From: Bacillus gaemokensis
Lineage (GTDB): Bacteria > Bacillota > Bacilli > Bacillales > Bacillaceae_G
Reading direction: 5' to 3'
Assembly: GCF_001590835.1 (NCBI RefSeq)
Contig: NZ_LTAQ01000012.1
Location: 341,169 to 405,168 of the forward strand
DNA: 64,000 nt
The position numbers and the translations under genes were made by a program. The notes under the pieces are model-generated. The model made no database searches and was not told the DNA's origin. It saw only the letters and a list, made by a program, of their open reading frames with translations. Within the stretch, counting starts at the first letter, position 1, and each line of letters starts with the position of its first letter. This document shows positions 1-64,000 of the stretch, in pieces.

Positions 1-27
1 CGAAGAAAACAAAAAACTGGAGGATAT

Positions 28-1539
28 ATGGGGAAAAATCAAAGTGTTTATAAGGAGAGCGGACAAGTTATCTCTTTTAATCAATTAGCGGATTTCTTTT
101 ATAAAAAAGGGATGAAGGCTTATCGTAATCACAAATTACAAGATGCAATTAAATATTTTCGAAGAGCAGCACAAAGTGAGAAAGAGCCGTTTATTTTATG
201 CCAGTTAGCAACGGTATTATCTGAGGTTGGAGAGTATCAAGAATCGAATCAAATTTTCTTGAAACTCATTCGTTCTAATCCTGATATTGAACAGTGCTAT
301 TACTTTGTAGCTAATAATTATGCATATCTTGGATTATTTCAGCAGGCGAAAAAGTATGCAGAGCAATATTTGGAGGTTGCCACAGAAAAGGAATTTGTGG
401 AAGATACGCTAGAATTGCTTGAAATTATGGAAGAAGAATCGATGGATGCGGAAGAAATCGAAGATGAGGATGAGTTAATTGTCATGCAAGAACAGGCGAA
501 TCGTTACATTCGTAGCGGGCAATTAGAAGAAGCGATTGCTACACTTGAAGTTGTTACGAAAGATTATCCAGAATTTTGGTCGGGTTATAACAACTTAGCA
601 ATTGCTCATTTTCAGTTAGGTAATGTAGATAAGGCACTCAAGTTAACGGAAATGATTTTAGAGAAAAATCCTGGTAATATTCACGCGCTTTGTAATACGC
701 TTATTTTTCTATATTCAATTGGAGAGCATAAACAAGTAGAAGCATTAGCAGAACAATTAGAATCTGTATATCCGATGTCATTTGAGCATCGTTTAAAGCT
801 TGGGACAACATTTGCAACAATTGGTCATTTTGCGCCTGCGTATAAGTGGTTAAGGTTATTAAAACGCCAAGGGTATGAGGGCGATGTTAGCTTTTATTAT
901 TGGTTTGCATACTCTGCTTATATGGTAAAGGATCAGCATACAGCGGAAAAAATGTGGAAATTAGTTGTAGAATTACATCCTGATAAAAAAGGAAAAGAGC
1001 CGTGGAATGCTTTAAATCTAGCTGACGAAGGGCAAAATGTTTTATTTGAAGAACTGCGAAAGTCTTTTCAGCAAAGTGCAACGTTAGAAGAACAAATGTT
1101 AGCACTGTATTTAATGAATGAACTAACAACACCTGAAAAAATCGGTTTTTTCTTTGATGTAGCGCAAGCTAAAAATGGTGTGCCGATTGTTTCTCAGCTT
1201 GCAAAGTACTTCTTTTTACTTAGTAGTCATAAGAGTATTCCAGGAGATTTACAACCGTTTGAACAATGTATTCGGATCGCGGATGCCTTATATAACTATA
1301 CGAGTAAAGAAGACGAATTGGTTGAAGAGTGCTTACATTTTTGGTTTTGTACTTTTATACGTTTATATACATCTGGGACGGTCTTTACGAATGTGTTTGG
1401 TTGGTCTGCGGCGATCGAATATGTTGTCCGCCTAGAACAAAAAAACAAGATGACACAGGAAGAACTTGGAAATGCATATAATGTATCAGTGGCAACTGTG
1501 AGAAAATATGTGCAAGCGGTAAAACGTACACATGCATAA
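28..1539 (+). CDS. yvcD: TPR-repeat protein (YvcD-like)
   Basis: A 503-residue soluble protein made mostly of tetratricopeptide repeats, which form helical scaffolds for protein binding. Repeat-like segments with the alternating small/aromatic pattern (for example A-KYFRRAAQ near 40 and GYNNLAIAHFQLGN near 190-205) run from about residue 25 to 330, with an acidic stretch near 135-155. The last 30 residues (TQEELGNAYNVSVATVRKYV) look like a helix-turn-helix, so it may also touch DNA; that is inference. An ATG start 3 nt after GGAGGA-type sequence at 18-24 is supported. It sits directly upstream of trxB, as the yvcD gene does in Bacillus subtilis. No partner is known to me. Confidence 0.85.
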   Translation: MGKNQSVYKESGQVISFNQLADFFYKKGMKAYRNHKLQDAIKYFRRAAQSEKEPFILCQLATVLSEVGEYQESNQIFLKLIRSNPDIEQCYYFVANNYAYLGLFQQAKKYAEQYLEVATEKEFVEDTLELLEIMEEESMDAEEIEDEDELIVMQEQANRYIRSGQLEEAIATLEVVTKDYPEFWSGYNNLAIAHFQLGNVDKALKLTEMILEKNPGNIHALCNTLIFLYSIGEHKQVEALAEQLESVYPMSFEHRLKLGTTFATIGHFAPAYKWLRLLKRQGYEGDVSFYYWFAYSAYMVKDQHTAEKMWKLVVELHPDKKGKEPWNALNLADEGQNVLFEELRKSFQQSATLEEQMLALYLMNELTTPEKIGFFFDVAQAKNGVPIVSQLAKYFFLLSSHKSIPGDLQPFEQCIRIADALYNYTSKEDELVEECLHFWFCTFIRLYTSGTVFTNVFGWSAAIEYVVRLEQKNKMTQEELGNAYNVSVATVRKYVQAVKRTHA

Positions 1540-1547
1540 GCAAATCA

Positions 1548-1577
1548 TTGGGAAAAAAACGATGCTAACAGTATAAT
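1548..1577 (+). promoter_or_regulatory. Likely sigma-A promoter of trxB
   Basis: TTGGGA at 1548-1553 and TATAAT at 1572-1577 are separated by 18 nt, just after the stop codon of the upstream TPR gene. The -10 is a perfect match and the -35 is fair. This suggests trxB is expressed separately from the TPR gene. Only the sequence match supports this. Confidence 0.6.
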
Positions 1578-1601
1578 GAGGGTAAGTTACGGTAGGAATG
1601 A

Positions 1602-2573
<972 letters not shown>

Positions 2574-2596
2574 GGGATGTGATTCCCTGTTGAGAA

Positions 2597-2633
2597 GGAA
2601 GCTACCTGTATGGATGGTAGCTTTCTTTTTTTA
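2597..2633 (+). terminator. Rho-independent terminator after trxB
   Basis: AAGCTACC (2599-2606) pairs with GGTAGCTT (2616-2623) across an 8-nt loop and is followed by a T-rich run. Confidence 0.85.
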
Positions 2634-2748
2634 TTTTCTACCTAAAATGTCAAATGTTTGTCAAAATTTTTTTGGCTTACAAGATACCTTATTGTTATAC
2701 TAGAATTTATGGAAAAAATGACTATGAGAAATGAGGAGTTTATTCAGT

Positions 2749-3555
2749 ATGGAATGGCGTAATATATATCGTGGATTTTGTATGGGTGTTAGTGATTTAA
2801 TTCCTGGTGTTAGTGGCGGAACAATTGCTGTTGTACTAGGGATTTATGAACAATTACTTGCGGCGATTGGTGGATTCTTTAGTCGTGAGTGGAAAAAGCA
2901 TTTAGGTTTTTTAATTCCGCTTGGTGCTGGTGTAGCGGCAGCGTTTTTAACATTAAGTCATGTTATTAAATACTTATTGGCAAATCACTATGAGCCAACA
3001 CAGTTTTTCTTTCTTGGTTTAATCTTAAGTATTTTACCAATGTTAATGAGGGAAGCAAACGCAAAGGAAACATTTAAAGGTGGACATACTGTTCTATTAC
3101 TTGTTGCAGCGGTTCTTGTAGCTGTTACGGCATTCTTTAAGCCAGATAAAGCAGCGGACCCGATTACGACGTTAACAATTTTAAATACGATTGGTCTATT
3201 TTTTGCGGGGTGGATGGCTAGTATGGCCATGCTTCTTCCAGGAATCAGTGGATCATTTATTTTATTAATTATCGGTGTATATCCAACAGCAATTAATGCT
3301 TTAACAACATTGAACTTGCCTTTAATTGCAGTAATTGGTGCAGGTGTTATGGTTGGATTTGTTGTGAGTAGTAAGGGAATTAGCTATTTATTAAAATATT
3401 TTAAAAGTGCAACATTTGCTGCGATTATCGGACTTGTAATTGGATCAATCGCAGTGGTATTTCCAGGCGTGCCGACAGGTGGTATGTCGATTGTAAGTTC
3501 TATTATTACGTTTATATTAGGATTTGCGATTGTATCGTATTTTGGTAAAAAATAA
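2749..3555 (+). CDS. DUF368 membrane protein, probable undecaprenyl phosphate translocase (PopT family)
   Basis: A 268-residue polytopic membrane protein with about eight hydrophobic segments. It opens with the family signature GVSDLIPGVSGGT and repeats a related motif MLLPGISGSF near residue 160, giving the internal pseudo-symmetry typical of DUF368. Established knowledge: DUF368 proteins were shown to recycle undecaprenyl phosphate across the cytoplasmic membrane alongside DedA proteins. Start is the ATG at 2749, 10 nt after GAGGAG; an upstream in-frame ATG at 2731 overlaps that site. It is flanked by terminators on both sides, so it is probably its own transcription unit. Confidence 0.88.
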   Translation: MEWRNIYRGFCMGVSDLIPGVSGGTIAVVLGIYEQLLAAIGGFFSREWKKHLGFLIPLGAGVAAAFLTLSHVIKYLLANHYEPTQFFFLGLILSILPMLMREANAKETFKGGHTVLLLVAAVLVAVTAFFKPDKAADPITTLTILNTIGLFFAGWMASMAMLLPGISGSFILLIIGVYPTAINALTTLNLPLIAVIGAGVMVGFVVSSKGISYLLKYFKSATFAAIIGLVIGSIAVVFPGVPTGGMSIVSSIITFILGFAIVSYFGKK

Positions 3556-3588
3556 GTGATTGGGGGATAGCCCTCAATCACTTTTTTG
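3556..3588 (+). terminator. Rho-independent terminator after the DUF368 gene
   Basis: GTGATTG pairs with CAATCAC and the inner GGG with CCC; a run of six T follows at 3582-3587. Confidence 0.85.
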
Positions 3589-3614
3589 TTTAATCGTACC
3601 CTTATGCTCCTTCA

Positions 3615-3643
3615 TTGTGGCAAACAGTTTTTGATAGTATAAT
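3615..3643 (+). promoter_or_regulatory. Likely sigma-A promoter of the yvcI-rapZ-yvcK-whiA-crh operon
   Basis: TTGTGG at 3615-3620, a 17-nt spacer and TATAAT at 3638-3643. It is the only strong match upstream of five closely spaced co-directional genes, so it probably drives the whole block. Confidence 0.55.
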
Positions 3644-3695
3644 GAGGTGAGTATGTGGCGAAGAAATTCGTTATAAGTAGCTGAGGTGAAGAAAC

Positions 3696-4154
3696 ATGCA
3701 AAGAGTAACAAACTGTGTGTTAATTAAAGATAATGAAGTACTCCTACTGCAAAAGCCACGCCGAAATTGGTGGGTTGCACCAGGCGGGAAAATGGAGCGC
3801 GGTGAAACAGTAAAAGATTCAGTTGTTCGCGAATATCGGGAAGAAACAGGTATTTATTTAAAGAACCCAGCATTAAAGGGTGTTTTCACTTTTGTCATCC
3901 AAGAAGGTGATAAGGTTGTTTCCGAATGGATGATGTTTTCCTTCTTAGCAACAGAGTTTGCAGGAGAAAACAAATTAGAAAGCGAAGAAGGCATCATTGG
4001 TTGGCATACATTTGATAAAATCGATGCTTTAGCAATGGCGCCGGGAGACTATCATATTATTGATTATTTAATTAAAGGAAATGGAATCATTTACGGTACG
4101 TTTGTATATACACCAGATTTTGAATTACTTTCATATCGATTGGACCCAAGCTAA
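3696..4154 (+). CDS. yvcI: NUDIX hydrolase (YvcI)
   Basis: A 152-residue NUDIX-family hydrolase that should cleave nucleoside diphosphates linked to another group. The complete NUDIX box is present at residues 31-53: G, five residues, E, seven residues, REYREETGI, matching GX5EX7REUXEEXGU. The N-terminal part looks like the MutT/8-oxo-dGTPase branch, but substrate cannot be read from sequence. GAGGTG precedes the ATG. It starts the conserved yvcI-rapZ-yvcK-whiA-crh run, separated from rapZ by 21 nt, and is probably co-transcribed with it. Confidence 0.92.
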   Translation: MQRVTNCVLIKDNEVLLLQKPRRNWWVAPGGKMERGETVKDSVVREYREETGIYLKNPALKGVFTFVIQEGDKVVSEWMMFSFLATEFAGENKLESEEGIIGWHTFDKIDALAMAPGDYHIIDYLIKGNGIIYGTFVYTPDFELLSYRLDPS

Positions 4155-4175
4155 GCCGTTAAGGAGGGGGATACA

Positions 4176-5057
4176 ATGACAGCACATAATGATATAAAGA
4201 TGGTAATTATTACAGGGATGTCTGGTGCAGGAAAGACAGTAGCCCTGCAAAGTTTTGAAGATTTAGGATATTTTTGTGTAGATAATTTACCTCCGATGTT
4301 ATTGCCGAAGTTTGTTGAACTGATGGCAGATTCAAAAGGAAAAATGAATAAAGTGGCACTTGGTATTGATTTACGTGGCCGCGAATTTTTTGAACATTTA
4401 TGGGGAGCTCTTGATGATTTATCTGAACGCACTTGGATTATTCCTCATATTTTATTTTTAGATGCGAAAGATAGCACGCTTGTAACTCGTTACAAAGAAA
4501 CAAGACGTTCGCATCCACTAGCGCCAACTGGCTTGCCGTTAAAAGGTATTGAAGCAGAGCGTGATTTATTAACTGATATGAAAGCAAGAGCAAATATTGT
4601 ACTCGATACGTCTGATTTAAAACCAAAAGAATTACGTGAAAAAATTGTTCATCTATTTTCAACGGATAGTGAACAAGCGTTTCGTGTAAATGTCATGTCA
4701 TTTGGATTTAAATACGGCATTCCAATTGATGCAGATTTAGTATTTGATGTTCGTTTTTTACCAAATCCATACTATATTCCACAAATGAAGCCATTAACAG
4801 GACTTGATGAGGAAGTTTCGTCATATGTGCTCAAATTTAATGAAACACATAAGTTTTTAGAAAAGTTGACGGATCTTATTAGTTTCATGCTTCCGCATTA
4901 TAAACGAGAAGGTAAGAGTCAGCTTGTAATTGCAATTGGATGTACAGGTGGACAACATCGTTCTGTTACGCTTGCAGAATACCTTGGGAAACATTTGAAA
5001 CCAGAATATATTGTTCATGTATCTCATCGTGATGTGGAGAAGAGAAAGGGCCATTAA
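4176..5057 (+). CDS. rapZ: RNase adapter/nucleotide-binding protein RapZ (YvcJ)
   Basis: A 293-residue P-loop protein. The Walker A motif GMSGAGKT is at residues 14-21, and the C-terminal domain has the family segment [11 protein letters not shown] near 255-265. Enterobacterial RapZ controls glmS mRNA through RNase E; the Bacillus homologue YvcJ hydrolyses GTP and was linked to competence, and its exact role is less clear. An AAGGAGGGGG ribosome binding site precedes the ATG. It lies 3 nt upstream of the next gene, so translation is probably coupled. Confidence 0.95.
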
Positions 5058-5060
5058 GGG

Positions 5061-6014
5061 ATGAAAAAAGAGAGAAAACCTAGAATTGTCATCATGGGAG
5101 GAGGAACCGGGCTATCTGTTTTATTGCGAGGATTGAAAAAATATCCCGTTGATATTACAGCGGTTGTTACGGTTGCCGATGATGGAGGCAGTTCGGGTAG
5201 ATTGCGTGATGAGCTAGAAATTCCACCCCCAGGCGATATTCGTAACGTGCTTGTTGCGTTATCGGATGTAGAGCCACTTGTGGAAGCGTTATTTCAACAT
5301 CGTTTTACATCTGGAGAAGGATTAACGGGTCATGCGTTAGGAAATTTATTACTTGCGGGTATGACGTCGATTACAGGGGATTTCTTCCATGCGATTACTG
5401 AAACGAGTAAAGTGTTGAACGTAAGAGGGCGTGTATTACCAGCAGCAAATCAAAGTGTGGTGCTTCATGCAGAACTAGAAGACGGGCAAATTGTAACAGG
5501 TGAATCGAAAATTCCTTACTTTGGAAAGAAAATCAATCGCGTGTTTTTAACCCCAGGTGATGTAGAACCGCTATATGAGACGTTAACTGAAATTCAGCGA
5601 GCTGATTTGCTTGTTTTTGGCCCTGGTAGTTTGTATACAAGTATCTTACCGAATTTAATCGTGAAAAAAATTGGGGACGCTGTTCTTGCTGCAAAAGCGA
5701 AGAAGGTATATGTATGCAATGTTATGACGCAAGCTGGCGAAACGATGGGATATACAGCATTTGATCATGTGCAAGCGTTACATGATCATCTAGGAAAACC
5801 ATTTATCGATACGGCGATTGTAAACAATCATGACATTCCTGCTGAATTACGTAAATTGTATAAAGAAGAAATGTCAGAGCCGGTTGTGGTCGATGAAGAA
5901 CGTTTTGCCGAAAGAAAAATTAATTTGATTCAAGATGAATTAGCAAAGTATGATGACCAAGTTGTAAGGCATGATACATTAAAGTTGGCTTCTATCTTAT
6001 ATTCGTTGTTATAA
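5061..6014 (+). CDS. glmR: Gluconeogenesis factor YvcK/GlmR (UDP-GlcNAc-binding)
   Basis: A 317-residue CofD/YvcK-family protein with the N-terminal nucleotide-sugar-binding loop IMGGGTGLS (about residues 11-19) and VTVADDGGSSGRLRDE near 36-51. In Bacillus it is needed for growth and cell shape on gluconeogenic carbon sources, binds UDP-GlcNAc and stimulates GlmS. The ATG directly follows the rapZ stop, with an A/G-rich ribosome binding site inside the rapZ end. It belongs to the same operon as rapZ and whiA. Confidence 0.95.
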   Translation: MKKERKPRIVIMGGGTGLSVLLRGLKKYPVDITAVVTVADDGGSSGRLRDELEIPPPGDIRNVLVALSDVEPLVEALFQHRFTSGEGLTGHALGNLLLAGMTSITGDFFHAITETSKVLNVRGRVLPAANQSVVLHAELEDGQIVTGESKIPYFGKKINRVFLTPGDVEPLYETLTEIQRADLLVFGPGSLYTSILPNLIVKKIGDAVLAAKAKKVYVCNVMTQAGETMGYTAFDHVQALHDHLGKPFIDTAIVNNHDIPAELRKLYKEEMSEPVVVDEERFAERKINLIQDELAKYDDQVVRHDTLKLASILYSLL

Positions 6015-6101
6015 GCATGCGTTATCTCTTTATGAGATAACGCTACTCATTCATATAGGACAAGATTTTTGTTCCAAAATATCGTATAAGGAGGTGGGAC
6101 T

Positions 6102-7052
6102 GTGTCATTTGCATCAGAAACAAAGAAAGAGCTTACAAAGCTTGAAGTGAAGGAATGCTGTGAGAAAGCAGAATTATCGGCATTACTTCGAATGAACGGA
6201 TCACTTTCTTTTTCAAACCGCCGTCTTTCGATTGATATTCAAACAGAGAATGCAGCAATTGCCAGAAGGATTTATACATTGCTGAAAAAAGGATATGACG
6301 TGACGGTAGAATTACTTGTTCGTAAAAAAATGCGACTTAAGAAAAATAATGTTTATATCGTTCGACTTGTTGAAAAATCTCGTGAAATATTAGCGGATCT
6401 TCAAATTGTCAGAGAAGACTTTTCATTTATTCGCAATATATCCAAAGAATTAATTGAGAAAAAGTGTTGCAAACGATCGTATTTACGAGGCGCATTTTTG
6501 GCAGGTGGTTCAGTAAATAACCCAGAAACATCATCTTATCATTTAGAGGTCTTTTCGTTATACAAGGAACATAATGATTCTATATGTGAACTGATGAACG
6601 GATTTGATTTAAATAGTAAGACGTTGGAAAGGCGTAAAGGGTATATTACGTATTTGAAAGAGGCGGAGAAAATTACGGAGTTTTTAAATATTATTGGTGC
6701 ACATAATGCACTCTTACGCTTTGAAGATATCCGTATTGTTCGTGATATGCGTAATTCAGTCAATCGTTTAGTAAATTGTGAAACAGCCAATTTAAATAAA
6801 ACAATTGGTGCTGCATTAAGACAAATTGAAAATATTCGTTATATCGATGCAACGGTGGGACTGGATGTCTTGCCGGATAAGTTGCAAGAAATAGCGCAAT
6901 TACGTATTGACTATCAAGATGTAACATTGAAAGAATTAGGCGAGATGGTATCTGGGGGGAAAATCAGTAAATCAGGTATCAATCATCGCTTGCGTAAAAT
7001 CGATGAAATTGCAGAGAAATTACGCGCGGGGGAACCGGTAGCAAAAAAATAA
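6102..7052 (+). CDS. whiA: WhiA-type DNA-binding protein
   Basis: A 316-residue protein with the WhiA architecture: an N-terminal LAGLIDADG-endonuclease-like fold that lacks nuclease activity in known members, and a C-terminal helix-turn-helix ([18 protein letters not shown], about residues 272-289). In actinomycetes it activates sporulation division genes; in Bacillus it affects cell division and chromosome segregation. GTG start at 6102 preceded by AAGGAGGTG. Same operon as yvcK. Confidence 0.95.
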
Positions 7053-7073
7053 CGGTAAAGGGGAAATGGAGCT

Positions 7074-7331
7074 GTGGTTCAAAAAAAGGTTGAAGTTTCA
7101 TTAAAAAACGGCTTACAAGCACGTCCGGCTGCGTTGTTTGTACAAGAGGCAAATCGTTTTCATGCTGATATTTTCATTGAGAAAGATGGAAAAACAGTCA
7201 ATGCGAAGAGCATAATGGGGATTATGAGCTTAGCAATTGGATCTGGCAGCAACGTAACAATTACTACAGAAGGTTCAGATGCAGAAGATGCTTTAGAAGC
7301 ACTAGCTGCATATGTGCAAAATAAACAGTAA
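7074..7331 (+). CDS. crh: Crh, HPr-like catabolite repression protein
   Basis: An 85-residue HPr paralogue. The active-site histidine of HPr is replaced by Gln15 (GLQARPAA), so it cannot carry phosphate for the sugar phosphotransferase system, while Ser46 (NAKSIMG), the HPr kinase target, is retained. Ser46-phosphorylated Crh acts as a CcpA corepressor in Bacillus. GTG start at 7074 after GGAG. It closes the yvcI-whiA operon and is followed by a terminator. Confidence 0.96.
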   Translation: MVQKKVEVSLKNGLQARPAALFVQEANRFHADIFIEKDGKTVNAKSIMGIMSLAIGSGSNVTITTEGSDAEDALEALAAYVQNKQ

Positions 7332-7332
7332 A

Positions 7333-7362
7333 AAGCTATCGCATGGAGCGATAGCTTTTTTA
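7333..7362 (+). terminator. Terminator of the yvcI-crh operon
   Basis: AAGCTATCGC pairs with GCGATAGCTT around a short loop, then TTTT. A near-identical hairpin recurs at 7536-7568 on the far side of an inserted repeat. Confidence 0.85.
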
Positions 7363-7374
7363 GATTGAATAATC

Positions 7375-7537
7375 ATGTTGTATATTGTCGAACGGTCGAT
7401 ATGTTGTGTCGAATCGCCGATATATGGTGAGAAGCGGTCGATATATTTTAAAAAGCGCTGATATATTGTAAGAAACGGTCGATATAAAGTGAGACTTTAA
7501 TCAGTGGGGAGCTTACTGTCCGTTAATGCGGGATAAA
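7375..7537 (+). repeat. Dispersed repeat A, copy 1 (about 160 bp with ~21-nt tandem units)
   Basis: Five to six units of 20-21 nt carrying the core CGGTCGATAT occur in tandem (7381-7495), followed by a shared tail ending GCGGGATAAAA. An inverted copy lies at 13132-13303 and a fragment at 35312-35358. The size and the intergenic location resemble the bcr repeats described in the B. cereus group, but I cannot match it to a named member. Confidence 0.8.
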
Positions 7538-7568
7538 AAGGCTATCGCATGTAGCGATAGCCTTTTTG
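7536..7568 (+). terminator. Second crh-type terminator hairpin
   Basis: AAAGGCTATCGC pairs with GCGATAGCCTTT, then more T. The stem is nearly identical to the crh terminator about 200 nt upstream, with repeat A between them. Confidence 0.6.
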
Positions 7569-7574
7569 GGTAGC

Positions 7575-7852
7575 GATTCTGAGCGAGCCGCTTCCGCTTT
7601 TAAGTATATCCAGCTCCAGCGGCTAGAATGGTCGGTGGCTTCGCTTCTTCCGCCGAGGTAAAAAGCACCTCTTTGTCAGAAGCTCCATCCCCCTCCCATT
7701 CTGAGCGAGCCGCTTCCGCTTTTAAGTATATCCAGCTCCAGCGGCTAGAACAGTCGGTCGTTTCACCCCTTCATTCGAGGCAAAAAGCGCCTCGGAATCA
7801 GGGGTTCCAACGCCCTCCTGTTCTAAACGAGCCGCTTCCGCTTTTAAGTATA
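7575..7852. repeat. Dispersed repeat C: two structured units of about 120 bp
   Basis: Two tandem units, preceded by the tail of a third, each framed by AGCGGCT and AGCCGCT. Inside each unit nested arms pair: AGAATGG with CCATTCT and GAGGT with ACCTC in unit 1; AGAACA with TGTTCT and CGAGGC with GCCTCG in unit 2. The arms differ between units but stay complementary, so structure is conserved. Related units occur at 28200-28557. A short open frame crosses it but has no ribosome binding site. Confidence 0.85.
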
Positions 7853-8434
7853 TTAACGATTTGTAAAGATTTTATCGATTAAGCCGTATTCTAGTGCTCT
7901 TTCAGCTGTCATAAAGTTGTCGCGGTCTGTGTCGCGTTGTAGAACTTCTAATGGTTGACCTGTGCGATCAGCAAGAATTTGGTTTAATTTTTCACGTAAG
8001 AATAGGATACGTTTTGCAGCGATTTCGATTTCCGTTGCTTGGCCTTGTGCGCCGCCAAGTGGTTGGTGAATCATAACTTCACTGTTTGGAAGTGCGAAAC
8101 GTTTTCCTTTTTCACCTGCTGCAAGTAAGAAAGCACCCATAGATGCTGCCATACCGATACAAATTGTTGAAACTTGTGGTTTAATAAATTGCATTGTATC
8201 GTAAATTGCCATACCTGCTGTGATAGAACCACCAGGGCTGTTGATGTATATGTGAATATCTTTTTCAGGGTCTTGGGATTCCAAGAATAAAAGTTGGGAA
8301 ACGATTGAGTTTGCTACGTTGTCATCAATTGCGCTACCAAGCATAATGATGCGGTCTTTTAATAGGCGTGAGTAAATATCGTAAGCGCGTTCTCCACGAT
8401 TTGTTTGTTCAATTACTGTAGGAATTAAATTCAT
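7853..8434 (-). CDS. clpP: ATP-dependent Clp protease proteolytic subunit
   Basis: A 193-residue serine protease subunit that forms the tetradecameric Clp chamber with ClpX, ClpC or ClpE. The catalytic triad is Ser98 (GMAASMG), His123 (MIHQPLG) and Asp172 (TDRDN). The ATG is preceded by AAAGGAGG. The promoter region carries a CtsR-like operator, so heat-shock and protein-stress induction is expected. It is oriented opposite to the crh operon, and dispersed repeats fill the space between the two gene ends. Confidence 0.97.
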
Positions 8435-8469
8435 CTGTTATTTCCTCCTTTGAAAGCTTTCTTAGTCTT

Positions 8470-8499
8470 ATAATACAATTATGGTCAATAAAGGTCAAA
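8470..8499 (-). promoter_or_regulatory. clpP sigma-A promoter with overlapping CtsR operator
   Basis: On the minus strand TTGACC and TATTAT are separated by 17 nt. On the plus strand GGTCAAT-AAA-GGTCAAA (8483-8499) is the direct heptad repeat with 3-nt spacing recognised by CtsR (consensus RGTCAAA-NAN-RGTCAAA). The operator covers the -35 and the spacer, consistent with repression. Confidence 0.8.
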
Positions 8500-8637
8500 C
8501 GAAACCACCTTAAATCAAAAAAATATGTAGTTGTACCATGATTTATTCGCTATGTTTTTGGAATTCCCTGCTTATGTATCTTCAACATCATAACCGAATT
8601 ATATAAATTTAAACGTAATGGAAGAAGTGGATTGTTT

Positions 8638-8678
8638 GTAAAAAAGAAAAGAACGCCTTTTCTATAGAAGCGTTCTCT
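8638..8678 (-). terminator. Terminator of the spoVA2/2Duf operon
   Basis: On the minus strand AGAACGCTT pairs with AGGCGTTCT (one mismatch) and runs into a TTTCTTTTTT tract. It lies just after the last gene of the operon. Confidence 0.7.
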
Positions 8679-8684
8679 CGTATA

Positions 8685-9554
8685 TTATTCTTTTAGCAGA
8701 TAGGTTACTCTATTTAAAATGGTTTCGATATGTTTTGCGTTTTTACTATACATTTGACTTGCTGATTTTGATTGTGTTGCTAATGAGAATAACTCAAGAT
8801 CAGCCTGGCATTTCTTTAAGGAAGCTAATAATAATGGCTTATCTTGAGGAGAGGGCATTTGAAGTTTATCATCATAGATATCGACAGTGAGTTGGCCGTA
8901 AGAGTCAACTTGTCCAATGAAGACATTTTCTATCATAACCCCGATTTTTTCTAATTCGGCGTGAAGCCAGGCGCGATTATGGCCACTAGCTGAAAGAGGT
9001 TCATCTAGTACATTTCCATCCATAATTACTGTTTGTGTTTCTTTTGAAGGTGCGATTTGTAGACCAATATCTTTCGGAGTAAGAGGTTGTTTATCTCTTT
9101 TTAACAAGACATTTAGTTCACCGCCCGACTCCAGTACAGCATATTCAATATCTGCTATATTAAACGCATTCTTCTTTCTAAGAAGCTCTAGTAATTCATC
9201 AATTGTATAATTTTCTTTTTTTAAATTATCCTCAAGAACTTTCCCATCTTTTATAAAAACGGTCGCTTTTCCTTCAATGAAATTTCTAAGTCGCTTGTTT
9301 TTTAAAGCAATCATACCTGCGAAAAATGGAACAAGAGAAAAAACAAGCATACTAGAAACACCGTGCCAAAAATTTCGTTCCAGTCCTGTTGTAACTTCAG
9401 CGGCGATGTTACCGATTGTCAAGCCTGCAACATATTCGAAAAATGAAAGCTGTGAAATTTGCCTTTTCCCAAGCAATTTTGTCATTGAAAATAAAATAAC
9501 TAAGAGAGCGAGGGAACGTATAATGACAAGCAGCCAGTCTGATACATGAGGCAT
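8685..9554 (-). CDS. DUF421 + DUF1657 membrane protein (2Duf type, YetF family)
   Basis: A 289-residue protein with three N-terminal membrane helices (about residues 8-85) and a soluble DUF421/YetF region. The last ~45 residues (ASLKKCQADLELFSLATQ and on) resemble the separate DUF1657 proteins in this operon, so this is the two-domain fusion called 2Duf. Established knowledge: in the spoVA2mob operon of heat-resistant Bacillus spores, the 2Duf protein is a main contributor to wet-heat resistance, probably in the spore inner membrane. Its place as last gene of a spoVA operon supports that role. ATG preceded by AGGAGGA. Confidence 0.87.
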   Translation of the reverse strand: MPHVSDWLLVIIRSLALLVILFSMTKLLGKRQISQLSFFEYVAGLTIGNIAAEVTTGLERNFWHGVSSMLVFSLVPFFAGMIALKNKRLRNFIEGKATVFIKDGKVLEDNLKKENYTIDELLELLRKKNAFNIADIEYAVLESGGELNVLLKRDKQPLTPKDIGLQIAPSKETQTVIMDGNVLDEPLSASGHNRAWLHAELEKIGVMIENVFIGQVDSYGQLTVDIYDDKLQMPSPQDKPLLLASLKKCQADLELFSLATQSKSASQMYSKNAKHIETILNRVTYLLKE

Positions 9555-9575
9555 GTTAATTTCCTCCTGTTCTAC

Positions 9576-9782
9576 CTAAAATCCTTTATATTGTGGTTCT
9601 TCTAGTTCTAATACTGAAATCCGTTTCTTTAGGTCAGCAACTACACTGTCCATTTCTAACATACATTCATGAAAAACGCGTTTTGCTTCCTCGTCAGCAG
9701 CGTTTTGTGAAAGGGTGCTTAAGCTTGCCTGGGCTCCCTTCAAACTAGCAAGACACGTTTTGACACTAGCGACAACCGTCAT
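9576..9782 (-). CDS. DUF1657 small protein (second copy)
   Basis: A 68-residue soluble, helical protein beginning MTVVASVKTCLASLKGAQASL. It is clearly related to the DUF1657 protein at the head of the operon and to the C-terminus of the adjacent DUF421 protein. DUF1657 genes are characteristic of spoVA2-type operons; their molecular role is unknown to me. GAGGTG precedes the ATG. It sits 11 nt after spoVAEb and 21 nt before the 2Duf gene, so it is co-transcribed. Confidence 0.85.
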   Translation of the reverse strand: MTVVASVKTCLASLKGAQASLSTLSQNAADEEAKRVFHECMLEMDSVVADLKKRISVLELEEPQYKGF

Positions 9783-9793
9783 GAAAACACCTC

Positions 9794-10144
9794 TTATCCT
9801 TTTGGTTTAAATAATAAAGCGCCGATGAATCCGAAGATAACGGCTGCCGAAACACCAGCACTCGTTACTTTAAACATACCTGTTATCACACCGACGATTC
9901 CGTGTTTTGCTGCTTCGGCCATGGCTCCGTGAACAAGAGCGTTTCCGAAACTTGTAATGGGAACTGTTGCACCAGCACCTGCAAAATCAATTAAAGGCTC
10001 GTACAGACCGAATCCATCTAGTATTGCACCAGTAACAACGAGCGTTGCCATTGTGTGAGCGGGCGTGAGCTTACCAACGTCAAACATAAGTTGCCCGATT
10101 ACGCAGATAAGTCCACCGACGACAAAAGCCCAGAAAAAAATCAT
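9794..10144 (-). CDS. spoVAEb: Stage V sporulation protein AE (SpoVAEb)
   Basis: A 116-residue membrane protein with about four hydrophobic segments, of the SpoVAE/SpoVAC family. SpoVA proteins form the channel that moves dipicolinic acid into the forespore and releases it at germination. The start overlaps the spoVAD stop by 4 nt (ATGA), indicating translational coupling. Family membership is clear from [18 protein letters not shown] near residues 55-72. Confidence 0.92.
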
Positions 10145-11157
10145 TGCCCTACACCTCCAAATTCAATCGATACGGCATGAGCGATGCACGGAATAGACTC
10201 ATCTTGCTGGAATGTAAGAGGGGATAGTAAAGCGCCTGTTGCCACCACAAGCATCTTTTTGAATTCACCTTTCTTCATTCTGTTCAATAAATGCCCGTAT
10301 ACGACCGTTGCTGAACAACCTGGGCCACTTGCGCCAGCTAATACAGGTTGTCCCTCTCTATAAATAAGTAATCCACAGTCTTGGAACTGTTCGCTTGTTA
10401 CTTTGGTTCCGTGCTTATGCAGTAAATCATAGGCAATCTCACGTCCGACATGGCCAAGGTCACCTGTTACAATTAAGTCATAGTAGGATATATCAAGTTG
10501 TCTTTCTCTTAAATGTGCTTCAATTGTATCGACAGCTGCAGGCGCCATTGCACCTCCCATGTTAAATGGATCTGTTAAGCCCATATCAATAACTCGACCA
10601 ATCGTCGCTGATGTAACACGTGGGCCTTCTCCTTGATCACTCAAAAGGGCGGCGCCAGCTCCGGTGACAGTCCATTGAGCGGTAGGTGGTTTTTGTCCAC
10701 CGTATTCAGTAGGATAGCGGAATTGTTTTTCAACAGCAGTATTGTGACTTGATGCACCGGTTAATAAATATTTTGCACCTTTTGCATTTACAATACTTGC
10801 ACCGAGGGCAAGGCCTTCCATCGAGGTAGAACAAGCACCAAATAATCCAATATAGGGAGCGCCGAGTGTGCGGCAAGCAAAGCTAGAGGGAGTGATTTGA
10901 TTGATTAAGTCTCCCGCTAAAATGAATTGAATATCTTCTTTTCGGAGCTTGGCTTTTTCAGTTGCGCGACTGCAGGCCTCTTCAAATAAAACTTTATGTG
11001 CTTTTTCATAAGAATCTTGTCCGAGCCACAAGTCTTCATGAAGGGCGTCAAAATCTTCAGGGATTTTGCCATTTGCTTCAAATGGTCCACCGATAACACC
11101 CGTTGAAATGATGACCGGTTTATTTTCAAATACCCATGTTCGGTGTCCTTGTAACAT
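10141..11157 (-). CDS. spoVAD: Stage V sporulation protein AD (SpoVAD)
   Basis: A 338-residue thiolase-fold protein with the segment [18 protein letters not shown] around a conserved cysteine near residue 110. SpoVAD binds dipicolinic acid and works with the SpoVA membrane subunits in its uptake and release. The start codon directly follows the spoVAC stop, and the end overlaps spoVAEb by 4 nt. Expression is expected in the forespore under sigma-G, though I do not see a clear sigma-G promoter. Confidence 0.95.
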
Positions 11158-11634
11158 TTACAGTCCTCCCCATTGGATGAGAATAGTTTTGATAAGACCG
11201 ATAACAAAAGCGGCAAATACACCAAATAAAATAACGGATCCCGCTAATTTAAACATGTTGCCACCTACTCCAAGGACAAAGCCTTCTGTCTTGTGTTCAA
11301 TACAAGCTGATATAACGGAATTTCCAAATCCGGTAACAGGTACCGCTGTACCAGCACCTCCAAATTGTGCGAGACGATCATATACACCAAATCCCGTAAG
11401 TAGCATAGAAATAAAAATCAATGTTGCTACTGTAGGATTTCCTGCTGAACGCTCTGTAAAATCAAAGTATGTGATGTAGAAAGTGGAAATAAGTTGACCG
11501 ATTAAACAAATGAAACCACCTACAAAAAAAGCTTTTATGCAATTTTTTAAAACGGGTCGCTTCGGTTCGCGTTGTTGTTCGAATTTTTTATATTCTTGTT
11601 GTACTGGTGTTAAATCTTTATCTTGACTTGGCAT
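11158..11634 (-). CDS. spoVAC: Stage V sporulation protein AC (SpoVAC)
   Basis: A 158-residue membrane protein with a charged N-terminus and about four membrane segments from residue 30. The motif GAGTAVPVTGFGNSVISACIE (residues ~92-112) is shared with SpoVAEb. SpoVAC is thought to be the mechanosensitive subunit of the dipicolinate channel. It lies 34 nt after the lipoprotein gene and is contiguous with spoVAD. Confidence 0.94.
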   Translation of the reverse strand: MPSQDKDLTPVQQEYKKFEQQREPKRPVLKNCIKAFFVGGFICLIGQLISTFYITYFDFTERSAGNPTVATLIFISMLLTGFGVYDRLAQFGGAGTAVPVTGFGNSVISACIEHKTEGFVLGVGGNMFKLAGSVILFGVFAAFVIGLIKTILIQWGGL

Positions 11635-11668
11635 GTGAATCCTTCCTTTTCCTTTAGAGAACGTATAA

Positions 11669-12166
11669 TTAAGTATTAGAGTTCATTTCTGAGCGAATGG
11701 TTTTTAATTGTTTGTTAATTTGTTCTTTGTTTGCTTCTTTTTTCTTGATTTTGTTTTCCAGTTTATCTAATAGCATAAAAATTTTTTGATCAGTACTTAT
11801 ATGGATATCGAAAGTTGGATTTTCGTCTTCCAATTGTTTTTTTATTTTTTTTCGTAATGGTTTTAACTGAAACCTTTCATGATGTTCAGGTTTGACAGCT
11901 AAGTAAAGGTCTGTGTTCGAATTAACAGCTCTGACTTCTAGTATTTCTTCCATGGCAAGTATCTTTTTTTTCGCTTCATGTGCTATAGATTGATTAAAAG
12001 ATTCCTCCATACTTACCTTCGTTAACTTAGGTTCCTTTTTTTTCTCTGTTTTTTTATGTGTTTCTTGTTTCACTTCTTTATCTAAAGGACTAGTACATCC
12101 TGTTATTAAACCTAGTAGAAGCACGAATAACACAGTAATTGTGCTTAATTTTCGCATCAAAATCAT
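11669..12166 (-). CDS. Sporulation lipoprotein, YhcN/YlaJ family
   Basis: A 165-residue predicted lipoprotein: a hydrophobic signal (TVLFVLLLGLITGC) ends in a lipobox cysteine near residue 24, followed by a lysine-rich linker and a YhcN/YlaJ-type domain. Members are found in the spore inner membrane. Position upstream of spoVAC is standard for spoVA2 operons. Two starts are possible, ATG 12166 or the ATG 9 nt downstream; the ribosome binding site (AGGAATGGA) does not settle this. Confidence 0.87.
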   Translation of the reverse strand: MILMRKLSTITVLFVLLLGLITGCTSPLDKEVKQETHKKTEKKKEPKLTKVSMEESFNQSIAHEAKKKILAMEEILEVRAVNSNTDLYLAVKPEHHERFQLKPLRKKIKKQLEDENPTFDIHISTDQKIFMLLDKLENKIKKKEANKEQINKQLKTIRSEMNSNT

Positions 12167-12195
12167 TCCATTCCTATTGCTTTATGTAATTCGAG

Positions 12196-12230
12196 TGAAA
12201 AAGGATGATATGGAATCATCCTTTTTCTGT
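12196..12230 (-). terminator. Symmetric hairpin between the first DUF1657 gene and the lipoprotein gene
   Basis: AAAAAGGATGAT pairs with ATCATCCTTTTT over a short loop. The stem is flanked by A/T runs that are part of the pairing, so it could partially terminate or protect the upstream small transcript. Confidence 0.6.
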
Positions 12231-12272
12231 TTCTCAAAAAGTGTGTACCATCAGACGGAATAGTACGTTCAC

Positions 12273-12479
12273 TTATTGTTGTCCGTATTGAGGCTCTTCT
12301 TGCTGAACTTCTTCAACACGTGGGTTTAAAGTATCGATAATAGATTGTGTTTGTTGCGCAGCTGTTTGGAAAAGTTGTTTTGCTTGTTGGTTATCCGTAT
12401 CAAGGGCGAATCCCTCTAAGCTTGCTTGTGCACTTTTTAATCCAGAAACAGTTTGCTTTAATTTTGTAATCACAGTCAT
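12273..12479 (-). CDS. DUF1657 small protein (first gene of the spoVA2 operon)
   Basis: A 68-residue protein beginning MTVITKLKQTVSGLKSAQAS and ending in a Gln/Glu-rich tail. I start it at the ATG at 12479 because AAAGGAGG lies 9 nt upstream; a longer frame starting at 12506 would place that site inside the gene. It is homologous to the second DUF1657 protein and to the C-terminus of the 2Duf protein, so this operon carries three DUF1657 units. A hairpin separates it from the lipoprotein gene, so it may be made in excess of the other products. Confidence 0.85.
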   Translation of the reverse strand: MTVITKLKQTVSGLKSAQASLEGFALDTDNQQAKQLFQTAAQQTQSIIDTLNPRVEEVQQEEPQYGQQ

Positions 12480-12605
12480 TGAATAAAGCCTCCTTTGGAA
12501 TATCAATTCAAAGATTATGATTTGTAAATAGGGGCGAAAATATGATTTCCAAATATAGGTTTGTTTCTTTAGAAATAAAAGAATGTAGCAGTGTGGATAA
12601 ATAAA

Positions 12606-12656
12606 AAACAGAGGGATAATGACGTTTTTTATACGTCATTATCCCTCTGTTTTTTT
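12606..12656. terminator. Long bidirectional hairpin between converging or adjacent units
   Basis: AACAGAGGGATAATGACG pairs perfectly with CGTCATTATCCCTCTGTT. T runs on both strands let it act for the minus-strand gene whose stop codon lies inside the stem. Confidence 0.85.
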
Positions 12657-12833
12657 ATAAGAGTGCTTTGTCTCACTGACGATAACCCATCCAATAAGAA
12701 CTAATAGTGCCGCAAATATTTTGATACAAAATTTGTATGTATAAGCTAAATTTTGAAGATAAAGGGCTACAAAAATATAAATAGCAACACCTACGATTGC
12801 AAGAATTAGTCCTTTATATTTGTGTAAAAACAT
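12639..12833 (-). CDS. Small two-helix membrane protein
   Basis: A 64-residue protein with two hydrophobic stretches (residues ~8-26 and ~36-54) and a charged C-terminus. AAGGAG precedes the ATG. I do not recognise the family. It is a single-gene unit: the spoVA2 operon lies downstream past a strong hairpin and the tRNA gene is divergent. Size and location near spore genes make a spore-membrane role possible, but nothing in the sequence proves it. Confidence 0.7.
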   Translation of the reverse strand: MFLHKYKGLILAIVGVAIYIFVALYLQNLAYTYKFCIKIFAALLVLIGWVIVSETKHSYKKTEG

Positions 12834-12970
12834 TTAGGAGCTCCTTTTTAATGTGGTAAAATTCCCCCTTTTATTCATAATATAGGATTTTTGGATTTGG
12901 AGGAAGGTTGTATGCTGAAACTTGTATGATCCTGTTAAAGTGTAAGCGTGCTTTTTTTACATCATAGTAG

Positions 12971-12999
12971 TTGCGTACATTGACATAAGAAGATATAAT
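12971..12999 (+). promoter_or_regulatory. Promoter of tRNA-Arg
   Basis: TTGCGT at 12971-12976, 17-nt spacer, TATAAT at 12994-12999, about 19 nt before the mature tRNA 5' end. Confidence 0.65.
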
Positions 13000-13017
13000 T
13001 ACCAATATATCATTCAT

Positions 13018-13093
13018 GCGCCCATAGCTCAGTCGGATAGAGCGGTGGTTTCCGGTACCACGTCTGTCGGGGGTTCGAATCCCTCTGGGCGCG
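13018..13093 (+). tRNA. tRNA-Arg (anticodon CCG)
   Basis: Full cloverleaf: acceptor GCGCCCA/TGGGCGC, D stem GCTC/GAGC, anticodon stem GTGGT/ACCAC with loop TTCCGGT, and T arm GGGTTCGAATCCC-like. Anticodon CCG reads the rare codon CGG. CCA is not encoded. A terminator follows directly. Confidence 0.95.
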
Positions 13094-13097
13094 TTGA

Positions 13098-13135
13098 AAA
13101 GTCCTAACTTACATTTGTAAGTTAGGACTTTTTAT
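13098..13135 (+). terminator. Terminator of tRNA-Arg
   Basis: AAGTCCTAACTTAC pairs with GTAAGTTAGGACTT, followed by TTTATTTT. Confidence 0.9.
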
Positions 13136-13303
13136 TTTATCCCGCTATTTGTGAACGGTAAGACCCATGTGCTTAAAATTTCACTTTATATCGACCGCTT
13201 CTCGCTATATATCGGCGATTTTTGCAATATATCGACTGCTTCTCATCATATATCGGTGATTCGACACAACATATCGACCGTTCGACAATATACAACACAT
13301 TCA
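13132..13303 (-). repeat. Dispersed repeat A, copy 2 (inverted relative to copy 1)
   Basis: Read on the minus strand it follows copy 1 almost base for base through the ~21-nt CGGTCGATAT units and the GCGGGATAAAA tail. The tail again abuts a terminator hairpin, here that of the tRNA. Confidence 0.8.
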
Positions 13304-13309
13304 CATTAA

Positions 13310-13447
13310 GAATTCCTTGCCGCATCAATGATTGTGCTACTTGTTAGCATTAGCCTTATTGCTTTATTCGCAGCGAAAGTATATCCGAAAGGTGTATTGC
13401 GTAGTGGAAAGAGTCTTAAGTTTAGTCAGCTATTAAGAAATAATTAA
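13310..13447 (+). pseudogene. C-terminal remnant of an ABC-2 type transporter permease
   Basis: About 45 codons read EFLAASMIVLLVSI, then a hydrophobic stretch and KVYPKGVLRSGKSL before a stop. This resembles the C-terminus of NatB/YhaP-type ABC permeases. It starts abruptly after a stop codon a few bases from the end of repeat A, with no ribosome binding site, so the rest of the gene is gone. The family call rests on a short segment. Confidence 0.55.
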
Positions 13448-13450
13448 AAA

Positions 13451-13490
13451 AGAGAAGGTAGGATTCAGTTCTACCTTCTCTTTTTATTTT
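13451..13490 (+). terminator. Terminator after the permease remnant
   Basis: AGAGAAGGTAG pairs with CTACCTTCTCT, followed by TTTTATTTTT. A retained terminator supports the idea of a gene that was once complete. Confidence 0.8.
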
Positions 13491-13548
13491 TTTCTTGTTA
13501 TATCTAGTTATAAGATTTACTATTAGTATGTGGTAATAAAAACGATTG

Positions 13549-13925
13549 TTCTATGTATCCATTTTGATTTTCAAGCGTATAAGTCGCTGCTATGAAAATA
13601 AAAGAAGATTTCCACTCGTTCTCTCTTTTTGTTTTCACTTAGCATGGGGCAGGAAAAGGAACTAACCGCTTCTATGCATGGTCGGATGCTCTCTTCCATC
13701 AAAAAAGAAAGGTCTTATGTCGGTTTTGCAATTTGTACGTATATAAGCTACTGCTATGAAAACAAAAGGAGATCTCCACTCATTTCCTCCTTTTATTTTC
13801 GCTTGGCATGGGGCTAAAAAAGGAACTGACCGCTTCTATGCATGATCGGATGCTCTCTTCCACCTAAAAAGAAAGGTCTTAGGTCAGTTCTTCAATTTGC
13901 ATTTATATATTTTTTATTGTTTTCT
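13549..13925 (+). repeat. Dispersed repeat B: two tandem copies of about 190 bp
   Basis: The second half repeats the first: both carry CTGCTATGAAAA, AGATxTCCACTC, GCATGGGGC, CGCTTCTATGCATG and GGATGCTCTCTTCCA in order. In the second copy AAGGAACTGACC pairs with GGTCAGTTCTT. An inverted third copy lies at 25415-25612. A short open frame across it is not a gene. Confidence 0.8.
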
Positions 13926-14065
13926 TTCAATATTATTCATTTTTCGGTTGTAAGATGTAAATTTCATTAATACATATAAATTAATAATATTTTGGAATGG
14001 GTATCTGCGTTAGGATTCTCCTTTTAACAAACTTATTGTACAATAGAAACAAGGGGGAGATTAGT

Positions 14066-15373
14066 TTGAAGGCAAGTCTTTTACAAGAACAAAGCTTACG
14101 TTTGGCAATGACACAAGAGTTAAGACAAGCGATTACAATGCTCCAATATAACGTACAGGAGTTAACGGAGTTTTTGTATGAGCAATCGTTAGAGAATCCC
14201 CTTATTGAGTTAGGTGGCTTTGAGAGGGAGAAGAAAAAGAGCTCAAGTAAAAGTACAAGTACAAGCAAACAAGTCGACAATCAAATGGAAATTTACAGTG
14301 TGGATTCGACAACGATTCAGCAACATTTATTAGATCAAATACAGTATTATAAAATAGATGAAGAAAAGCGGAAAATGGCTTCTTTCATCATTATGAACAT
14401 GGATGAGAATGGGTATTTACAAGAAACGGATGAAGAATTAGCAGAACTACTTGCAGCACCTATTGACGTAGTAGAATACTCTATAGGAATTGTTCAGTCA
14501 TTAGAACCAGCAGGGGTGGGAGCGCGCAATATTCAGGAGTGTCTATCACTTCAATTGAAGCGCTTACAAAAAAGAAATGTACTTTCAGAAATGATTGTGG
14601 ATGAACATTTCGCATATTTTGTTAAGAAAGATTGGCGGAAGCTTGTTCATGTTATGAAATGTAGCAATGAGGAATTACAATCAGCTGTTGATTGCATTAC
14701 ATCGTTACAGCCAAAACCAGGGCTTGCGTTTTCTTCTGAAAAACCGCTTTATATTGTTCCTGATATGGCTGTAAAAAAAGATGGTGATCGCCTCGTTTTA
14801 CAAATGAATGAACGTAACATGCCAAGAATTGAAATTCATTCAGAATATAGCGCGCTTCTTCATACTAGTGAAAGTGAAGTGGCTTCCTATGTATCTGAGA
14901 AGTATCAGCATGTGCAGTGGATTATGCGTAGTTTGAAGCAACGAAAACAAACGCTGCTGCAAGTGATGGCAATTATTATGGAAAAGCAACGTGATTTCTT
15001 TTGGAAAGGTCCAGAGTATTTAAAACCGCTCGCTTTAAAAGAAGTAGCAGAGGAACTAAGTGTACATGAGTCTACAATTAGCCGTGCTACACGTAATAAA
15101 TATGTACAAACGCCGCATGGGTTGTTTGAAATGAAAGCATTTTTTAGTAACGCAGTGGTTACAATGGAAGATGAAGCTGTTTCTACAAAGCGTGTAAAAC
15201 AATTCATTCAAACATTTGTAGAACAAGAGAATAAGAAAAAACCACTTTCAGATCAAAAAATTTCAAAATTGTTAGAAGAAGAGCATGAAATCGTTATTTC
15301 ACGAAGAACAGTTGCGAAATATCGAGAACAGCTGCATATTCCTGCTTCATCTCTTCGAAAAACAATTAGTTAG
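14066..15373 (+). CDS. rpoN: RNA polymerase sigma-54 factor (SigL/RpoN)
   Basis: A 435-residue sigma-54, which needs an enhancer-binding ATPase to open promoters at -24/-12 sites. The glutamine- and leucine-rich activator-interacting region is at the N-terminus (TQELRQAITMLQYN), the core-binding domain is central, and the RpoN box (ISRRTVAKYREQLHIPAS) is near the C-terminus. Start is the TTG at 14066, 7 nt after GGGGGA, which gives a length equal to B. subtilis SigL (436). An upstream in-frame ATG has no ribosome binding site. The next gene starts 9 nt after its stop. Confidence 0.95.
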   Translation: MKASLLQEQSLRLAMTQELRQAITMLQYNVQELTEFLYEQSLENPLIELGGFEREKKKSSSKSTSTSKQVDNQMEIYSVDSTTIQQHLLDQIQYYKIDEEKRKMASFIIMNMDENGYLQETDEELAELLAAPIDVVEYSIGIVQSLEPAGVGARNIQECLSLQLKRLQKRNVLSEMIVDEHFAYFVKKDWRKLVHVMKCSNEELQSAVDCITSLQPKPGLAFSSEKPLYIVPDMAVKKDGDRLVLQMNERNMPRIEIHSEYSALLHTSESEVASYVSEKYQHVQWIMRSLKQRKQTLLQVMAIIMEKQRDFFWKGPEYLKPLALKEVAEELSVHESTISRATRNKYVQTPHGLFEMKAFFSNAVVTMEDEAVSTKRVKQFIQTFVEQENKKKPLSDQKISKLLEEEHEIVISRRTVAKYREQLHIPASSLRKTIS

Positions 15374-15382
15374 GTGAAAAAT

Positions 15383-15628
15383 ATGAAGGTTGTTTTATAT
15401 TCTAAAAAAGATTGTGGTCTTTGCGTGAAAGCAAAACAGATTCTGAAAGAAGTGCAACATGTATATTCTTTTGAAATCGAGGAAATAGATATATATGAAG
15501 ATGATGAACTTTTAGAAAAGTACCAGATTATGATTCCTGTTGTGGAAATTGACGGAAGTCAGGCGGAATGCGGTGTCATTCACAAAGATGTCATAATAAA
15601 CTATATAAAGAATACAGTTAAGAGTTGA
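15383..15628 (+). CDS. Glutaredoxin/thioredoxin-fold small protein
   Basis: An 81-residue thioredoxin-fold protein with the redox motif CGLC near residues 12-15 and the cis-proline segment MIPVVEIDG near 50-58. It is probably a thiol-disulfide exchanger of the glutaredoxin-like family found just upstream of cggR in this group. Start is the ATG at 15383, 6 nt after AGGTG. It appears co-transcribed with rpoN, and the cggR promoter overlaps its stop codon. Confidence 0.85.
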   Translation: MKVVLYSKKDCGLCVKAKQILKEVQHVYSFEIEEIDIYEDDELLEKYQIMIPVVEIDGSQAECGVIHKDVIINYIKNTVKS

Positions 15629-15653
15629 ATAAGTTTCTATCTCCTGTTACAAT
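15625..15653 (+). promoter_or_regulatory. sigma-A promoter of the cggR-gapA operon
   Basis: TTGAAT at 15625-15630, 17-nt spacer, TACAAT at 15648-15653, followed downstream by the CggR operator. Confidence 0.7.
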
Positions 15654-15680
15654 AATACACGTAGCAGGGATTATTTTTTT
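15643..15680 (+). terminator. Weak terminator of the rpoN unit
   Basis: CCTGTTAC pairs with GTAGCAGG (one G-T pair), then TTATTTTTTT. It overlaps the cggR -10, so the two signals share bases. Confidence 0.55.
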
Positions 15681-15688
15681 AAACTATG

Positions 15689-15724
15689 TGGGACACAAAA
15701 TGTCACTACGGGACATAGAATGAC
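15689..15724 (+). promoter_or_regulatory. CggR operator
   Basis: Two direct repeats: GGGAC-N6-TGTC, 4 nt, CGGGAC-N6-TGAC. This matches the B. subtilis CggR operator layout (CGGGACN6TGTCN4CGGGACN6TGTC). Its position between promoter and gene fits a roadblock mechanism relieved by fructose-1,6-bisphosphate. Confidence 0.88.
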
Positions 15725-15763
15725 CATATAGGGAAATGAACCAATGTAGTGAGGAGAAAAGAT

Positions 15764-16792
15764 ATGCGCTCGTGGATTCAGAATACGAAAAAATTATTAC
15801 CTGATCTGCTACCTGTTATGCAAACAAGAATGCAAATTCTTCAGCACATTAGGCTCATGCAGCCGATTGGAAGAAGAAACTTATCTGCAAGTCTTGGTAT
15901 GACAGAACGAGTATTGCGAAGTGAAGTGCAAGTTTTGAAAGAACAAAACTTAGTTCACGTCGCCTCTTCTGGAATGACATTAACAGAAGAAGGAACAGCT
16001 TTGGTTCTTGCTTTGGAAGACTTTATGAAAGAAATTTCCGGGTTAAAGGTTTTAGAAAAACAACTTAAGGAAACATTAGACTTGGATGAAGTTTTCGTTG
16101 TCCCTGGTGATAGTGATGTTTCACCTTGGGTCAAACTGGAGATGGGCCGCGCTTGTGTTACTTGTATAAAAGACCGTCTGACAGCGAATAATATCGTTGC
16201 TGTGGCTGGAGGAACAACGCTAGCTGCTGCTGCGGACATGATGCAACTAGATTGCAAAGATTTACATATGCTATTTGTCCCAGCACGTGGTGGAATTGGA
16301 GAAGGTGTTGAGTTAGAAGCCAATACCATTTGTGCAAAAATGGCACAAAATACGATGAGTAATTATCGCTTATTGTATGTTCCAGATCATGTAAGTAGCG
16401 AAGCATATGCGTCCATTGTGACAGAACCTTCCGTGAAAGAAATTCTTGAGTTGATTCGATCTTCCAATATCGTCATTCATGGAATTGGTGATGCATTAAC
16501 AATGGCACGTCGCAGAAGTACTTCAGAAGCAGATTGGATGAAAATTAAAGCAAATGAAGCAGTAGGCGAAGCTTTCGGATATTACTTCAATGAACAAGGT
16601 AATGTCGTTCATAAAGTACAAACAGTTGGTATGCAACTTGAAGATTTACAACATGTATCTCACGTTGTTGCAGTCGCTGGTGGTTCTTCAAAAGCAAAAG
16701 CAATACAGGCTGTAATTAAACAAGGGCATACTTCAATTCTGATTACAGATGAAGGTGCAGCAAAACAGTTAACAAAGGGTATTACCCTTTAA
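15764..16792 (+). CDS. cggR: Central glycolytic genes repressor
   Basis: A 342-residue SorC/DeoR-type repressor. An N-terminal winged helix-turn-helix (RRNLSASLGMTERVLRSEV, residues ~38-56) precedes a sugar-binding domain with VAVAGGTTLAAAADMM and VHGIGDA. It represses the gap-pgk-tpi-pgm-eno operon unless fructose-1,6-bisphosphate is bound. Start is the ATG at 15764 after GTGAGGAG. gapA follows 26 nt later with its own AAGGAGG. Confidence 0.96.
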   Translation: MRSWIQNTKKLLPDLLPVMQTRMQILQHIRLMQPIGRRNLSASLGMTERVLRSEVQVLKEQNLVHVASSGMTLTEEGTALVLALEDFMKEISGLKVLEKQLKETLDLDEVFVVPGDSDVSPWVKLEMGRACVTCIKDRLTANNIVAVAGGTTLAAAADMMQLDCKDLHMLFVPARGGIGEGVELEANTICAKMAQNTMSNYRLLYVPDHVSSEAYASIVTEPSVKEILELIRSSNIVIHGIGDALTMARRRSTSEADWMKIKANEAVGEAFGYYFNEQGNVVHKVQTVGMQLEDLQHVSHVVAVAGGSSKAKAIQAVIKQGHTSILITDEGAAKQLTKGITL

Positions 16793-16797
16793 TATAA

Positions 16798-17823
<1,026 letters not shown>

Positions 17824-17854
17824 TTCTTAAGTTTATAAGTTATCAATGACAAAA

Positions 17855-17896
17855 CGAGGGAGAGGGTTTGTTCCCTCTCTCTCTTCTTTCGTTTTA
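17855..17896 (+). terminator. Attenuating hairpin between gapA and pgk
   Basis: GAGGGAGAGGG pairs with CCCTCTCTCTC (one mismatch), followed by a moderately T-rich tail. It probably lowers downstream expression relative to gapA rather than ending all transcripts. Confidence 0.65.
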
Positions 17897-17959
17897 GAAG
17901 CAAATGTGATAAGCTTTTGAATGGGTTTTGTCAATCCTAACTAGTCGGAGGGAAATCCA

Positions 17960-21458
<3,499 letters not shown>

Positions 21459-21475
21459 TATAATTACGTATATAA

Positions 21476-22783
<1,308 letters not shown>

Positions 22784-22798
22784 TTGTAGAAAATAAAG

Positions 22799-22835
22799 GC
22801 AGACCGTGAGAAATCACGGTCTGTTTTTTTGTTTT
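22799..22835 (+). terminator. Terminator of the glycolytic operon
   Basis: CAGACCGTGA pairs with TCACGGTCTG, followed by seven T. Confidence 0.92.
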
Positions 22836-22987
22836 GTTTCTTTTCTAGAATAGTAAATCCTAAAATTCAGAAAATATAAACTTTTTATATTAGGTCAATG
22901 TTTTTGACGTAAATTTAACTCAGAAACGCAGTCATATCAAGGGTGTAAGCGTGTAACATATGCGATTTTCTTTGTCAAGTTGATAAA

Positions 22988-23016
22988 TTGCAGGTTTTTA
23001 CAATTTATACTATGAT
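22988..23016 (+). promoter_or_regulatory. Likely promoter of cidAB
   Basis: TTGCAG at 22988-22993, 17-nt spacer, TATGAT at 23011-23016, about 45 nt before the cidA start. Confidence 0.5.
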
Positions 23017-23060
23017 AAAGATATAAATAGAAGATCGTATAAACATGAGGGATGATGAAC

Positions 23061-23429
23061 ATGAAGTTTACAAAGATTATTGTCCAAATTGCAGCTCTTT
23101 ACGTGTTTTACATGATTGGAACATGGGTGCAAGAAATGTTGCAGATTCCAATTCCGGGAAGTTTGATTGGGATGTTTTTGTTGCTTGTTTTACTCAGCGT
23201 GAAGGTTCTATCTGTGAAATGGTTTGATTTAGGAGCTGAAACTCTCGTTGCTATTATGCCGTTTTTATTGATTCCGCCAACGATTGGCTTAATGAATTAC
23301 GGTGCTTTTTTTATGAACAAAGGAATTTCTCTGTTCATTACCGTTGTAGCGAGTACATTTTTAATTATTATTGTCGCAGGACATACAGGACAGTATCTTG
23401 CGAATAGAAAGGAAAAAGAGACGCAATGA
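23061..23429 (+). CDS. cidA: CidA/LrgA-family holin-like protein
   Basis: A 122-residue membrane protein with four hydrophobic segments and the family segment IPIPGSLIGMFLLL. CidA/LrgA proteins were first described as holin-like regulators of autolysis; newer work on this family also links them to pyruvate transport. Start is the ATG at 23061, 9 nt after GAGGG; ATGs at 23052 and 23055 lie too close. It overlaps the partner gene by 4 nt. Which of the Cid or Lrg names fits best is uncertain. Confidence 0.85.
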   Translation: MKFTKIIVQIAALYVFYMIGTWVQEMLQIPIPGSLIGMFLLLVLLSVKVLSVKWFDLGAETLVAIMPFLLIPPTIGLMNYGAFFMNKGISLFITVVASTFLIIIVAGHTGQYLANRKEKETQ

Positions 23430-24118
23430 GCCAGATATTAATCGGGATTGGTTGGGTTATTCTTACCGTGTTATTATATCAATTATCTAAAAAGATTTAT
23501 AAATTTTTACCAACACCGTTTACCATTCCAATGATTGTAGCAACAGCACTTATGATCGTTTTACTACTTGTGCTGGATATACCATACCAAGAATACATGC
23601 AAAGTGGTGGCGGCTGGATTTCAAAATTGCTTGGTCCAGGGGTTGTAGCATTTGCGATTCCGCTTTATAAACAACGTCACGTTCTGCAAAAATACACGAT
23701 ACCAATTGTTGGTGGTGTATTAGTCGGGACTACAGTAGCCATTGCAAGTGACCTAGTTATTGCAACGCTTATGGGAACAGATAAAAGCTTAATCTTATCT
23801 TCATTACCAAAATCAGTGACTATGCCAGTTGCAATGAGTGTATCAGAGCAAGTTGGTGGCGTTCCATCATTAACAGCAGCATTCGTTGTTGTTGCAGGGA
23901 TTACAGGGACAATTACAGGTCCGCTTTTATTGAAATGGAGCCGTGTTACAAACTCTGTTGGTAAAGGAATTGGTTTTGGGTGCGCATCTCATATTATGGG
24001 TGTTATGAGAGCGATGAAAAACAATGAACATGAAGGTGTTATTGGATCGGTAACAATGACATTAACAGCGATTTTAACTTGTTTGCTTGGTCCGTTATTC
24101 GCAATTGTGTTTATGTAA
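23426..24118 (+). CDS. cidB: CidB/LrgB-family membrane protein
   Basis: A 230-residue polytopic membrane protein of the LrgB family, with the conserved SLPKSVTMPVAM and ASHIMGVMRAM segments. It works with the CidA/LrgA partner encoded just upstream through a 4-nt ATGA overlap. No LysR (CidR) or LytSR regulator gene is adjacent, unlike the usual arrangement. Confidence 0.87.
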   Translation: MSQILIGIGWVILTVLLYQLSKKIYKFLPTPFTIPMIVATALMIVLLLVLDIPYQEYMQSGGGWISKLLGPGVVAFAIPLYKQRHVLQKYTIPIVGGVLVGTTVAIASDLVIATLMGTDKSLILSSLPKSVTMPVAMSVSEQVGGVPSLTAAFVVVAGITGTITGPLLLKWSRVTNSVGKGIGFGCASHIMGVMRAMKNNEHEGVIGSVTMTLTAILTCLLGPLFAIVFM

Positions 24119-24123
24119 TAAGA

Positions 24124-24160
24124 AAAAGCGAGAGCAATCGAACAGCTCTCGCTTTTCTAT
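24124..24160 (+). terminator. Terminator of cidAB
   Basis: AAAAGCGAGAGC pairs with GCTCTCGCTTTT around a 9-nt loop. Confidence 0.88.
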
Positions 24161-24212
24161 AGGATTTATGCTAACATTTAAACTAACTGAATCTTTGTAG
24201 GAGGTACGCCAA

Positions 24213-24446
24213 GTGCATACGTTATTATCAGTTTTACTTATTATTGTATCGATTTTAATGATTGTTATGGTACTTATGCAGTCTAGTAATAGTTCAGGCC
24301 TTTCAGGTGCAATTTCAGGCGGTGCAGAGCAATTGTTTGGTAAGCAAAAAGCACGTGGGATTGAAGCGGTATTAAGCCGTATTACAGTTGTTTTAGCTGT
24401 ACTATTCTTCGCACTAACAATTGGTGTTACGTACTTAAACTTATAG
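24213..24446 (+). CDS. secG: Preprotein translocase subunit SecG
   Basis: A 77-residue protein with two membrane helices (residues ~1-21 and ~52-75) joined by a Gly/Ser-rich loop containing [14 protein letters not shown], the SecG signature. It is the small accessory subunit of SecYEG. GTG start after AGGAGG. The order secG-est-rnr-smpB-ssrA is conserved in Bacillus. Confidence 0.96.
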
Positions 24447-24475
24447 GTAAAGGCTTTTCTTTTTAAAAGATATTG

Positions 24476-24523
24476 AAAAAGAAGGAGCGTTAGCGTATTC
24501 GTGCTAATGTTTCTTCTTTTTTT
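24476..24523 (+). terminator. Terminator of secG
   Basis: AAGAAGGAGCGTTAGC pairs imperfectly with GCTAATGTTTCTTCTT, then TTTTT. Confidence 0.8.
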
Positions 24524-24643
24524 GTTTCCATTTGTATTTCATTATTCGAAAAAAGTTTCTAATTAGATTATGGAAATAGAACTATGGTAAACTAAGGATA
24601 GAAACAATACGACTAGATTACAGAAGAGAAAGAGGAGAAGAAG

Positions 24644-25387
24644 ATGATGAAATTAGCATCTCCGAAACCATTTACATTTGAAGGTGGAGACCGCGCTGTT
24701 TTGTTATTACATGGATTCACAGGGAATTCAGCTGATGTACGTATGCTCGGGCGTTTCTTAGAGAAAAAAGGTTATACTTGCCACGCCCCAATCTATAAAG
24801 GTCACGGTGTACCACCAGAGCAGCTTGTCCATACAGGTCCTGAAGACTGGTGGAAAGATGTAATGAATGCTTATCAGCATCTAAAAGACCAAGGGTATGA
24901 GAAAATCGCTGCGGTTGGATTATCACTTGGTGGTGTGTTCTCATTAAAACTTGCTTATACATTACCGATTTTAGGTGTTGTGCCAATGTGTGCTCCTATG
25001 TACATTAAGAGCGAAGAAATTATGTACCAAGGTATATTGGCGTATGCACGTGAATATAAAAAGCGTGAACAGAAATCATCAGAGCAAATTGCGGCAGAAA
25101 TGATGGACTTTAAACAAACACCAATGAATACATTAAAAGCGTTGCAAGATTTAATTCGTGACGTACGCAACAATGTTGATATGATTTATGCACCAACATT
25201 TGTTGTACAAGCACGCCATGATGAAATGATTAATACAGACAGCGCAAACATTATCTATAACGGTGTAGAGTCTACTCTAAAAGACATTAAATGGTATGAA
25301 GAATCTACGCATGTCATTACGCTTGATAAACAGCGTGATGAGCTACACGAAGATGTATATAACTTCTTGGAGCAACTAGATTGGTAA
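24644..25387 (+). CDS. est: Carboxylesterase (Est30/YvaK family)
   Basis: A 247-residue alpha/beta hydrolase. The oxyanion segment LLHGFTGN, the nucleophile elbow GLSLGG (Ser94), Asp193 (RHDEM) and His223 (STHVIT) match the catalytic triad of Geobacillus Est30. It should hydrolyse short-chain carboxylic esters; the physiological substrate is unknown. Two tandem ATG codons follow AGGAG and either could be used. A terminator overlaps its end. Confidence 0.95.
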
Positions 25388-25412
25388 GATCTAGTTGCCT
25401 CTTTTTTTCATG
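25368..25412 (+). terminator. Terminator of est
   Basis: GCAACTAGAT pairs with ATCTAGTTGC, then a T-rich tail. The left arm lies in the last codons of est. Confidence 0.88.
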
Positions 25413-25414
25413 GG

Positions 25415-25612
25415 GTATTCTCATGAAAAAGGACATAAAACCATTCTTTTTAGATGGGAGAGAGCGTCCGCCCATGGATAGAAACGGTCAGTGCCTTTTT
25501 TAGCCCCATGCCATGTTAGAACAAAAGGAGAAAACGAGTGGAAATCTTCTTTTGATTGCAAAGCTGCGACTTAGATGCCAGCAAATCAAAATGGATTTAT
25601 ATAGAAATAAAC
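25415..25612 (-). repeat. Dispersed repeat B, copy 3 (inverted)
   Basis: Its reverse complement matches the two copies near 13.6 kb: TCCATTTTGATTT, AGAAGATTTCCACTCG, GCATGGGGC, GACCGTTTCTATCCATG and CGCTCTCTCCCAT occur in the same order. It occupies most of the est-rnr gap of about 360 bp. Confidence 0.8.
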
Positions 25613-25752
25613 TTTTAAGATGAGAACTTTACTGTACATAAGCAGCAGAATAAATAGTGTAAAACGAGTATTTATAGAAGTTTCGCTTTATATAGAGACC
25701 ATGTTTCGGATACACTAAATAATATATGAGGGTTTAAAGGAGGTATTTGTAC

Positions 25753-28152
25753 TTGGAAGAAATTATTCAAGAACATATTGATAAGTTATTGTTATTTATG
25801 AAAGAAGAAGCGTATAAACCGCTAACGATACAAGAATTAGAAGAGGCCTTTGGAATTGTAGATTCCTCTGGTTTTAAAGATTTTGTAAAGGCACTAGTTA
25901 TGATGGAGGAAAAAGGGCTCGTTATTCGTACACGTAGCAATCGTTATGGTCTTCCAGAAAAGATGAATTTAGTGCGCGGTAAATTAATTGGGCATGCGCG
26001 TGGGTTTGCGTTTGTTGTACCAGAAGAGAAGACGACGGAGGATCTTTTTATTCCGCCTACAGAATTAAATGGTGCGCTTCATGGTGATACGGTATTAGCG
26101 CGCATTAGTTCACAATCAAGTGGATCACGTCAAGAAGGTACGGTTATTCGTATTATAGAGCGTGGTACAAAGGAATTAGTTGGTACATATACAGAGTCGA
26201 AAAATTTCGGGTTTGTTCTTCCAGATAATAAGCGCTGGACAAGTGACATTTTTATCCCGAAAAGTGCTTCTATGGGTGCCGTAGATGGTCATAAAGTTGT
26301 TGTGAAAATTACAAGCTATCCGCAAGATCGTTTAAGTGCGGAAGGTGAAGTGATTCAGATTCTAGGTCATAAAAATGATCCAGGTGTAGATATCTTATCT
26401 GTTATTCATAAGCATCATTTGCCATTAGCTTTCCCAGAAGATGTAATGGAGCACGCAAACAGTGTACCAGAAACGATTTCAGAAGAAGATTTAAAAGATC
26501 GTCGTGACCTTCGTGATCAAGTAATCGTTACAATTGATGGTGCAGATGCGAAAGATTTAGATGATGCAGTAACAGTAACGCTATTAGAGAACGGTAACTA
26601 TAAGCTTGGCGTACATATTGCAGACGTAAGTCATTATGTACAAGAAGGATCTCCAATTGATGTTGAAGCTGCCGAGAGAGCGACAAGTGTATATCTTGTT
26701 GACCGTGTAATTCCAATGATTCCACATCGTTTATCAAATGGAATCTGTTCATTAAATCCGAAAGTGGATCGTCTTACACTTTCTTGTGAAATGGAAATTA
26801 ACAATCTTGGTGACGTTGTCAGTCATGAAATTTTCCAAAGTGTAATTAAAACAACAGAGCGTATGACGTACTCTGATGTAAGAAGCATTTTAGAAGATGA
26901 GGATGAAGAACTAATTAAGCGTTATGAGCCACTTGTGCCAATGTTCAAAGATATGGGTAAGCTAGCAGAGATTTTACGTGAAAAACGTATGAGACGCGGC
27001 GCAATTGACTTTGATTTTAAAGAAGCAAAAGTGTTAGTAGATGAAGAAGGTAAACCAACAGATGTTGTGATGCGTGATCGTTCAGTAGCAGAGAAGCTAA
27101 TTGAAGAATTCATGCTTGTTGCCAATGAAACGGTGGCAGAACATTTCCACTGGATGAACGTACCGTTTATGTACCGTGTCCATGAGGATCCGAAAGAAGA
27201 TAAATTAGAGCGTTTCTTCGAGTTTGTAACAAACTTCGGTTATGCGGTAAAAGGACGTGCGAATGAAATACATCCTCGTGCTATGCAACAAATTCTTGAT
27301 ATGGTAAAAGGTCAGCCGGAAGAAGTCGTGATTTCAACAGTTATGCTTCGCTCGATGAAACAAGCTCGTTACGATGCAGATAGTTTAGGACACTTCGGTT
27401 TATCAACAGAATTCTATACACATTTCACATCACCAATTCGTCGTTACCCAGATTCCATTGTGCATAGATTAATCCGCACGTACATCATTAACGGTAAAGT
27501 AGATAACGAAACGCAAGCGAAATGGCGTGAGAATTTACCAGAAATCGCAGAGCATTCTTCTAATATGGAACGCCGTGCTGTTGAAGCAGAGCGAGAAACT
27601 GATGAACTGAAAAAAGCTGAGTATATGCTTGATAAGATTGGCGAAGAGTACGATGGTATGATTAGCTCTGTAACAAACTTTGGTCTATTCGTAGAGCTTC
27701 CAAATACAATCGAAGGTCTTGTTCATGTTAGCTATTTAACAGATGATTACTACCGCTATGACGAGAAGCATTTTGCGATGATTGGTGAACGCACGGGTAA
27801 CATCTTCCGTATCGGTGATGAAATTACAATTCGCGTTATCAATGTGAACAAAGATGAGCGTGCAATTGACTTTGAAATCGTCGGTATGAAAGGCAGTCCA
27901 AGACGTAAATTCAAAGATCGTCCAGTTGTTATCGAACAACCAAAAGGCGGCGGCAGAAAGAAACGCGGTGGGCGTGGCGAACGTAGTAGTACACGTGGTA
28001 CTGAACGCAATAGTGGACGCAAGCAGGAACGTGATGGACAAGGAAAAGGATCTTCTGGTCGTCCAGGGAAAAAAGATGGCAATGACAAGAAGAAAAAAGC
28101 ATTCTTTGAAAATGTTCCAGGGTTTAAGAAGAAAAAGAAAAAGCGTAAGTAA
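25753..28152 (+). CDS. rnr: Ribonuclease R
   Basis: A 799-residue 3'-5' exoribonuclease that degrades structured RNA and works with tmRNA. An N-terminal helix-turn-helix and cold-shock domains are followed by the RNB domain, with metal-binding aspartates in [14 protein letters not shown] (residues ~257-270), then an S1 domain and a long Lys/Arg-rich tail. Start is the TTG at 25753 because AAAGGAGGT ends 8 nt upstream; the TTG at 25747 is too close. It is followed by a hairpin, repeats, then smpB. Confidence 0.97.
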
Positions 28153-28157
28153 GAAAA

Positions 28158-28192
28158 GAGTGGCTTCGCTTAGGGTATAAGCGAAGCCATTT
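28158..28192 (+). terminator. Hairpin after rnr
   Basis: GGCTTCGCTT pairs with AAGCGAAGCC. The T run is weak, so it may be a processing hairpin or a degenerate repeat arm. Confidence 0.6.
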
Positions 28193-28199
28193 CTGCTTT

Positions 28200-28557
28200 T
28201 AGTGGTATCCAGTTCTGACGGCAAGCTCTTCGCGTCTAAGAACCTTCCGCACGAGAAGATAAAAAACATCTTCTGTGCGAAAGAACCTTAGCCGGTCAGA
28301 GCTGAACGAGCGTCTCCACTTTTAATAGTGGCTAGAATCTAAGGTAGTTTCGCTCCCTCGGACGAAGCAAAAAGCGCTTCTCTGTCGGGAGTGCGGGCGC
28401 CCTAAGATTCTGAGCGAGCCACTTTCGCTTTTCAGTGATCTAGCTTCAGTGGCTAGAATGTTCGGCGACTTCGCTTCTTCCAGAGAGGCAAAGAGCGCCT
28501 CTAGGTCAGAAGCTCCATCCACCTCACATTCTGAGCGAGCCACTTTCGCTTTTCATT
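28200..28557. repeat. Dispersed repeat C: three structured units
   Basis: Three successive units of 105-120 bp related to those at 7.6 kb. Unit 2 pairs AGTGGCTAGAATCTAAGG with its mate ending AGATTCT...AGCCACT; unit 3 pairs AGAATGT with ACATTCT and GCTTCT with AGAAGC; unit 1 pairs GCACGAGAAGAT with ATCTTCTGTGC. Pairing is kept while the sequence changes. No gene is present in this gap. Confidence 0.82.
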
Positions 28558-28597
28558 AACATTTGTTACAATAATAAAAATAGAGGAGGGACAGATA

Positions 28598-29065
28598 ATG
28601 CCAAAAGGTAGCGGTAAGGTTATTGCACAGAATAAAAAAGCATTTCATGATTATTTTATTGAAGAAACATACGAAGCAGGGCTTGTCCTTCAAGGAACGG
28701 AAATTAAGTCAATTCGCGCTGGACGCGTTAACTTGAAAGATGCGTTCGCACGTGTACATAATGGTGAAGTATGGGTACATAATATGCATATTAGTACGTA
28801 TGAACAAGGGAATCGTTTCAATCATGATCCGCTTCGCACAAGAAAATTACTTCTTCATAAAAAAGAAATCGAAAAGCTTATGGGTTATGCAAAAGAAACA
28901 GGGTATTCGTTAGTACCAGTTAGAATCTACTTGAAAAATGGATTTGCAAAAATGGCACTTGGTTTAGCTAAAGGTAAGAAACAATATGATAAGCGTCATG
29001 ATTTAAAAGAGAAAGAAGCAAAACGCGAAATTGCACGTGTGTTCCGTGATCGTCAAAAGATGTAA
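28598..29065 (+). CDS. smpB: tmRNA-binding protein SmpB
   Basis: A 155-residue SmpB, which brings tmRNA to stalled ribosomes for trans-translation. The beta-barrel contains [18 protein letters not shown] (residues ~28-45), and the basic C-terminal tail ([19 protein letters not shown]) mimics mRNA in the decoding centre. AGAGGAGGG precedes the ATG. ssrA follows directly, so both parts of the rescue system are together with RNase R. Confidence 0.98.
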
Positions 29066-29080
29066 TACAGAAATTTACAT

Positions 29081-29108
29081 TTGTAAAACGGTGCACATAT
29101 GTTATAAT
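29081..29108 (+). promoter_or_regulatory. Promoter of ssrA
   Basis: TTGTAA at 29081-29086, 16-nt spacer, TATAAT at 29103-29108. It leaves a leader of about 75 nt to be trimmed from the tmRNA precursor. Confidence 0.6.
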
Positions 29109-29191
29109 AATTCTTGTAAGGCCAGTTGAACATTGAAAAACAGCTCTTAGTAGCTATCACGATATTTCTTCGTATGCTCCATTTCTATCAT

Positions 29192-29546
29192 GGGGACGTT
29201 ACGGATTCGACAGGGATAGTTCGAGCTTAGGTCGCGAGTCGAGGGGATCGGCCTCGTTAAAACGTCAAAGCCAATAACTGGCAAACAAAACAATCTTTCT
29301 TTAGCTGCTTAATTGCACTAAAGGTTCCTCCCTCCATCGTCCATGTGGTAGGGTAAGGGACTCAAACTAAGTGGACTACGCCGGAGTTCGCCGTCTGAGG
29401 ACGAAGGAAGAGAACAACCAGACTAGCAACTTGGAAGCCTGTCGATAGGCCGAAGAGTTCGCGAAATGCTAATATATCGACTACACTCGTAGAAGCTTAA
29501 GTGCCGATATTTTTGGACGTGGGTTCGACTCCCACCGTCTCCACCA
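29192..29546 (+). ncRNA. ssrA: tmRNA (ssrA)
   Basis: The tRNA-like ends pair (GGGGACG with CGTCTCC) and CCA is encoded. The tag reading frame at 29280-29312 gives GKQNNLSLAA and stops at TAA; with the first alanine supplied by the tmRNA the tag is AGKQNNLSLAA. That tag differs from the B. subtilis one (AGKTNSFNQNVALAA) and is the form I recall for the B. cereus group. smpB lies just upstream. Confidence 0.97.
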
Positions 29547-29572
29547 ATACATATTTGGTGGTTTTTTTATTT
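29541..29572 (+). terminator. Terminator of ssrA
   Basis: CACCAA pairs with TTGGTG immediately after the tmRNA 3' end, then seven T. Confidence 0.85.
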
Positions 29573-30131
29573 TGTGTGTAATTTAAACCATAAGTTGGCC
29601 ATTTTGGACAACTTATGGTTTTATTTGTATCGGGCCAATTTATGGTTTATTTTATTACATATGAATTCAGGGGATGTTAAGGTTAATTTGTTAGGAATTG
29701 TAGATTTAAAATAAAGATTGCCAATTTATAATAGAGTTTGATCAAAATCCTGTTATTAATTTAAATGTCGCTTTTAAATAAAGTCACGGTGTTTATAAAA
29801 AAGACGCGATGTTTTGTCCCTTTGGATCTGTTTATCTAAAGGGATGTTTTTAAAGTGAAAAGAAGATCTGAACTGAAAGGCGGATTAAGGAACTGTTGAG
29901 TAACAATAAAGTTACTCAACTAAAGGGCCAGATTGTGGAATAACGCAGTTGATGGGTTATACTAAAAATCGGAAATAGATTGTTAAGAATTATACTAAAA
30001 CTAACAAGACAGAATAATCTAATTCAAGGAAATAAGTTAAATTTAAATGATAAACTAAAGTTTACTTATTACTAATTAAGAAAAATAAACTTATATGATA
30101 GATAATAAATTCCATATAGAGGTGGATTTAT
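29573..30131. other. Intergenic region with hairpins, no gene seen
   Basis: AACCATAAGTTG pairs with CAACTTATGGTT at 29586-29623. GTTGAGTAAC pairs with GTTACTCAAC at 29895-29920 and is followed by GGGCCAGATTGT, a motif that recurs near 33.9 kb. The rest is AT-rich with no supported frame. It marks the boundary between conserved and accessory regions. Confidence 0.6.
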
Positions 30132-31094
30132 ATGCCTAAAATTGACAATATACTAGCAATTCTATGGATGCTTAATTCAAGTGAAAAAATTACTGCAAAA
30201 CAAATTTCAGAAAGGTTAGAAATGAATATAAGGACTGTGTATCGTTATATTGATACACTTTCAACAAGTGGTGTACCTATAATTTCAGAAACAGGCCATA
30301 ATGGTGGATACACTTTATTGAACAATTTTATTGAAGCTCCTCTTTTTTTTGATTTTGAGGAGCAAACCTCACTATTTCACGCTGCTGTTTTTGCAGAAGA
30401 AGCCGGATATTATGGAGGTGAAGCACTAAATAGGGCTATTTCAAAGTTAAGCAGATATTCAAATCAAGAACAGGAAACAAAGATAAACCAACGTTTAACC
30501 AGTCTTGAAGTAATAAGTCGATTAAGTTCCCTCTCTATGGAGCCTTCCTTGAAGGAAGTGGAGCAGGCCGTAGCTGACGGATACTCTGTAAAAATTCTAT
30601 ACCTTAAATGTGGCGAAGAACAATCAACATATAGATTGGTTGATCCGTACAGAATTATTTATTGGAATAATAAGTGGTATGTGATTGGATTTTGTCATCT
30701 TAGGAATGATATCCGTAGCTTTAGAGTAGATCGAATTGAAAGCTTAATGCTAACTGAAAATAAGTTTAACCGACCAGAAAATTTTTCAGCACGTGACTTT
30801 TTTATGGACAATCTCCTTCCAACTATAGAAGGTAAGGAAGGGATTATCCCTTTGGTTATTAAAGGGAATACAAGGGCGTTGGATGATATTTGCCAACATT
30901 GGTTTTTTGGACATTATTTACAAGAACGGACTTCAACTCAAGCAGTATTTCTTCTTGAAAAAGATATGATACATACATATGTACCTCATTTACTTTTACC
31001 GTACGGTAAATCTATTCAAATTATTGGGCCAGTAAGTCTTAAGCAAAGACTTATTGAAGTTCTGTCGGAATTAATAAAATTTCATCAAGTATGA
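30132..31094 (+). CDS. Helix-turn-helix regulator with WYL domain
   Basis: A 320-residue regulator of the YafY/YobV type. An HTH_11 domain (residues ~5-60, KITAKQISERLEMNIRTVYRY) is followed by a WYL domain (about 140-225) that includes the segment RLVDPYRIIYWNNKWYVIGFC and DIRSFRVDRIESL, proposed to bind ligands. The target genes cannot be read from the sequence. GAGGTGG precedes the ATG. The DJ-1-like gene follows in the same direction but after a terminator, so it may be the regulated partner rather than part of the same transcript. Confidence 0.9.
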   Translation: MPKIDNILAILWMLNSSEKITAKQISERLEMNIRTVYRYIDTLSTSGVPIISETGHNGGYTLLNNFIEAPLFFDFEEQTSLFHAAVFAEEAGYYGGEALNRAISKLSRYSNQEQETKINQRLTSLEVISRLSSLSMEPSLKEVEQAVADGYSVKILYLKCGEEQSTYRLVDPYRIIYWNNKWYVIGFCHLRNDIRSFRVDRIESLMLTENKFNRPENFSARDFFMDNLLPTIEGKEGIIPLVIKGNTRALDDICQHWFFGHYLQERTSTQAVFLLEKDMIHTYVPHLLLPYGKSIQIIGPVSLKQRLIEVLSELIKFHQV

Positions 31095-31096
31095 TA

Positions 31097-31135
31097 ACTT
31101 CCCTGACGTTAGCTGTCAGGGAAGTTATATTATAA
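31097..31135 (+). terminator. Terminator of the WYL regulator
   Basis: AACTTCCCTGAC pairs with GTCAGGGAAGTT, then a short T/A tail. Confidence 0.82.
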
Positions 31136-31169
31136 TAGGCTATATTAATTGTGATTGGAGCGTTATTCG

Positions 31170-31802
31170 ATGCAAACAAAAAAAGTTTATCTTTATGTAT
31201 TTAATACAATGTCAGACTGGGAATATGGATATTTAATTGCTGAACTAAACTCTGGAAGATATTTCAAAAAAGATTTAGCCCCTTTAAAAGTAGTTACAGT
31301 AGGAGCTAATAAAGAAATGATTACTACGATGGGAGGACTGAATATACAACCAGATATTTCTCTTGATGAATGTACGCTTGAGAGTAAAGATCTTTTAGTC
31401 TTACCTGGAGGGACTACTTGGAGAGAAGATATTCATCAACCTATCTTAAAAAGAATTGGCGAAGCTTTAAAGCTTGGTACTATTGTTGCTGCAATTTGTG
31501 GTGCAACTGAGGCCCTTGCGAATATGGGATACTTAGATTCTAGAAAACACACAAGCAATGACTTAGAGTATATTAAAATGGTCTGTCCAAATTATAAAGG
31601 AGAAAAATTTTATGAGATGAGACCTGTGGTATCTGGTGAGAATTTGGTTACTGCATCAGGGGTAGCACCTCTGGAATTTACGATGGAAGTACTGAAAAAA
31701 TTAGATGTATTTGCACCCGACACATTGCATTCATGGTATAACCTAAATAAGACTCATAAACCTGAATACTTCTTCCAGTTAATGAATTCAATAAATAGCT
31801 GA
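31170..31802 (+). CDS. DJ-1/PfpI-family protein
   Basis: A 210-residue glutamine-amidotransferase-like protein of the DJ-1/PfpI superfamily. The nucleophile elbow AAICGATEAL places the conserved cysteine near residue 110, and LLVLPGGTTW precedes it. Members act as protein or sugar deglycases, chaperones or stress proteins; the specific role is not readable. Start is the ATG at 31170, 9 nt after GGAG; an in-frame TTG at 31155 is unlikely. It resembles YoaZ of B. subtilis. Confidence 0.87.
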   Translation: MQTKKVYLYVFNTMSDWEYGYLIAELNSGRYFKKDLAPLKVVTVGANKEMITTMGGLNIQPDISLDECTLESKDLLVLPGGTTWREDIHQPILKRIGEALKLGTIVAAICGATEALANMGYLDSRKHTSNDLEYIKMVCPNYKGEKFYEMRPVVSGENLVTASGVAPLEFTMEVLKKLDVFAPDTLHSWYNLNKTHKPEYFFQLMNSINS

Positions 31803-31843
31803 GCTAAAAAAATCAACTTAGCAGTTTTATATTAGTTCAAATA

Positions 31844-31884
31844 AAAACCATGCTTTAGACAATGTCAAAGCATGGTTTTTGTAT
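31844..31884 (+). terminator. Terminator of the DJ-1-like gene
   Basis: AAAACCATGCTTT pairs with AAAGCATGGTTTT, with T and A runs on either side. Confidence 0.85.
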
Positions 31885-32357
31885 ATAACTTAAATATGTT
31901 TATGGAAGTAAAAAACTTACAAATCACTCCTGAAGTTGTTATAAATAGAATTGGTAACTAAATCTCTTTTTAATCTTATTGAACAACGGTGTGCTTTTTT
32001 TCTTTGTTAATAATGTTGGAACGATCTTCAAGAATCGGGCGCGATTGTTGAACAACACAGACAGAAAATGATCAAACTTTTTTATAAAAGCTAAATAATT
32101 AATCTCAAAAATGGATTCTTTTTGTTTGCAGTAGAGTGTAGGGTTACTTGGGATTTTTGATCAAACTTTATTTCACGCCAACATCTTGAACACATTATCT
32201 TTTTTATGAAGTGGGATTACATTTGCACGAAGACAGTTACAAAACACACGACAAAAAAGAGTTAGATCACTAGACCCAACTCGTAAAATTTTTAAGCACT
32301 TGGTAAAATGAAAATTGAAAACTGGATTGTTATTAGATAAAAAAAGGGGGTTCACCT
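31885..32357. other. Intergenic region with a palindromic motif and a possible gene scrap
   Basis: A 21-codon frame starting near 31896 (MFMEVKNLQITPEVV) has no ribosome binding site and stops quickly; it looks like the start of a lost gene. At 32031-32056 the near-palindrome TTCAAGAATCG-GGCG-CGATTGTTGAA occurs; a second copy lies near 34.9 kb. No other feature is supported. Confidence 0.5.
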
Positions 32358-33680
32358 ATGGGATTATTCGATAAATTTTTCGGGAACAAAAAGAAAGATG
32401 AACAAGGAGAAAATCAAAACTCTCTCGAAGAAATGAGAAAGCTGATTGACAAAACAAAAGAAGAAGAACCGAAAGAAAGTGAAAACAAAAATATCGGATT
32501 AGGTATTTCTATCAACCTCACACCAAACTACGAAGACGGAAGTATTACAATTTCTTCTTCTCCTGTTGGCGTATCTACTGGAAGTACCGCGACTGATTTT
32601 TATGTATATGAATGGTTCATCAAAGAAACTGGCGAGATTTTTTATGTAGGTAAAGGACGAGGAAATCGTTATAAAGAATATCATGCAAGAGCTTATGAAG
32701 CTGAAAAAATTCGCGAGCAATACGAAACCGACTCTCGTTTCGTTGCAACTGGATTAACAGAGGACGAAGCTATTGAACTTGAAAGTAAAGAAATGTCTAG
32801 GGTGTTAAACGAAACAAACGATAGATTAACGAACCGTGTAATCCCGTTGTTTGTTAATCGTGATAATGGTTATTCTCGTAGCCCTAACACACCCGAATTA
32901 AAATTTGAAACTGCTCCTGTGTTGTTTGCAAATGAAATTGATGAACATTACTTCGGGCAAAAGCCTAGAGCGTTTGACGAAGTAGAAGATAAGAACTTGA
33001 AAGCTGTTGTATTCATCACACGCAACATACGAGATGAAATCGACGTAATCTACGGCGGAAACCTAGAGAAGTATCAAGATGAAACTAATGCCCTTCTAAC
33101 AGCAAATGGCAAAAAGATACTAAAGAGCAAATACGCTAAGTCCGTTAGTGCATGGATATACGTAGGCGACGATGAAGTCCACAACTATGAGATAGACCAA
33201 CAACAAGCGTTAGAGAAATTAGGTAGAAACGTACCTACCTATCATCTGATTGATGTTTGGAAGTTTCTAAAAGAACAATACGGCGACGTTGTAGTAAAAA
33301 AGAATGAATCGTCTTCTATTAACCCCGTTCACTCACGCGTACCTTTATCTGAAATAAAGAATCTACACAACTGGGATAGAGGTTTCGACGAGGGTATGCC
33401 GTACTGGGAAAAAGGGGATAAAGAACGTAAGGCGGGCAACTTAGAAAAAGCTATCGAGTTGTTCGATAAAGCAAGATACAACGGCTACAACGTGCCTGCG
33501 CTATACACATCGTATGCTATGGCGTTTCGTAAACTGAAAGATTATGATAACGAAATTGCTATCATAGACGAGTGTATTGAGCGTTTACGTGCTGAAAAAA
33601 TAAACGTGAACCAAAATATCATTATCGGCATTAGAGACCGTCGAGCAAAAGCGCTTGAATTGAAACAAAAACAAAAGTAA
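32358..33680 (+). CDS. GIY-YIG nuclease-like protein with C-terminal TPR region
   Basis: A 440-residue protein. A charged N-terminus (1-45) is followed by a Ser/Gly-rich stretch and a GIY-YIG-type nuclease fold from about residue 81: VYEW stands for the GIY strand and FYVGKGRGNRY for the YIG strand with the downstream arginine; a conserved glutamate follows (EAIELES, ~137-144). Residues ~355-435 contain TPR-like helices (KAIELFDKARYNGYNVPALY). AAAGGGGG precedes the ATG. Base composition is richer in CG dinucleotides than its neighbours, suggesting transfer. I do not know a function; phage or plasmid defence or DNA processing is possible. Confidence 0.75.
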   Translation: MGLFDKFFGNKKKDEQGENQNSLEEMRKLIDKTKEEEPKESENKNIGLGISINLTPNYEDGSITISSSPVGVSTGSTATDFYVYEWFIKETGEIFYVGKGRGNRYKEYHARAYEAEKIREQYETDSRFVATGLTEDEAIELESKEMSRVLNETNDRLTNRVIPLFVNRDNGYSRSPNTPELKFETAPVLFANEIDEHYFGQKPRAFDEVEDKNLKAVVFITRNIRDEIDVIYGGNLEKYQDETNALLTANGKKILKSKYAKSVSAWIYVGDDEVHNYEIDQQQALEKLGRNVPTYHLIDVWKFLKEQYGDVVVKKNESSSINPVHSRVPLSEIKNLHNWDRGFDEGMPYWEKGDKERKAGNLEKAIELFDKARYNGYNVPALYTSYAMAFRKLKDYDNEIAIIDECIERLRAEKINVNQNIIIGIRDRRAKALELKQKQK

Positions 33681-33686
33681 AGATAC

Positions 33687-33732
33687 AAGAAAAGAGACCA
33701 CCTTTCGAGATGATCTCTTCTTTGTTTTTGGC
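33687..33732 (+). terminator. Terminator after the GIY-YIG gene
   Basis: AAGAAAAGAGA pairs with TCTCTTCTTT, with an interrupted inner stem, then TTTTT. Confidence 0.65.
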
Positions 33733-33794
33733 AGAAATCTTGGCAGACAACTATCTGCCAAAAAGGCTATTTTCTCGAATTTGTAAAGTGACAA

Positions 33795-33875
33795 AAAGTT
33801 GTTTAAAAAAATAATAAAGTTGTTTAAAAAAATAATAAAGTTGTTTAAAAAAATAATAAAGTTGTTAAAAAAATG
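33795..33875 (+). repeat. 21-bp AT-rich tandem repeat, 3.8 units
   Basis: Three perfect copies of a 21-bp unit (AAAGTTGTTTAAAAAAATAA plus T) and one partial copy. A degenerate inverted copy lies at 34938-34976 on the other side of the acetyltransferase gene. There are no spacers, so this is not a CRISPR array. Confidence 0.9.
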
Positions 33876-34083
33876 TAGGTCATCCTATTCCACAATTGGG
33901 CCAGATTGTAAAGTAAGGTTGTACAACTAATTCGGAGGTTAGAGAAGGATTTCACGATACTTAAATAGAATTTCTCACTAATACTTCTAGATGATTTATT
34001 GGATAGATTCTCTTTATTTTATGAGTAATAAGGTATATTACATGAGTACTAATGAGATCAACAAAAATATGAGGTGTCTAAAC

Positions 34084-34860
34084 ATGAGTTTTTATTTTAA
34101 AGAATGTAAACAAAGTGATATTGGGGAATTAATCCAAAGATATGTTAGTACATTAAGTTCTCCTATTGATTCCTTTTTAGAGGAGCACATTCTCAATTCC
34201 GTATTTTATACAATCAATTACAACTCTGAAGTTGCAGGTTATTATGCCATTCATCGTAACCAGTACCTAACACAATTTTATTTAGATTTATCATACTATA
34301 ATGAATCCCAAGAGATTTTTAACAATGTTCTTAGGGATCATTCAATTCAGTCAATACTGGTTCCAACATGCGACGAACTTTTTTTAAGTTTGGTATTAGA
34401 TCATGATTATAAGATTGAAAAACAAGCTTACTTTTTCCAAGATAAAAAAGTGGAAATTCCAAAGGGAAAATTATTTAAAGATGGGGAATTCAGAGCTGCG
34501 GTTCCTAGCGATGCTCCAAAAATAACTGAGGTATGTCAGGATTTCATTGGTAAAGTGGAGGAACGTATTGAAAATAGGGAAATATTCACCTACACCAAAG
34601 GAAGTATTCTGCTTGGAATAGGGATTATAGAAACAAGTAAGTTACTCGACAGATATGGAAGTATCGGTATGTTTACAAATGAACAATATAGAAAAAAAGG
34701 AATAGGCAGAACGATAATACATCATTTAAAGGAATGGTGTTATGACAATAATCTAAATCCGATTTGCGGTTGTTGGTATTATAACGCTCCCTCGAAACAA
34801 ACGTTAGAAAGTGCTGGTATGGTCTCTAAAACAAGATTATTAAATATCAGAGTTCTATAG
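34084..34860 (+). CDS. GNAT-family N-acetyltransferase
   Basis: A 258-residue protein whose C-terminal half is a GNAT domain: an acetyl-CoA-binding motif (RKKGIGRTIIHHL, about residues 200-212) and GCWYYNAPSKQTLESAGM near the end. The N-terminal half looks like a degenerate GNAT-like module. The acceptor substrate is unknown. I start at the ATG at 34084 because GAGGTG lies 8 nt upstream; an in-frame ATG at 33991 has no good ribosome binding site. It is flanked by inverted AT-rich repeats. Confidence 0.82.
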   Translation: MSFYFKECKQSDIGELIQRYVSTLSSPIDSFLEEHILNSVFYTINYNSEVAGYYAIHRNQYLTQFYLDLSYYNESQEIFNNVLRDHSIQSILVPTCDELFLSLVLDHDYKIEKQAYFFQDKKVEIPKGKLFKDGEFRAAVPSDAPKITEVCQDFIGKVEERIENREIFTYTKGSILLGIGIIETSKLLDRYGSIGMFTNEQYRKKGIGRTIIHHLKEWCYDNNLNPICGCWYYNAPSKQTLESAGMVSKTRLLNIRVL

Positions 34861-35311
34861 ATTTTTAAATGATTGAATTTATAGCTAATCTTAAGTTATT
34901 CAAGAATCGGGCGCTATTGTTGAATAAAACTTAGATTTTTAAACGACTTTATTATTTTTTAACAACTTTATTATGTGGGAACACATATAGATAACGAAAT
35001 TAGCTATTTTTTATTCAATTTATTAGTATACAATTTGAATGATAATAGACTTATTTGTAATTTAAGTAGAGGGTAATATATAATTTTTATGTTAATTATG
35101 GTGAATTAGATTAATAAAAATAAATGATACGATCAAGTTCTTTATTAGAATTTGGTCTTTTTTGATTTTAAAAGTTTGAGATGGATTGCTACTATTTTTT
35201 TCTCTTGAAGCAAGCTTATGGGTTAACAAAAGATTTATGGCAATGTTATGCTTCAAATCACATTTTGTGCTGATTTTTCTGGTGTAAGGGTAGCCATAGT
35301 TAGTAGCGTTT
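34861..35311. other. Intergenic region with repeat motifs, no gene seen
   Basis: Second copy of the near-palindrome (TTCAAGAATCG-GGCG and ATTGTTGAA) at 34900-34925, then the inverted AT-rich repeat remnant at 34938-34976. The rest is AT-rich without supported frames. Confidence 0.6.
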
Positions 35312-35358
35312 TTTGTCGAATGGTCGATATCCTGTGTCGAACCGCTGATATATTATAA
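35312..35358 (+). repeat. Dispersed repeat A, fragment (copy 3)
   Basis: TTGTCGAATGGTCGATAT followed by TGTGTCGAACCGCTGATATA corresponds to the first two units of copy 1. The rest of the element is missing, and the ribosome binding site of the next gene starts right after it. Confidence 0.7.
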
Positions 35359-35371
35359 AGGGGTGCTTGAA

Positions 35372-36346
35372 ATGATTGTAAAAGAGCGGGAAATACCGGT
35401 TTATTTGCGTCAGTTAGAAGCATTATTAAGAAGATTGCCTGCTAATCATCTGAAAAGAGATATAATCTCCGAAAAATTTGCGAAACATAAGGCAGGATAT
35501 AAAGGTGAACAAGCCATTGATTATCCATTAAGCTTTCTGTCGAATAAAGAGTACAACATTTTACATGATATAAGGCTGTTTGAGCAGGATCACTATTTTC
35601 AAATTGATACTCTCATCATATCCTCGCGTTTTCTTCTCTTTCTTGAAATCAAAAATATAACAGGTACATTACTTTTTGATACTGAATTTAATCAACTTAT
35701 TCGTATATCAGAACAAAAGTCAGAGGGGTTCCCAGACCCGATGTTACAAATTAAGAGACAGGAAATGCAACTTCAAAAATGGTTAGACTCACATGGATTT
35801 TCAAATCTTCCAATAGAATTCTTCGTTGTTATTAGTACACCTCGTACAATTATTAAAACTTCATTCCATAATCAAGATCTTCCTAAGAAAATTACTCATA
35901 GTGCAAATCTGCCGAATAAAATTAAACAGCTGGAAAGTGTATATGTAAAGAAACGATTATCAGCAAAGAAGCTGCAAAAATTAATGCAACATATTATGAT
36001 AGACCATTCTCCATTACAGAAAAATCCCCTTGAGCAATATAGCATTACAAAAGATGAATTATTAAAAGGCGTACAATGTCCAGAGTGCTTGTTCATTTCA
36101 ATGAATAAAGTAAAAAGAGGGTGGCATTGTACGAAGTGTAACGCTCTGTCGAAAGAAGCACATAAATATGCCTTACAAGATTATGCACTCCTTTTAGGAA
36201 CAACGATTACAAATAAAGAATTAAAAGCATTTCTTAATATCGCATCGAGTTCAGTAGTGAAAAGGTTAATTCATACGATGGCACTTCCTTATCAAGGTGA
36301 GAATAAAGGTAGAAAATATGATTTAACAATTCTGAAATTTATATAA
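35372..36346 (+). CDS. NERD-domain protein with zinc ribbon
   Basis: A 324-residue protein with an N-terminal nuclease-related domain: GYKGEQ (Glu46), IDTLII (Asp79) and the ExK core LEIKN (Glu92/Lys94) fit the restriction-endonuclease-like active site. Near residue 235-255 a CxxC...CxxC zinc ribbon (CPEC, CTKC) follows, then a C-terminal helical region. NERD proteins are thought to process DNA or RNA; no specific function is established. Start is the ATG at 35372, 8 nt after AAAGGGG. A repeat fragment lies immediately upstream, so the gene may have lost its native promoter. Confidence 0.85.
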   Translation: MIVKEREIPVYLRQLEALLRRLPANHLKRDIISEKFAKHKAGYKGEQAIDYPLSFLSNKEYNILHDIRLFEQDHYFQIDTLIISSRFLLFLEIKNITGTLLFDTEFNQLIRISEQKSEGFPDPMLQIKRQEMQLQKWLDSHGFSNLPIEFFVVISTPRTIIKTSFHNQDLPKKITHSANLPNKIKQLESVYVKKRLSAKKLQKLMQHIMIDHSPLQKNPLEQYSITKDELLKGVQCPECLFISMNKVKRGWHCTKCNALSKEAHKYALQDYALLLGTTITNKELKAFLNIASSSVVKRLIHTMALPYQGENKGRKYDLTILKFI

Positions 36347-36405
36347 CAGGATAATTTTGCTATAATGTAGGAGTATTATATATCCGCAGAGGAGTACTAG
36401 ATGAA

Positions 36406-36810
36406 ATGAAATCATTTAATATCGATCATTATATTGCCAGTGTTTTACAGTGGATATTGAATATAGCTCTTATTATATTATCCATTGTTTTATCTATCTT
36501 TTTAGTTAATGAAACAATCACATTTGTACAGTATATATTTTCAGCAAAAAAATTCACATCGTATAAACTAGTTGAAAGTATTATTGTTTACTTTTTATAC
36601 TTTGAATTTATTGCATTGATTATTAAGTATTTTAAGTCGAATTACCACTTTCCGTTACGCTATTTTATTTACATAGGAATTACAGCTCTAATTCGATTAA
36701 TTATTGTTTCTCATGAAGAGCCATTTGAAACATTATTATATGCAGGATCTATCCTCATTTTAGTTATTGCTTTATATATATCTAATCTGAGGGATTTGAA
36801 GAAGCATTAA
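36406..36810 (+). CDS. psiE: PsiE-family membrane protein
   Basis: A 134-residue protein with four membrane helices (residues ~14-36, ~55-75, ~83-103, ~108-127) and the PsiE-type segment [15 protein letters not shown]. PsiE is induced by phosphate starvation in E. coli; its function is not known. AGGAG precedes the ATG by 11 nt. It is followed by a strong terminator. No Pho box is obvious to me. Confidence 0.85.
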
Positions 36811-36845
36811 GTAGTATATGAAAACAAATCTATAAAAACATACAA

Positions 36846-36893
36846 AAAAAATCGTGCAGACCAATACTTTGGTCTGCACGATTTTTTTTGTAG
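36846..36893 (+). terminator. Terminator of psiE
   Basis: AAATCGTGCAGACCAA pairs with TTGGTCTGCACGATTT, then TTTTT. Confidence 0.93.
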
Positions 36894-37121
36894 AAGTAGG
36901 GAGAGCTCGTGAATTGATGGAAATGAAGAGTTTGAAAGCGGAATGTATTTGGTGAAATGATTAGTGGCCATATGTTGCAAAAAGGATATCTAACAGCAAT
37001 CAGAAAGTCATTGTAAAATTTTAATTGGATTAAACTTCCATATATAAGGCGTAATAATGCTTAAGAAATTCTAATTAGGATAAAAAATTGCAGTGTCAAC
37101 TGCTGATATTAGGTGATTAAA

Positions 37122-37247
37122 ATGTGAAAAACGCTTGTGTCTTATCTTCCAAACTGGAAAGTGTTTGTACAAGCTTTTATCGTATTTTTCGTTCCTTATG
37201 CGGCCTCACGAGTTTTTAGCTGGATCCGTACATTAGAGAAAGAGTGA
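37122..37247 (+). pseudogene. Small membrane-protein gene with a stop at codon 2 (head of ger operon)
   Basis: AGGTGA followed 5 nt later by ATG is immediately followed by TGA; the frame then continues KTLVSYLPNWKVFVQAFIVF and FVPYAASRVFSWIRTLEKE to a TGA that overlaps the gerXA start. The conserved spacing and overlap suggest a real small gene, with one membrane helix, killed by a nonsense change in codon 2. A GTG at codon 6 could in principle restart it. Its identity is unknown; small extra subunits occur in some ger operons. Confidence 0.5.
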
Positions 37248-38008
37248 TGAGGATGAAAGAACAGGAATCAAAGATGAAGCGGATAGAAAAACAAACTGAT
37301 ACATATAAGGAGCAAAGTGGAACAGGTCATTTTACAGGCAATTTCACCATGGATTTAGCGAGTGTAAAAGAAGAAATTCGTTATAACTCAGACGTACACT
37401 TTCGCGAATTTAACATTGGGTGTACAGACGTTCGAGCGGCGCTTGTTTTTGTGGAAGGACTGTCGGATAAAGATCTTATCGATATGCATATTTTGAAGTC
37501 ATTGATGCTTAATTTTTATGAAGAGTATAAGGGTACATCGTTTTATATGGAAGGTATCATTTCAAAAGAGTTTATTAAGAATCGGGTCCTTTCCATTAGT
37601 GGCATAGAAGAAGTTCATTCTATAAAAGAGTTGATGTCAAAAGTGTTATTAGGTTCAACGGCACTTTTGATTGATGGATTATCAGATGTATTTATTCTTA
37701 ATACAAGAAAAGGAAAACCACGGAATATTGAGGAGCCTATATCAGAGGTGTCAGTCAGAGGCCCGCGGGTAGGTTTTACAGAAGTTTTATGCGATAATAC
37801 TGCTCTTTTGCGCCTTCATGGTGAAAATGATGGGTTATCATTAACAAAACTCCAGGTAGGAAAGCGAGATTGAAGAGTTTTGGTGTGCCCTATGCCAGTC
37901 CAGCCGTTCTTTATCGATTTAGTGATTCGCATGCCACTTCAGATGATGAAACGTCGTCCGAAAATGTTGAATCCGAAAGATTCAATACGAAAAGGAAGTG
38001 AAGAGTGA
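37247..38008 (+). pseudogene. Truncated spore germination protein GerXA
   Basis: The first ~205 codons are a good GerA-family A subunit N-terminal region (DVRAALVFVEGLSDKDLI, GFTEVLCDNTALLRLH). After LQVGKRD a stop occurs, and the next bases encode only the family C-terminus: SFGVPYASP, then in another frame FFIDLVIRMPLQMMKRRP and a Lys-rich tail. Family members are about 490 residues, so roughly 230 codons including the membrane region are deleted and the junctions are frameshifted. It cannot make a working receptor subunit. Confidence 0.88.
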
Positions 38009-39112
38009 TGATTACCGGCCCGAAAGATCGAATTCCTACTTCGCAAGCAGTTGTCATTCTTATTAATTATGTACCTGCAGTAGGAATTCTCACTCTGCCT
38101 AGAACAGCTACGGAGAAATTAAAGACACCGGATGTTTGGATAACTGTTATTGTCGGCGGGTTAATTGCGATGGTTGCAGGGGTAATCATCGTTAAATTAA
38201 GTCAACAGTTTCCTGGAAAAACTTTTTATCAATATAGTCAAGAAATTGTAGGGAAATGGGTGGGGGCGTTATTTAGTCTACTCATTATAGGCTACTTTGT
38301 TATGCTTTCCTCATTTGAAGTTAGAGTGCTAGGTGAAGTAACAAGTTTTTTTATTGGAAGGCACCCCTGGGTGGGCTATTATCATGCCGTTTATGTGGGT
38401 GAGTATTTATTTGAACTTAGGTGGTATAAATTCGATTTCTCGTCTGTTTGAAATAATATTTCCAATTACAGTCTTCATTTTTTTGCTGACTTCCTTTATG
38501 AGTATTGGAATGTTTGAGTTAGATAATCTCCGTCCTGTATTAGGATTAGGAGTTCTCCCTGTGTTAAAAGGTTTAAAAACAACAACTCTCGCATATTCAG
38601 GAGCCGAAATCATGTTGCTCCTTTTGGCATTCATGAAACATCCACTCCAAGCTGTAAAAGTCGTTCTCATCGGAACTGCTATCCCCTTAGTCTTTTATGT
38701 TATTACAGTTGTTATGGTGATAGGAGCGTTTTCAGTTGATGGGGTGGTAATGAGAACCTGGCCTTCAATTGATCTTATGCGAAGTTTTGAAATCCCCGGT
38801 TTGATATTTGAACGGTTTGAATCTTTATTACTTGTGATATGGATCATGCAAATATTTGCAACGTATACAATCTGCTACTATGCGGCTGCCTTGGGATTGG
38901 CACAGCTTTTTAACAAGAATAGTCACTCATTTATGTACGGGTTACTTCCGGTTATTTATATTATTGCTTGGATACCGAAAAACATTAATGATCTATTTAA
39001 ATTTGGGGACATGATTGGCAATATAGCAATTGTATTATTCGGTATCCTGCCACTGCTTCTTCTTGTAATTTCGAGATGGAGGAAAAGAAAGAATGAACCG
39101 AAGTGTGAATAA
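38008..39112 (+). pseudogene. Frameshifted spore germination protein GerXB
   Basis: A GerAB/YndE-type amino-acid permease-like subunit (start MITGPKDRIPTSQAVVILIN) that runs for about 116 codons, then shifts frame at a run of seven T near 38346-38352. The other frame continues EGTPGWAIIMPFMWVSIYLN to the normal end. Six T would restore one 367-residue frame with ten or so helices. The start overlaps the gerXA stop (TGATG), showing operon structure. GerXB proteins sense or transport germinants in the inner spore membrane. Confidence 0.88.
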
Positions 39113-40297
39113 TGTACGATTTCTTTTCGTTGTATCATCAGTTCTTTTGCTTCTGGCTCTTACAGGATGTTGGAGCAGTCATGAAATTGAAGAACTCGGT
39201 TTCGCGGTAGGTTTGGCAATTGATAAAGGAAAGGAGACGAATGTTGAGAGAGAGATAGAAGAACAAGGAGGAGGTTATCAGAAAAAAATCTTGTAACATC
39301 AACCTATCAATTGGTTACACCACAATTATCATCAGGAGGAGGAAAAGGTGGAATATCACAACAAAAACCTTACACGAATATTTCTGAAACTGGAGATTCC
39401 CTTCACCAATCGATTCGTGAAGTTGCATTAAGAAGGCAGCGGCCTATAATTTTTCATCATACGAAAGTGATTGTTGTTAGTGAAAGTCTTGCACGGATGT
39501 ATAGTTTGAAACAGCTGCTGGATATTTATATCCGTGATAATGAGATGAGACCAAATTGTCTCGTGTTGATTAGTAAAGGGCAAGCTAGCGAGACATTGAA
39601 ATCGAGGGGAAAAGGAGAAATTCCAGCGTTCCTTTTGCTTGGAATTGCGGATAATCAATATAGATCATCGCGGATTTTACCTCCTATGCCGCTTGCTAAA
39701 TTACCGGGAAAGATACGGTTAGGAGATAGTTTTCTTTTGCCAAAGGTGATTTCGATAAATGGAGAAGTGAAATTTGCGGGCGCTGCCGTAATCAAAGGGA
39801 AGACAAAAAAACTGCGTGGTTTTCTGAATGAAAATGAGTTGGAAGGCTTAACATGGCTAACTGGGAAAGGGAAAAGCGGTTTAGTGAAAAGTTTTGATGA
39901 AAAGACAGGAAAACCCATCATGTATGAAGTGAAATCTATGAAAAGTAAAATTCAACCCCACGTTAAAGGGGATAATATCTCTTTTGATGTGGATATCCAA
40001 TCAGAGGGACGGATATCTGAAAACTGGGTCACTTTGGGAAAACCTTTTGAAAATAAGTTTCTAAAAAGTGTAGAAAAAGCTGCGAAACAAGAAGTGAATC
40101 AATTGGTGAAGCGTACATTGAAAAAAATTCAAAAGGAATATCAGACTGATGTAGCTTGCTTCGGTAACAGATTGAAAATTGAGTATCCAAAAGTATGGAA
40201 AAAGGTCGAAAAAGATTGGGATAAAACATTTAGTAAGGTTCCAATCAAATACAGCGTAAAGTTAACGATCCAGGACTATGGTACGGAAGGGTCTTAG
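39093..40297 (+). pseudogene. Frameshifted spore germination lipoprotein GerXC
   Basis: A GerAC-type lipoprotein: signal and lipobox LLLALTGCWSSHEIEELG at the N-terminus. The frame breaks after about 66 codons at a run of seven A (39282-39288) and resumes in another frame as LVTSTYQLVTPQLSSGG through the rest of the family sequence. Eight (or five) A would give one frame of about 400 residues. It overlaps gerXB by 20 nt and is followed by a terminator. Confidence 0.88.
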
Positions 40298-40342
40298 AAG
40301 TGAGATTCTTTATTGCATGACATAGTATGAGATAAATGAAAA

Positions 40343-40388
40343 GATGTTGGTGGAACAGTGAATGACGTTCCATCAACATTTTTTATAT
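40343..40388 (+). terminator. Terminator of the ger operon
   Basis: ATGTTGGTGGAAC pairs with GTTCCATCAACAT, then TTTTTT. Confidence 0.87.
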
Positions 40389-40492
40389 TTACAATTTCCT
40401 GTATGTTTTTACAGTACCAACACAATCTAATATAGGGTGTGAAAATGAAAATTTTATCCCTATATGAAAGTTGAAAAAATGGAGGAGCATGG

Positions 40493-40987
40493 ATGAAACA
40501 TATGGTTGCTTTGTTAATTAAATATACTGCAATTAGTGCTGTACTACTCTTGATACTAGGTATTTTTCAAGGTGTTTCTATTCCTATAATTTTGTTTATT
40601 ACGTTAGTAATTACAGGAGTAGCCTATCTAATCGGAGATTTGTTCATTTTATCTAAGTATGGAAATACGGTTGCTACAATTGCTGACTTTGGCTTAAGTT
40701 TTTTAGGGATTTGGGTATTAACTTATCTTCTTACAAATATTAATGTGACTCGTGACATTACAGCATCTTCATTTTGGGCGGCTCTTCTTATTAGTGTAGT
40801 AGAAATACTCTTTCATATTTATATGAAGAGATTGGTTTTACATGAAGATGATCATTTACGAGGGGTATCTAATGGGGATCATAGGAGATATGCTACGGAG
40901 TTTTCAGAGGAGTATATTGAGCATTCTAAAATAGAAAAAGAGCGTTTATCTGAGAAGGTGGAAGACCCAAATAATAAATTGAAATAG
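40493..40987 (+). CDS. YndM-like DUF2512 membrane protein
   Basis: A 164-residue protein with four membrane helices in the first ~110 residues (start MKHMVALLIKYTAISAVLL) and a hydrophilic, charged tail of about 50 residues. It matches the YndM/DUF2512 family, found mostly in spore formers; function unknown. GAGGAG precedes the ATG. It is intact although the neighbouring germination operon is decayed, and in B. subtilis yndM is also in the same region as a ger-like operon (yndDEF). Confidence 0.8.
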   Translation: MKHMVALLIKYTAISAVLLLILGIFQGVSIPIILFITLVITGVAYLIGDLFILSKYGNTVATIADFGLSFLGIWVLTYLLTNINVTRDITASSFWAALLISVVEILFHIYMKRLVLHEDDHLRGVSNGDHRRYATEFSEEYIEHSKIEKERLSEKVEDPNNKLK

Positions 40988-41076
40988 GAAATTACAGGGA
41001 TCGACAAAAGAGATAATTGAAGAGATTAAGGCATCACCTGACCTTTTGGGAATAGATGATGCCTTCTGTGTATGTA

Positions 41077-41466
41077 TTAACGTGAAGTCCCGAAAGTAGG
41101 GTCTGTGTAAACGTACATTCTTTTTATTAGCATTGATATTGAATCTATTTCAAATACGCTACAAAATTTATTGTTTGTAAACGATTGATTGTTTCGCAAA
41201 GTACCACTTTCTGTACCTTCTACAACAATTCTACTATCTGATATTGTATATATAAAATTGTCTATATCGTGTTCAAGGGAAGTGATGAAGTTGGTTAACT
41301 CTTGATTGAGTTTATTGAATTCGCCTAATCCGTTTAATAATCCAGATTGGGGGAAGAAAATCTCAACCTCTTGATCAAATAGCAAGGAAATTGCGTCTAA
41401 ATTTTTTGAATCAACAGCCTTAAAATATTTGATGATTATCTCAATTCTCTTATCATTGTTTCCCAT
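41077..41466 (-). CDS. NTF2/SnoaL-like protein
   Basis: A 129-residue protein with the cone-shaped NTF2-like fold typical of SnoaL-like domains: N-terminal helix with YFKAVDSKNLDAISLLF, then beta strands ending in MYVYTDPTFG. Such proteins can be enzymes or small-ligand binders; no catalytic role can be assigned. AAGGAGGAG precedes the ATG. It lies 18 nt downstream of the phosphotransferase gene on the same strand, so both are probably one operon. Confidence 0.75.
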   Translation of the reverse strand: MGNNDKRIEIIIKYFKAVDSKNLDAISLLFDQEVEIFFPQSGLLNGLGEFNKLNQELTNFITSLEHDIDNFIYTISDSRIVVEGTESGTLRNNQSFTNNKFCSVFEIDSISMLIKRMYVYTDPTFGTSR

Positions 41467-41484
41467 AATGTATGCTCCTCCTTT

Positions 41485-42399
41485 TTATAAAGCTTCCTGT
41501 ATTTCTTTACTAAGCATTTTCACGCGTTCTTTATAATACAGTTCTTTATCAGCTATTTTCAGCGAGGTAATAAAAAGGTTTGCCAACATCACTGCTGTAT
41601 CAAGCTGGTAAAATAAACGTACGATTTTGGGAAGTGAATCAAAAACCTCATCATTTCCATACCCTTCTTTAAATTCATCCCAATTTACTTCATTCGTTTC
41701 CACTATTCTCATTAAGTCTAACAGTGGATGACCAATCAATGCATTATCCCAGTCAACAATTGCTTTCACCTCACCGCTCCAACCAATTAGGTTTACTGGC
41801 CGGATGTCCATGTGTAGTAATTTTTTTAAGGTATCGCCTTCTTGTAATATTTGTTCGATTTCTCGTTTGTTTGGTAGTTGAATGTTCCAATTAGCAATTT
41901 GATTGAATGCCTCTAGTCTTGTGACAAGTCTTTCAGCAATTAATTTGCTACAAGGCTTTCCGTGTTCATTTTGGTAATTCAAATCTTCAATTGGTATATT
42001 ATGAAGTTGATTGAGTGCTTCTCCAATTTTATAAGAAGAAATAGAAGTGGAATCAGACGCCACATAATCTGAAATTAAGAAGTCAAGTTCTGTAGAGAGA
42101 TGTAGTCTGTGAACTGCTGGTACTGGAATGCTTTTTGAGAAGCAAAACTTAGAGAGTGTTGCTTCTTTTTGTAAGGAAATGCGGCTATTGAATACTCCAT
42201 CATTTACATTGTTTACTTCGCGTTCCCAAGGTACGCGGAAAGCTAAAGGGCCTTTTTCAGAGTCACCTCGAAAGACAACGTTTTGTACACCGTTTCCTAT
42301 GACTTCTAACTGTTTTACTGCTAAGTCTGAATACTCGTTAGTTAATATAGTTTGTAGCTGTTCTTTTAAATGTCCTGCTTTAGCTTGCGTAGGAATCAT
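41485..42399 (-). CDS. Aminoglycoside phosphotransferase-family kinase
   Basis: A 304-residue protein-kinase-like phosphotransferase. The catalytic loop HMDIRPVN (His196, Asp198, Asn203) and metal-binding Asp216 (IVDWDNA) are intact. The family includes aminoglycoside, choline and homoserine kinases; substrate is not readable, so a resistance role should not be assumed. TAAGGAGG precedes the ATG. The NTF2-like gene follows in the same operon. Confidence 0.85.
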   Translation of the reverse strand: MIPTQAKAGHLKEQLQTILTNEYSDLAVKQLEVIGNGVQNVVFRGDSEKGPLAFRVPWEREVNNVNDGVFNSRISLQKEATLSKFCFSKSIPVPAVHRLHLSTELDFLISDYVASDSTSISSYKIGEALNQLHNIPIEDLNYQNEHGKPCSKLIAERLVTRLEAFNQIANWNIQLPNKREIEQILQEGDTLKKLLHMDIRPVNLIGWSGEVKAIVDWDNALIGHPLLDLMRIVETNEVNWDEFKEGYGNDEVFDSLPKIVRLFYQLDTAVMLANLFITSLKIADKELYYKERVKMLSKEIQEAL

Positions 42400-42600
42400 T
42401 CTGTGGCCTCCTTAAGTGCAAGATGTTAATTCGGATTATTCTTACAATAACACATTACCATATATGATCTTTTGAGTAACGAAATATAAACTACTACCTG
42501 TTTTAAAAAGGAAAAATAAAACCAATTGCTTTTCTCTTCATTATCTGCCAAGCTTAAGGAGATAAAATACTTCAAAGAAAGAAATGTATAGGTGACTAAC

Positions 42601-42996
42601 ATGATCGAAATAAAGACTTCAGCACTTAGCGATGGAGAATTCAATAGAGGTGTATTTGCAACTCGCGATATAAAAAAAGGTGAGCTTATACACGCAGCGC
42701 CAGTTATTTCTTATCCGAACGAGGAACATGTATTCATAGAGAAAACTTTACTTGCTGACTACGCATTTGAGTATGGGGTGAATCATACGGCAATCCTTTT
42801 AGGTTATGGTATGTTATTTAACCACTCTTATAAGCCGAATGCGACGTATGAGATTGTTTTTGAGAATCATACGTTTAACTTCTTTGCTTACAAAGATATA
42901 AAAGCAGGAGAAGAGATACTGATCAACTATAATGGTGAAGTTGATGACGATGAATTACTATGGTTTGATAAAGAAAAAGAAGAAAACGATAAGTAA
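42601..42996 (+). CDS. SET-domain protein
   Basis: A 131-residue minimal SET domain: RGVFATRDIKKGELI at the N-terminus, MLFNHSYKPNATYE in the NHS motif, and the C-terminal AGEEILINYNGE. SET domains transfer methyl groups from SAM to protein lysines. Bacterial examples of this short form are common in Bacillus but their targets are unknown. Start is the ATG at 42601, 6 nt after AGGTG. It has its own terminator. Confidence 0.87.
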   Translation: MIEIKTSALSDGEFNRGVFATRDIKKGELIHAAPVISYPNEEHVFIEKTLLADYAFEYGVNHTAILLGYGMLFNHSYKPNATYEIVFENHTFNFFAYKDIKAGEEILINYNGEVDDDELLWFDKEKEENDK

Positions 42997-43007
42997 TAAA
43001 GTATGTA

Positions 43008-43042
43008 AAGAGCACATTCTATTGGATGTGCTCTTTTGCATG
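43008..43042 (+). terminator. Terminator of the SET gene
   Basis: AAAGAGCACAT pairs with ATGTGCTCTTTT around an 8-nt loop. Confidence 0.88.
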
Positions 43043-43073
43043 CAGTAAAAACTTTGAAAAAAATATAAATAGT

Positions 43074-43100
43074 TGAAACCAAATAGCTATGTAGGTTATC
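43074..43100 (+). promoter_or_regulatory. Possible ECF-type autoregulatory promoter
   Basis: TGAAAC at 43074-43079 and a TTATC element 16 nt further resemble the -35 of ECF promoters recognised by SigV-like factors. The -10 part fits poorly. Confidence 0.3.
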
Positions 43101-43123
43101 TAATAAATGGAAGGAGGGATACG

Positions 43124-43684
43124 ATGGACGAGATAAAATTAGTTAAAAAAGCGAGAAAAGGCGACGATGCAGCTTTTGAACAGCTTATTAGTCTACATCA
43201 AGACAGGTTGTACCGCACTGCTTATATGTATGTACAGAATAAAGAAGATGCACTAGACGTTGTACAAGAAACAGTGTATAAAGCGTATTTATCCATTGAA
43301 CAGTTACAGAAACCAAACTACTTTTTGACATGGTTGACACGTATTCTTATACATAATGCCTATCAGTTATTAGGTGAGAAGAAAAAAGTGAAGAAGATAG
43401 AAGGCGGAAGAGAAGCCGATACATATGAGGCGATATCTAACAATTTGCATCAAATTGAACAAAACATTGATTTACAGGGAGCTATTCAAAGGTTAGATGA
43501 AAATTATCAAACTGTAATCATTTTATATTATTATTATGATTTTTCAATTAATCAAATTGCTTGGCAAATGAATATACCAGAGGGAACTGTAAAGACGTAT
43601 TTGCATCGAGCGAGAAAATCACTAAAAAAATTATTAGGGGGGAGTGATGAGAATTGGATAAACAGTGGTTTGATGACGAAATAA
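43124..43684 (+). CDS. RNA polymerase sigma factor, ECF (SigV-like)
   Basis: A 186-residue sigma-70 factor with region 2 (LVKKARKGDDAAFEQLI, then ALDVVQETVYKAY) and region 4 (NQIAWQMNIPEGTVKTYLHRARKSL). No regions 1 or 3, so it is an extracytoplasmic-function type, similar to SigV. I start at the ATG at 43124 because AAGGAGGG is upstream; the longer frame has no site. Its 3' end overlaps the start of the next gene by 31 nt. Confidence 0.9.
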   Translation: MDEIKLVKKARKGDDAAFEQLISLHQDRLYRTAYMYVQNKEDALDVVQETVYKAYLSIEQLQKPNYFLTWLTRILIHNAYQLLGEKKKVKKIEGGREADTYEAISNNLHQIEQNIDLQGAIQRLDENYQTVIILYYYYDFSINQIAWQMNIPEGTVKTYLHRARKSLKKLLGGSDENWINSGLMTK

Positions 43685-45048
43685 ATAAAATTGAAGTTCC
43701 TCGAGAAGAGTTGAACATTGCCATAAAACAAGGAATTGCTAGGGCGCAACAAGAAAAGCCCGTTAAAAAGATACATAATCGAAGAAAAATTGCTTTATTA
43801 ACCGCAGCGTCAATATGTATAGGTGTACTAGGCTCTGGATTTGTGTTTCCACAAATGAGTCATGTATTGGCGGAAGTTCCGATTATTGGGAAAGTCTATT
43901 CGTATTTTCATGATACAATTGGTCAAAATTTATCGGCAAGTAAGCTTGTAACAGAATTAAATCAGCAAGCAGTGAGCAACGGAATTAGTGTAACAATGAA
44001 CAGTGTTTATTATGATGGTGGTAGAATTGGTATTACATTTAAAGTTGATAATCCTGATCAAGTAGAGATAAACAATACTTTTGCAAATGGCTTTTATTAT
44101 GATTTTAAACTTTTTGATGGAAGTTCAAAATGGATGCGTGCAGCTTCATTTGATGGGAAAAGAACAAAAGACGGTTGGTTTGGGAATATTCACATTGATT
44201 ATCCGGAAAAAGAGCTTCCCCCAAATACAACATTACCAATTACCATTACATCTATTGGGGAGACCAGAGGGTTATGGAAGTTTGATATCCCAGTACAGCA
44301 ATTAAAGAATAAAGTAATTAATCCTCAGCAATTCATAAGCAGTGAGGATAAGGAACATACATTTAACTTTGAAAAGATTACAGTTGGAAAAGAATCAATT
44401 GCAATCGACTATAAAGCGATTTATCCGATTATAGGGGAGAATGATTTAGCGAGAATTGGAAAAGTGACTGATGATAAGGGAAATGAAATGGATTTTAAAA
44501 CGTCAGGTATTGAATTTGGAAGAGAAAAAGTCGGAAATCAGATAGAATCTGATGAAAGATCTATTTTTGGAAAAATTCCAGAGGGTGCGGAATTTATCAC
44601 GCTACATCCAAATGTTAGATTGTCTGAAAAACCATCTATTCATGTTTTAAGTAAACCAACACCTTTTGAGATACAAAGTACTCGTAGTGATTTGAAGATC
44701 ATTGTTAATAAAATTCAACATAAAAAACAGCGGTTAATCGTGCAGTATACACTTCAAAATGTGGATACAAAGCATAAATCTATGGATGAATTGATAAATT
44801 GCGGTGAGGTTATGAATTTAGTTGATTCTTCGTATGTTGACAAAGAGTTTGCACCAATTGGTCATGTTATAAAGGGAAGTAATGTGAAAGTGTTAAATAA
44901 GGAAAAATTACAATTTCAAGCAACGTTTAAGTTGGATGGAGAATATGGTGTAGAGAATTTTAGTTTGAAAGATTACGTATTAGATGTACCGTTGTCACCT
45001 TTACATCCTGAGAAGATATTACCACCAGTTCAAATTCACTTGAAGTAA
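43654..45048 (+). CDS. DUF4179 protein, probable anti-sigma factor
   Basis: A 464-residue protein with a short cytoplasmic N-terminus (about 50 residues), one membrane helix (KIALLTAASICIGVLGSG, ~45-65) and a large outer DUF4179 region. This is the layout of membrane anti-sigma factors that hold an ECF sigma factor until a surface signal arrives. TTG start after GGGGGGAG, inside the sigma gene, implies translational coupling and stoichiometric control. The signal is unknown. Confidence 0.82.
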   Translation: MDKQWFDDEINKIEVPREELNIAIKQGIARAQQEKPVKKIHNRRKIALLTAASICIGVLGSGFVFPQMSHVLAEVPIIGKVYSYFHDTIGQNLSASKLVTELNQQAVSNGISVTMNSVYYDGGRIGITFKVDNPDQVEINNTFANGFYYDFKLFDGSSKWMRAASFDGKRTKDGWFGNIHIDYPEKELPPNTTLPITITSIGETRGLWKFDIPVQQLKNKVINPQQFISSEDKEHTFNFEKITVGKESIAIDYKAIYPIIGENDLARIGKVTDDKGNEMDFKTSGIEFGREKVGNQIESDERSIFGKIPEGAEFITLHPNVRLSEKPSIHVLSKPTPFEIQSTRSDLKIIVNKIQHKKQRLIVQYTLQNVDTKHKSMDELINCGEVMNLVDSSYVDKEFAPIGHVIKGSNVKVLNKEKLQFQATFKLDGEYGVENFSLKDYVLDVPLSPLHPEKILPPVQIHLK

Positions 45049-45053
45049 CATGA

Positions 45054-45093
45054 AAAAAGGATGCCTTTAAAAAAATAAGGAGGCATCCTTTTA
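45054..45093 (+). terminator. Terminator of the sigma/anti-sigma operon
   Basis: AAAGGATGCCT pairs with AGGCATCCTTTT around an A-rich loop. It lies between converging units and may serve both. Confidence 0.85.
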
Positions 45094-45097
45094 GTGT

Positions 45098-45466
45098 TTA
45101 CTTCACACCTAATTTCTCTTTCACTTTTTCTGGTAAATCTTCTTTTTGAACTTCTTCGTATGACTTTACTTGTTCATAGGTTATTTCTGCTTTATCTTCT
45201 TGTTTAATGTAAAGGCGTAAAAATGCATTTTCTTTTAGTTTTTCATTTTTGTTTTTCGCACTTGTGAAAGTGATTTTCTTTTCTGTTCCTTTTTCGTTAT
45301 AACCAGATAAAGTGTAGAAGCGTTCTTTATCTTTGATTTCTCCCTCACCTTTTATTTGTACGTAATATTAGTCTTTTCCAATTTTATTCGGAGAAGATCG
45401 GTCACAACCGATCGCAAAACTAGCGAATATAGTGAGAACAGCAAATATAGAAAGGAGTTTCTTCAT
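45098..45466 (-). pseudogene. YxeA/DUF1093 lipoprotein gene with internal stop
   Basis: The frame starts at an ATG with GAGGT upstream and encodes MKKLLSIFAVLTIFASFAIG followed by Cys (a lipoprotein-like signal). An in-frame TAA at 45368-45370 interrupts it after NKIGKD, then YYVQIKGEGEIKDKERFYTL and the rest of a YxeA-family protein follow to a normal stop. Total length would be 122 residues, matching the family. A single base change explains it, so this is recent decay or a sequencing error. Confidence 0.8.
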
Positions 45467-45728
45467 GTTTTTACCTCATTTCGTTTTTATCTGCTTGTAT
45501 CTTAACAAGTAAATAGAGCGAGAGTAATCGATTTATATTACATGGGGCTTACGGTTTTGTAATTTCTATTTTTGATATGACAAACAATAGACATTCTTAT
45601 CAGTTTGAAAAGTTCCTTCTTTAAACATATTTTTTCCCATTGACATGCGATATAATAGACTTTTGTAAAGGAAGAGGCTAGTTTTTATTTTTTTGCTCCA
45701 CCTTCAACTTGGTTATTTCGGAAAATTT

Positions 45729-45932
45729 TTGAAGGTGAAGTTTTCTTCCCGATTTTTTGATAAGATAGAGAAGGAAACTATCTTACTAAACTATTCAGGT
45801 GATCCCTGTGGCGGGTGATTATCAATTTATCTTCAGCATGGTATTACATGTAATGTAGTGAATGAGCTTGTAAGCGGAATGGAAGAGGATAAGAGGATGG
45901 TTTTAAGAATACTGGAACAATCAAAAGGATAG
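45729..45932 (+). pseudogene. Possible short remnant with internal TGA
   Basis: A 67-codon frame begins LKVKFSSRFFDKIEKE and, after one TGA at 45816, continues LSIYLQHGITCNVVNELVSG to a stop. The two halves are in one frame and look protein-like, but I do not recognise a family and see no good ribosome binding site. The rest of the gap up to murB (45467-45968) shows nothing else. Confidence 0.25.
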
Positions 45933-45968
45933 GCCATTAATTATTAATAGAAATAGAGGAATTATAGA

Positions 45969-46886
45969 ATGAATATGCAGGAAGTATATAAATATTTAAG
46001 TACAGTATTGCCAGAGGGAAATGTAAAACAAGATGAAATGCTAAAGAATCATACGCATATAAAAGTAGGCGGGAAAGCGGATGTTTTTGTTGCCCCATCT
46101 ACTTATACTGAAATTCAACAAGTTGTACAGTATGCGAATCAATATAACATTCCAATTACGTTTTTAGGAAACGGTTCTAATGTAATTGTAAAAGATGGTG
46201 GGATTCGTGGGATTACATTAAGCTTGACTCATATAACGGATGTGACTGTGACTGAGCAAGAAATTGTAGCGCAAAGTGGTGCAGCCATTATTGATGTATC
46301 AAGAATAGCGCTAGATAACTGTTTAACAGGACTTGAATTTGCTTGTGGTATACCAGGATCAGTTGGTGGAGCTTTATATATGAATGCGGGTGCATATGGC
46401 GGAGAGGTTGCACATGTATTAACAAAAGCGGTTGTTATGACAAAAGAGGGAGAGTTACATACTCTTTCAAAAGATGATTTTGATTTCGGATATCGTAAAA
46501 GCGCATTTGCTAATAATCATTACATTATACTTGAGGCTACATTTGAACTTGCGAAAGGTGTATACGCAGAGATTAAAGAAAAGATGGATGACTTAACGTA
46601 CAAAAGGGAATCGAAGCAGCCGTTAGAATATCCTTCATGTGGTAGTGTTTTCAAGCGTCCGCCTAACAATTTTGCTGGTAAGCTTATTCAAGAATCAGGA
46701 TTACAAGGAAAGAGAATTGGTGGTGTAGAAGTTTCGACAAAGCATGCTGGATTTATGGTGAATGTTGATAACGGAACAGCGCAAGACTATATAGATCTAA
46801 TTCATTTTGTGCAAAAAACGGTGCAAGAAAAATTTGGTGTTAAGTTAGAAAGAGAAGTAAGGATTATTGGAGAAGACTTACTATAA
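45969..46886 (+). CDS. murB: UDP-N-acetylenolpyruvoylglucosamine reductase (MurB)
   Basis: A 305-residue flavoenzyme that reduces UDP-GlcNAc-enolpyruvate to UDP-MurNAc for cell wall synthesis. FAD-binding segments [15 protein letters not shown] and [20 protein letters not shown] are present, and the C-terminal catalytic serine motif is [10 protein letters not shown]. It is not near mur or fts genes, which suggests a second murB paralogue, as cereus-group genomes carry two. GAGGA precedes the ATG. Confidence 0.95.
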
Positions 46887-46973
46887 CTGGATCAACTAAT
46901 TTTTGAAAGTCCAGTAGTAGTTTTTTCACTGTTATCGAGAAAGCTAGGGTTAATAGAATCTAGTTTTCTTTAA

Positions 46974-47015
46974 AAGAAGCCCCTATGTCTAGTGAAGGCA
47001 TAGGGGCTTCTTCAT
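46974..47015 (+). terminator. Terminator of murB
   Basis: GAAGCCCCTATG pairs with CATAGGGGCTTC. Confidence 0.88.
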
Positions 47016-47127
47016 ATGTTAATGATTAATATACACAATTTCGCCACAAAAAAGTCAGTATATTATGATAACTACAAAGGTTTATCGAGTCTTCTTGCCG
47101 AATAAAATAATATAGATCATTCCGAAC

Positions 47128-47166
47128 AAAAAAAGCCCGAATCATGATGGAACATGATTCGGGCTA
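47128..47166 (-). terminator. Terminator of ndh
   Basis: On the minus strand AGCCCGAATCATG pairs with CATGATTCGGGCT, then a run of seven T. Confidence 0.93.
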
Positions 47167-47175
47167 GGATTCAGA

Positions 47176-48354
47176 TTAGTAAGCTAAGCTGAATAATCCT
47201 TTAATATGTGATAAGTAACGAACGTTACTTGCTTCTTTCATTAATGATGCAGGTAGACCTTTAAGTGGAGTTGAGCTTGCTCCGATTGTAGCAACAGCAT
47301 CTTTGCGTCCTAGACTTGCAAGTGTTCCAGAGTTTACTGGTGCAAACTCTTCGAATGCTTTGCCTTCTAGTGCTGCGTATAAGTTGTATCCAATTAACTC
47401 ACCCATTTGCCAAGCGATTTGTGCAGTTGGTGGGTATGGACGACCTTCTGGGCCAAAGACAACAGCGCTGTCTCCAGCAACGAATACGTCTTTGTGAGAA
47501 GTAGATTGTAGGTATGCATCAACAGTTGCACGTCCACGGTTTACTTCAAGACCTGATTCGCCGATTAATGGGTTACCTTGTACGCCGCCTGTCCAAACGA
47601 ATGTGTTTGCAACGATTTTTTGACCGTCTTTTAAGTCAATTTCATTGCCAGCAACGTTTGTTACAGGAAGACCTGTTAAGAATTTAACGCCGCGTGCTTC
47701 TAAGCTAGTAGTTGCACGTGCAATTAAGTCGTCTGGTAATACTGGAAGGATTTTTGGACCTGCTTCAACAAGAAGTAGTTTTACTTCTTTTGGATTTACG
47801 CCATGGCTTTTTGCAAGTTTAGGCATAATGTCAGCAAGTTCACCAACTAGCTCAACGCCAGTTAATCCGCCGCCACCGATTAAGATTGTAGCATCAGCTT
47901 CATTTTTTGTTTTTGCGTATTCACGAATACGATCTTCAACATGTTTGAAGATTTTGTTTGCATCAGCAGCAGATTTTAATACCATGCTGTTTTCTTCTAG
48001 TCCTGGAATACCGAAGTAAGCAGTTTTACTTCCTAAAGCAACTACAAGTGCATCATAAGATAAAGTAGTGCCACCAGCTAGTTTTACTTCTTTGTTGTCT
48101 ACTGAGAATGACTCAACAGTTGCAATTTTAAGGTCGATATCTTTGCCTTTGAAAAGTTTTTCAAGTGGCATTGCAATTGCTTGCTCAGAAACATTACCCG
48201 CTGCAAGGCGGTGTAATTCTGTAATGATTTGGTGTGTTGGGTATTGGTTGATAACTGTAACTTGTGCTTCTGATTTGCTGTAATATTTACGTACATTTAA
48301 AGCAGCAAGAAGTCCGCCATAACCAGCGCCTAAGATGACAATTTGTTTTGACAT
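47176..48354 (-). CDS. ndh: Type II NADH dehydrogenase
   Basis: A 392-residue membrane-associated flavoenzyme passing electrons from NADH to menaquinone without proton pumping. FAD-binding GAGYGGL (residues 9-15), NADH-binding GGGGLTGVELVGEL (~159-172), AGDSA near the C-terminus, and an amphipathic C-terminal tail that anchors to the membrane. GGGGGAT precedes the ATG. The DUF1641 gene lies 44 nt upstream and is co-directional, so they are probably one operon. Confidence 0.95.
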   Translation of the reverse strand: MSKQIVILGAGYGGLLAALNVRKYYSKSEAQVTVINQYPTHQIITELHRLAAGNVSEQAIAMPLEKLFKGKDIDLKIATVESFSVDNKEVKLAGGTTLSYDALVVALGSKTAYFGIPGLEENSMVLKSAADANKIFKHVEDRIREYAKTKNEADATILIGGGGLTGVELVGELADIMPKLAKSHGVNPKEVKLLLVEAGPKILPVLPDDLIARATTSLEARGVKFLTGLPVTNVAGNEIDLKDGQKIVANTFVWTGGVQGNPLIGESGLEVNRGRATVDAYLQSTSHKDVFVAGDSAVVFGPEGRPYPPTAQIAWQMGELIGYNLYAALEGKAFEEFAPVNSGTLASLGRKDAVATIGASSTPLKGLPASLMKEASNVRYLSHIKGLFSLAY

Positions 48355-48398
48355 AGTATGATATCCCCCGTCTTTACTAATTGTTGTTATAAGATAAA

Positions 48399-48839
48399 TT
48401 ATTTATTATTGCGTTCTGCGCTAATTTGAAGATAAGCGTTTACAAATCGGAACATTTTTTGTGCTTGTGGATCTTTTAGTAACTTTAAAAGACCGAAAAG
48501 ACCGATAACTTCATTGCTGTCTTCAGCGCGATCTTTTGCTTCAATAGCAGTTGCTGCCATACTTTTCACTGTATCTTTTACAGGCTCTACAATCTCTTGG
48601 ATTGCGCTAACAGTGTCGCTTTTTAATACTTCGTCAGTAGCAACAGTTTGAGCGAAATCATAAGACTTCGTTAAAATGTTAACAAGCTCAGTTAATTTTG
48701 GAAGCTGTTCTACTAGAGCAGTTAATGACTCTTGTACCTCAGGTTTTAACAATTGATCAAGTACATCAAGTTGTCCTTGGCTAGCAGAAATTTGTAAAGA
48801 TTCTTGTTCAGGCTTTGTTTGAGTGATAGTTTCTGGCAT
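48399..48839 (-). CDS. DUF1641 protein, ndh partner
   Basis: A 146-residue helical, soluble protein of the DUF1641 family, with the segment EVIGLFGLLKLLKDPQAQKM near the C-terminus. In Bacillus, members occur next to formate or NADH dehydrogenase genes (YrhD-like) and probably assist a redox enzyme; the mechanism is unknown. I start at the ATG at 48839, 8 nt after AAAGGAG; the upstream TTG is too close. It is followed by ndh. Confidence 0.85.
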   Translation of the reverse strand: MPETITQTKPEQESLQISASQGQLDVLDQLLKPEVQESLTALVEQLPKLTELVNILTKSYDFAQTVATDEVLKSDTVSAIQEIVEPVKDTVKSMAATAIEAKDRAEDSNEVIGLFGLLKLLKDPQAQKMFRFVNAYLQISAERNNK

Positions 48840-49254
48840 CTCCAATTCTCCTTTACGATAGCAATACTCTTATTTTTTTGGAATAAAATATTTCCAAGTA
48901 GCAGGTAAGAGGTAGCAAAAATCTGCAAAACTTTATACAAAGTTTCACAAAACGCAATAAAATGCCTTTAAACTTATGATTACAAGTAAAATGAAATCAT
49001 AAATTCAAAACCATAATTTCTTACCTATCATTTATGGACTTATCCGATACATGGCTTGTCCGCATACGGGAATCTTCCTTCATCGGAAAGTGTATATAAT
49101 ATATATTTTATATTATATACTATATAAACTCAGGATAACATAGAAATGATTCCTAATTATTTGACTTTGAGTCCATAAGCTAGTACTAGCAAGGGAAGAG
49201 AGTATATATTTTATTTTACTGTTACCTAAAGTAGACTTTATTATGAAGTGAAAA
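48840..49254. other. Intergenic region with AT-rich palindrome
   Basis: At 49092-49120 GTATATAATATA pairs perfectly with TATATTATATAC across a 5-nt loop. No gene is supported in the stretch; the ndh operon promoter must lie in its left part. Confidence 0.6.
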
Positions 49255-49302
49255 AAGGAAGAGATGAACGATTCAATGTTCATCTCTTCCTTTTTTTCGT
49301 GT
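49255..49302. terminator. Bidirectional terminator hairpin
   Basis: GGAAGAGATGAAC pairs with GTTCATCTCTTCC, with a T run on one side and an A run on the other; it ends the ytcD-like gene on the minus strand. Confidence 0.87.
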
Positions 49303-49304
49303 AT

Positions 49305-49652
49305 TTATTGGTCTATTTGTGGGATAAGCATGGATGAATTACCGCTTTTTTCGAGATGGCATTCTCCCCACGTGCAAAGAGAATCGAGAATCCCTTCTAA
49401 CGACCAACCGTAGTCCGTAAGAGAGTACTCAACTTTTGGAGGAACTTGATTATATACCTTCCTTTGAATCACTCCATCTTCTTCTAACTCACGTAATTGC
49501 TGCGTTAGCATCTTTTGGGTAATACCAGGCATTAAACGTTTTAATTCACTTGTTCGTTTTGTTCCTTTTGTTAAATGGCAAAGGATTACGACTTTCCATT
49601 TTCCTCCGATGACTTCTAAGGTTGCTTCTACGGGAATATTGTATTTCTTCAT
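49305..49652 (-). CDS. ytcD: HxlR-family regulator (YtcD-like)
   Basis: A 115-residue winged-helix regulator with the HxlR signature (PVEATLEVIGGKWKVVILCHL, then RTSELKRLMPGITQKMLTQQL). HxlR proteins often respond to electrophiles or oxidants through a cysteine; here Cys26 and others are present. AAAGGAGG precedes the ATG. It is divergent from the MFS/AKR pair as ytcD is from ytbDE in B. subtilis, so it probably represses them. Confidence 0.9.
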   Translation of the reverse strand: MKKYNIPVEATLEVIGGKWKVVILCHLTKGTKRTSELKRLMPGITQKMLTQQLRELEEDGVIQRKVYNQVPPKVEYSLTDYGWSLEGILDSLCTWGECHLEKSGNSSMLIPQIDQ

Positions 49653-49711
49653 ATATTACAACCTCCTTTAATGAATCTTTATATCCGACTTATGCAGGTT
49701 CAGCCATATAT

Positions 49712-49743
49712 TACTTTTTAGTGCCTATAGCACTTTAAAGTAC
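49712..49743. promoter_or_regulatory. Operator-like 32-bp repeat, copy 1
   Basis: TACTTTTTAGTGCCTATAG followed by CACTTTAAAGTAC; the last 14 bp are a near palindrome (GCACTTTAAAGTAC). The same 32 bp recurs 115 bp away, close to the divergent gene's promoter region. Confidence 0.6.
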
Positions 49744-49826
49744 GTACTGTTTTTCGTGTTAAGCATGTTTCATAATAGCATACGTAAGAGGCAAATGAGT
49801 AGTACGGTACTAAAAAGTGCCTATGT

Positions 49827-49858
49827 TACTTTTTGGTTCCTATCGTACTTTAAAGTGC
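49827..49858. promoter_or_regulatory. Operator-like 32-bp repeat, copy 2
   Basis: TACTTTTTGGTTCCTATC followed by GTACTTTAAAGTGC, a near copy of the element at 49712-49743. The rest of the gap (49653-49988) holds the two divergent promoters and no gene. Confidence 0.6.
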
Positions 49859-49988
49859 GTTCTTTTAAAAAAGGATGAAACCATTCATAATAGTAGTTAT
49901 GAGCAGTAAAACGATTTTCATTAGAAGATAAAAAGGCCTTTTTATCATACTATTATGATTGGATTTCTCATATTAAGGAGGAGTTCAA

Positions 49989-51212
49989 TTGACTTCATAT
50001 ACAGCAATTTCTTCGGGTGTTCAAACGAATAGAAGAAGTATGTTTGCTTTATTAGCATTAGCAATTAGTGCTTTTGGCATTGGTACAACCGAATTTATTA
50101 GTGTCGGTCTATTACCATCTATTTCAAATGATTTACATGTTTCTGTCACAACAGCAGGTTTAACGGTTTCTTTATATGCATTAGGAGTAGCGTTCGGTGC
50201 TCCGGTATTAACATCGTTAACGGCTAGTATGTCACGTAAAACGTTATTAATGTGGATTATGATTGTCTTCATTATGGGTAATGGTATTGCGGCGATGGCA
50301 ACAAGTTTTGGTGTACTACTTGTTGCGAGGGTTGTATCGGCATTTGCACATGGTGTATTTATGTCGATAGGTTCAACGATTGCGGCGGCTCTTGTACCAG
50401 AAAATCGACGTGCAAGCGCAATTGCGATTATGTTCACCGGTTTAACAGTTGCGACAATAACTGGAGTACCAATTGGAACATTTATTGGTCAACAGTTTGG
50501 CTGGCGAGCATCCTTTATGATTATTGTGGTGATTGGAATTGTTGCTTTGCTTGCGAATAGCGTACTCATTCCATCTAATTTAAGAAAAGGTGCCGTGGTA
50601 TCTTTTCGTGATCAGCTAAAGCTCGTAACAAACGGAAGACTGTTACTTGTTTTTGCTATCACAGCGTTAGGTTATGGTGGAACATTTGTAACATTTACGT
50701 ACTTGTCGCCGTTATTACAAGAAGTGACAGGATTTAAAGCAAGCACCGTTACAGTGATTTTGTTAGTGTACGGGATTGCAATTGCGATTGGGAATATGAT
50801 TGGTGGGAAACTATCGAACCATAATCCGATTCGTGCATTATTCTATATGTTTTTCATTCAAGGGATTGTTTTATTTGTACTCACATTTACAGCTCCGTTT
50901 AAAGTGGCAGGGCTAATTACAATTAGTTTAATGGGGTTATTCGCATTTATGAATGTTCCAGGATTACAAGTTTATGTTGTGATATTAGCGGAGCGCTTTG
51001 TCCCAAGCGCTGTAGATGTAGCATCTGCGATGAACATTGCTGCATTCAATGCAGGGATTGCTCTAGGAGCCTATTTAGGCGGCGTTGTAACGAATTCATT
51101 AGGGTTAATTCATACAGCGTGGGTTGGTGCCATTATGGTGGTAGGTGCAGTTATATTAACGGCATGGAGTATGGGTTTAGAAAAAAGAGATCAAGCGAAA
51201 GTAAATAAATAA
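49989..51212 (+). CDS. ytbD: MFS efflux transporter, DHA1 type (YtbD-like)
   Basis: A 407-residue transporter with twelve predicted membrane helices. The DHA1 family segments GIGTTEFISVGLLPSI (helix 1) and ITGVPIGTFIGQQFGWRASF (helix 5, motif C region) are clear. The substrate is unknown; arabinose or drug efflux relatives exist. TTG start after AAGGAGGAG. It is 25 nt upstream of the aldo/keto reductase gene and divergent from the HxlR regulator. Confidence 0.9.
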   Translation: MTSYTAISSGVQTNRRSMFALLALAISAFGIGTTEFISVGLLPSISNDLHVSVTTAGLTVSLYALGVAFGAPVLTSLTASMSRKTLLMWIMIVFIMGNGIAAMATSFGVLLVARVVSAFAHGVFMSIGSTIAAALVPENRRASAIAIMFTGLTVATITGVPIGTFIGQQFGWRASFMIIVVIGIVALLANSVLIPSNLRKGAVVSFRDQLKLVTNGRLLLVFAITALGYGGTFVTFTYLSPLLQEVTGFKASTVTVILLVYGIAIAIGNMIGGKLSNHNPIRALFYMFFIQGIVLFVLTFTAPFKVAGLITISLMGLFAFMNVPGLQVYVVILAERFVPSAVDVASAMNIAAFNAGIALGAYLGGVVTNSLGLIHTAWVGAIMVVGAVILTAWSMGLEKRDQAKVNK

Positions 51213-51237
51213 AAACCTTAAAGGAGAGAAGAAGATA

Positions 51238-52077
51238 ATGAAAAATTTACAGAGTACAACAACGTTGCATAACGGCGTAGAAATGCCTTGGTTTGGTTTA
51301 GGTGTATTTAAAGTAGAGGAAGGGCCAGAACTGGTTAACGCAGTAAAAACAGCAATTAAAGAAGGATATCGCAGCATTGATACAGCGGCAATTTATGCGA
51401 ATGAAAAGGCTGTAGGAGAAGGGATCCGTGAAGGTATTAAAGAAGCGGGCATTTCAAGAGAAAATCTATTTATTACTTCAAAAGTTTGGAATGCAGATCA
51501 AGGATATGAAGGGGCGCTAGCTGCATATGAAGAAAGTCTAAAAAAACTGGAACTTGATTATTTAGATTTATATCTTGTTCATTGGCCTGTAGAAGGGAAA
51601 TATAAAGATACATGGAGAGCATTAGAAAAGCTTTATAAAGAAGAACGCGTACGTGCAATTGGTGTGAGTAACTTCCAAATTCATCACTTAAAAGATGTAA
51701 TGAAGGGTGCAGAAATCAAACCGATGATTAACCAAGTAGAATATCATCCGCGTTTAACACAAAAAGAATTGCAGGGCTTCTGCCGCCAGCAAGGTATCCA
51801 AATGGAGGCGTGGTCACCTCTTATGCAAGGGCAGTTATTAGATAACGAGATATTACAAGAAATTGCAGATAAATATGGTAAAACGACTGCACAAATTATC
51901 CTGCGCTGGGATTTACAAAATGAAGTTGTAACAATTCCAAAATCAACAAAAGAGCACCGTATTACCCAAAATGCAGATATCTTCAACTTTGAGTTAACAA
52001 AAGAAGATATGGAGAAAATTGATGCATTAAATCAAAATCATCGTGTTGGTCCAGATCCGGATAACTTTAATTTTTAA
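51238..52077 (+). CDS. ytbE: Aldo/keto reductase (YtbE-like)
   Basis: A 279-residue NADPH-dependent aldo/keto reductase with the catalytic tetrad Asp48, Tyr53, Lys82 and His115, and the cofactor-binding IPKSTKEHRI near the C-terminus. It is very close in sequence to B. subtilis YtbE (similar N-terminal ATLHNGVEMPWFGLGVF). Together with YtbD and YtcD it suggests detoxification of reactive carbonyl compounds; that is inference. Confidence 0.95.
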   Translation: MKNLQSTTTLHNGVEMPWFGLGVFKVEEGPELVNAVKTAIKEGYRSIDTAAIYANEKAVGEGIREGIKEAGISRENLFITSKVWNADQGYEGALAAYEESLKKLELDYLDLYLVHWPVEGKYKDTWRALEKLYKEERVRAIGVSNFQIHHLKDVMKGAEIKPMINQVEYHPRLTQKELQGFCRQQGIQMEAWSPLMQGQLLDNEILQEIADKYGKTTAQIILRWDLQNEVVTIPKSTKEHRITQNADIFNFELTKEDMEKIDALNQNHRVGPDPDNFNF

Positions 52078-52598
52078 CAAGTGGAAATTTTTGTGATATG
52101 AGTAATAAATTGTTAAGAAACATCTTTAAAATAATTTAAATAAGGTATAAAAAAAGGTATCTTGTAATAATTAGTACTTGATTATATTCTGTATTCGAAA
52201 AATATAAATGATGGAAAAAGAACGTATCAAGAAGATATATTGAAAAAGAATATACAAATTTAGGGAGTTGACATAACTCATAAGATTTGTATTTGAGAAT
52301 AACTATTTCCCTGTTTAATATAGCATATTAATTTTGAAATTTAAATAATAAAATGTTGAGAAAGTTAATATGTTGAAAAGTGGATGAAAGATTTGTTTCG
52401 AAAGAGAAGTAATGAAGGAGAATTGAGATAATTTAACGAATAGGAAGTATTAGATGGATATAAAGATATAACAATGATAATACTCTCTAAATCTGTTGTT
52501 AAATAGTTTATGAAAATTTTGTGTTTATTCATCTATATGAAATGAGAATTTTATTAGTGATAATTTCGATATTTATTAATGAAAGATAAATCCTTTTA
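52078..52598. other. AT-rich gap, no gene seen
   Basis: No frame with a ribosome binding site of more than a dozen codons. A 12-codon frame starting near 52211 (MMEKERIKKIY) has no site. Confidence 0.6.
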
Positions 52599-52638
52599 TT
52601 AAACCTCTTTGTTGTATAAAACAAAGAGGTTTTTATGT
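52599..52638 (+). terminator. Terminator hairpin upstream of the NRPS cluster
   Basis: AAACCTCTTTGTT pairs with AACAAAGAGGTTT, then TTA. It is far from the ytbE end, suggesting that something between them was lost or that it is the terminator of a long 3' leader. Confidence 0.8.
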
Positions 52639-52761
52639 TAATGAAATGAGTTTAAATACTAGAGGGGATTTTGTTAAGTATTAAAGGATATAGGGAAATA
52701 AATACATACAATTATTTTTGTATAATTATAGAAAATAATACCATATTTTTACATAAAAATA

Positions 52762-52790
52762 TTGAATGTCTATAGGATATTTGCTAACAT
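52762..52790 (+). promoter_or_regulatory. Possible promoter of the NRPS operon
   Basis: TTGAAT at 52762-52767, 17-nt spacer, TAACAT at 52785-52790. The -10 is weak, so this is tentative; other AT-rich candidates exist in the gap. Confidence 0.3.
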
Positions 52791-52840
52791 TTTGAGTATA
52801 GCAAAAAAGAATTTTATTCTGATAAAGGAAGGGGACAGAT

Positions 52841-52867
52841 ATGTTATCACTTTTGATTTGTGTGTAA
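52841..52867 (+). CDS. Possible 8-codon leader peptide
   Basis: AAGGAAGGGG lies just upstream of ATG and the frame encodes MLSLLICV, then TAA. The strong ribosome binding site on so short a frame in the NRPS leader suggests either a regulatory leader peptide or the truncated start of a lost gene. No terminator/antiterminator pair is obvious after it. Confidence 0.3.
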   Translation: MLSLLICV

Positions 52868-53100
52868 CGTATAAAAAAATTTACATAATTCATCCTTATA
52901 ACTAAATAAAAGGAGACTTATTATAAATTAATATAAGGATGATATATGTTTATAAATTAGAGCTTACTTATTACATTATGTTCTTTATTAAGAATGAAAT
53001 GCAGTAGGTAAGAGTGATTGGAGACTTATATATAGATATTTTAGTAAATTGGATAGAAATGTAATAGCACTTAATTTAATTCGCAGGAGGAGTTAGAGAT

Positions 53101-56100
53101 ATGAGGCAGCAGTCTTTGCATTTAGATTCAAATATTATACATGTAATCTTTGAAGAACAAGTTAATCGGACACCTAATCATACAGCGCTAGTATGCGATT
53201 ATGAAGAAATTAGTTACCAAGAGTTAAATAAAAGAGCTAATAAATTAGCTAGAGTGATTGAAAAACATAGTAATAGGAGAAACCAGATAATAGGAATTTA
53301 TTTAGATAAATCAATTGAATCTGTTATTACGATGTTAGCGATATTAAAATCGGGAAATTGTTATTTGCCAATAGATGTAAATTATCCTCAAAACAGGATT
53401 GATTATATCATTGAAGATAGCAAAATCAATATTCTAGTTAGTAGTGATAAAACAGATATACAAAAAATTAGAAATTTTGATGGGCACATACTTTATTTAG
53501 ATCAAGCCTTAATGGAACAAGAGGCGGATCATAATTTAGAAAATGTGAATGAAGAACAGGATTTAGCTTATATTATCTATACTTCAGGTACTACCGGAAA
53601 CCCAAAGGGTGTTATGGTTCAACATAAAAACGTAATCGGATTAATGAAAAATACATTAATGAATTTTTCGTTTTCAAATCAAGATACTTGGTCGATTTTC
53701 CATTCGTTTTGTTTTGATTTTTCTGTATGGGAACTGTATGGTGCACTTTTATATGGTGGAAAGGGAGTCATTATTAAAGAAAATAAAGCGAAACAAACTG
53801 GAGAATTCTTGGAAATATTAAAAAGAGAACAGGTTACAGTATTAAATCAGGTACCTTCCTCTTTCTATAATTTAATAGGTGAAGAGTTAAAATACGAAGA
53901 CAAAGCACTTAACCTTAAATATATAATTTTTGGTGGAGAGGCATTGCAGCCGATAAAATTGCAAAGATTTAAAGAAAAGTACAATAATACTAAGTTTATT
54001 AATATGTATGGAATTACTGAGACAACTGTGCACGTTACCTTTAAAGAGATAACAGATTTAGAAATAAAAAATAATAGAAGTAATATTGGAAAACCAATCG
54101 AAGGCCTTAGAATATATTTGTTAAATGAAAAAAATGAAGAAGTTGGGTTTCTTAATAAGGGAGAAATTTGTGTCGGGGGATATGGTGTTGCAAGAGGGTA
54201 TTTAGGGAAAGAACAACTTACAAAAGAAAGATTTATTAGCAATCCTTTCTGTAAAGACGAGATCATTTATAAGTCCGGAGATTTAGCTATTAGATTAGAA
54301 AACGGGGAATATGAATATTTGGGAAGAGGTGATTCCCAAGTGAAAATTCGTGGATATAGAATTGAGTTGGCAGAAATTGAAAAAGCGTTGTTGCAAAATA
54401 AAAATATAAATAAAGCAGTTGTACTGGATATTGAAAATGAGGATGGGCAAAAGGACTTATATGGTTTTTTGGCGATGAGTCATCCTTCAAAATTAAGTGA
54501 AATAAAAGAAGCTTTATTGAAAATTATTCCAAGTTATATGCTGCCTTCCTTTTTTATTGAAATAGATCGAATCCCGACAAATCACAATGGGAAGATAGAT
54601 AGAGAAGCATTGGAGCGCCAGAAAATTAACTTTATGAGAGATAATGATTTTGTTGCAGCTAGAACGAAAGTAGAAATACAAGTTATTCAACTACTTAAAG
54701 AATTATTAAAGTTAGAACAGATTAGTATTTATGATAATTTTTTTGATATTGGTGGAGATTCTTTAAAAGCCACAAAATTAATTAATAACATAAAATCACA
54801 TTTTGAAAAAACAATTACTTTTAAAGAAATTTTTGAGAGTAAACATATTGCTGAATTATGCGATATCTTAAATGAGAAGGAAGTAGAAAAAGAGGTAATA
54901 GAAAGCTTTGCAGAAAAAGAATATTACTCTGTATCATCTGCGGAAAAACGTATGTATATTTCACAGCAATATGGGGAGACGAATACAGCATATAACGTTA
55001 TCACAGCTGTGAGATTGAAGGGGAATTTAAATATACTCCATTTAGAGAAATCTTTAAATGCAGTATTAAATCATCATGAGAACCTACAATCGTATTTTAC
55101 TGTTCGAGATGGGGAAATCATAAAAAAACTAGATAGAAGAGCCCAAGTTCATTTGAAGATACTATATGGGAAAGAAGAAGATATATTAAAAAATAAGGAT
55201 CAAATTATTGAAGAATTTGATCTTGCGAAAGCGCCATTATTCAAAGCAGTTTTGATAAAGACTTCCGAAGAACATCATATTTTAATAATGAATTTTCATC
55301 ATATTATAGTGGATGGGACCTCTTTAGAACTTCTATTAAAAGATATATTTAGAGAATATGCAAATCAGTCAGTCGTACCAGAAAAGATGAAATATGTAGA
55401 ATATTCGACTTTAGAAACAACTTGGTTGGAGAGTGAACAGGGAAAAAGAGAAGAAAATTATTGGCTTAAACAGTTAGTTCCTGATTTAGGGAAATCTGAA
55501 ATTATTTCAGACTATGTAAGACCACATACAAGGAATTTTAAAGGAAAAACAGTTAATTTCAAAATTGAAGAGAAAATTATTAGTAATTTAAAGAGTGTAG
55601 CCAAAAGAGAAAAGCTAACTTTATATATGCTATTAATGGGATTATATAAAGTTTTAATATCTAAATATTCTAACAAAGAAGAAGTGACGCTTGGAACTGC
55701 TGCGTCCGGAAGAAAATATAAAAATTTAGAAAATACAGTTGGAATGTTTGTAAATACATTAGCAATCCAAAGTGAGCCATCCGCCGATAAAATCTTAGGA
55801 CATTATTTGAAGGAAGTAAAAGAAGTATGTATGAATGCTTTTGAGTATCAATCTTATCCTTTTGATAGACTTGTTGATAAGTTAGGTGTTCAAAGTGATC
55901 CTGGTAGAAATCCGTTGTTTGACTATCTGTTTATATTTCAAAATGAGGATAGGGTACAAGATTTTGAATATGTTAAAGATCTAGTCATTACGAGAGATAC
56001 TACAGCTATTACCGCGGATAGTTCTAGATTTGATATTAGTCTAGAAGTAATTGAAGAAAACGATATATTTATGCTCCAATTCAATTATGACGTGAATCTT

Positions 56101-59100
56101 TTTAAAGAAAAAACAATTAGAGGCTTAGCTTCTCATTATATTCATTTATTGTCTAATATCAACTTTACAATTTCTAAAAAAATAAAAGAAATAGAGTTAG
56201 TGACCTCAGAAGAACAACATGTATTAGCAACGTTTAATAGAACAGAAAAAGACATTTTTGAGTATGGAGATACAATTCAAGCTTATATAAATAAAAAGTT
56301 AGAGTATGGTGGAGACAAATCAGCCGTTTATTCAAAAGGAATAGTCTATACCTACAATGATTTAGATAAACAGGCAAATCAGTTAGGAAATGTACTAAGG
56401 AAAAAAGGATTAACAAGAAATGATGTTGTTGCGATTATATTAGAAAGGAATGCAAAAATTCCTCTTAGTCTGCTTTCTGTATTACGTGCAGGAGGTGTGT
56501 GCTTACCAATTGATGCAGAATTGCCGAAAGAAAGAATTGAATATATGTTGAGAGATAGTAAAGCACGTTTCGTTATTACACAGAAGGATTTGATGGGGAA
56601 AATAGGGGGATGGAATGAAGACTGTATCGTACTTTTAGATTGTGAATCTGCATATAGACAAGAAGAATCTACCCCATTACATGTAGTAAATGAAGCAAAT
56701 GACGTAGCGTGTATCATTTATACATCAGGTACAACAGGGAATCCAAAAGGTGTTATGTTAAAAAATAATTCTCTAATCAATGCAGCAAGATATATGGCTG
56801 AACAACTAAATGTTAAAAATAGCAACGTTTTATCTGTAGCATCAATTTCTTTCGATATGTTTTTTATTGAAATGTTTATTGCTATCACACTCAATGGTGA
56901 ATTAGTTATTGCTGATGCTAAAGAAAGATTGGATAACGGGAAATTAAAAGATCTTATTCAGAAAAGGAACGTAGAAATTACTTTAACAACACCATCGAGA
57001 ATTAAGAGTTTTATTAATAGTGAGGATGTAGAAGCACTTAAAGGATTAAGCCGAATGATCTTTGGTGGGGAAAATTTAACTGAAAATCTTGTTGGAGAGA
57101 TTAGAAAGATAACAAATGCTAAAATATATAATTTTTATGGCCCAACTGAAATTACGGCGTATTGCACAGGAACAGAAATAAAGGAAACAGAAACGGTGAC
57201 GATTGGTAAACCTGTGTCTAATACAACTATTTATATAATGAGCCCAGATTTGAAACAGCTACCTATAGGGGTACCTGGAGAAATTTGTGTAGGTGGTATT
57301 GGAGTTGCGAAGGGATATATAAATAGAGAGGAATTGACTAAGAGCAAATTTGTTGCGAATCCATATCGCTTGGAAGAAACCATATATCGAACAGGAGATA
57401 TTGGTATATGGACAGAGGATGGAGAAATTAAATATATTGGTCGAATTGATGAACAAGTAAAAATTAGGGGATACAGAGTAGAGCTAGAAGAAATTGAGGA
57501 AAAGATAAGAGAAGTAGAAGGAGTAACAAATTGCGTAGTTTTAGCCTTAGAACATGCGAATGGAGAAAAGTATCTGTCTGCATATGTTATATGTGATATC
57601 AATGGCATGGAAGAAATACAGGGAACGCTTAAAAATAAGCTACCAGAGTATATGATTCCGCATTTCTTTACAAAAATAGATGAGATTCCTGTTACGCGAA
57701 ATGGGAAAGTAGATAAACGAAAATTACAAGAAAGTAGTCCAACGAAAGAGCTGAATAGAACAGTAATAAAAGCAGAAAATAATGTTCAAGAAAAGATAAT
57801 AGATACATGGAAAAAAATATTAAATACAAATAACATTGGTATTTATGATAATTTTTTCCATCTCGGAGGAGACTCAATTAAAGCAATTCAATTGTTAAGT
57901 GCATTAAGAAAACAAGGAATTCATACTTCAACAAAAGAGATTCTAAACAGTCCAACAATAGACGAATTATCTCAAAAAGTAAAAATAATAGAGCGGAAAA
58001 ATGAAAGAGGAATCTTTGAAGAAGTGAGCGGGAATGTTAATTTTGGAGCAATCCAAAACTTTTATCTAAATTGTAACCAAAAAATACACGATCGTTTTAA
58101 TCAATCTATATTAATACATCGTGAAAATGGATTTGATGAGCATATTGTAAGAAAAGTTTTTAATACTATTATGAAACACCATGATGCTTTACGGATTATG
58201 TATCAAATAGAGGATGAAAAATACGTTCAATTTAATAGGAAATTTGAAGAGGATATGTTCCATTTAGAGACTCACTTTTATGACAATGCAAACGTAAAAG
58301 AAGTTATAAAAGAAGTCGGTGAACATATACAAGGAAAGGTTAGTATTGAAGAAAATAAATTGGTTAGCCTCGGAGTTTTTAAAGGAAATCAGGGGGGGTA
58401 TCTCTTTATAGCAATTCATCATTTTGTAGTGGACGGCGTATCTTGGCGTATTCTAGTAGAAGATTTTGAAACTATTTATGAAAGTTATGCCAATAATGAA
58501 GAACTAAAGTTTGAACCAAAGACGGTATCCTTTAAGGAATGGGTACACAAAATAGAAAGTTATAGTAATAGCAATGACATTATGGAAGAAGTTCCATATT
58601 GGAAACGAATTATAGAACAACAAAATCTGTTGAAGATTAGAGAGAAAAAAGAAGCAGTAAAGTGCATAGGAAGAACGAAAGATATACGTATGACATTAGA
58701 TAAAGAAGAAACTGAAGTGTTACTGAAACGAACAAATAAGAAGTATCATACTGAGATCAATGATATTTTACTAACAGCTTTAATGCTAGCTATTACAGAA
58801 AATAGGAAAGAAAATAAGTTAATTATTAATTTAGAAGGACATGGTAGAGAAGAAATGATGAAAGGTATGGATGTAACTAGAACAGTAGGGTGGTTTACAT
58901 CCATGTATCCAGTACTGCTAGAACTAAAAGAAAATAAAGATATTTCATACTGGATTAGAGATATTAAAGAAACTCTAAGGAATGTTCCGAATAAAGGAAT
59001 TGGTTACGGTGTTTTACGATATATGAAAAAGGGAAAGACTGACGTATTGCCGTTAAATGATATAGAAATTAGTTTCAACTATATGGGTGAAATTTCGAGT

Positions 59101-59418
59101 GTGAATGAAGAAGAATATAAGGTGTTAGATTTTGAAAGAGGTAGAGAAATTTCAGAAGATGTCAATCTTGATATTGGAATAGCGTTTAACTCAATTATAG
59201 TAGATAACCAATTAAAATTAACTATTACGTATGATGTTAATGAATATGATAGAGAATTTGTGCAGGAGTTAGGCGGAAGGTTCTTACAAAAACTACGATT
59301 AATTAATTCTAGTTGTAAAGAAGTTGAAGAAGCTAAATATGTACCAAGTGATTTAACTTATAGTGAAATTTCTATTGATGAACTCGATTCTCTTGAAGAA
59401 TATATTAATGAAATATAA
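53101..59418 (+). CDS. Nonribosomal peptide synthetase, modules 1-2 (A-T-C-A-T-E)
   Basis: A 2105-residue synthetase. Module 1: adenylation domain (1-515; YIIYTSGTTGNPKG at 158-170) and carrier domain (GGDS, Ser554). Module 2: condensation domain (~610-1045; HHIIVDG near 733), adenylation (~1050-1545), carrier (GGDS, Ser1592) and epimerisation domain (~1640-2090: HHFVVDGVSW at 1773-1782, EGHGREE, FNYMGEI). There is no leading condensation domain, so chain building starts here. By hand alignment the first pocket is D206, F207, W210, N249, I276, G278, M302, V310, H311 and K, the threonine code DFWNIGMVHK. The second (about DMILIGFAYK) matches nothing I recall; its residue becomes D. GCAGGAGGAG precedes the ATG. 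Confidence 0.93.
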   Translation: MRQQSLHLDSNIIHVIFEEQVNRTPNHTALVCDYEEISYQELNKRANKLARVIEKHSNRRNQIIGIYLDKSIESVITMLAILKSGNCYLPIDVNYPQNRIDYIIEDSKINILVSSDKTDIQKIRNFDGHILYLDQALMEQEADHNLENVNEEQDLAYIIYTSGTTGNPKGVMVQHKNVIGLMKNTLMNFSFSNQDTWSIFHSFCFDFSVWELYGALLYGGKGVIIKENKAKQTGEFLEILKREQVTVLNQVPSSFYNLIGEELKYEDKALNLKYIIFGGEALQPIKLQRFKEKYNNTKFINMYGITETTVHVTFKEITDLEIKNNRSNIGKPIEGLRIYLLNEKNEEVGFLNKGEICVGGYGVARGYLGKEQLTKERFISNPFCKDEIIYKSGDLAIRLENGEYEYLGRGDSQVKIRGYRIELAEIEKALLQNKNINKAVVLDIENEDGQKDLYGFLAMSHPSKLSEIKEALLKIIPSYMLPSFFIEIDRIPTNHNGKIDREALERQKINFMRDNDFVAARTKVEIQVIQLLKELLKLEQISIYDNFFDIGGDSLKATKLINNIKSHFEKTITFKEIFESKHIAELCDILNEKEVEKEVIESFAEKEYYSVSSAEKRMYISQQYGETNTAYNVITAVRLKGNLNILHLEKSLNAVLNHHENLQSYFTVRDGEIIKKLDRRAQVHLKILYGKEEDILKNKDQIIEEFDLAKAPLFKAVLIKTSEEHHILIMNFHHIIVDGTSLELLLKDIFREYANQSVVPEKMKYVEYSTLETTWLESEQGKREENYWLKQLVPDLGKSEIISDYVRPHTRNFKGKTVNFKIEEKIISNLKSVAKREKLTLYMLLMGLYKVLISKYSNKEEVTLGTAASGRKYKNLENTVGMFVNTLAIQSEPSADKILGHYLKEVKEVCMNAFEYQSYPFDRLVDKLGVQSDPGRNPLFDYLFIFQNEDRVQDFEYVKDLVITRDTTAITADSSRFDISLEVIEENDIFMLQFNYDVNLFKEKTIRGLASHYIHLLSNINFTISKKIKEIELVTSEEQHVLATFNRTEKDIFEYGDTIQAYINKKLEYGGDKSAVYSKGIVYTYNDLDKQANQLGNVLRKKGLTRNDVVAIILERNAKIPLSLLSVLRAGGVCLPIDAELPKERIEYMLRDSKARFVITQKDLMGKIGGWNEDCIVLLDCESAYRQEESTPLHVVNEANDVACIIYTSGTTGNPKGVMLKNNSLINAARYMAEQLNVKNSNVLSVASISFDMFFIEMFIAITLNGELVIADAKERLDNGKLKDLIQKRNVEITLTTPSRIKSFINSEDVEALKGLSRMIFGGENLTENLVGEIRKITNAKIYNFYGPTEITAYCTGTEIKETETVTIGKPVSNTTIYIMSPDLKQLPIGVPGEICVGGIGVAKGYINREELTKSKFVANPYRLEETIYRTGDIGIWTEDGEIKYIGRIDEQVKIRGYRVELEEIEEKIREVEGVTNCVVLALEHANGEKYLSAYVICDINGMEEIQGTLKNKLPEYMIPHFFTKIDEIPVTRNGKVDKRKLQESSPTKELNRTVIKAENNVQEKIIDTWKKILNTNNIGIYDNFFHLGGDSIKAIQLLSALRKQGIHTSTKEILNSPTIDELSQKVKIIERKNERGIFEEVSGNVNFGAIQNFYLNCNQKIHDRFNQSILIHRENGFDEHIVRKVFNTIMKHHDALRIMYQIEDEKYVQFNRKFEEDMFHLETHFYDNANVKEVIKEVGEHIQGKVSIEENKLVSLGVFKGNQGGYLFIAIHHFVVDGVSWRILVEDFETIYESYANNEELKFEPKTVSFKEWVHKIESYSNSNDIMEEVPYWKRIIEQQNLLKIREKKEAVKCIGRTKDIRMTLDKEETEVLLKRTNKKYHTEINDILLTALMLAITENRKENKLIINLEGHGREEMMKGMDVTRTVGWFTSMYPVLLELKENKDISYWIRDIKETLRNVPNKGIGYGVLRYMKKGKTDVLPLNDIEISFNYMGEISSVNEEEYKVLDFERGREISEDVNLDIGIAFNSIIVDNQLKLTITYDVNEYDREFVQELGGRFLQKLRLINSSCKEVEEAKYVPSDLTYSEISIDELDSLEEYINEI

Positions 59419-59435
59419 GTAAAAGGGGAAAAGAA

Positions 59436-62400
59436 ATGAGTAAACTAGCAATTAAAGATATTTATCCTACTACTTCTATGCAAAAGTCAATTATGTTTCA
59501 TTCTTTAATGAACACTGAAGATTATAAAGTAAAAATAGAATTGGAATTAGATGGACAAGTTAATGTACAAGCACTACAAAAAAGCTTTCAAGAATTAGTA
59601 AGTCGTTATGATATTTTTAGAACAATTTTTCCGCGGAAAAAAGTTAAGGAAAGTGTACAAGTCGTTCTACAAAGTAGAGAGGTAGCACTAGGTTATGTTG
59701 ATTTAAGCGAAGGGGATGATAAATCGCAAATACAAAAAATCAATGAGTATTGGAATGAAAATAGTACATTTCAATTAGAAAAAGACATTCTTGTGAAAAT
59801 GGCTCTCTTTAAATTAAATAAAAAAGAGTATTCTTTACAGATTTGTTTTCATCACATCATTATGGACGGATGGTGTTTGGAGCTCTTTTTAAAAGAAATC
59901 TTTGAGCTATATCATTCCTTCGTAGAAGAAAAAGACATAATACAAAGAAGACCAAAACAATATAAGGAATATATCAACTGGCTACGAGCTCAAAATATGG
60001 AAGAGGCTGCATTGTATTGGGGGAATTATGTAGAAGGTTATGAAAAAGAAATTATCCTTCCACATTTAGGAGTAACGGAAGCATATTCTCAACAAATTGA
60101 AGAAATGATATTTGAAAAAGAAGCCTTAGAAAAAATGACCCAATTAGCTAGAGAAAATAATTTAACATTAAACACAATTGTACAGGTAGCCTGGGGGATT
60201 GTATTGCAAAAATATACAAATGCCGATGATGTAATATTTGGATCAGTGGTATCCGGGAGAAATGTCCCGGTAGATGATGTTGAAAAAATTATGGGACTTT
60301 TCATTAATACACTTCCTACTAGGATTAAAACAGAAAAGAAAGAAACAATTTTACAATTGTTAATCAAGCTGCAAAGAGAGAATAATAGATCAAAAGAATA
60401 TGAGTACTATTCTCTCTCAGATATTCAAGAAAAAACAATATTAAAAAATAAGTTAATCCATCATATTATGGCATTTGAAAATTACGAGTTTGAATTAGAG
60501 AACATAAATCAAAATAATGAATTAAAAGTAAAGAACCTTCAGTCTGTAGAACGAAGTAACTATCCTTTGAATTTACTTGTATACCCGGGCGAAAATTTAG
60601 TAATGAAGTTTGTCTATAACAGTCATGTCTATGAACAAAGGTTTATTCAAAGACTGAAGGAAAGTCTGTATAAAGTGTTAAGGGGTATGCTGGATAATGT
60701 TGAACAGCCAGTTGAAGAAATAGAAATTGTAGGAGAAATAGATAATCAAAGAATACAAGAGGAGTTTAATCAAACAGAGAATGGGGCTCCAATTCGTGAA
60801 GAAACGGTACAAAAGTATATTTTAAGAAGAATGCAGGAAGCTGGTGATTCTCCAGCCCTATCTTCAAATGGGATGAGTTATTCGTATAACGAATTAAATC
60901 GAAAAACAAATCAAATTGGTCGATATATAAGAAGTAAAGGTGTACAACCAAACGGTGTTGTAGGTATTTTGATGAAGAGGACTGCGAAGGCTCCATTAGC
61001 AATCTTAGGAGTTTTAAAAGCTGGAGCGGCGTATCTTCCTATAGATGCTACATTACCGAAAGAAAGAGCAGAGTATATGCTCAAAGATAGTGGTGTAAAT
61101 CTTCTTATCACAGATAGAGAGTTAGAAAGCGGGTTTAATTTCCAAGGGGAAGTTATAAATATAGATGATGAATTCATTTCTCAGGAATGTGATGAAGCGA
61201 TTGAAGTGCTAAGTAGTAAAGAGGATTTAAGTTATGTAATTTATACTTCTGGCACAACAGGAAGGCCGAAAGGAGTAGGTGTTCGAAATCAGTCTCTTTT
61301 AAATACAGCTGAGGAAACACATATCAGATTAGGGGAACGAGCTGGTGGAGTCTTATCTACAGCTTCGATTTCATTTGATATGTTTACAATGGAGTTATTT
61401 ATTGCAATTGCCGGGAAACAAGAGCTTGTAATTGCAGATGAAGAACAAAGAATGGATAACATTTTACTTTGTGACTTAATAGAAAAAAAAGATATTGTGA
61501 CGCTTTGTATGACACCTTCAAGAATTGAATCTATCGTTCATGATCGTAGATGTACAAATGCCTTAAAGAAAATTAAAGTCATAAAATTCGGTGGAGAAGT
61601 GTTGCAGGATAGTACAGTAAAGAGATTGCAGGAAAAGACAAATGCTCGAATTTTTAATGGATATGGTCCAACAGAAGTAACTATCTATTGTACATTGCAA
61701 GAAATTAAAAAAGGTGAAAAGGTGACAATCGGAAAGCCTATATCGAATATGCAGGTATTTATATTGGATAAAAATCAGAATGTTATGCCAATAGGGGTGC
61801 CAGGAGAGATTTGTGTAGGGGGCATAGGGGTAGCAAAAGGATATTTAGGAAATGAAGATTTAACGAATCAGAAGTTTGTAGATATGCGGCATGTAACAAA
61901 AGGAAAGTTATATAAAACGGGTGATTTAGGAAGATGGACGGAAACTGGTGAACTCGAATATTTAGGGAGAGTAGATGAACAAGTAAAAATTCGAGGTTAT
62001 CGTGTAGAGCTTGAAGAAATAGAGAGCCAAATAAAAAATTTGAATGGTATCAATCAGTGTGCTGTTTTAGGAATTACGTATGAAGGTAGTGTAACAAAAA
62101 GCTTAGTAGCATTTGTGACAAGTAAGCTAGAAGTAGAAGAAGATAAAATGAAAAAGAATTTGTTAAAAAGTCTACCTGAGTATATGATTCCTTCTCGTAT
62201 TTTGTGCGTAGATCATATACCAATTACGACAAATGGCAAGGTAAATAAAAAGGCGCTAGAAGGAATTGCTAAAGAAAAGTTACATGTATCGGCATATAAG
62301 AAAGCAGTATCCGAGGTTCAAAAAGAAATTGAAGAAGTTTGGAGAGAGTTGCTATTTATTGAAAATATATCTATTGAGCAATCTTTCTTTGAAATAGGTG

Positions 62401-64000
62401 GTAACTCGATATTAGCGATGATGCTTTCTTCAAGATTGAGTGAGAAATTTAATAAAAATATTTCGGTAAAAGACATTTTTACAAACGATACAATTGCAAA
62501 ATTAGAAAGAGTAATTGTTGAGAATGCAAAGGGAAATATAAGTAAAGCTGCGTTAATAGAGAATGTAGGAAAGAAAGAATATTATCCAGTTTCTAGTGCT
62601 GAAAAAAGAATATACTTGCTCGACCAGTATGAAAATGGAAAAGCATATAATTTAATTAAAGCTTTTAATATTTATGGGCAATTAGATGTTCTGAAGTTAA
62701 AGAAAAGTATACAAAAATTAATAGGTATCCATGAAAATCTAAAAGGAAGCTTTAAATTTATTGAAGAAAATTTAGTGAAAGTCCTCAATGAAGAAAATTT
62801 GGTAGAAGTAAAACATTATACGATGACAGAAAATGAGCTGTTTGAACAAAGCGAATTTTTAATAGAAGATTTCGATTTATCAACAGGTCCGTTAGTAAAA
62901 CCAGTATTAATTGAAATGAAAGATACAGAGTATCAATACGTTCTCATTCTAAACTTCCATCATATCATCGTGGACGGAAGATCGTTAGAAACAATTACAA
63001 ATGATTTGTTCAAGTTATATAACGATGAAGAAATAGAAGCGAGTAGAGTTAGATATGTTGATTATGCTAGTTGGGAAAATGAATGGAAAGAAACAAAAGA
63101 GGAAGAAGAAAGATTTTGGATTGAAAGTTTAAGGGATACACCTTCTAATATAGAATTAGCTACCGATTATAGACGGCCGGTAGTGAAAAAATTTACTGGG
63201 AATACTTTAGAGTTCAAAGTGGACGATGAAATATTTTCTAATTTAAAGGTAGTAGCGAAACAAGAAAAAGTTACCTTATATATGCTCCTAATAAGTGCCT
63301 ATAATCTATTGTTATCGAAGTATACAGGAAAGGAAGACATTGTATTAGGAACTGTTGTAAATGGAAGAACATCCAAGGAGTTAGAAACTACCGTGGGTAT
63401 GTTTGTAAATACATTAGCTCTTAGAAGTTTTCCAAAAAGAGATCTTACGTTTAAAGAATATATAGCTGCGTTCAAAAAGATTTGTATAGAAGCTTTTAAT
63501 CATCAAGCATATCCTTTCGATGAACTTGTGGAAAAGTTACAACTAGATTCTAATCCGAGTAAAAACCCTCTTTTTGATTACTTGTTTATTTTACAAGAGG
63601 GAGAAAATGAAGTAATTAAAACGAATGGATTAAGGGTAGAAAATAGTACAAACAAATTCCTGCCGAATGTATCCAAATTTGATATAACGTTAGAAGCAAT
63701 TCAAGAAGAAGTGGGGCTTGTGCTTCAAGTAAACTATGACACGTGCTTATTTAAAGAAGAAACAATTCAAAGCATAGTCAACAATTATATTCATATTCTT
63801 AAGCATGTGAATGCAGTGTTAGAACAGGAAATAAAACACATTGAAGTTGTAGAAGAAAAAGAGAAAAAAGATATTCTGTTTGGGTTTAACCAACTAGAGA
63901 TAGATGATTTTGAAGAGGAACGTACAATCCAAAAATATATTGGTAGAAAATTGCATTCAGGAAATGATAAAAATGCTTTATATGTCAAAGGTGTAGCGTA
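59436..64000 (+). CDS. Nonribosomal peptide synthetase, C-A-T-C-A... (runs off the window)
   Basis: An open frame of over 1520 codons with no stop before the window end, starting 17 nt after the first synthetase with AAAGGGGA before the ATG. Order: condensation (HHIIMDG at 139-145; N-terminal DIYPTTSMQKSIMFHSL fits a type that accepts a D-residue donor), adenylation (YVIYTSGTTGRPKG near 600), carrier (GGNS, Ser991), second condensation (HHIIVDG at 1175-1181) and the start of another adenylation domain. The third pocket reads about DMMCKGGIYK and I cannot assign it. Acceptance of the epimerised upstream residue agrees with the E domain of the partner protein. Confidence 0.92.
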   Translation, partial: MSKLAIKDIYPTTSMQKSIMFHSLMNTEDYKVKIELELDGQVNVQALQKSFQELVSRYDIFRTIFPRKKVKESVQVVLQSREVALGYVDLSEGDDKSQIQKINEYWNENSTFQLEKDILVKMALFKLNKKEYSLQICFHHIIMDGWCLELFLKEIFELYHSFVEEKDIIQRRPKQYKEYINWLRAQNMEEAALYWGNYVEGYEKEIILPHLGVTEAYSQQIEEMIFEKEALEKMTQLARENNLTLNTIVQVAWGIVLQKYTNADDVIFGSVVSGRNVPVDDVEKIMGLFINTLPTRIKTEKKETILQLLIKLQRENNRSKEYEYYSLSDIQEKTILKNKLIHHIMAFENYEFELENINQNNELKVKNLQSVERSNYPLNLLVYPGENLVMKFVYNSHVYEQRFIQRLKESLYKVLRGMLDNVEQPVEEIEIVGEIDNQRIQEEFNQTENGAPIREETVQKYILRRMQEAGDSPALSSNGMSYSYNELNRKTNQIGRYIRSKGVQPNGVVGILMKRTAKAPLAILGVLKAGAAYLPIDATLPKERAEYMLKDSGVNLLITDRELESGFNFQGEVINIDDEFISQECDEAIEVLSSKEDLSYVIYTSGTTGRPKGVGVRNQSLLNTAEETHIRLGERAGGVLSTASISFDMFTMELFIAIAGKQELVIADEEQRMDNILLCDLIEKKDIVTLCMTPSRIESIVHDRRCTNALKKIKVIKFGGEVLQDSTVKRLQEKTNARIFNGYGPTEVTIYCTLQEIKKGEKVTIGKPISNMQVFILDKNQNVMPIGVPGEICVGGIGVAKGYLGNEDLTNQKFVDMRHVTKGKLYKTGDLGRWTETGELEYLGRVDEQVKIRGYRVELEEIESQIKNLNGINQCAVLGITYEGSVTKSLVAFVTSKLEVEEDKMKKNLLKSLPEYMIPSRILCVDHIPITTNGKVNKKALEGIAKEKLHVSAYKKAVSEVQKEIEEVWRELLFIENISIEQSFFEIGGNSILAMMLSSRLSEKFNKNISVKDIFTNDTIAKLERVIVENAKGNISKAALIENVGKKEYYPVSSAEKRIYLLDQYENGKAYNLIKAFNIYGQLDVLKLKKSIQKLIGIHENLKGSFKFIEENLVKVLNEENLVEVKHYTMTENELFEQSEFLIEDFDLSTGPLVKPVLIEMKDTEYQYVLILNFHHIIVDGRSLETITNDLFKLYNDEEIEASRVRYVDYASWENEWKETKEEEERFWIESLRDTPSNIELATDYRRPVVKKFTGNTLEFKVDDEIFSNLKVVAKQEKVTLYMLLISAYNLLLSKYTGKEDIVLGTVVNGRTSKELETTVGMFVNTLALRSFPKRDLTFKEYIAAFKKICIEAFNHQAYPFDELVEKLQLDSNPSKNPLFDYLFILQEGENEVIKTNGLRVENSTNKFLPNVSKFDITLEAIQEEVGLVLQVNYDTCLFKEETIQSIVNNYIHILKHVNAVLEQEIKHIEVVEEKEKKDILFGFNQLEIDDFEEERTIQKYIGRKLHSGNDKNALYVKGVA

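What the first reader, a model, noticed from the sequence alone, without database searches (positions are those of the whole stretch)
53101..64000. Uncharacterised NRPS assembly line starting Thr, D-X, X
The architecture A-T-C-A-T-E / C-A-T-C-A... starts without a condensation or acylation domain, so the peptide should begin with free threonine, followed by a D-residue. The cereus-group NRPS products I can recall (bacillibactin, petrobactin, cereulide, kurstakin, zwittermicin) do not have this start: kurstakin needs a starter condensation domain, bacillibactin a DHB module, and cereulide hydroxy-acid modules. The cluster sits beside an ordinary ytbDE module after a 1-kb AT-rich gap, like an inserted island.
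Basis: partly seen in the sequence, partly recalled or inferred. Interest (0 to 1): 0.8.

Follow-up and report, generated by a model that had tools for sequence, protein, structure and literature searches.

The report
Orphan peptide assembly line, threonine first
The end of this window holds the first two genes of an ordinary modular peptide-making enzyme that should start its product with an unmodified threonine followed by a mirror-image amino acid; its product is unknown, but orphan lines of this kind are common in these bacteria.

Summary
Two intact genes, 53101-59418 and 59436-64000 (cut by the window end), encode a nonribosomal peptide synthetase: A(Thr)-T-C-A-T-E / C-A-T-C-(A). A1 reads DFWNIGMVHK, the DhbF-Thr pocket; profile scores fit C (L-donor), epimerase, C (D-donor), C (L-donor), so Thr / D-X / X is consistent. 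Nothing precedes A1: the start codon, behind a good ribosome-binding site, lies about 11 codons before it, with in-frame stops upstream. The closest whole-protein match (37-38 %) is a fusaricidin-type synthetase (Thr, D-Val), which has a first C domain. The A2 and A3 pockets resemble none of 114 codes read, so those residues cannot be named. Cereus-group genomes appear not to be held, so the rest of the cluster, its spread and its product could not be checked; "island" is only weakly supported. Verdict: real, product unassigned, a new member of a very well-known kind.

The parts
52601..52632 (+). intrinsic terminator-like hairpin between the aldo/keto reductase (ytbE-like) gene and the NRPS genes
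   Evidence: 13-pair stem followed by a T-rich tail; 1 found against a mean of 0.1 in shuffles
53085..53090 (+). ribosome-binding site of ORF1 (AGGAGG)
   Evidence: read from the sequence; in-frame stops upstream
53101..59418 (+). ORF1, NRPS subunit 1: A(Thr)-T-C-A-T-E plus docking tail
53134..54618 (+). A1, pocket DFWNIGMVHK, threonine
   Evidence: same code as DhbF-Thr in PMC4169593
54682..54867 (+). T1 carrier domain, serine in IGGDSLKA (54748-54771)
   Evidence: PF00550 528-589
54919..56226 (+). C2, L-donor (LCL) type, HHIIVDG at 55297
   Evidence: PF00668 607-1042; LCL 416 bits against 226 and 174
56263..57750 (+). A2, pocket DMILIGFAYK, substrate not assignable
57862..57885 (+). T2 carrier motif LGGDSIKA
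58009..59394 (+). epimerisation domain (HHFVVDG, EGHGRE, RTVGWFTSMYP, FNYMGE)
   Evidence: E 414 bits against 82 and 59; motifs; extent from PDB alignments
59341..59415 (+). C-terminal docking (COM donor-like) tail, VPSDLTYSEISIDELDSLEEYINEI
   Evidence: resembles the TPSDFS...L..EL tails of epimerase-ending subunits in L126 and L127; COM by recall
59436..64000 (+). ORF2, NRPS subunit 2, cut by the window end: C-A-T-C-(A)
59454..60755 (+). C3, D-donor (DCL) type, HHIIMDG at 59850
   Evidence: PF00668 7-440; DCL 433 bits against 259 and 218
60783..62270 (+). A3, pocket DMMCKGGIYK, substrate not assignable
62325..62513 (+). T3 carrier domain
   Evidence: PF00550 964-1026
62958..62984 (+). C4, L-donor (LCL) type; the active-site motif HHIIVDGRS is marked
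   Evidence: LCL 430 bits against 210 and 164
63924..64000 (+). first residues of a probable fourth A domain, cut by the window end
   Evidence: TIQKYIGRKLHSGNDKNALYVKGVA resembles the start of A2

Best explanation
This is the front part of an ordinary NRPS operon of a Bacillus, by recall of the cereus group. A1 adenylates L-threonine and loads it on T1 with a free amino group (inferred from domain order and pocket). C2 joins it to residue 2, chosen by A2, and the E domain epimerises it so that residue 2 is D (inferred; the domains carry their motifs). The tail of ORF1 docks to the N-terminus of ORF2, whose D-donor C domain accepts the Thr-D-X chain and adds residue 3; a further C domain passes it to module 4, outside the window. 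Release, tailoring, export and activity are unseen. The likely product is a Thr-D-X-X-... peptide, not acylated at the first step, most probably a secreted antibiotic or signal (inference from the class).
For: Domain content; C/E subtype scores fitting their positions; motifs; Thr code exact in A1 (PMC4169593, PMC2533009); ribosome-binding site, in-frame stops and no ORF over 55 aa in the gap; terminator-like hairpin before the operon; docking tail like those of epimerase-ending subunits; a comparable A-first opening in G202.
Against: The later part of the cluster is not visible, so an acylating enzyme or trans-acting C domain there cannot be excluded. 19 of 20 relatives with DNA in hand have a C domain in front of the A1 equivalent, so loss of a starter domain is conceivable. 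A2 and A3 specificities are unknown, and nothing shows that the operon is expressed.
Confidence: 0.85

Rival explanations
1. The line once began with a starter condensation domain, as in fusaricidin synthetase, and lost it; the present start is a truncated remnant that may or may not work.
For: In 19 of 20 whole-length relatives with DNA in hand a C domain lies directly in front of the A1 equivalent; the best matches are fusaricidin-like.
Against: AGGAGG 10 bases before the ATG, ATG about 11 codons before the A domain, in-frame stops upstream, and no ORF over 55 aa in the gap; both genes are otherwise open; G202 has a comparable A-first opening.
Confidence: 0.08
2. The product is acylated or otherwise capped on the threonine by an enzyme encoded elsewhere in the cluster, so it is a lipopeptide after all.
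For: Many Bacillales peptides of this class are lipopeptides (recalled); the rest of the cluster is unseen.
Against: No loading domain on ORF1 and no ORF over 55 aa in the 1-kb gap.
Confidence: 0.15

Closest known systems
   Same: Modules 1-2 align with ORF1 over about 2100 aa at 37-38 % identity: A(Thr)-T-C-A-T-E; Thr then a D residue (PMC10562733, passages).
   Different: FusA is one six-module protein with a C domain before A1, and its A2 is assigned to Val; here there is no first C, two separate subunits and an unknown A2 code.
   Same: First protein starts with A(DFWNIGMVHK, Thr), then C, A and an epimerase-like domain by motif and position, with no C in front.
   Different: 31 % identity; second A reads DAWFLGNVVK (Leu by recall); a further C sits in the same protein; later modules differ; product unknown.
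A-first initiation modules of tyrocidine, gramicidin and bacitracin synthetases
   Same: Begin with A-T and load an amino acid (recalled); LgrA and TycA are among the best PDB matches by sequence.
   Different: Different first residue and order; LgrA carries a formylation domain (recalled).
Bacillibactin synthetase DhbF
   Same: Identical 10-letter Thr pocket (PMC4169593, passage).
   Different: DHB-Gly-Thr order with a terminal thioesterase; here Thr is first and an epimerase follows A2.
Kurstakin synthetase Krs
   Same: Cereus-group NRPS with Thr first in the predicted peptide (PMC12206863, passages).
   Different: Predicted as D-Thr first; here the epimerase is in module 2.

Membership tests
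modular NRPS with an A-first initiation module | first module is A-T with no C, F or acyl-loading domain in front | tested here: met
modular NRPS with an A-first initiation module | catalytic and carrier motifs of A, T, C and E domains present | tested here: met
modular NRPS with an A-first initiation module | C after an epimerase is of D-donor type, other C domains L-donor | tested here: met
   leave-one-locus-out recovered 82 of 97 labelled domains, 14 of the 15 misses being among the 43 labelled E by a rough rule; only 11 D-donor examples, and some loci are near-identical, so the control is not fully independent
modular NRPS with an A-first initiation module | release domain (TE or R) in the cluster | not testable with these tools
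   beyond the window; no genome held for it
fusaricidin synthetase | C domain before the Thr module | tested here: not met
fusaricidin synthetase | six modules in one protein | tested here: not met
   ORF1 ends after module 2
fusaricidin synthetase | Thr at module 1, epimerase in module 2 | tested here: met
   PMC10562733
kurstakin synthetase | epimerase in the first (Thr) module | tested here: not met
   order from PMC12206863; E follows A2 here
bacillibactin synthetase | Gly then Thr, fed with DHB | tested here: not met
   A1 is Thr and first; an E domain follows A2
koranimine synthetase | module order of the koranimine cluster | tested here: inconclusive
   Only that genome G003 (Peribacillus frigoritolerans T7-IITJ) has 3 partial matches to ORF1 at E <= 1e-60, of 32 to 36 % identity; the cluster itself was not located

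The most novel reading that the evidence does not exclude
A2, A3 and perhaps the beginning of A4 form a little-known subfamily of adenylation domains (A2 and A3 47 % identical to each other, at most 40 % to any other A domain read, with Met at position 236 and, in A3, Lys at 299) that select monomers not represented among known pockets, so the line makes a new free-threonine peptide with several unusual residues, one of them D.
Probability: 0.25. Interest if true: 0.5.

Novelty: new member of a known kind. Interest (0 to 1): 0.28.

Why it matters
If the cluster is complete and expressed, it would give a peptide with a free N-terminal threonine and a D residue at position 2, and two adenylation pockets whose monomers are worth determining. 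It would add one chemotype and two specificity codes, not a new principle.

Tried and rejected
Empty or uninformative: own-genome search (none held); ORF1 scan of genome contigs (77 stretches, none confirmed) and of viral contigs (no stretch); ORF2 scan of viral contigs (7 stretches, none confirmed). Searches used thresholds too strict to be informative; no count rests on them. One search read several loci on the wrong strand and was replaced for those loci.

Naming A2 and A3 failed: no paper in the library holds either code string. PMC12283262 lists DMFCAGLIWK-type codes as flexible towards Thr (passage); these share 6 of 10 letters with A3 and 4 of 10 with A2, too weak to use. A Gly reading was considered because 8 of the 12 loci cut for the A2/A3 profile carry DILQMGMVWK-like pockets (Gly by recall), but the window codes do not match it and an epimerised Gly makes no sense.

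The Thr-X-Asn-Asn plasmid cluster of B. cereus CMCC P0011/P0021 (PMC12206863) was considered; the paper says all but one of its new peptides come from clusters with a CAL or C-starter, and no plasmid record reached 60 % identity to ORF1. Koranimine was set aside because a title in the search listing ties it to Peribacillus; it was not tested further. The HxlR, MFS and aldo/keto reductase genes as cluster genes: rejected, since the MFS gene stands directly before the ytbE-like gene in 54 of 80 loci fetched with that protein, an HxlR gene lies within 4 kb in 53 of 80, and alignments of ORF1 over 300 aa occur in only 4 of 80.
Full report
WHAT IS THERE. ORF1 (53101-59418, 2105 aa) and ORF2 (59436 to the window end, 1521 aa read) are open and 17 bases apart. 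Pfam gives AMP-binding x2, PP-binding x2 and Condensation x2 in ORF1, and Condensation x2, AMP-binding and PP-binding in ORF2. The best PDB relatives by sequence are linear gramicidin synthetase A and tyrocidine synthase 1. To tell condensation from epimerisation I labelled Condensation-type domains of fetched loci by their position, built three profiles (43 epimerase, 43 L-donor, 11 D-donor) and scored the window's four: L-donor 416, epimerase 414, D-donor 433, L-donor 430 bits, each well above its next class (226, 82, 259, 210). Leave-one-locus-out recovered 82 of 97 labels; 14 of the 15 misses were among domains that my rough rule had called epimerase, and some loci are near-identical, so the control is imperfect; the window margins are wide. 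The E domain also has EGHGRE, RTVGWFTSMYP and FNYMGE (known as E motifs by recall). ORF1 ends with a tail like those of epimerase-ending subunits in L126 and L127. ORF2 ends within what looks like the start of a fourth A domain.

START OF THE LINE. AGGAGG at 53085-53090 precedes the ATG of ORF1, in-frame stops lie upstream, and the gap has no ORF over 55 aa. The A domain begins about 11 aa after the start. A terminator-like hairpin at 52601-52632 lies between the ytbE-like gene and the operon. So the first module is A-T, without a C, formylation or acyl ligase domain. The Rfam scan of the whole window at gathering scores found only a tRNA and the tmRNA, so no T-box or other riboswitch was recognised before ORF1.

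SPECIFICITY. Alignment-based reading gives DFWNIGMVHK for A1, DMILIGFAYK for A2 and DMMCKGGIYK for A3. As a control the same reading returns known-looking codes elsewhere, for example DLTKVGHIGK in a B. spizizenii locus (Asp by recall). DFWNIGMVHK is given for Thr in P. larvae and B. subtilis DhbF (PMC4169593, passage) and in cyanopeptolin synthetase (PMC2533009, passage). Of 116 distinct A domains found in loci L081 and later, 114 gave clean codes: 25 carry the Thr code; none has Met at 236 or Lys at 299; A2 shares at most 4 of 10 letters and A3 at most 5 of 10 with any. This set is biased, since nearly all were fetched as relatives of the window's own domains, and some come from near-identical genomes. 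A2 and A3 are 47 % identical to each other and at most 40 % to the rest. Their monomers cannot be named here.

RELATIVES. In plasmids 2999 records match ORF1, each with its best place under 60 % identity; the top-ranked has 35.7 %. Single A domains also stay under 60 %: A3 in 2762 records, A2 in 2753, A1 in 208 at E <= 1e-80, with BamC of bacillomycin D first at 48.7 %. A genome-contig scan, which needs an exact match to one of six short peptides, confirmed none of 77 stretches. At E <= 1e-250, 12 of 397 genomes of the order of Ectobacillus funiculus match ORF1; at E <= 1e-280, 77 of 344 of the order of Paenibacillus alvei; the best listed identity is 38 %. These searches scored only the top one or two candidates in each genome. 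The pockets of one top match, G609, read DFWNIGMVHK, DAF-LGCTFK, DASTLAGVCK, DFWNIGMVHK, DLTKIGEVGK, DFPNFCIVYK, followed by thioesterase-like motifs. This order fits fusaricidin, Thr-Val-Phe-Thr-Asn-Ala (PMC10562733, passages); I read the pockets of no other such genome in full. Searches list more whole-length matches than I had DNA for. In 20 for which I had it, I looked at what precedes the A1 equivalent: 19 have an in-frame C domain. In nine loci that match like G609 this domain scores only 207-228 bits as L-donor and less in the other classes, compatible with a starter-type C (inference). One (L109, G202) starts with A, as the window does, with Thr, then C, a DAWFLGNVVK module (Leu by recall) and an epimerase-like domain. 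The opening is therefore uncommon in this sample but not unique.

LIMITS. The gene order and the tmRNA tag GKQNNLSLAA fit the cereus group by recall. So cereus-group genomes seem to be absent from the collections, and absence of close relatives here says nothing about that group.

SURROUNDINGS. The HxlR, MFS (ytbD-like) and aldo/keto reductase (ytbE-like) genes form a common unit: MFS directly before the reductase in 54 of 80 fetched loci, HxlR within 4 kb in 53 of 80, alignments of ORF1 over 300 aa in only 4 of 80. They are ordinary neighbours. GC is 30.7 % (ORF1) and 32.1 % (ORF2) against 36.9 % for 1-52077 and 22.7 % for the gap. No tRNA lies in the gap, and its repeats are short. Insertion is possible but untested.

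KNOWN OR NEW. Surveys report unassigned NRPS clusters in the cereus group: unknown NRPS clusters present in under 5 % of cereus strains (PMC5686519, passages); 588 species-specific cluster families of all types in B. cereus, said to be mainly NRPS, RiPP and PKS-NRPS hybrids (PMC10626522, passages); in B. clarus ATCC 21929 two NRPS regions without any similar known cluster and two at 30-33 % (PMC7643830, passages); and numerous uncharacterised ones in Vietnamese isolates (PMC10672896, passages). My literature searches on this point (listings, plus passages of the papers named) showed no description of this particular cluster, but the library is partial, I saw passages only, and supplements were not open to me. 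I file it as a new member of a well-known kind, product unassigned.

Noticed in passing
37244-40297: A spore-germination (ger) operon that looks degraded: the permease ORF begins only at position 109 of its Pfam model and the GerAC ORF at position 31 of its N-terminal model; the 209-aa ORF before them looks like a GerA fragment (by eye, not searched).
   Followed up: partly
52883-52949: An 18-nt inverted repeat (89 % complementary, 31 nt apart) about 150 bases before the NRPS start, possibly an operator; it lies in very AT-rich DNA and may be chance.
   Followed up: no
32358-33680: A 440-aa ORF without any Pfam match at E 0.001.
   Followed up: no
   Followed up: partly
L126 (NZ_CP033045.1, Mesobacillus foraminis plasmid): Five NRPS genes in a row on a 551-kb plasmid, one reading Thr-Thr with an epimerase-like end.
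   Followed up: no
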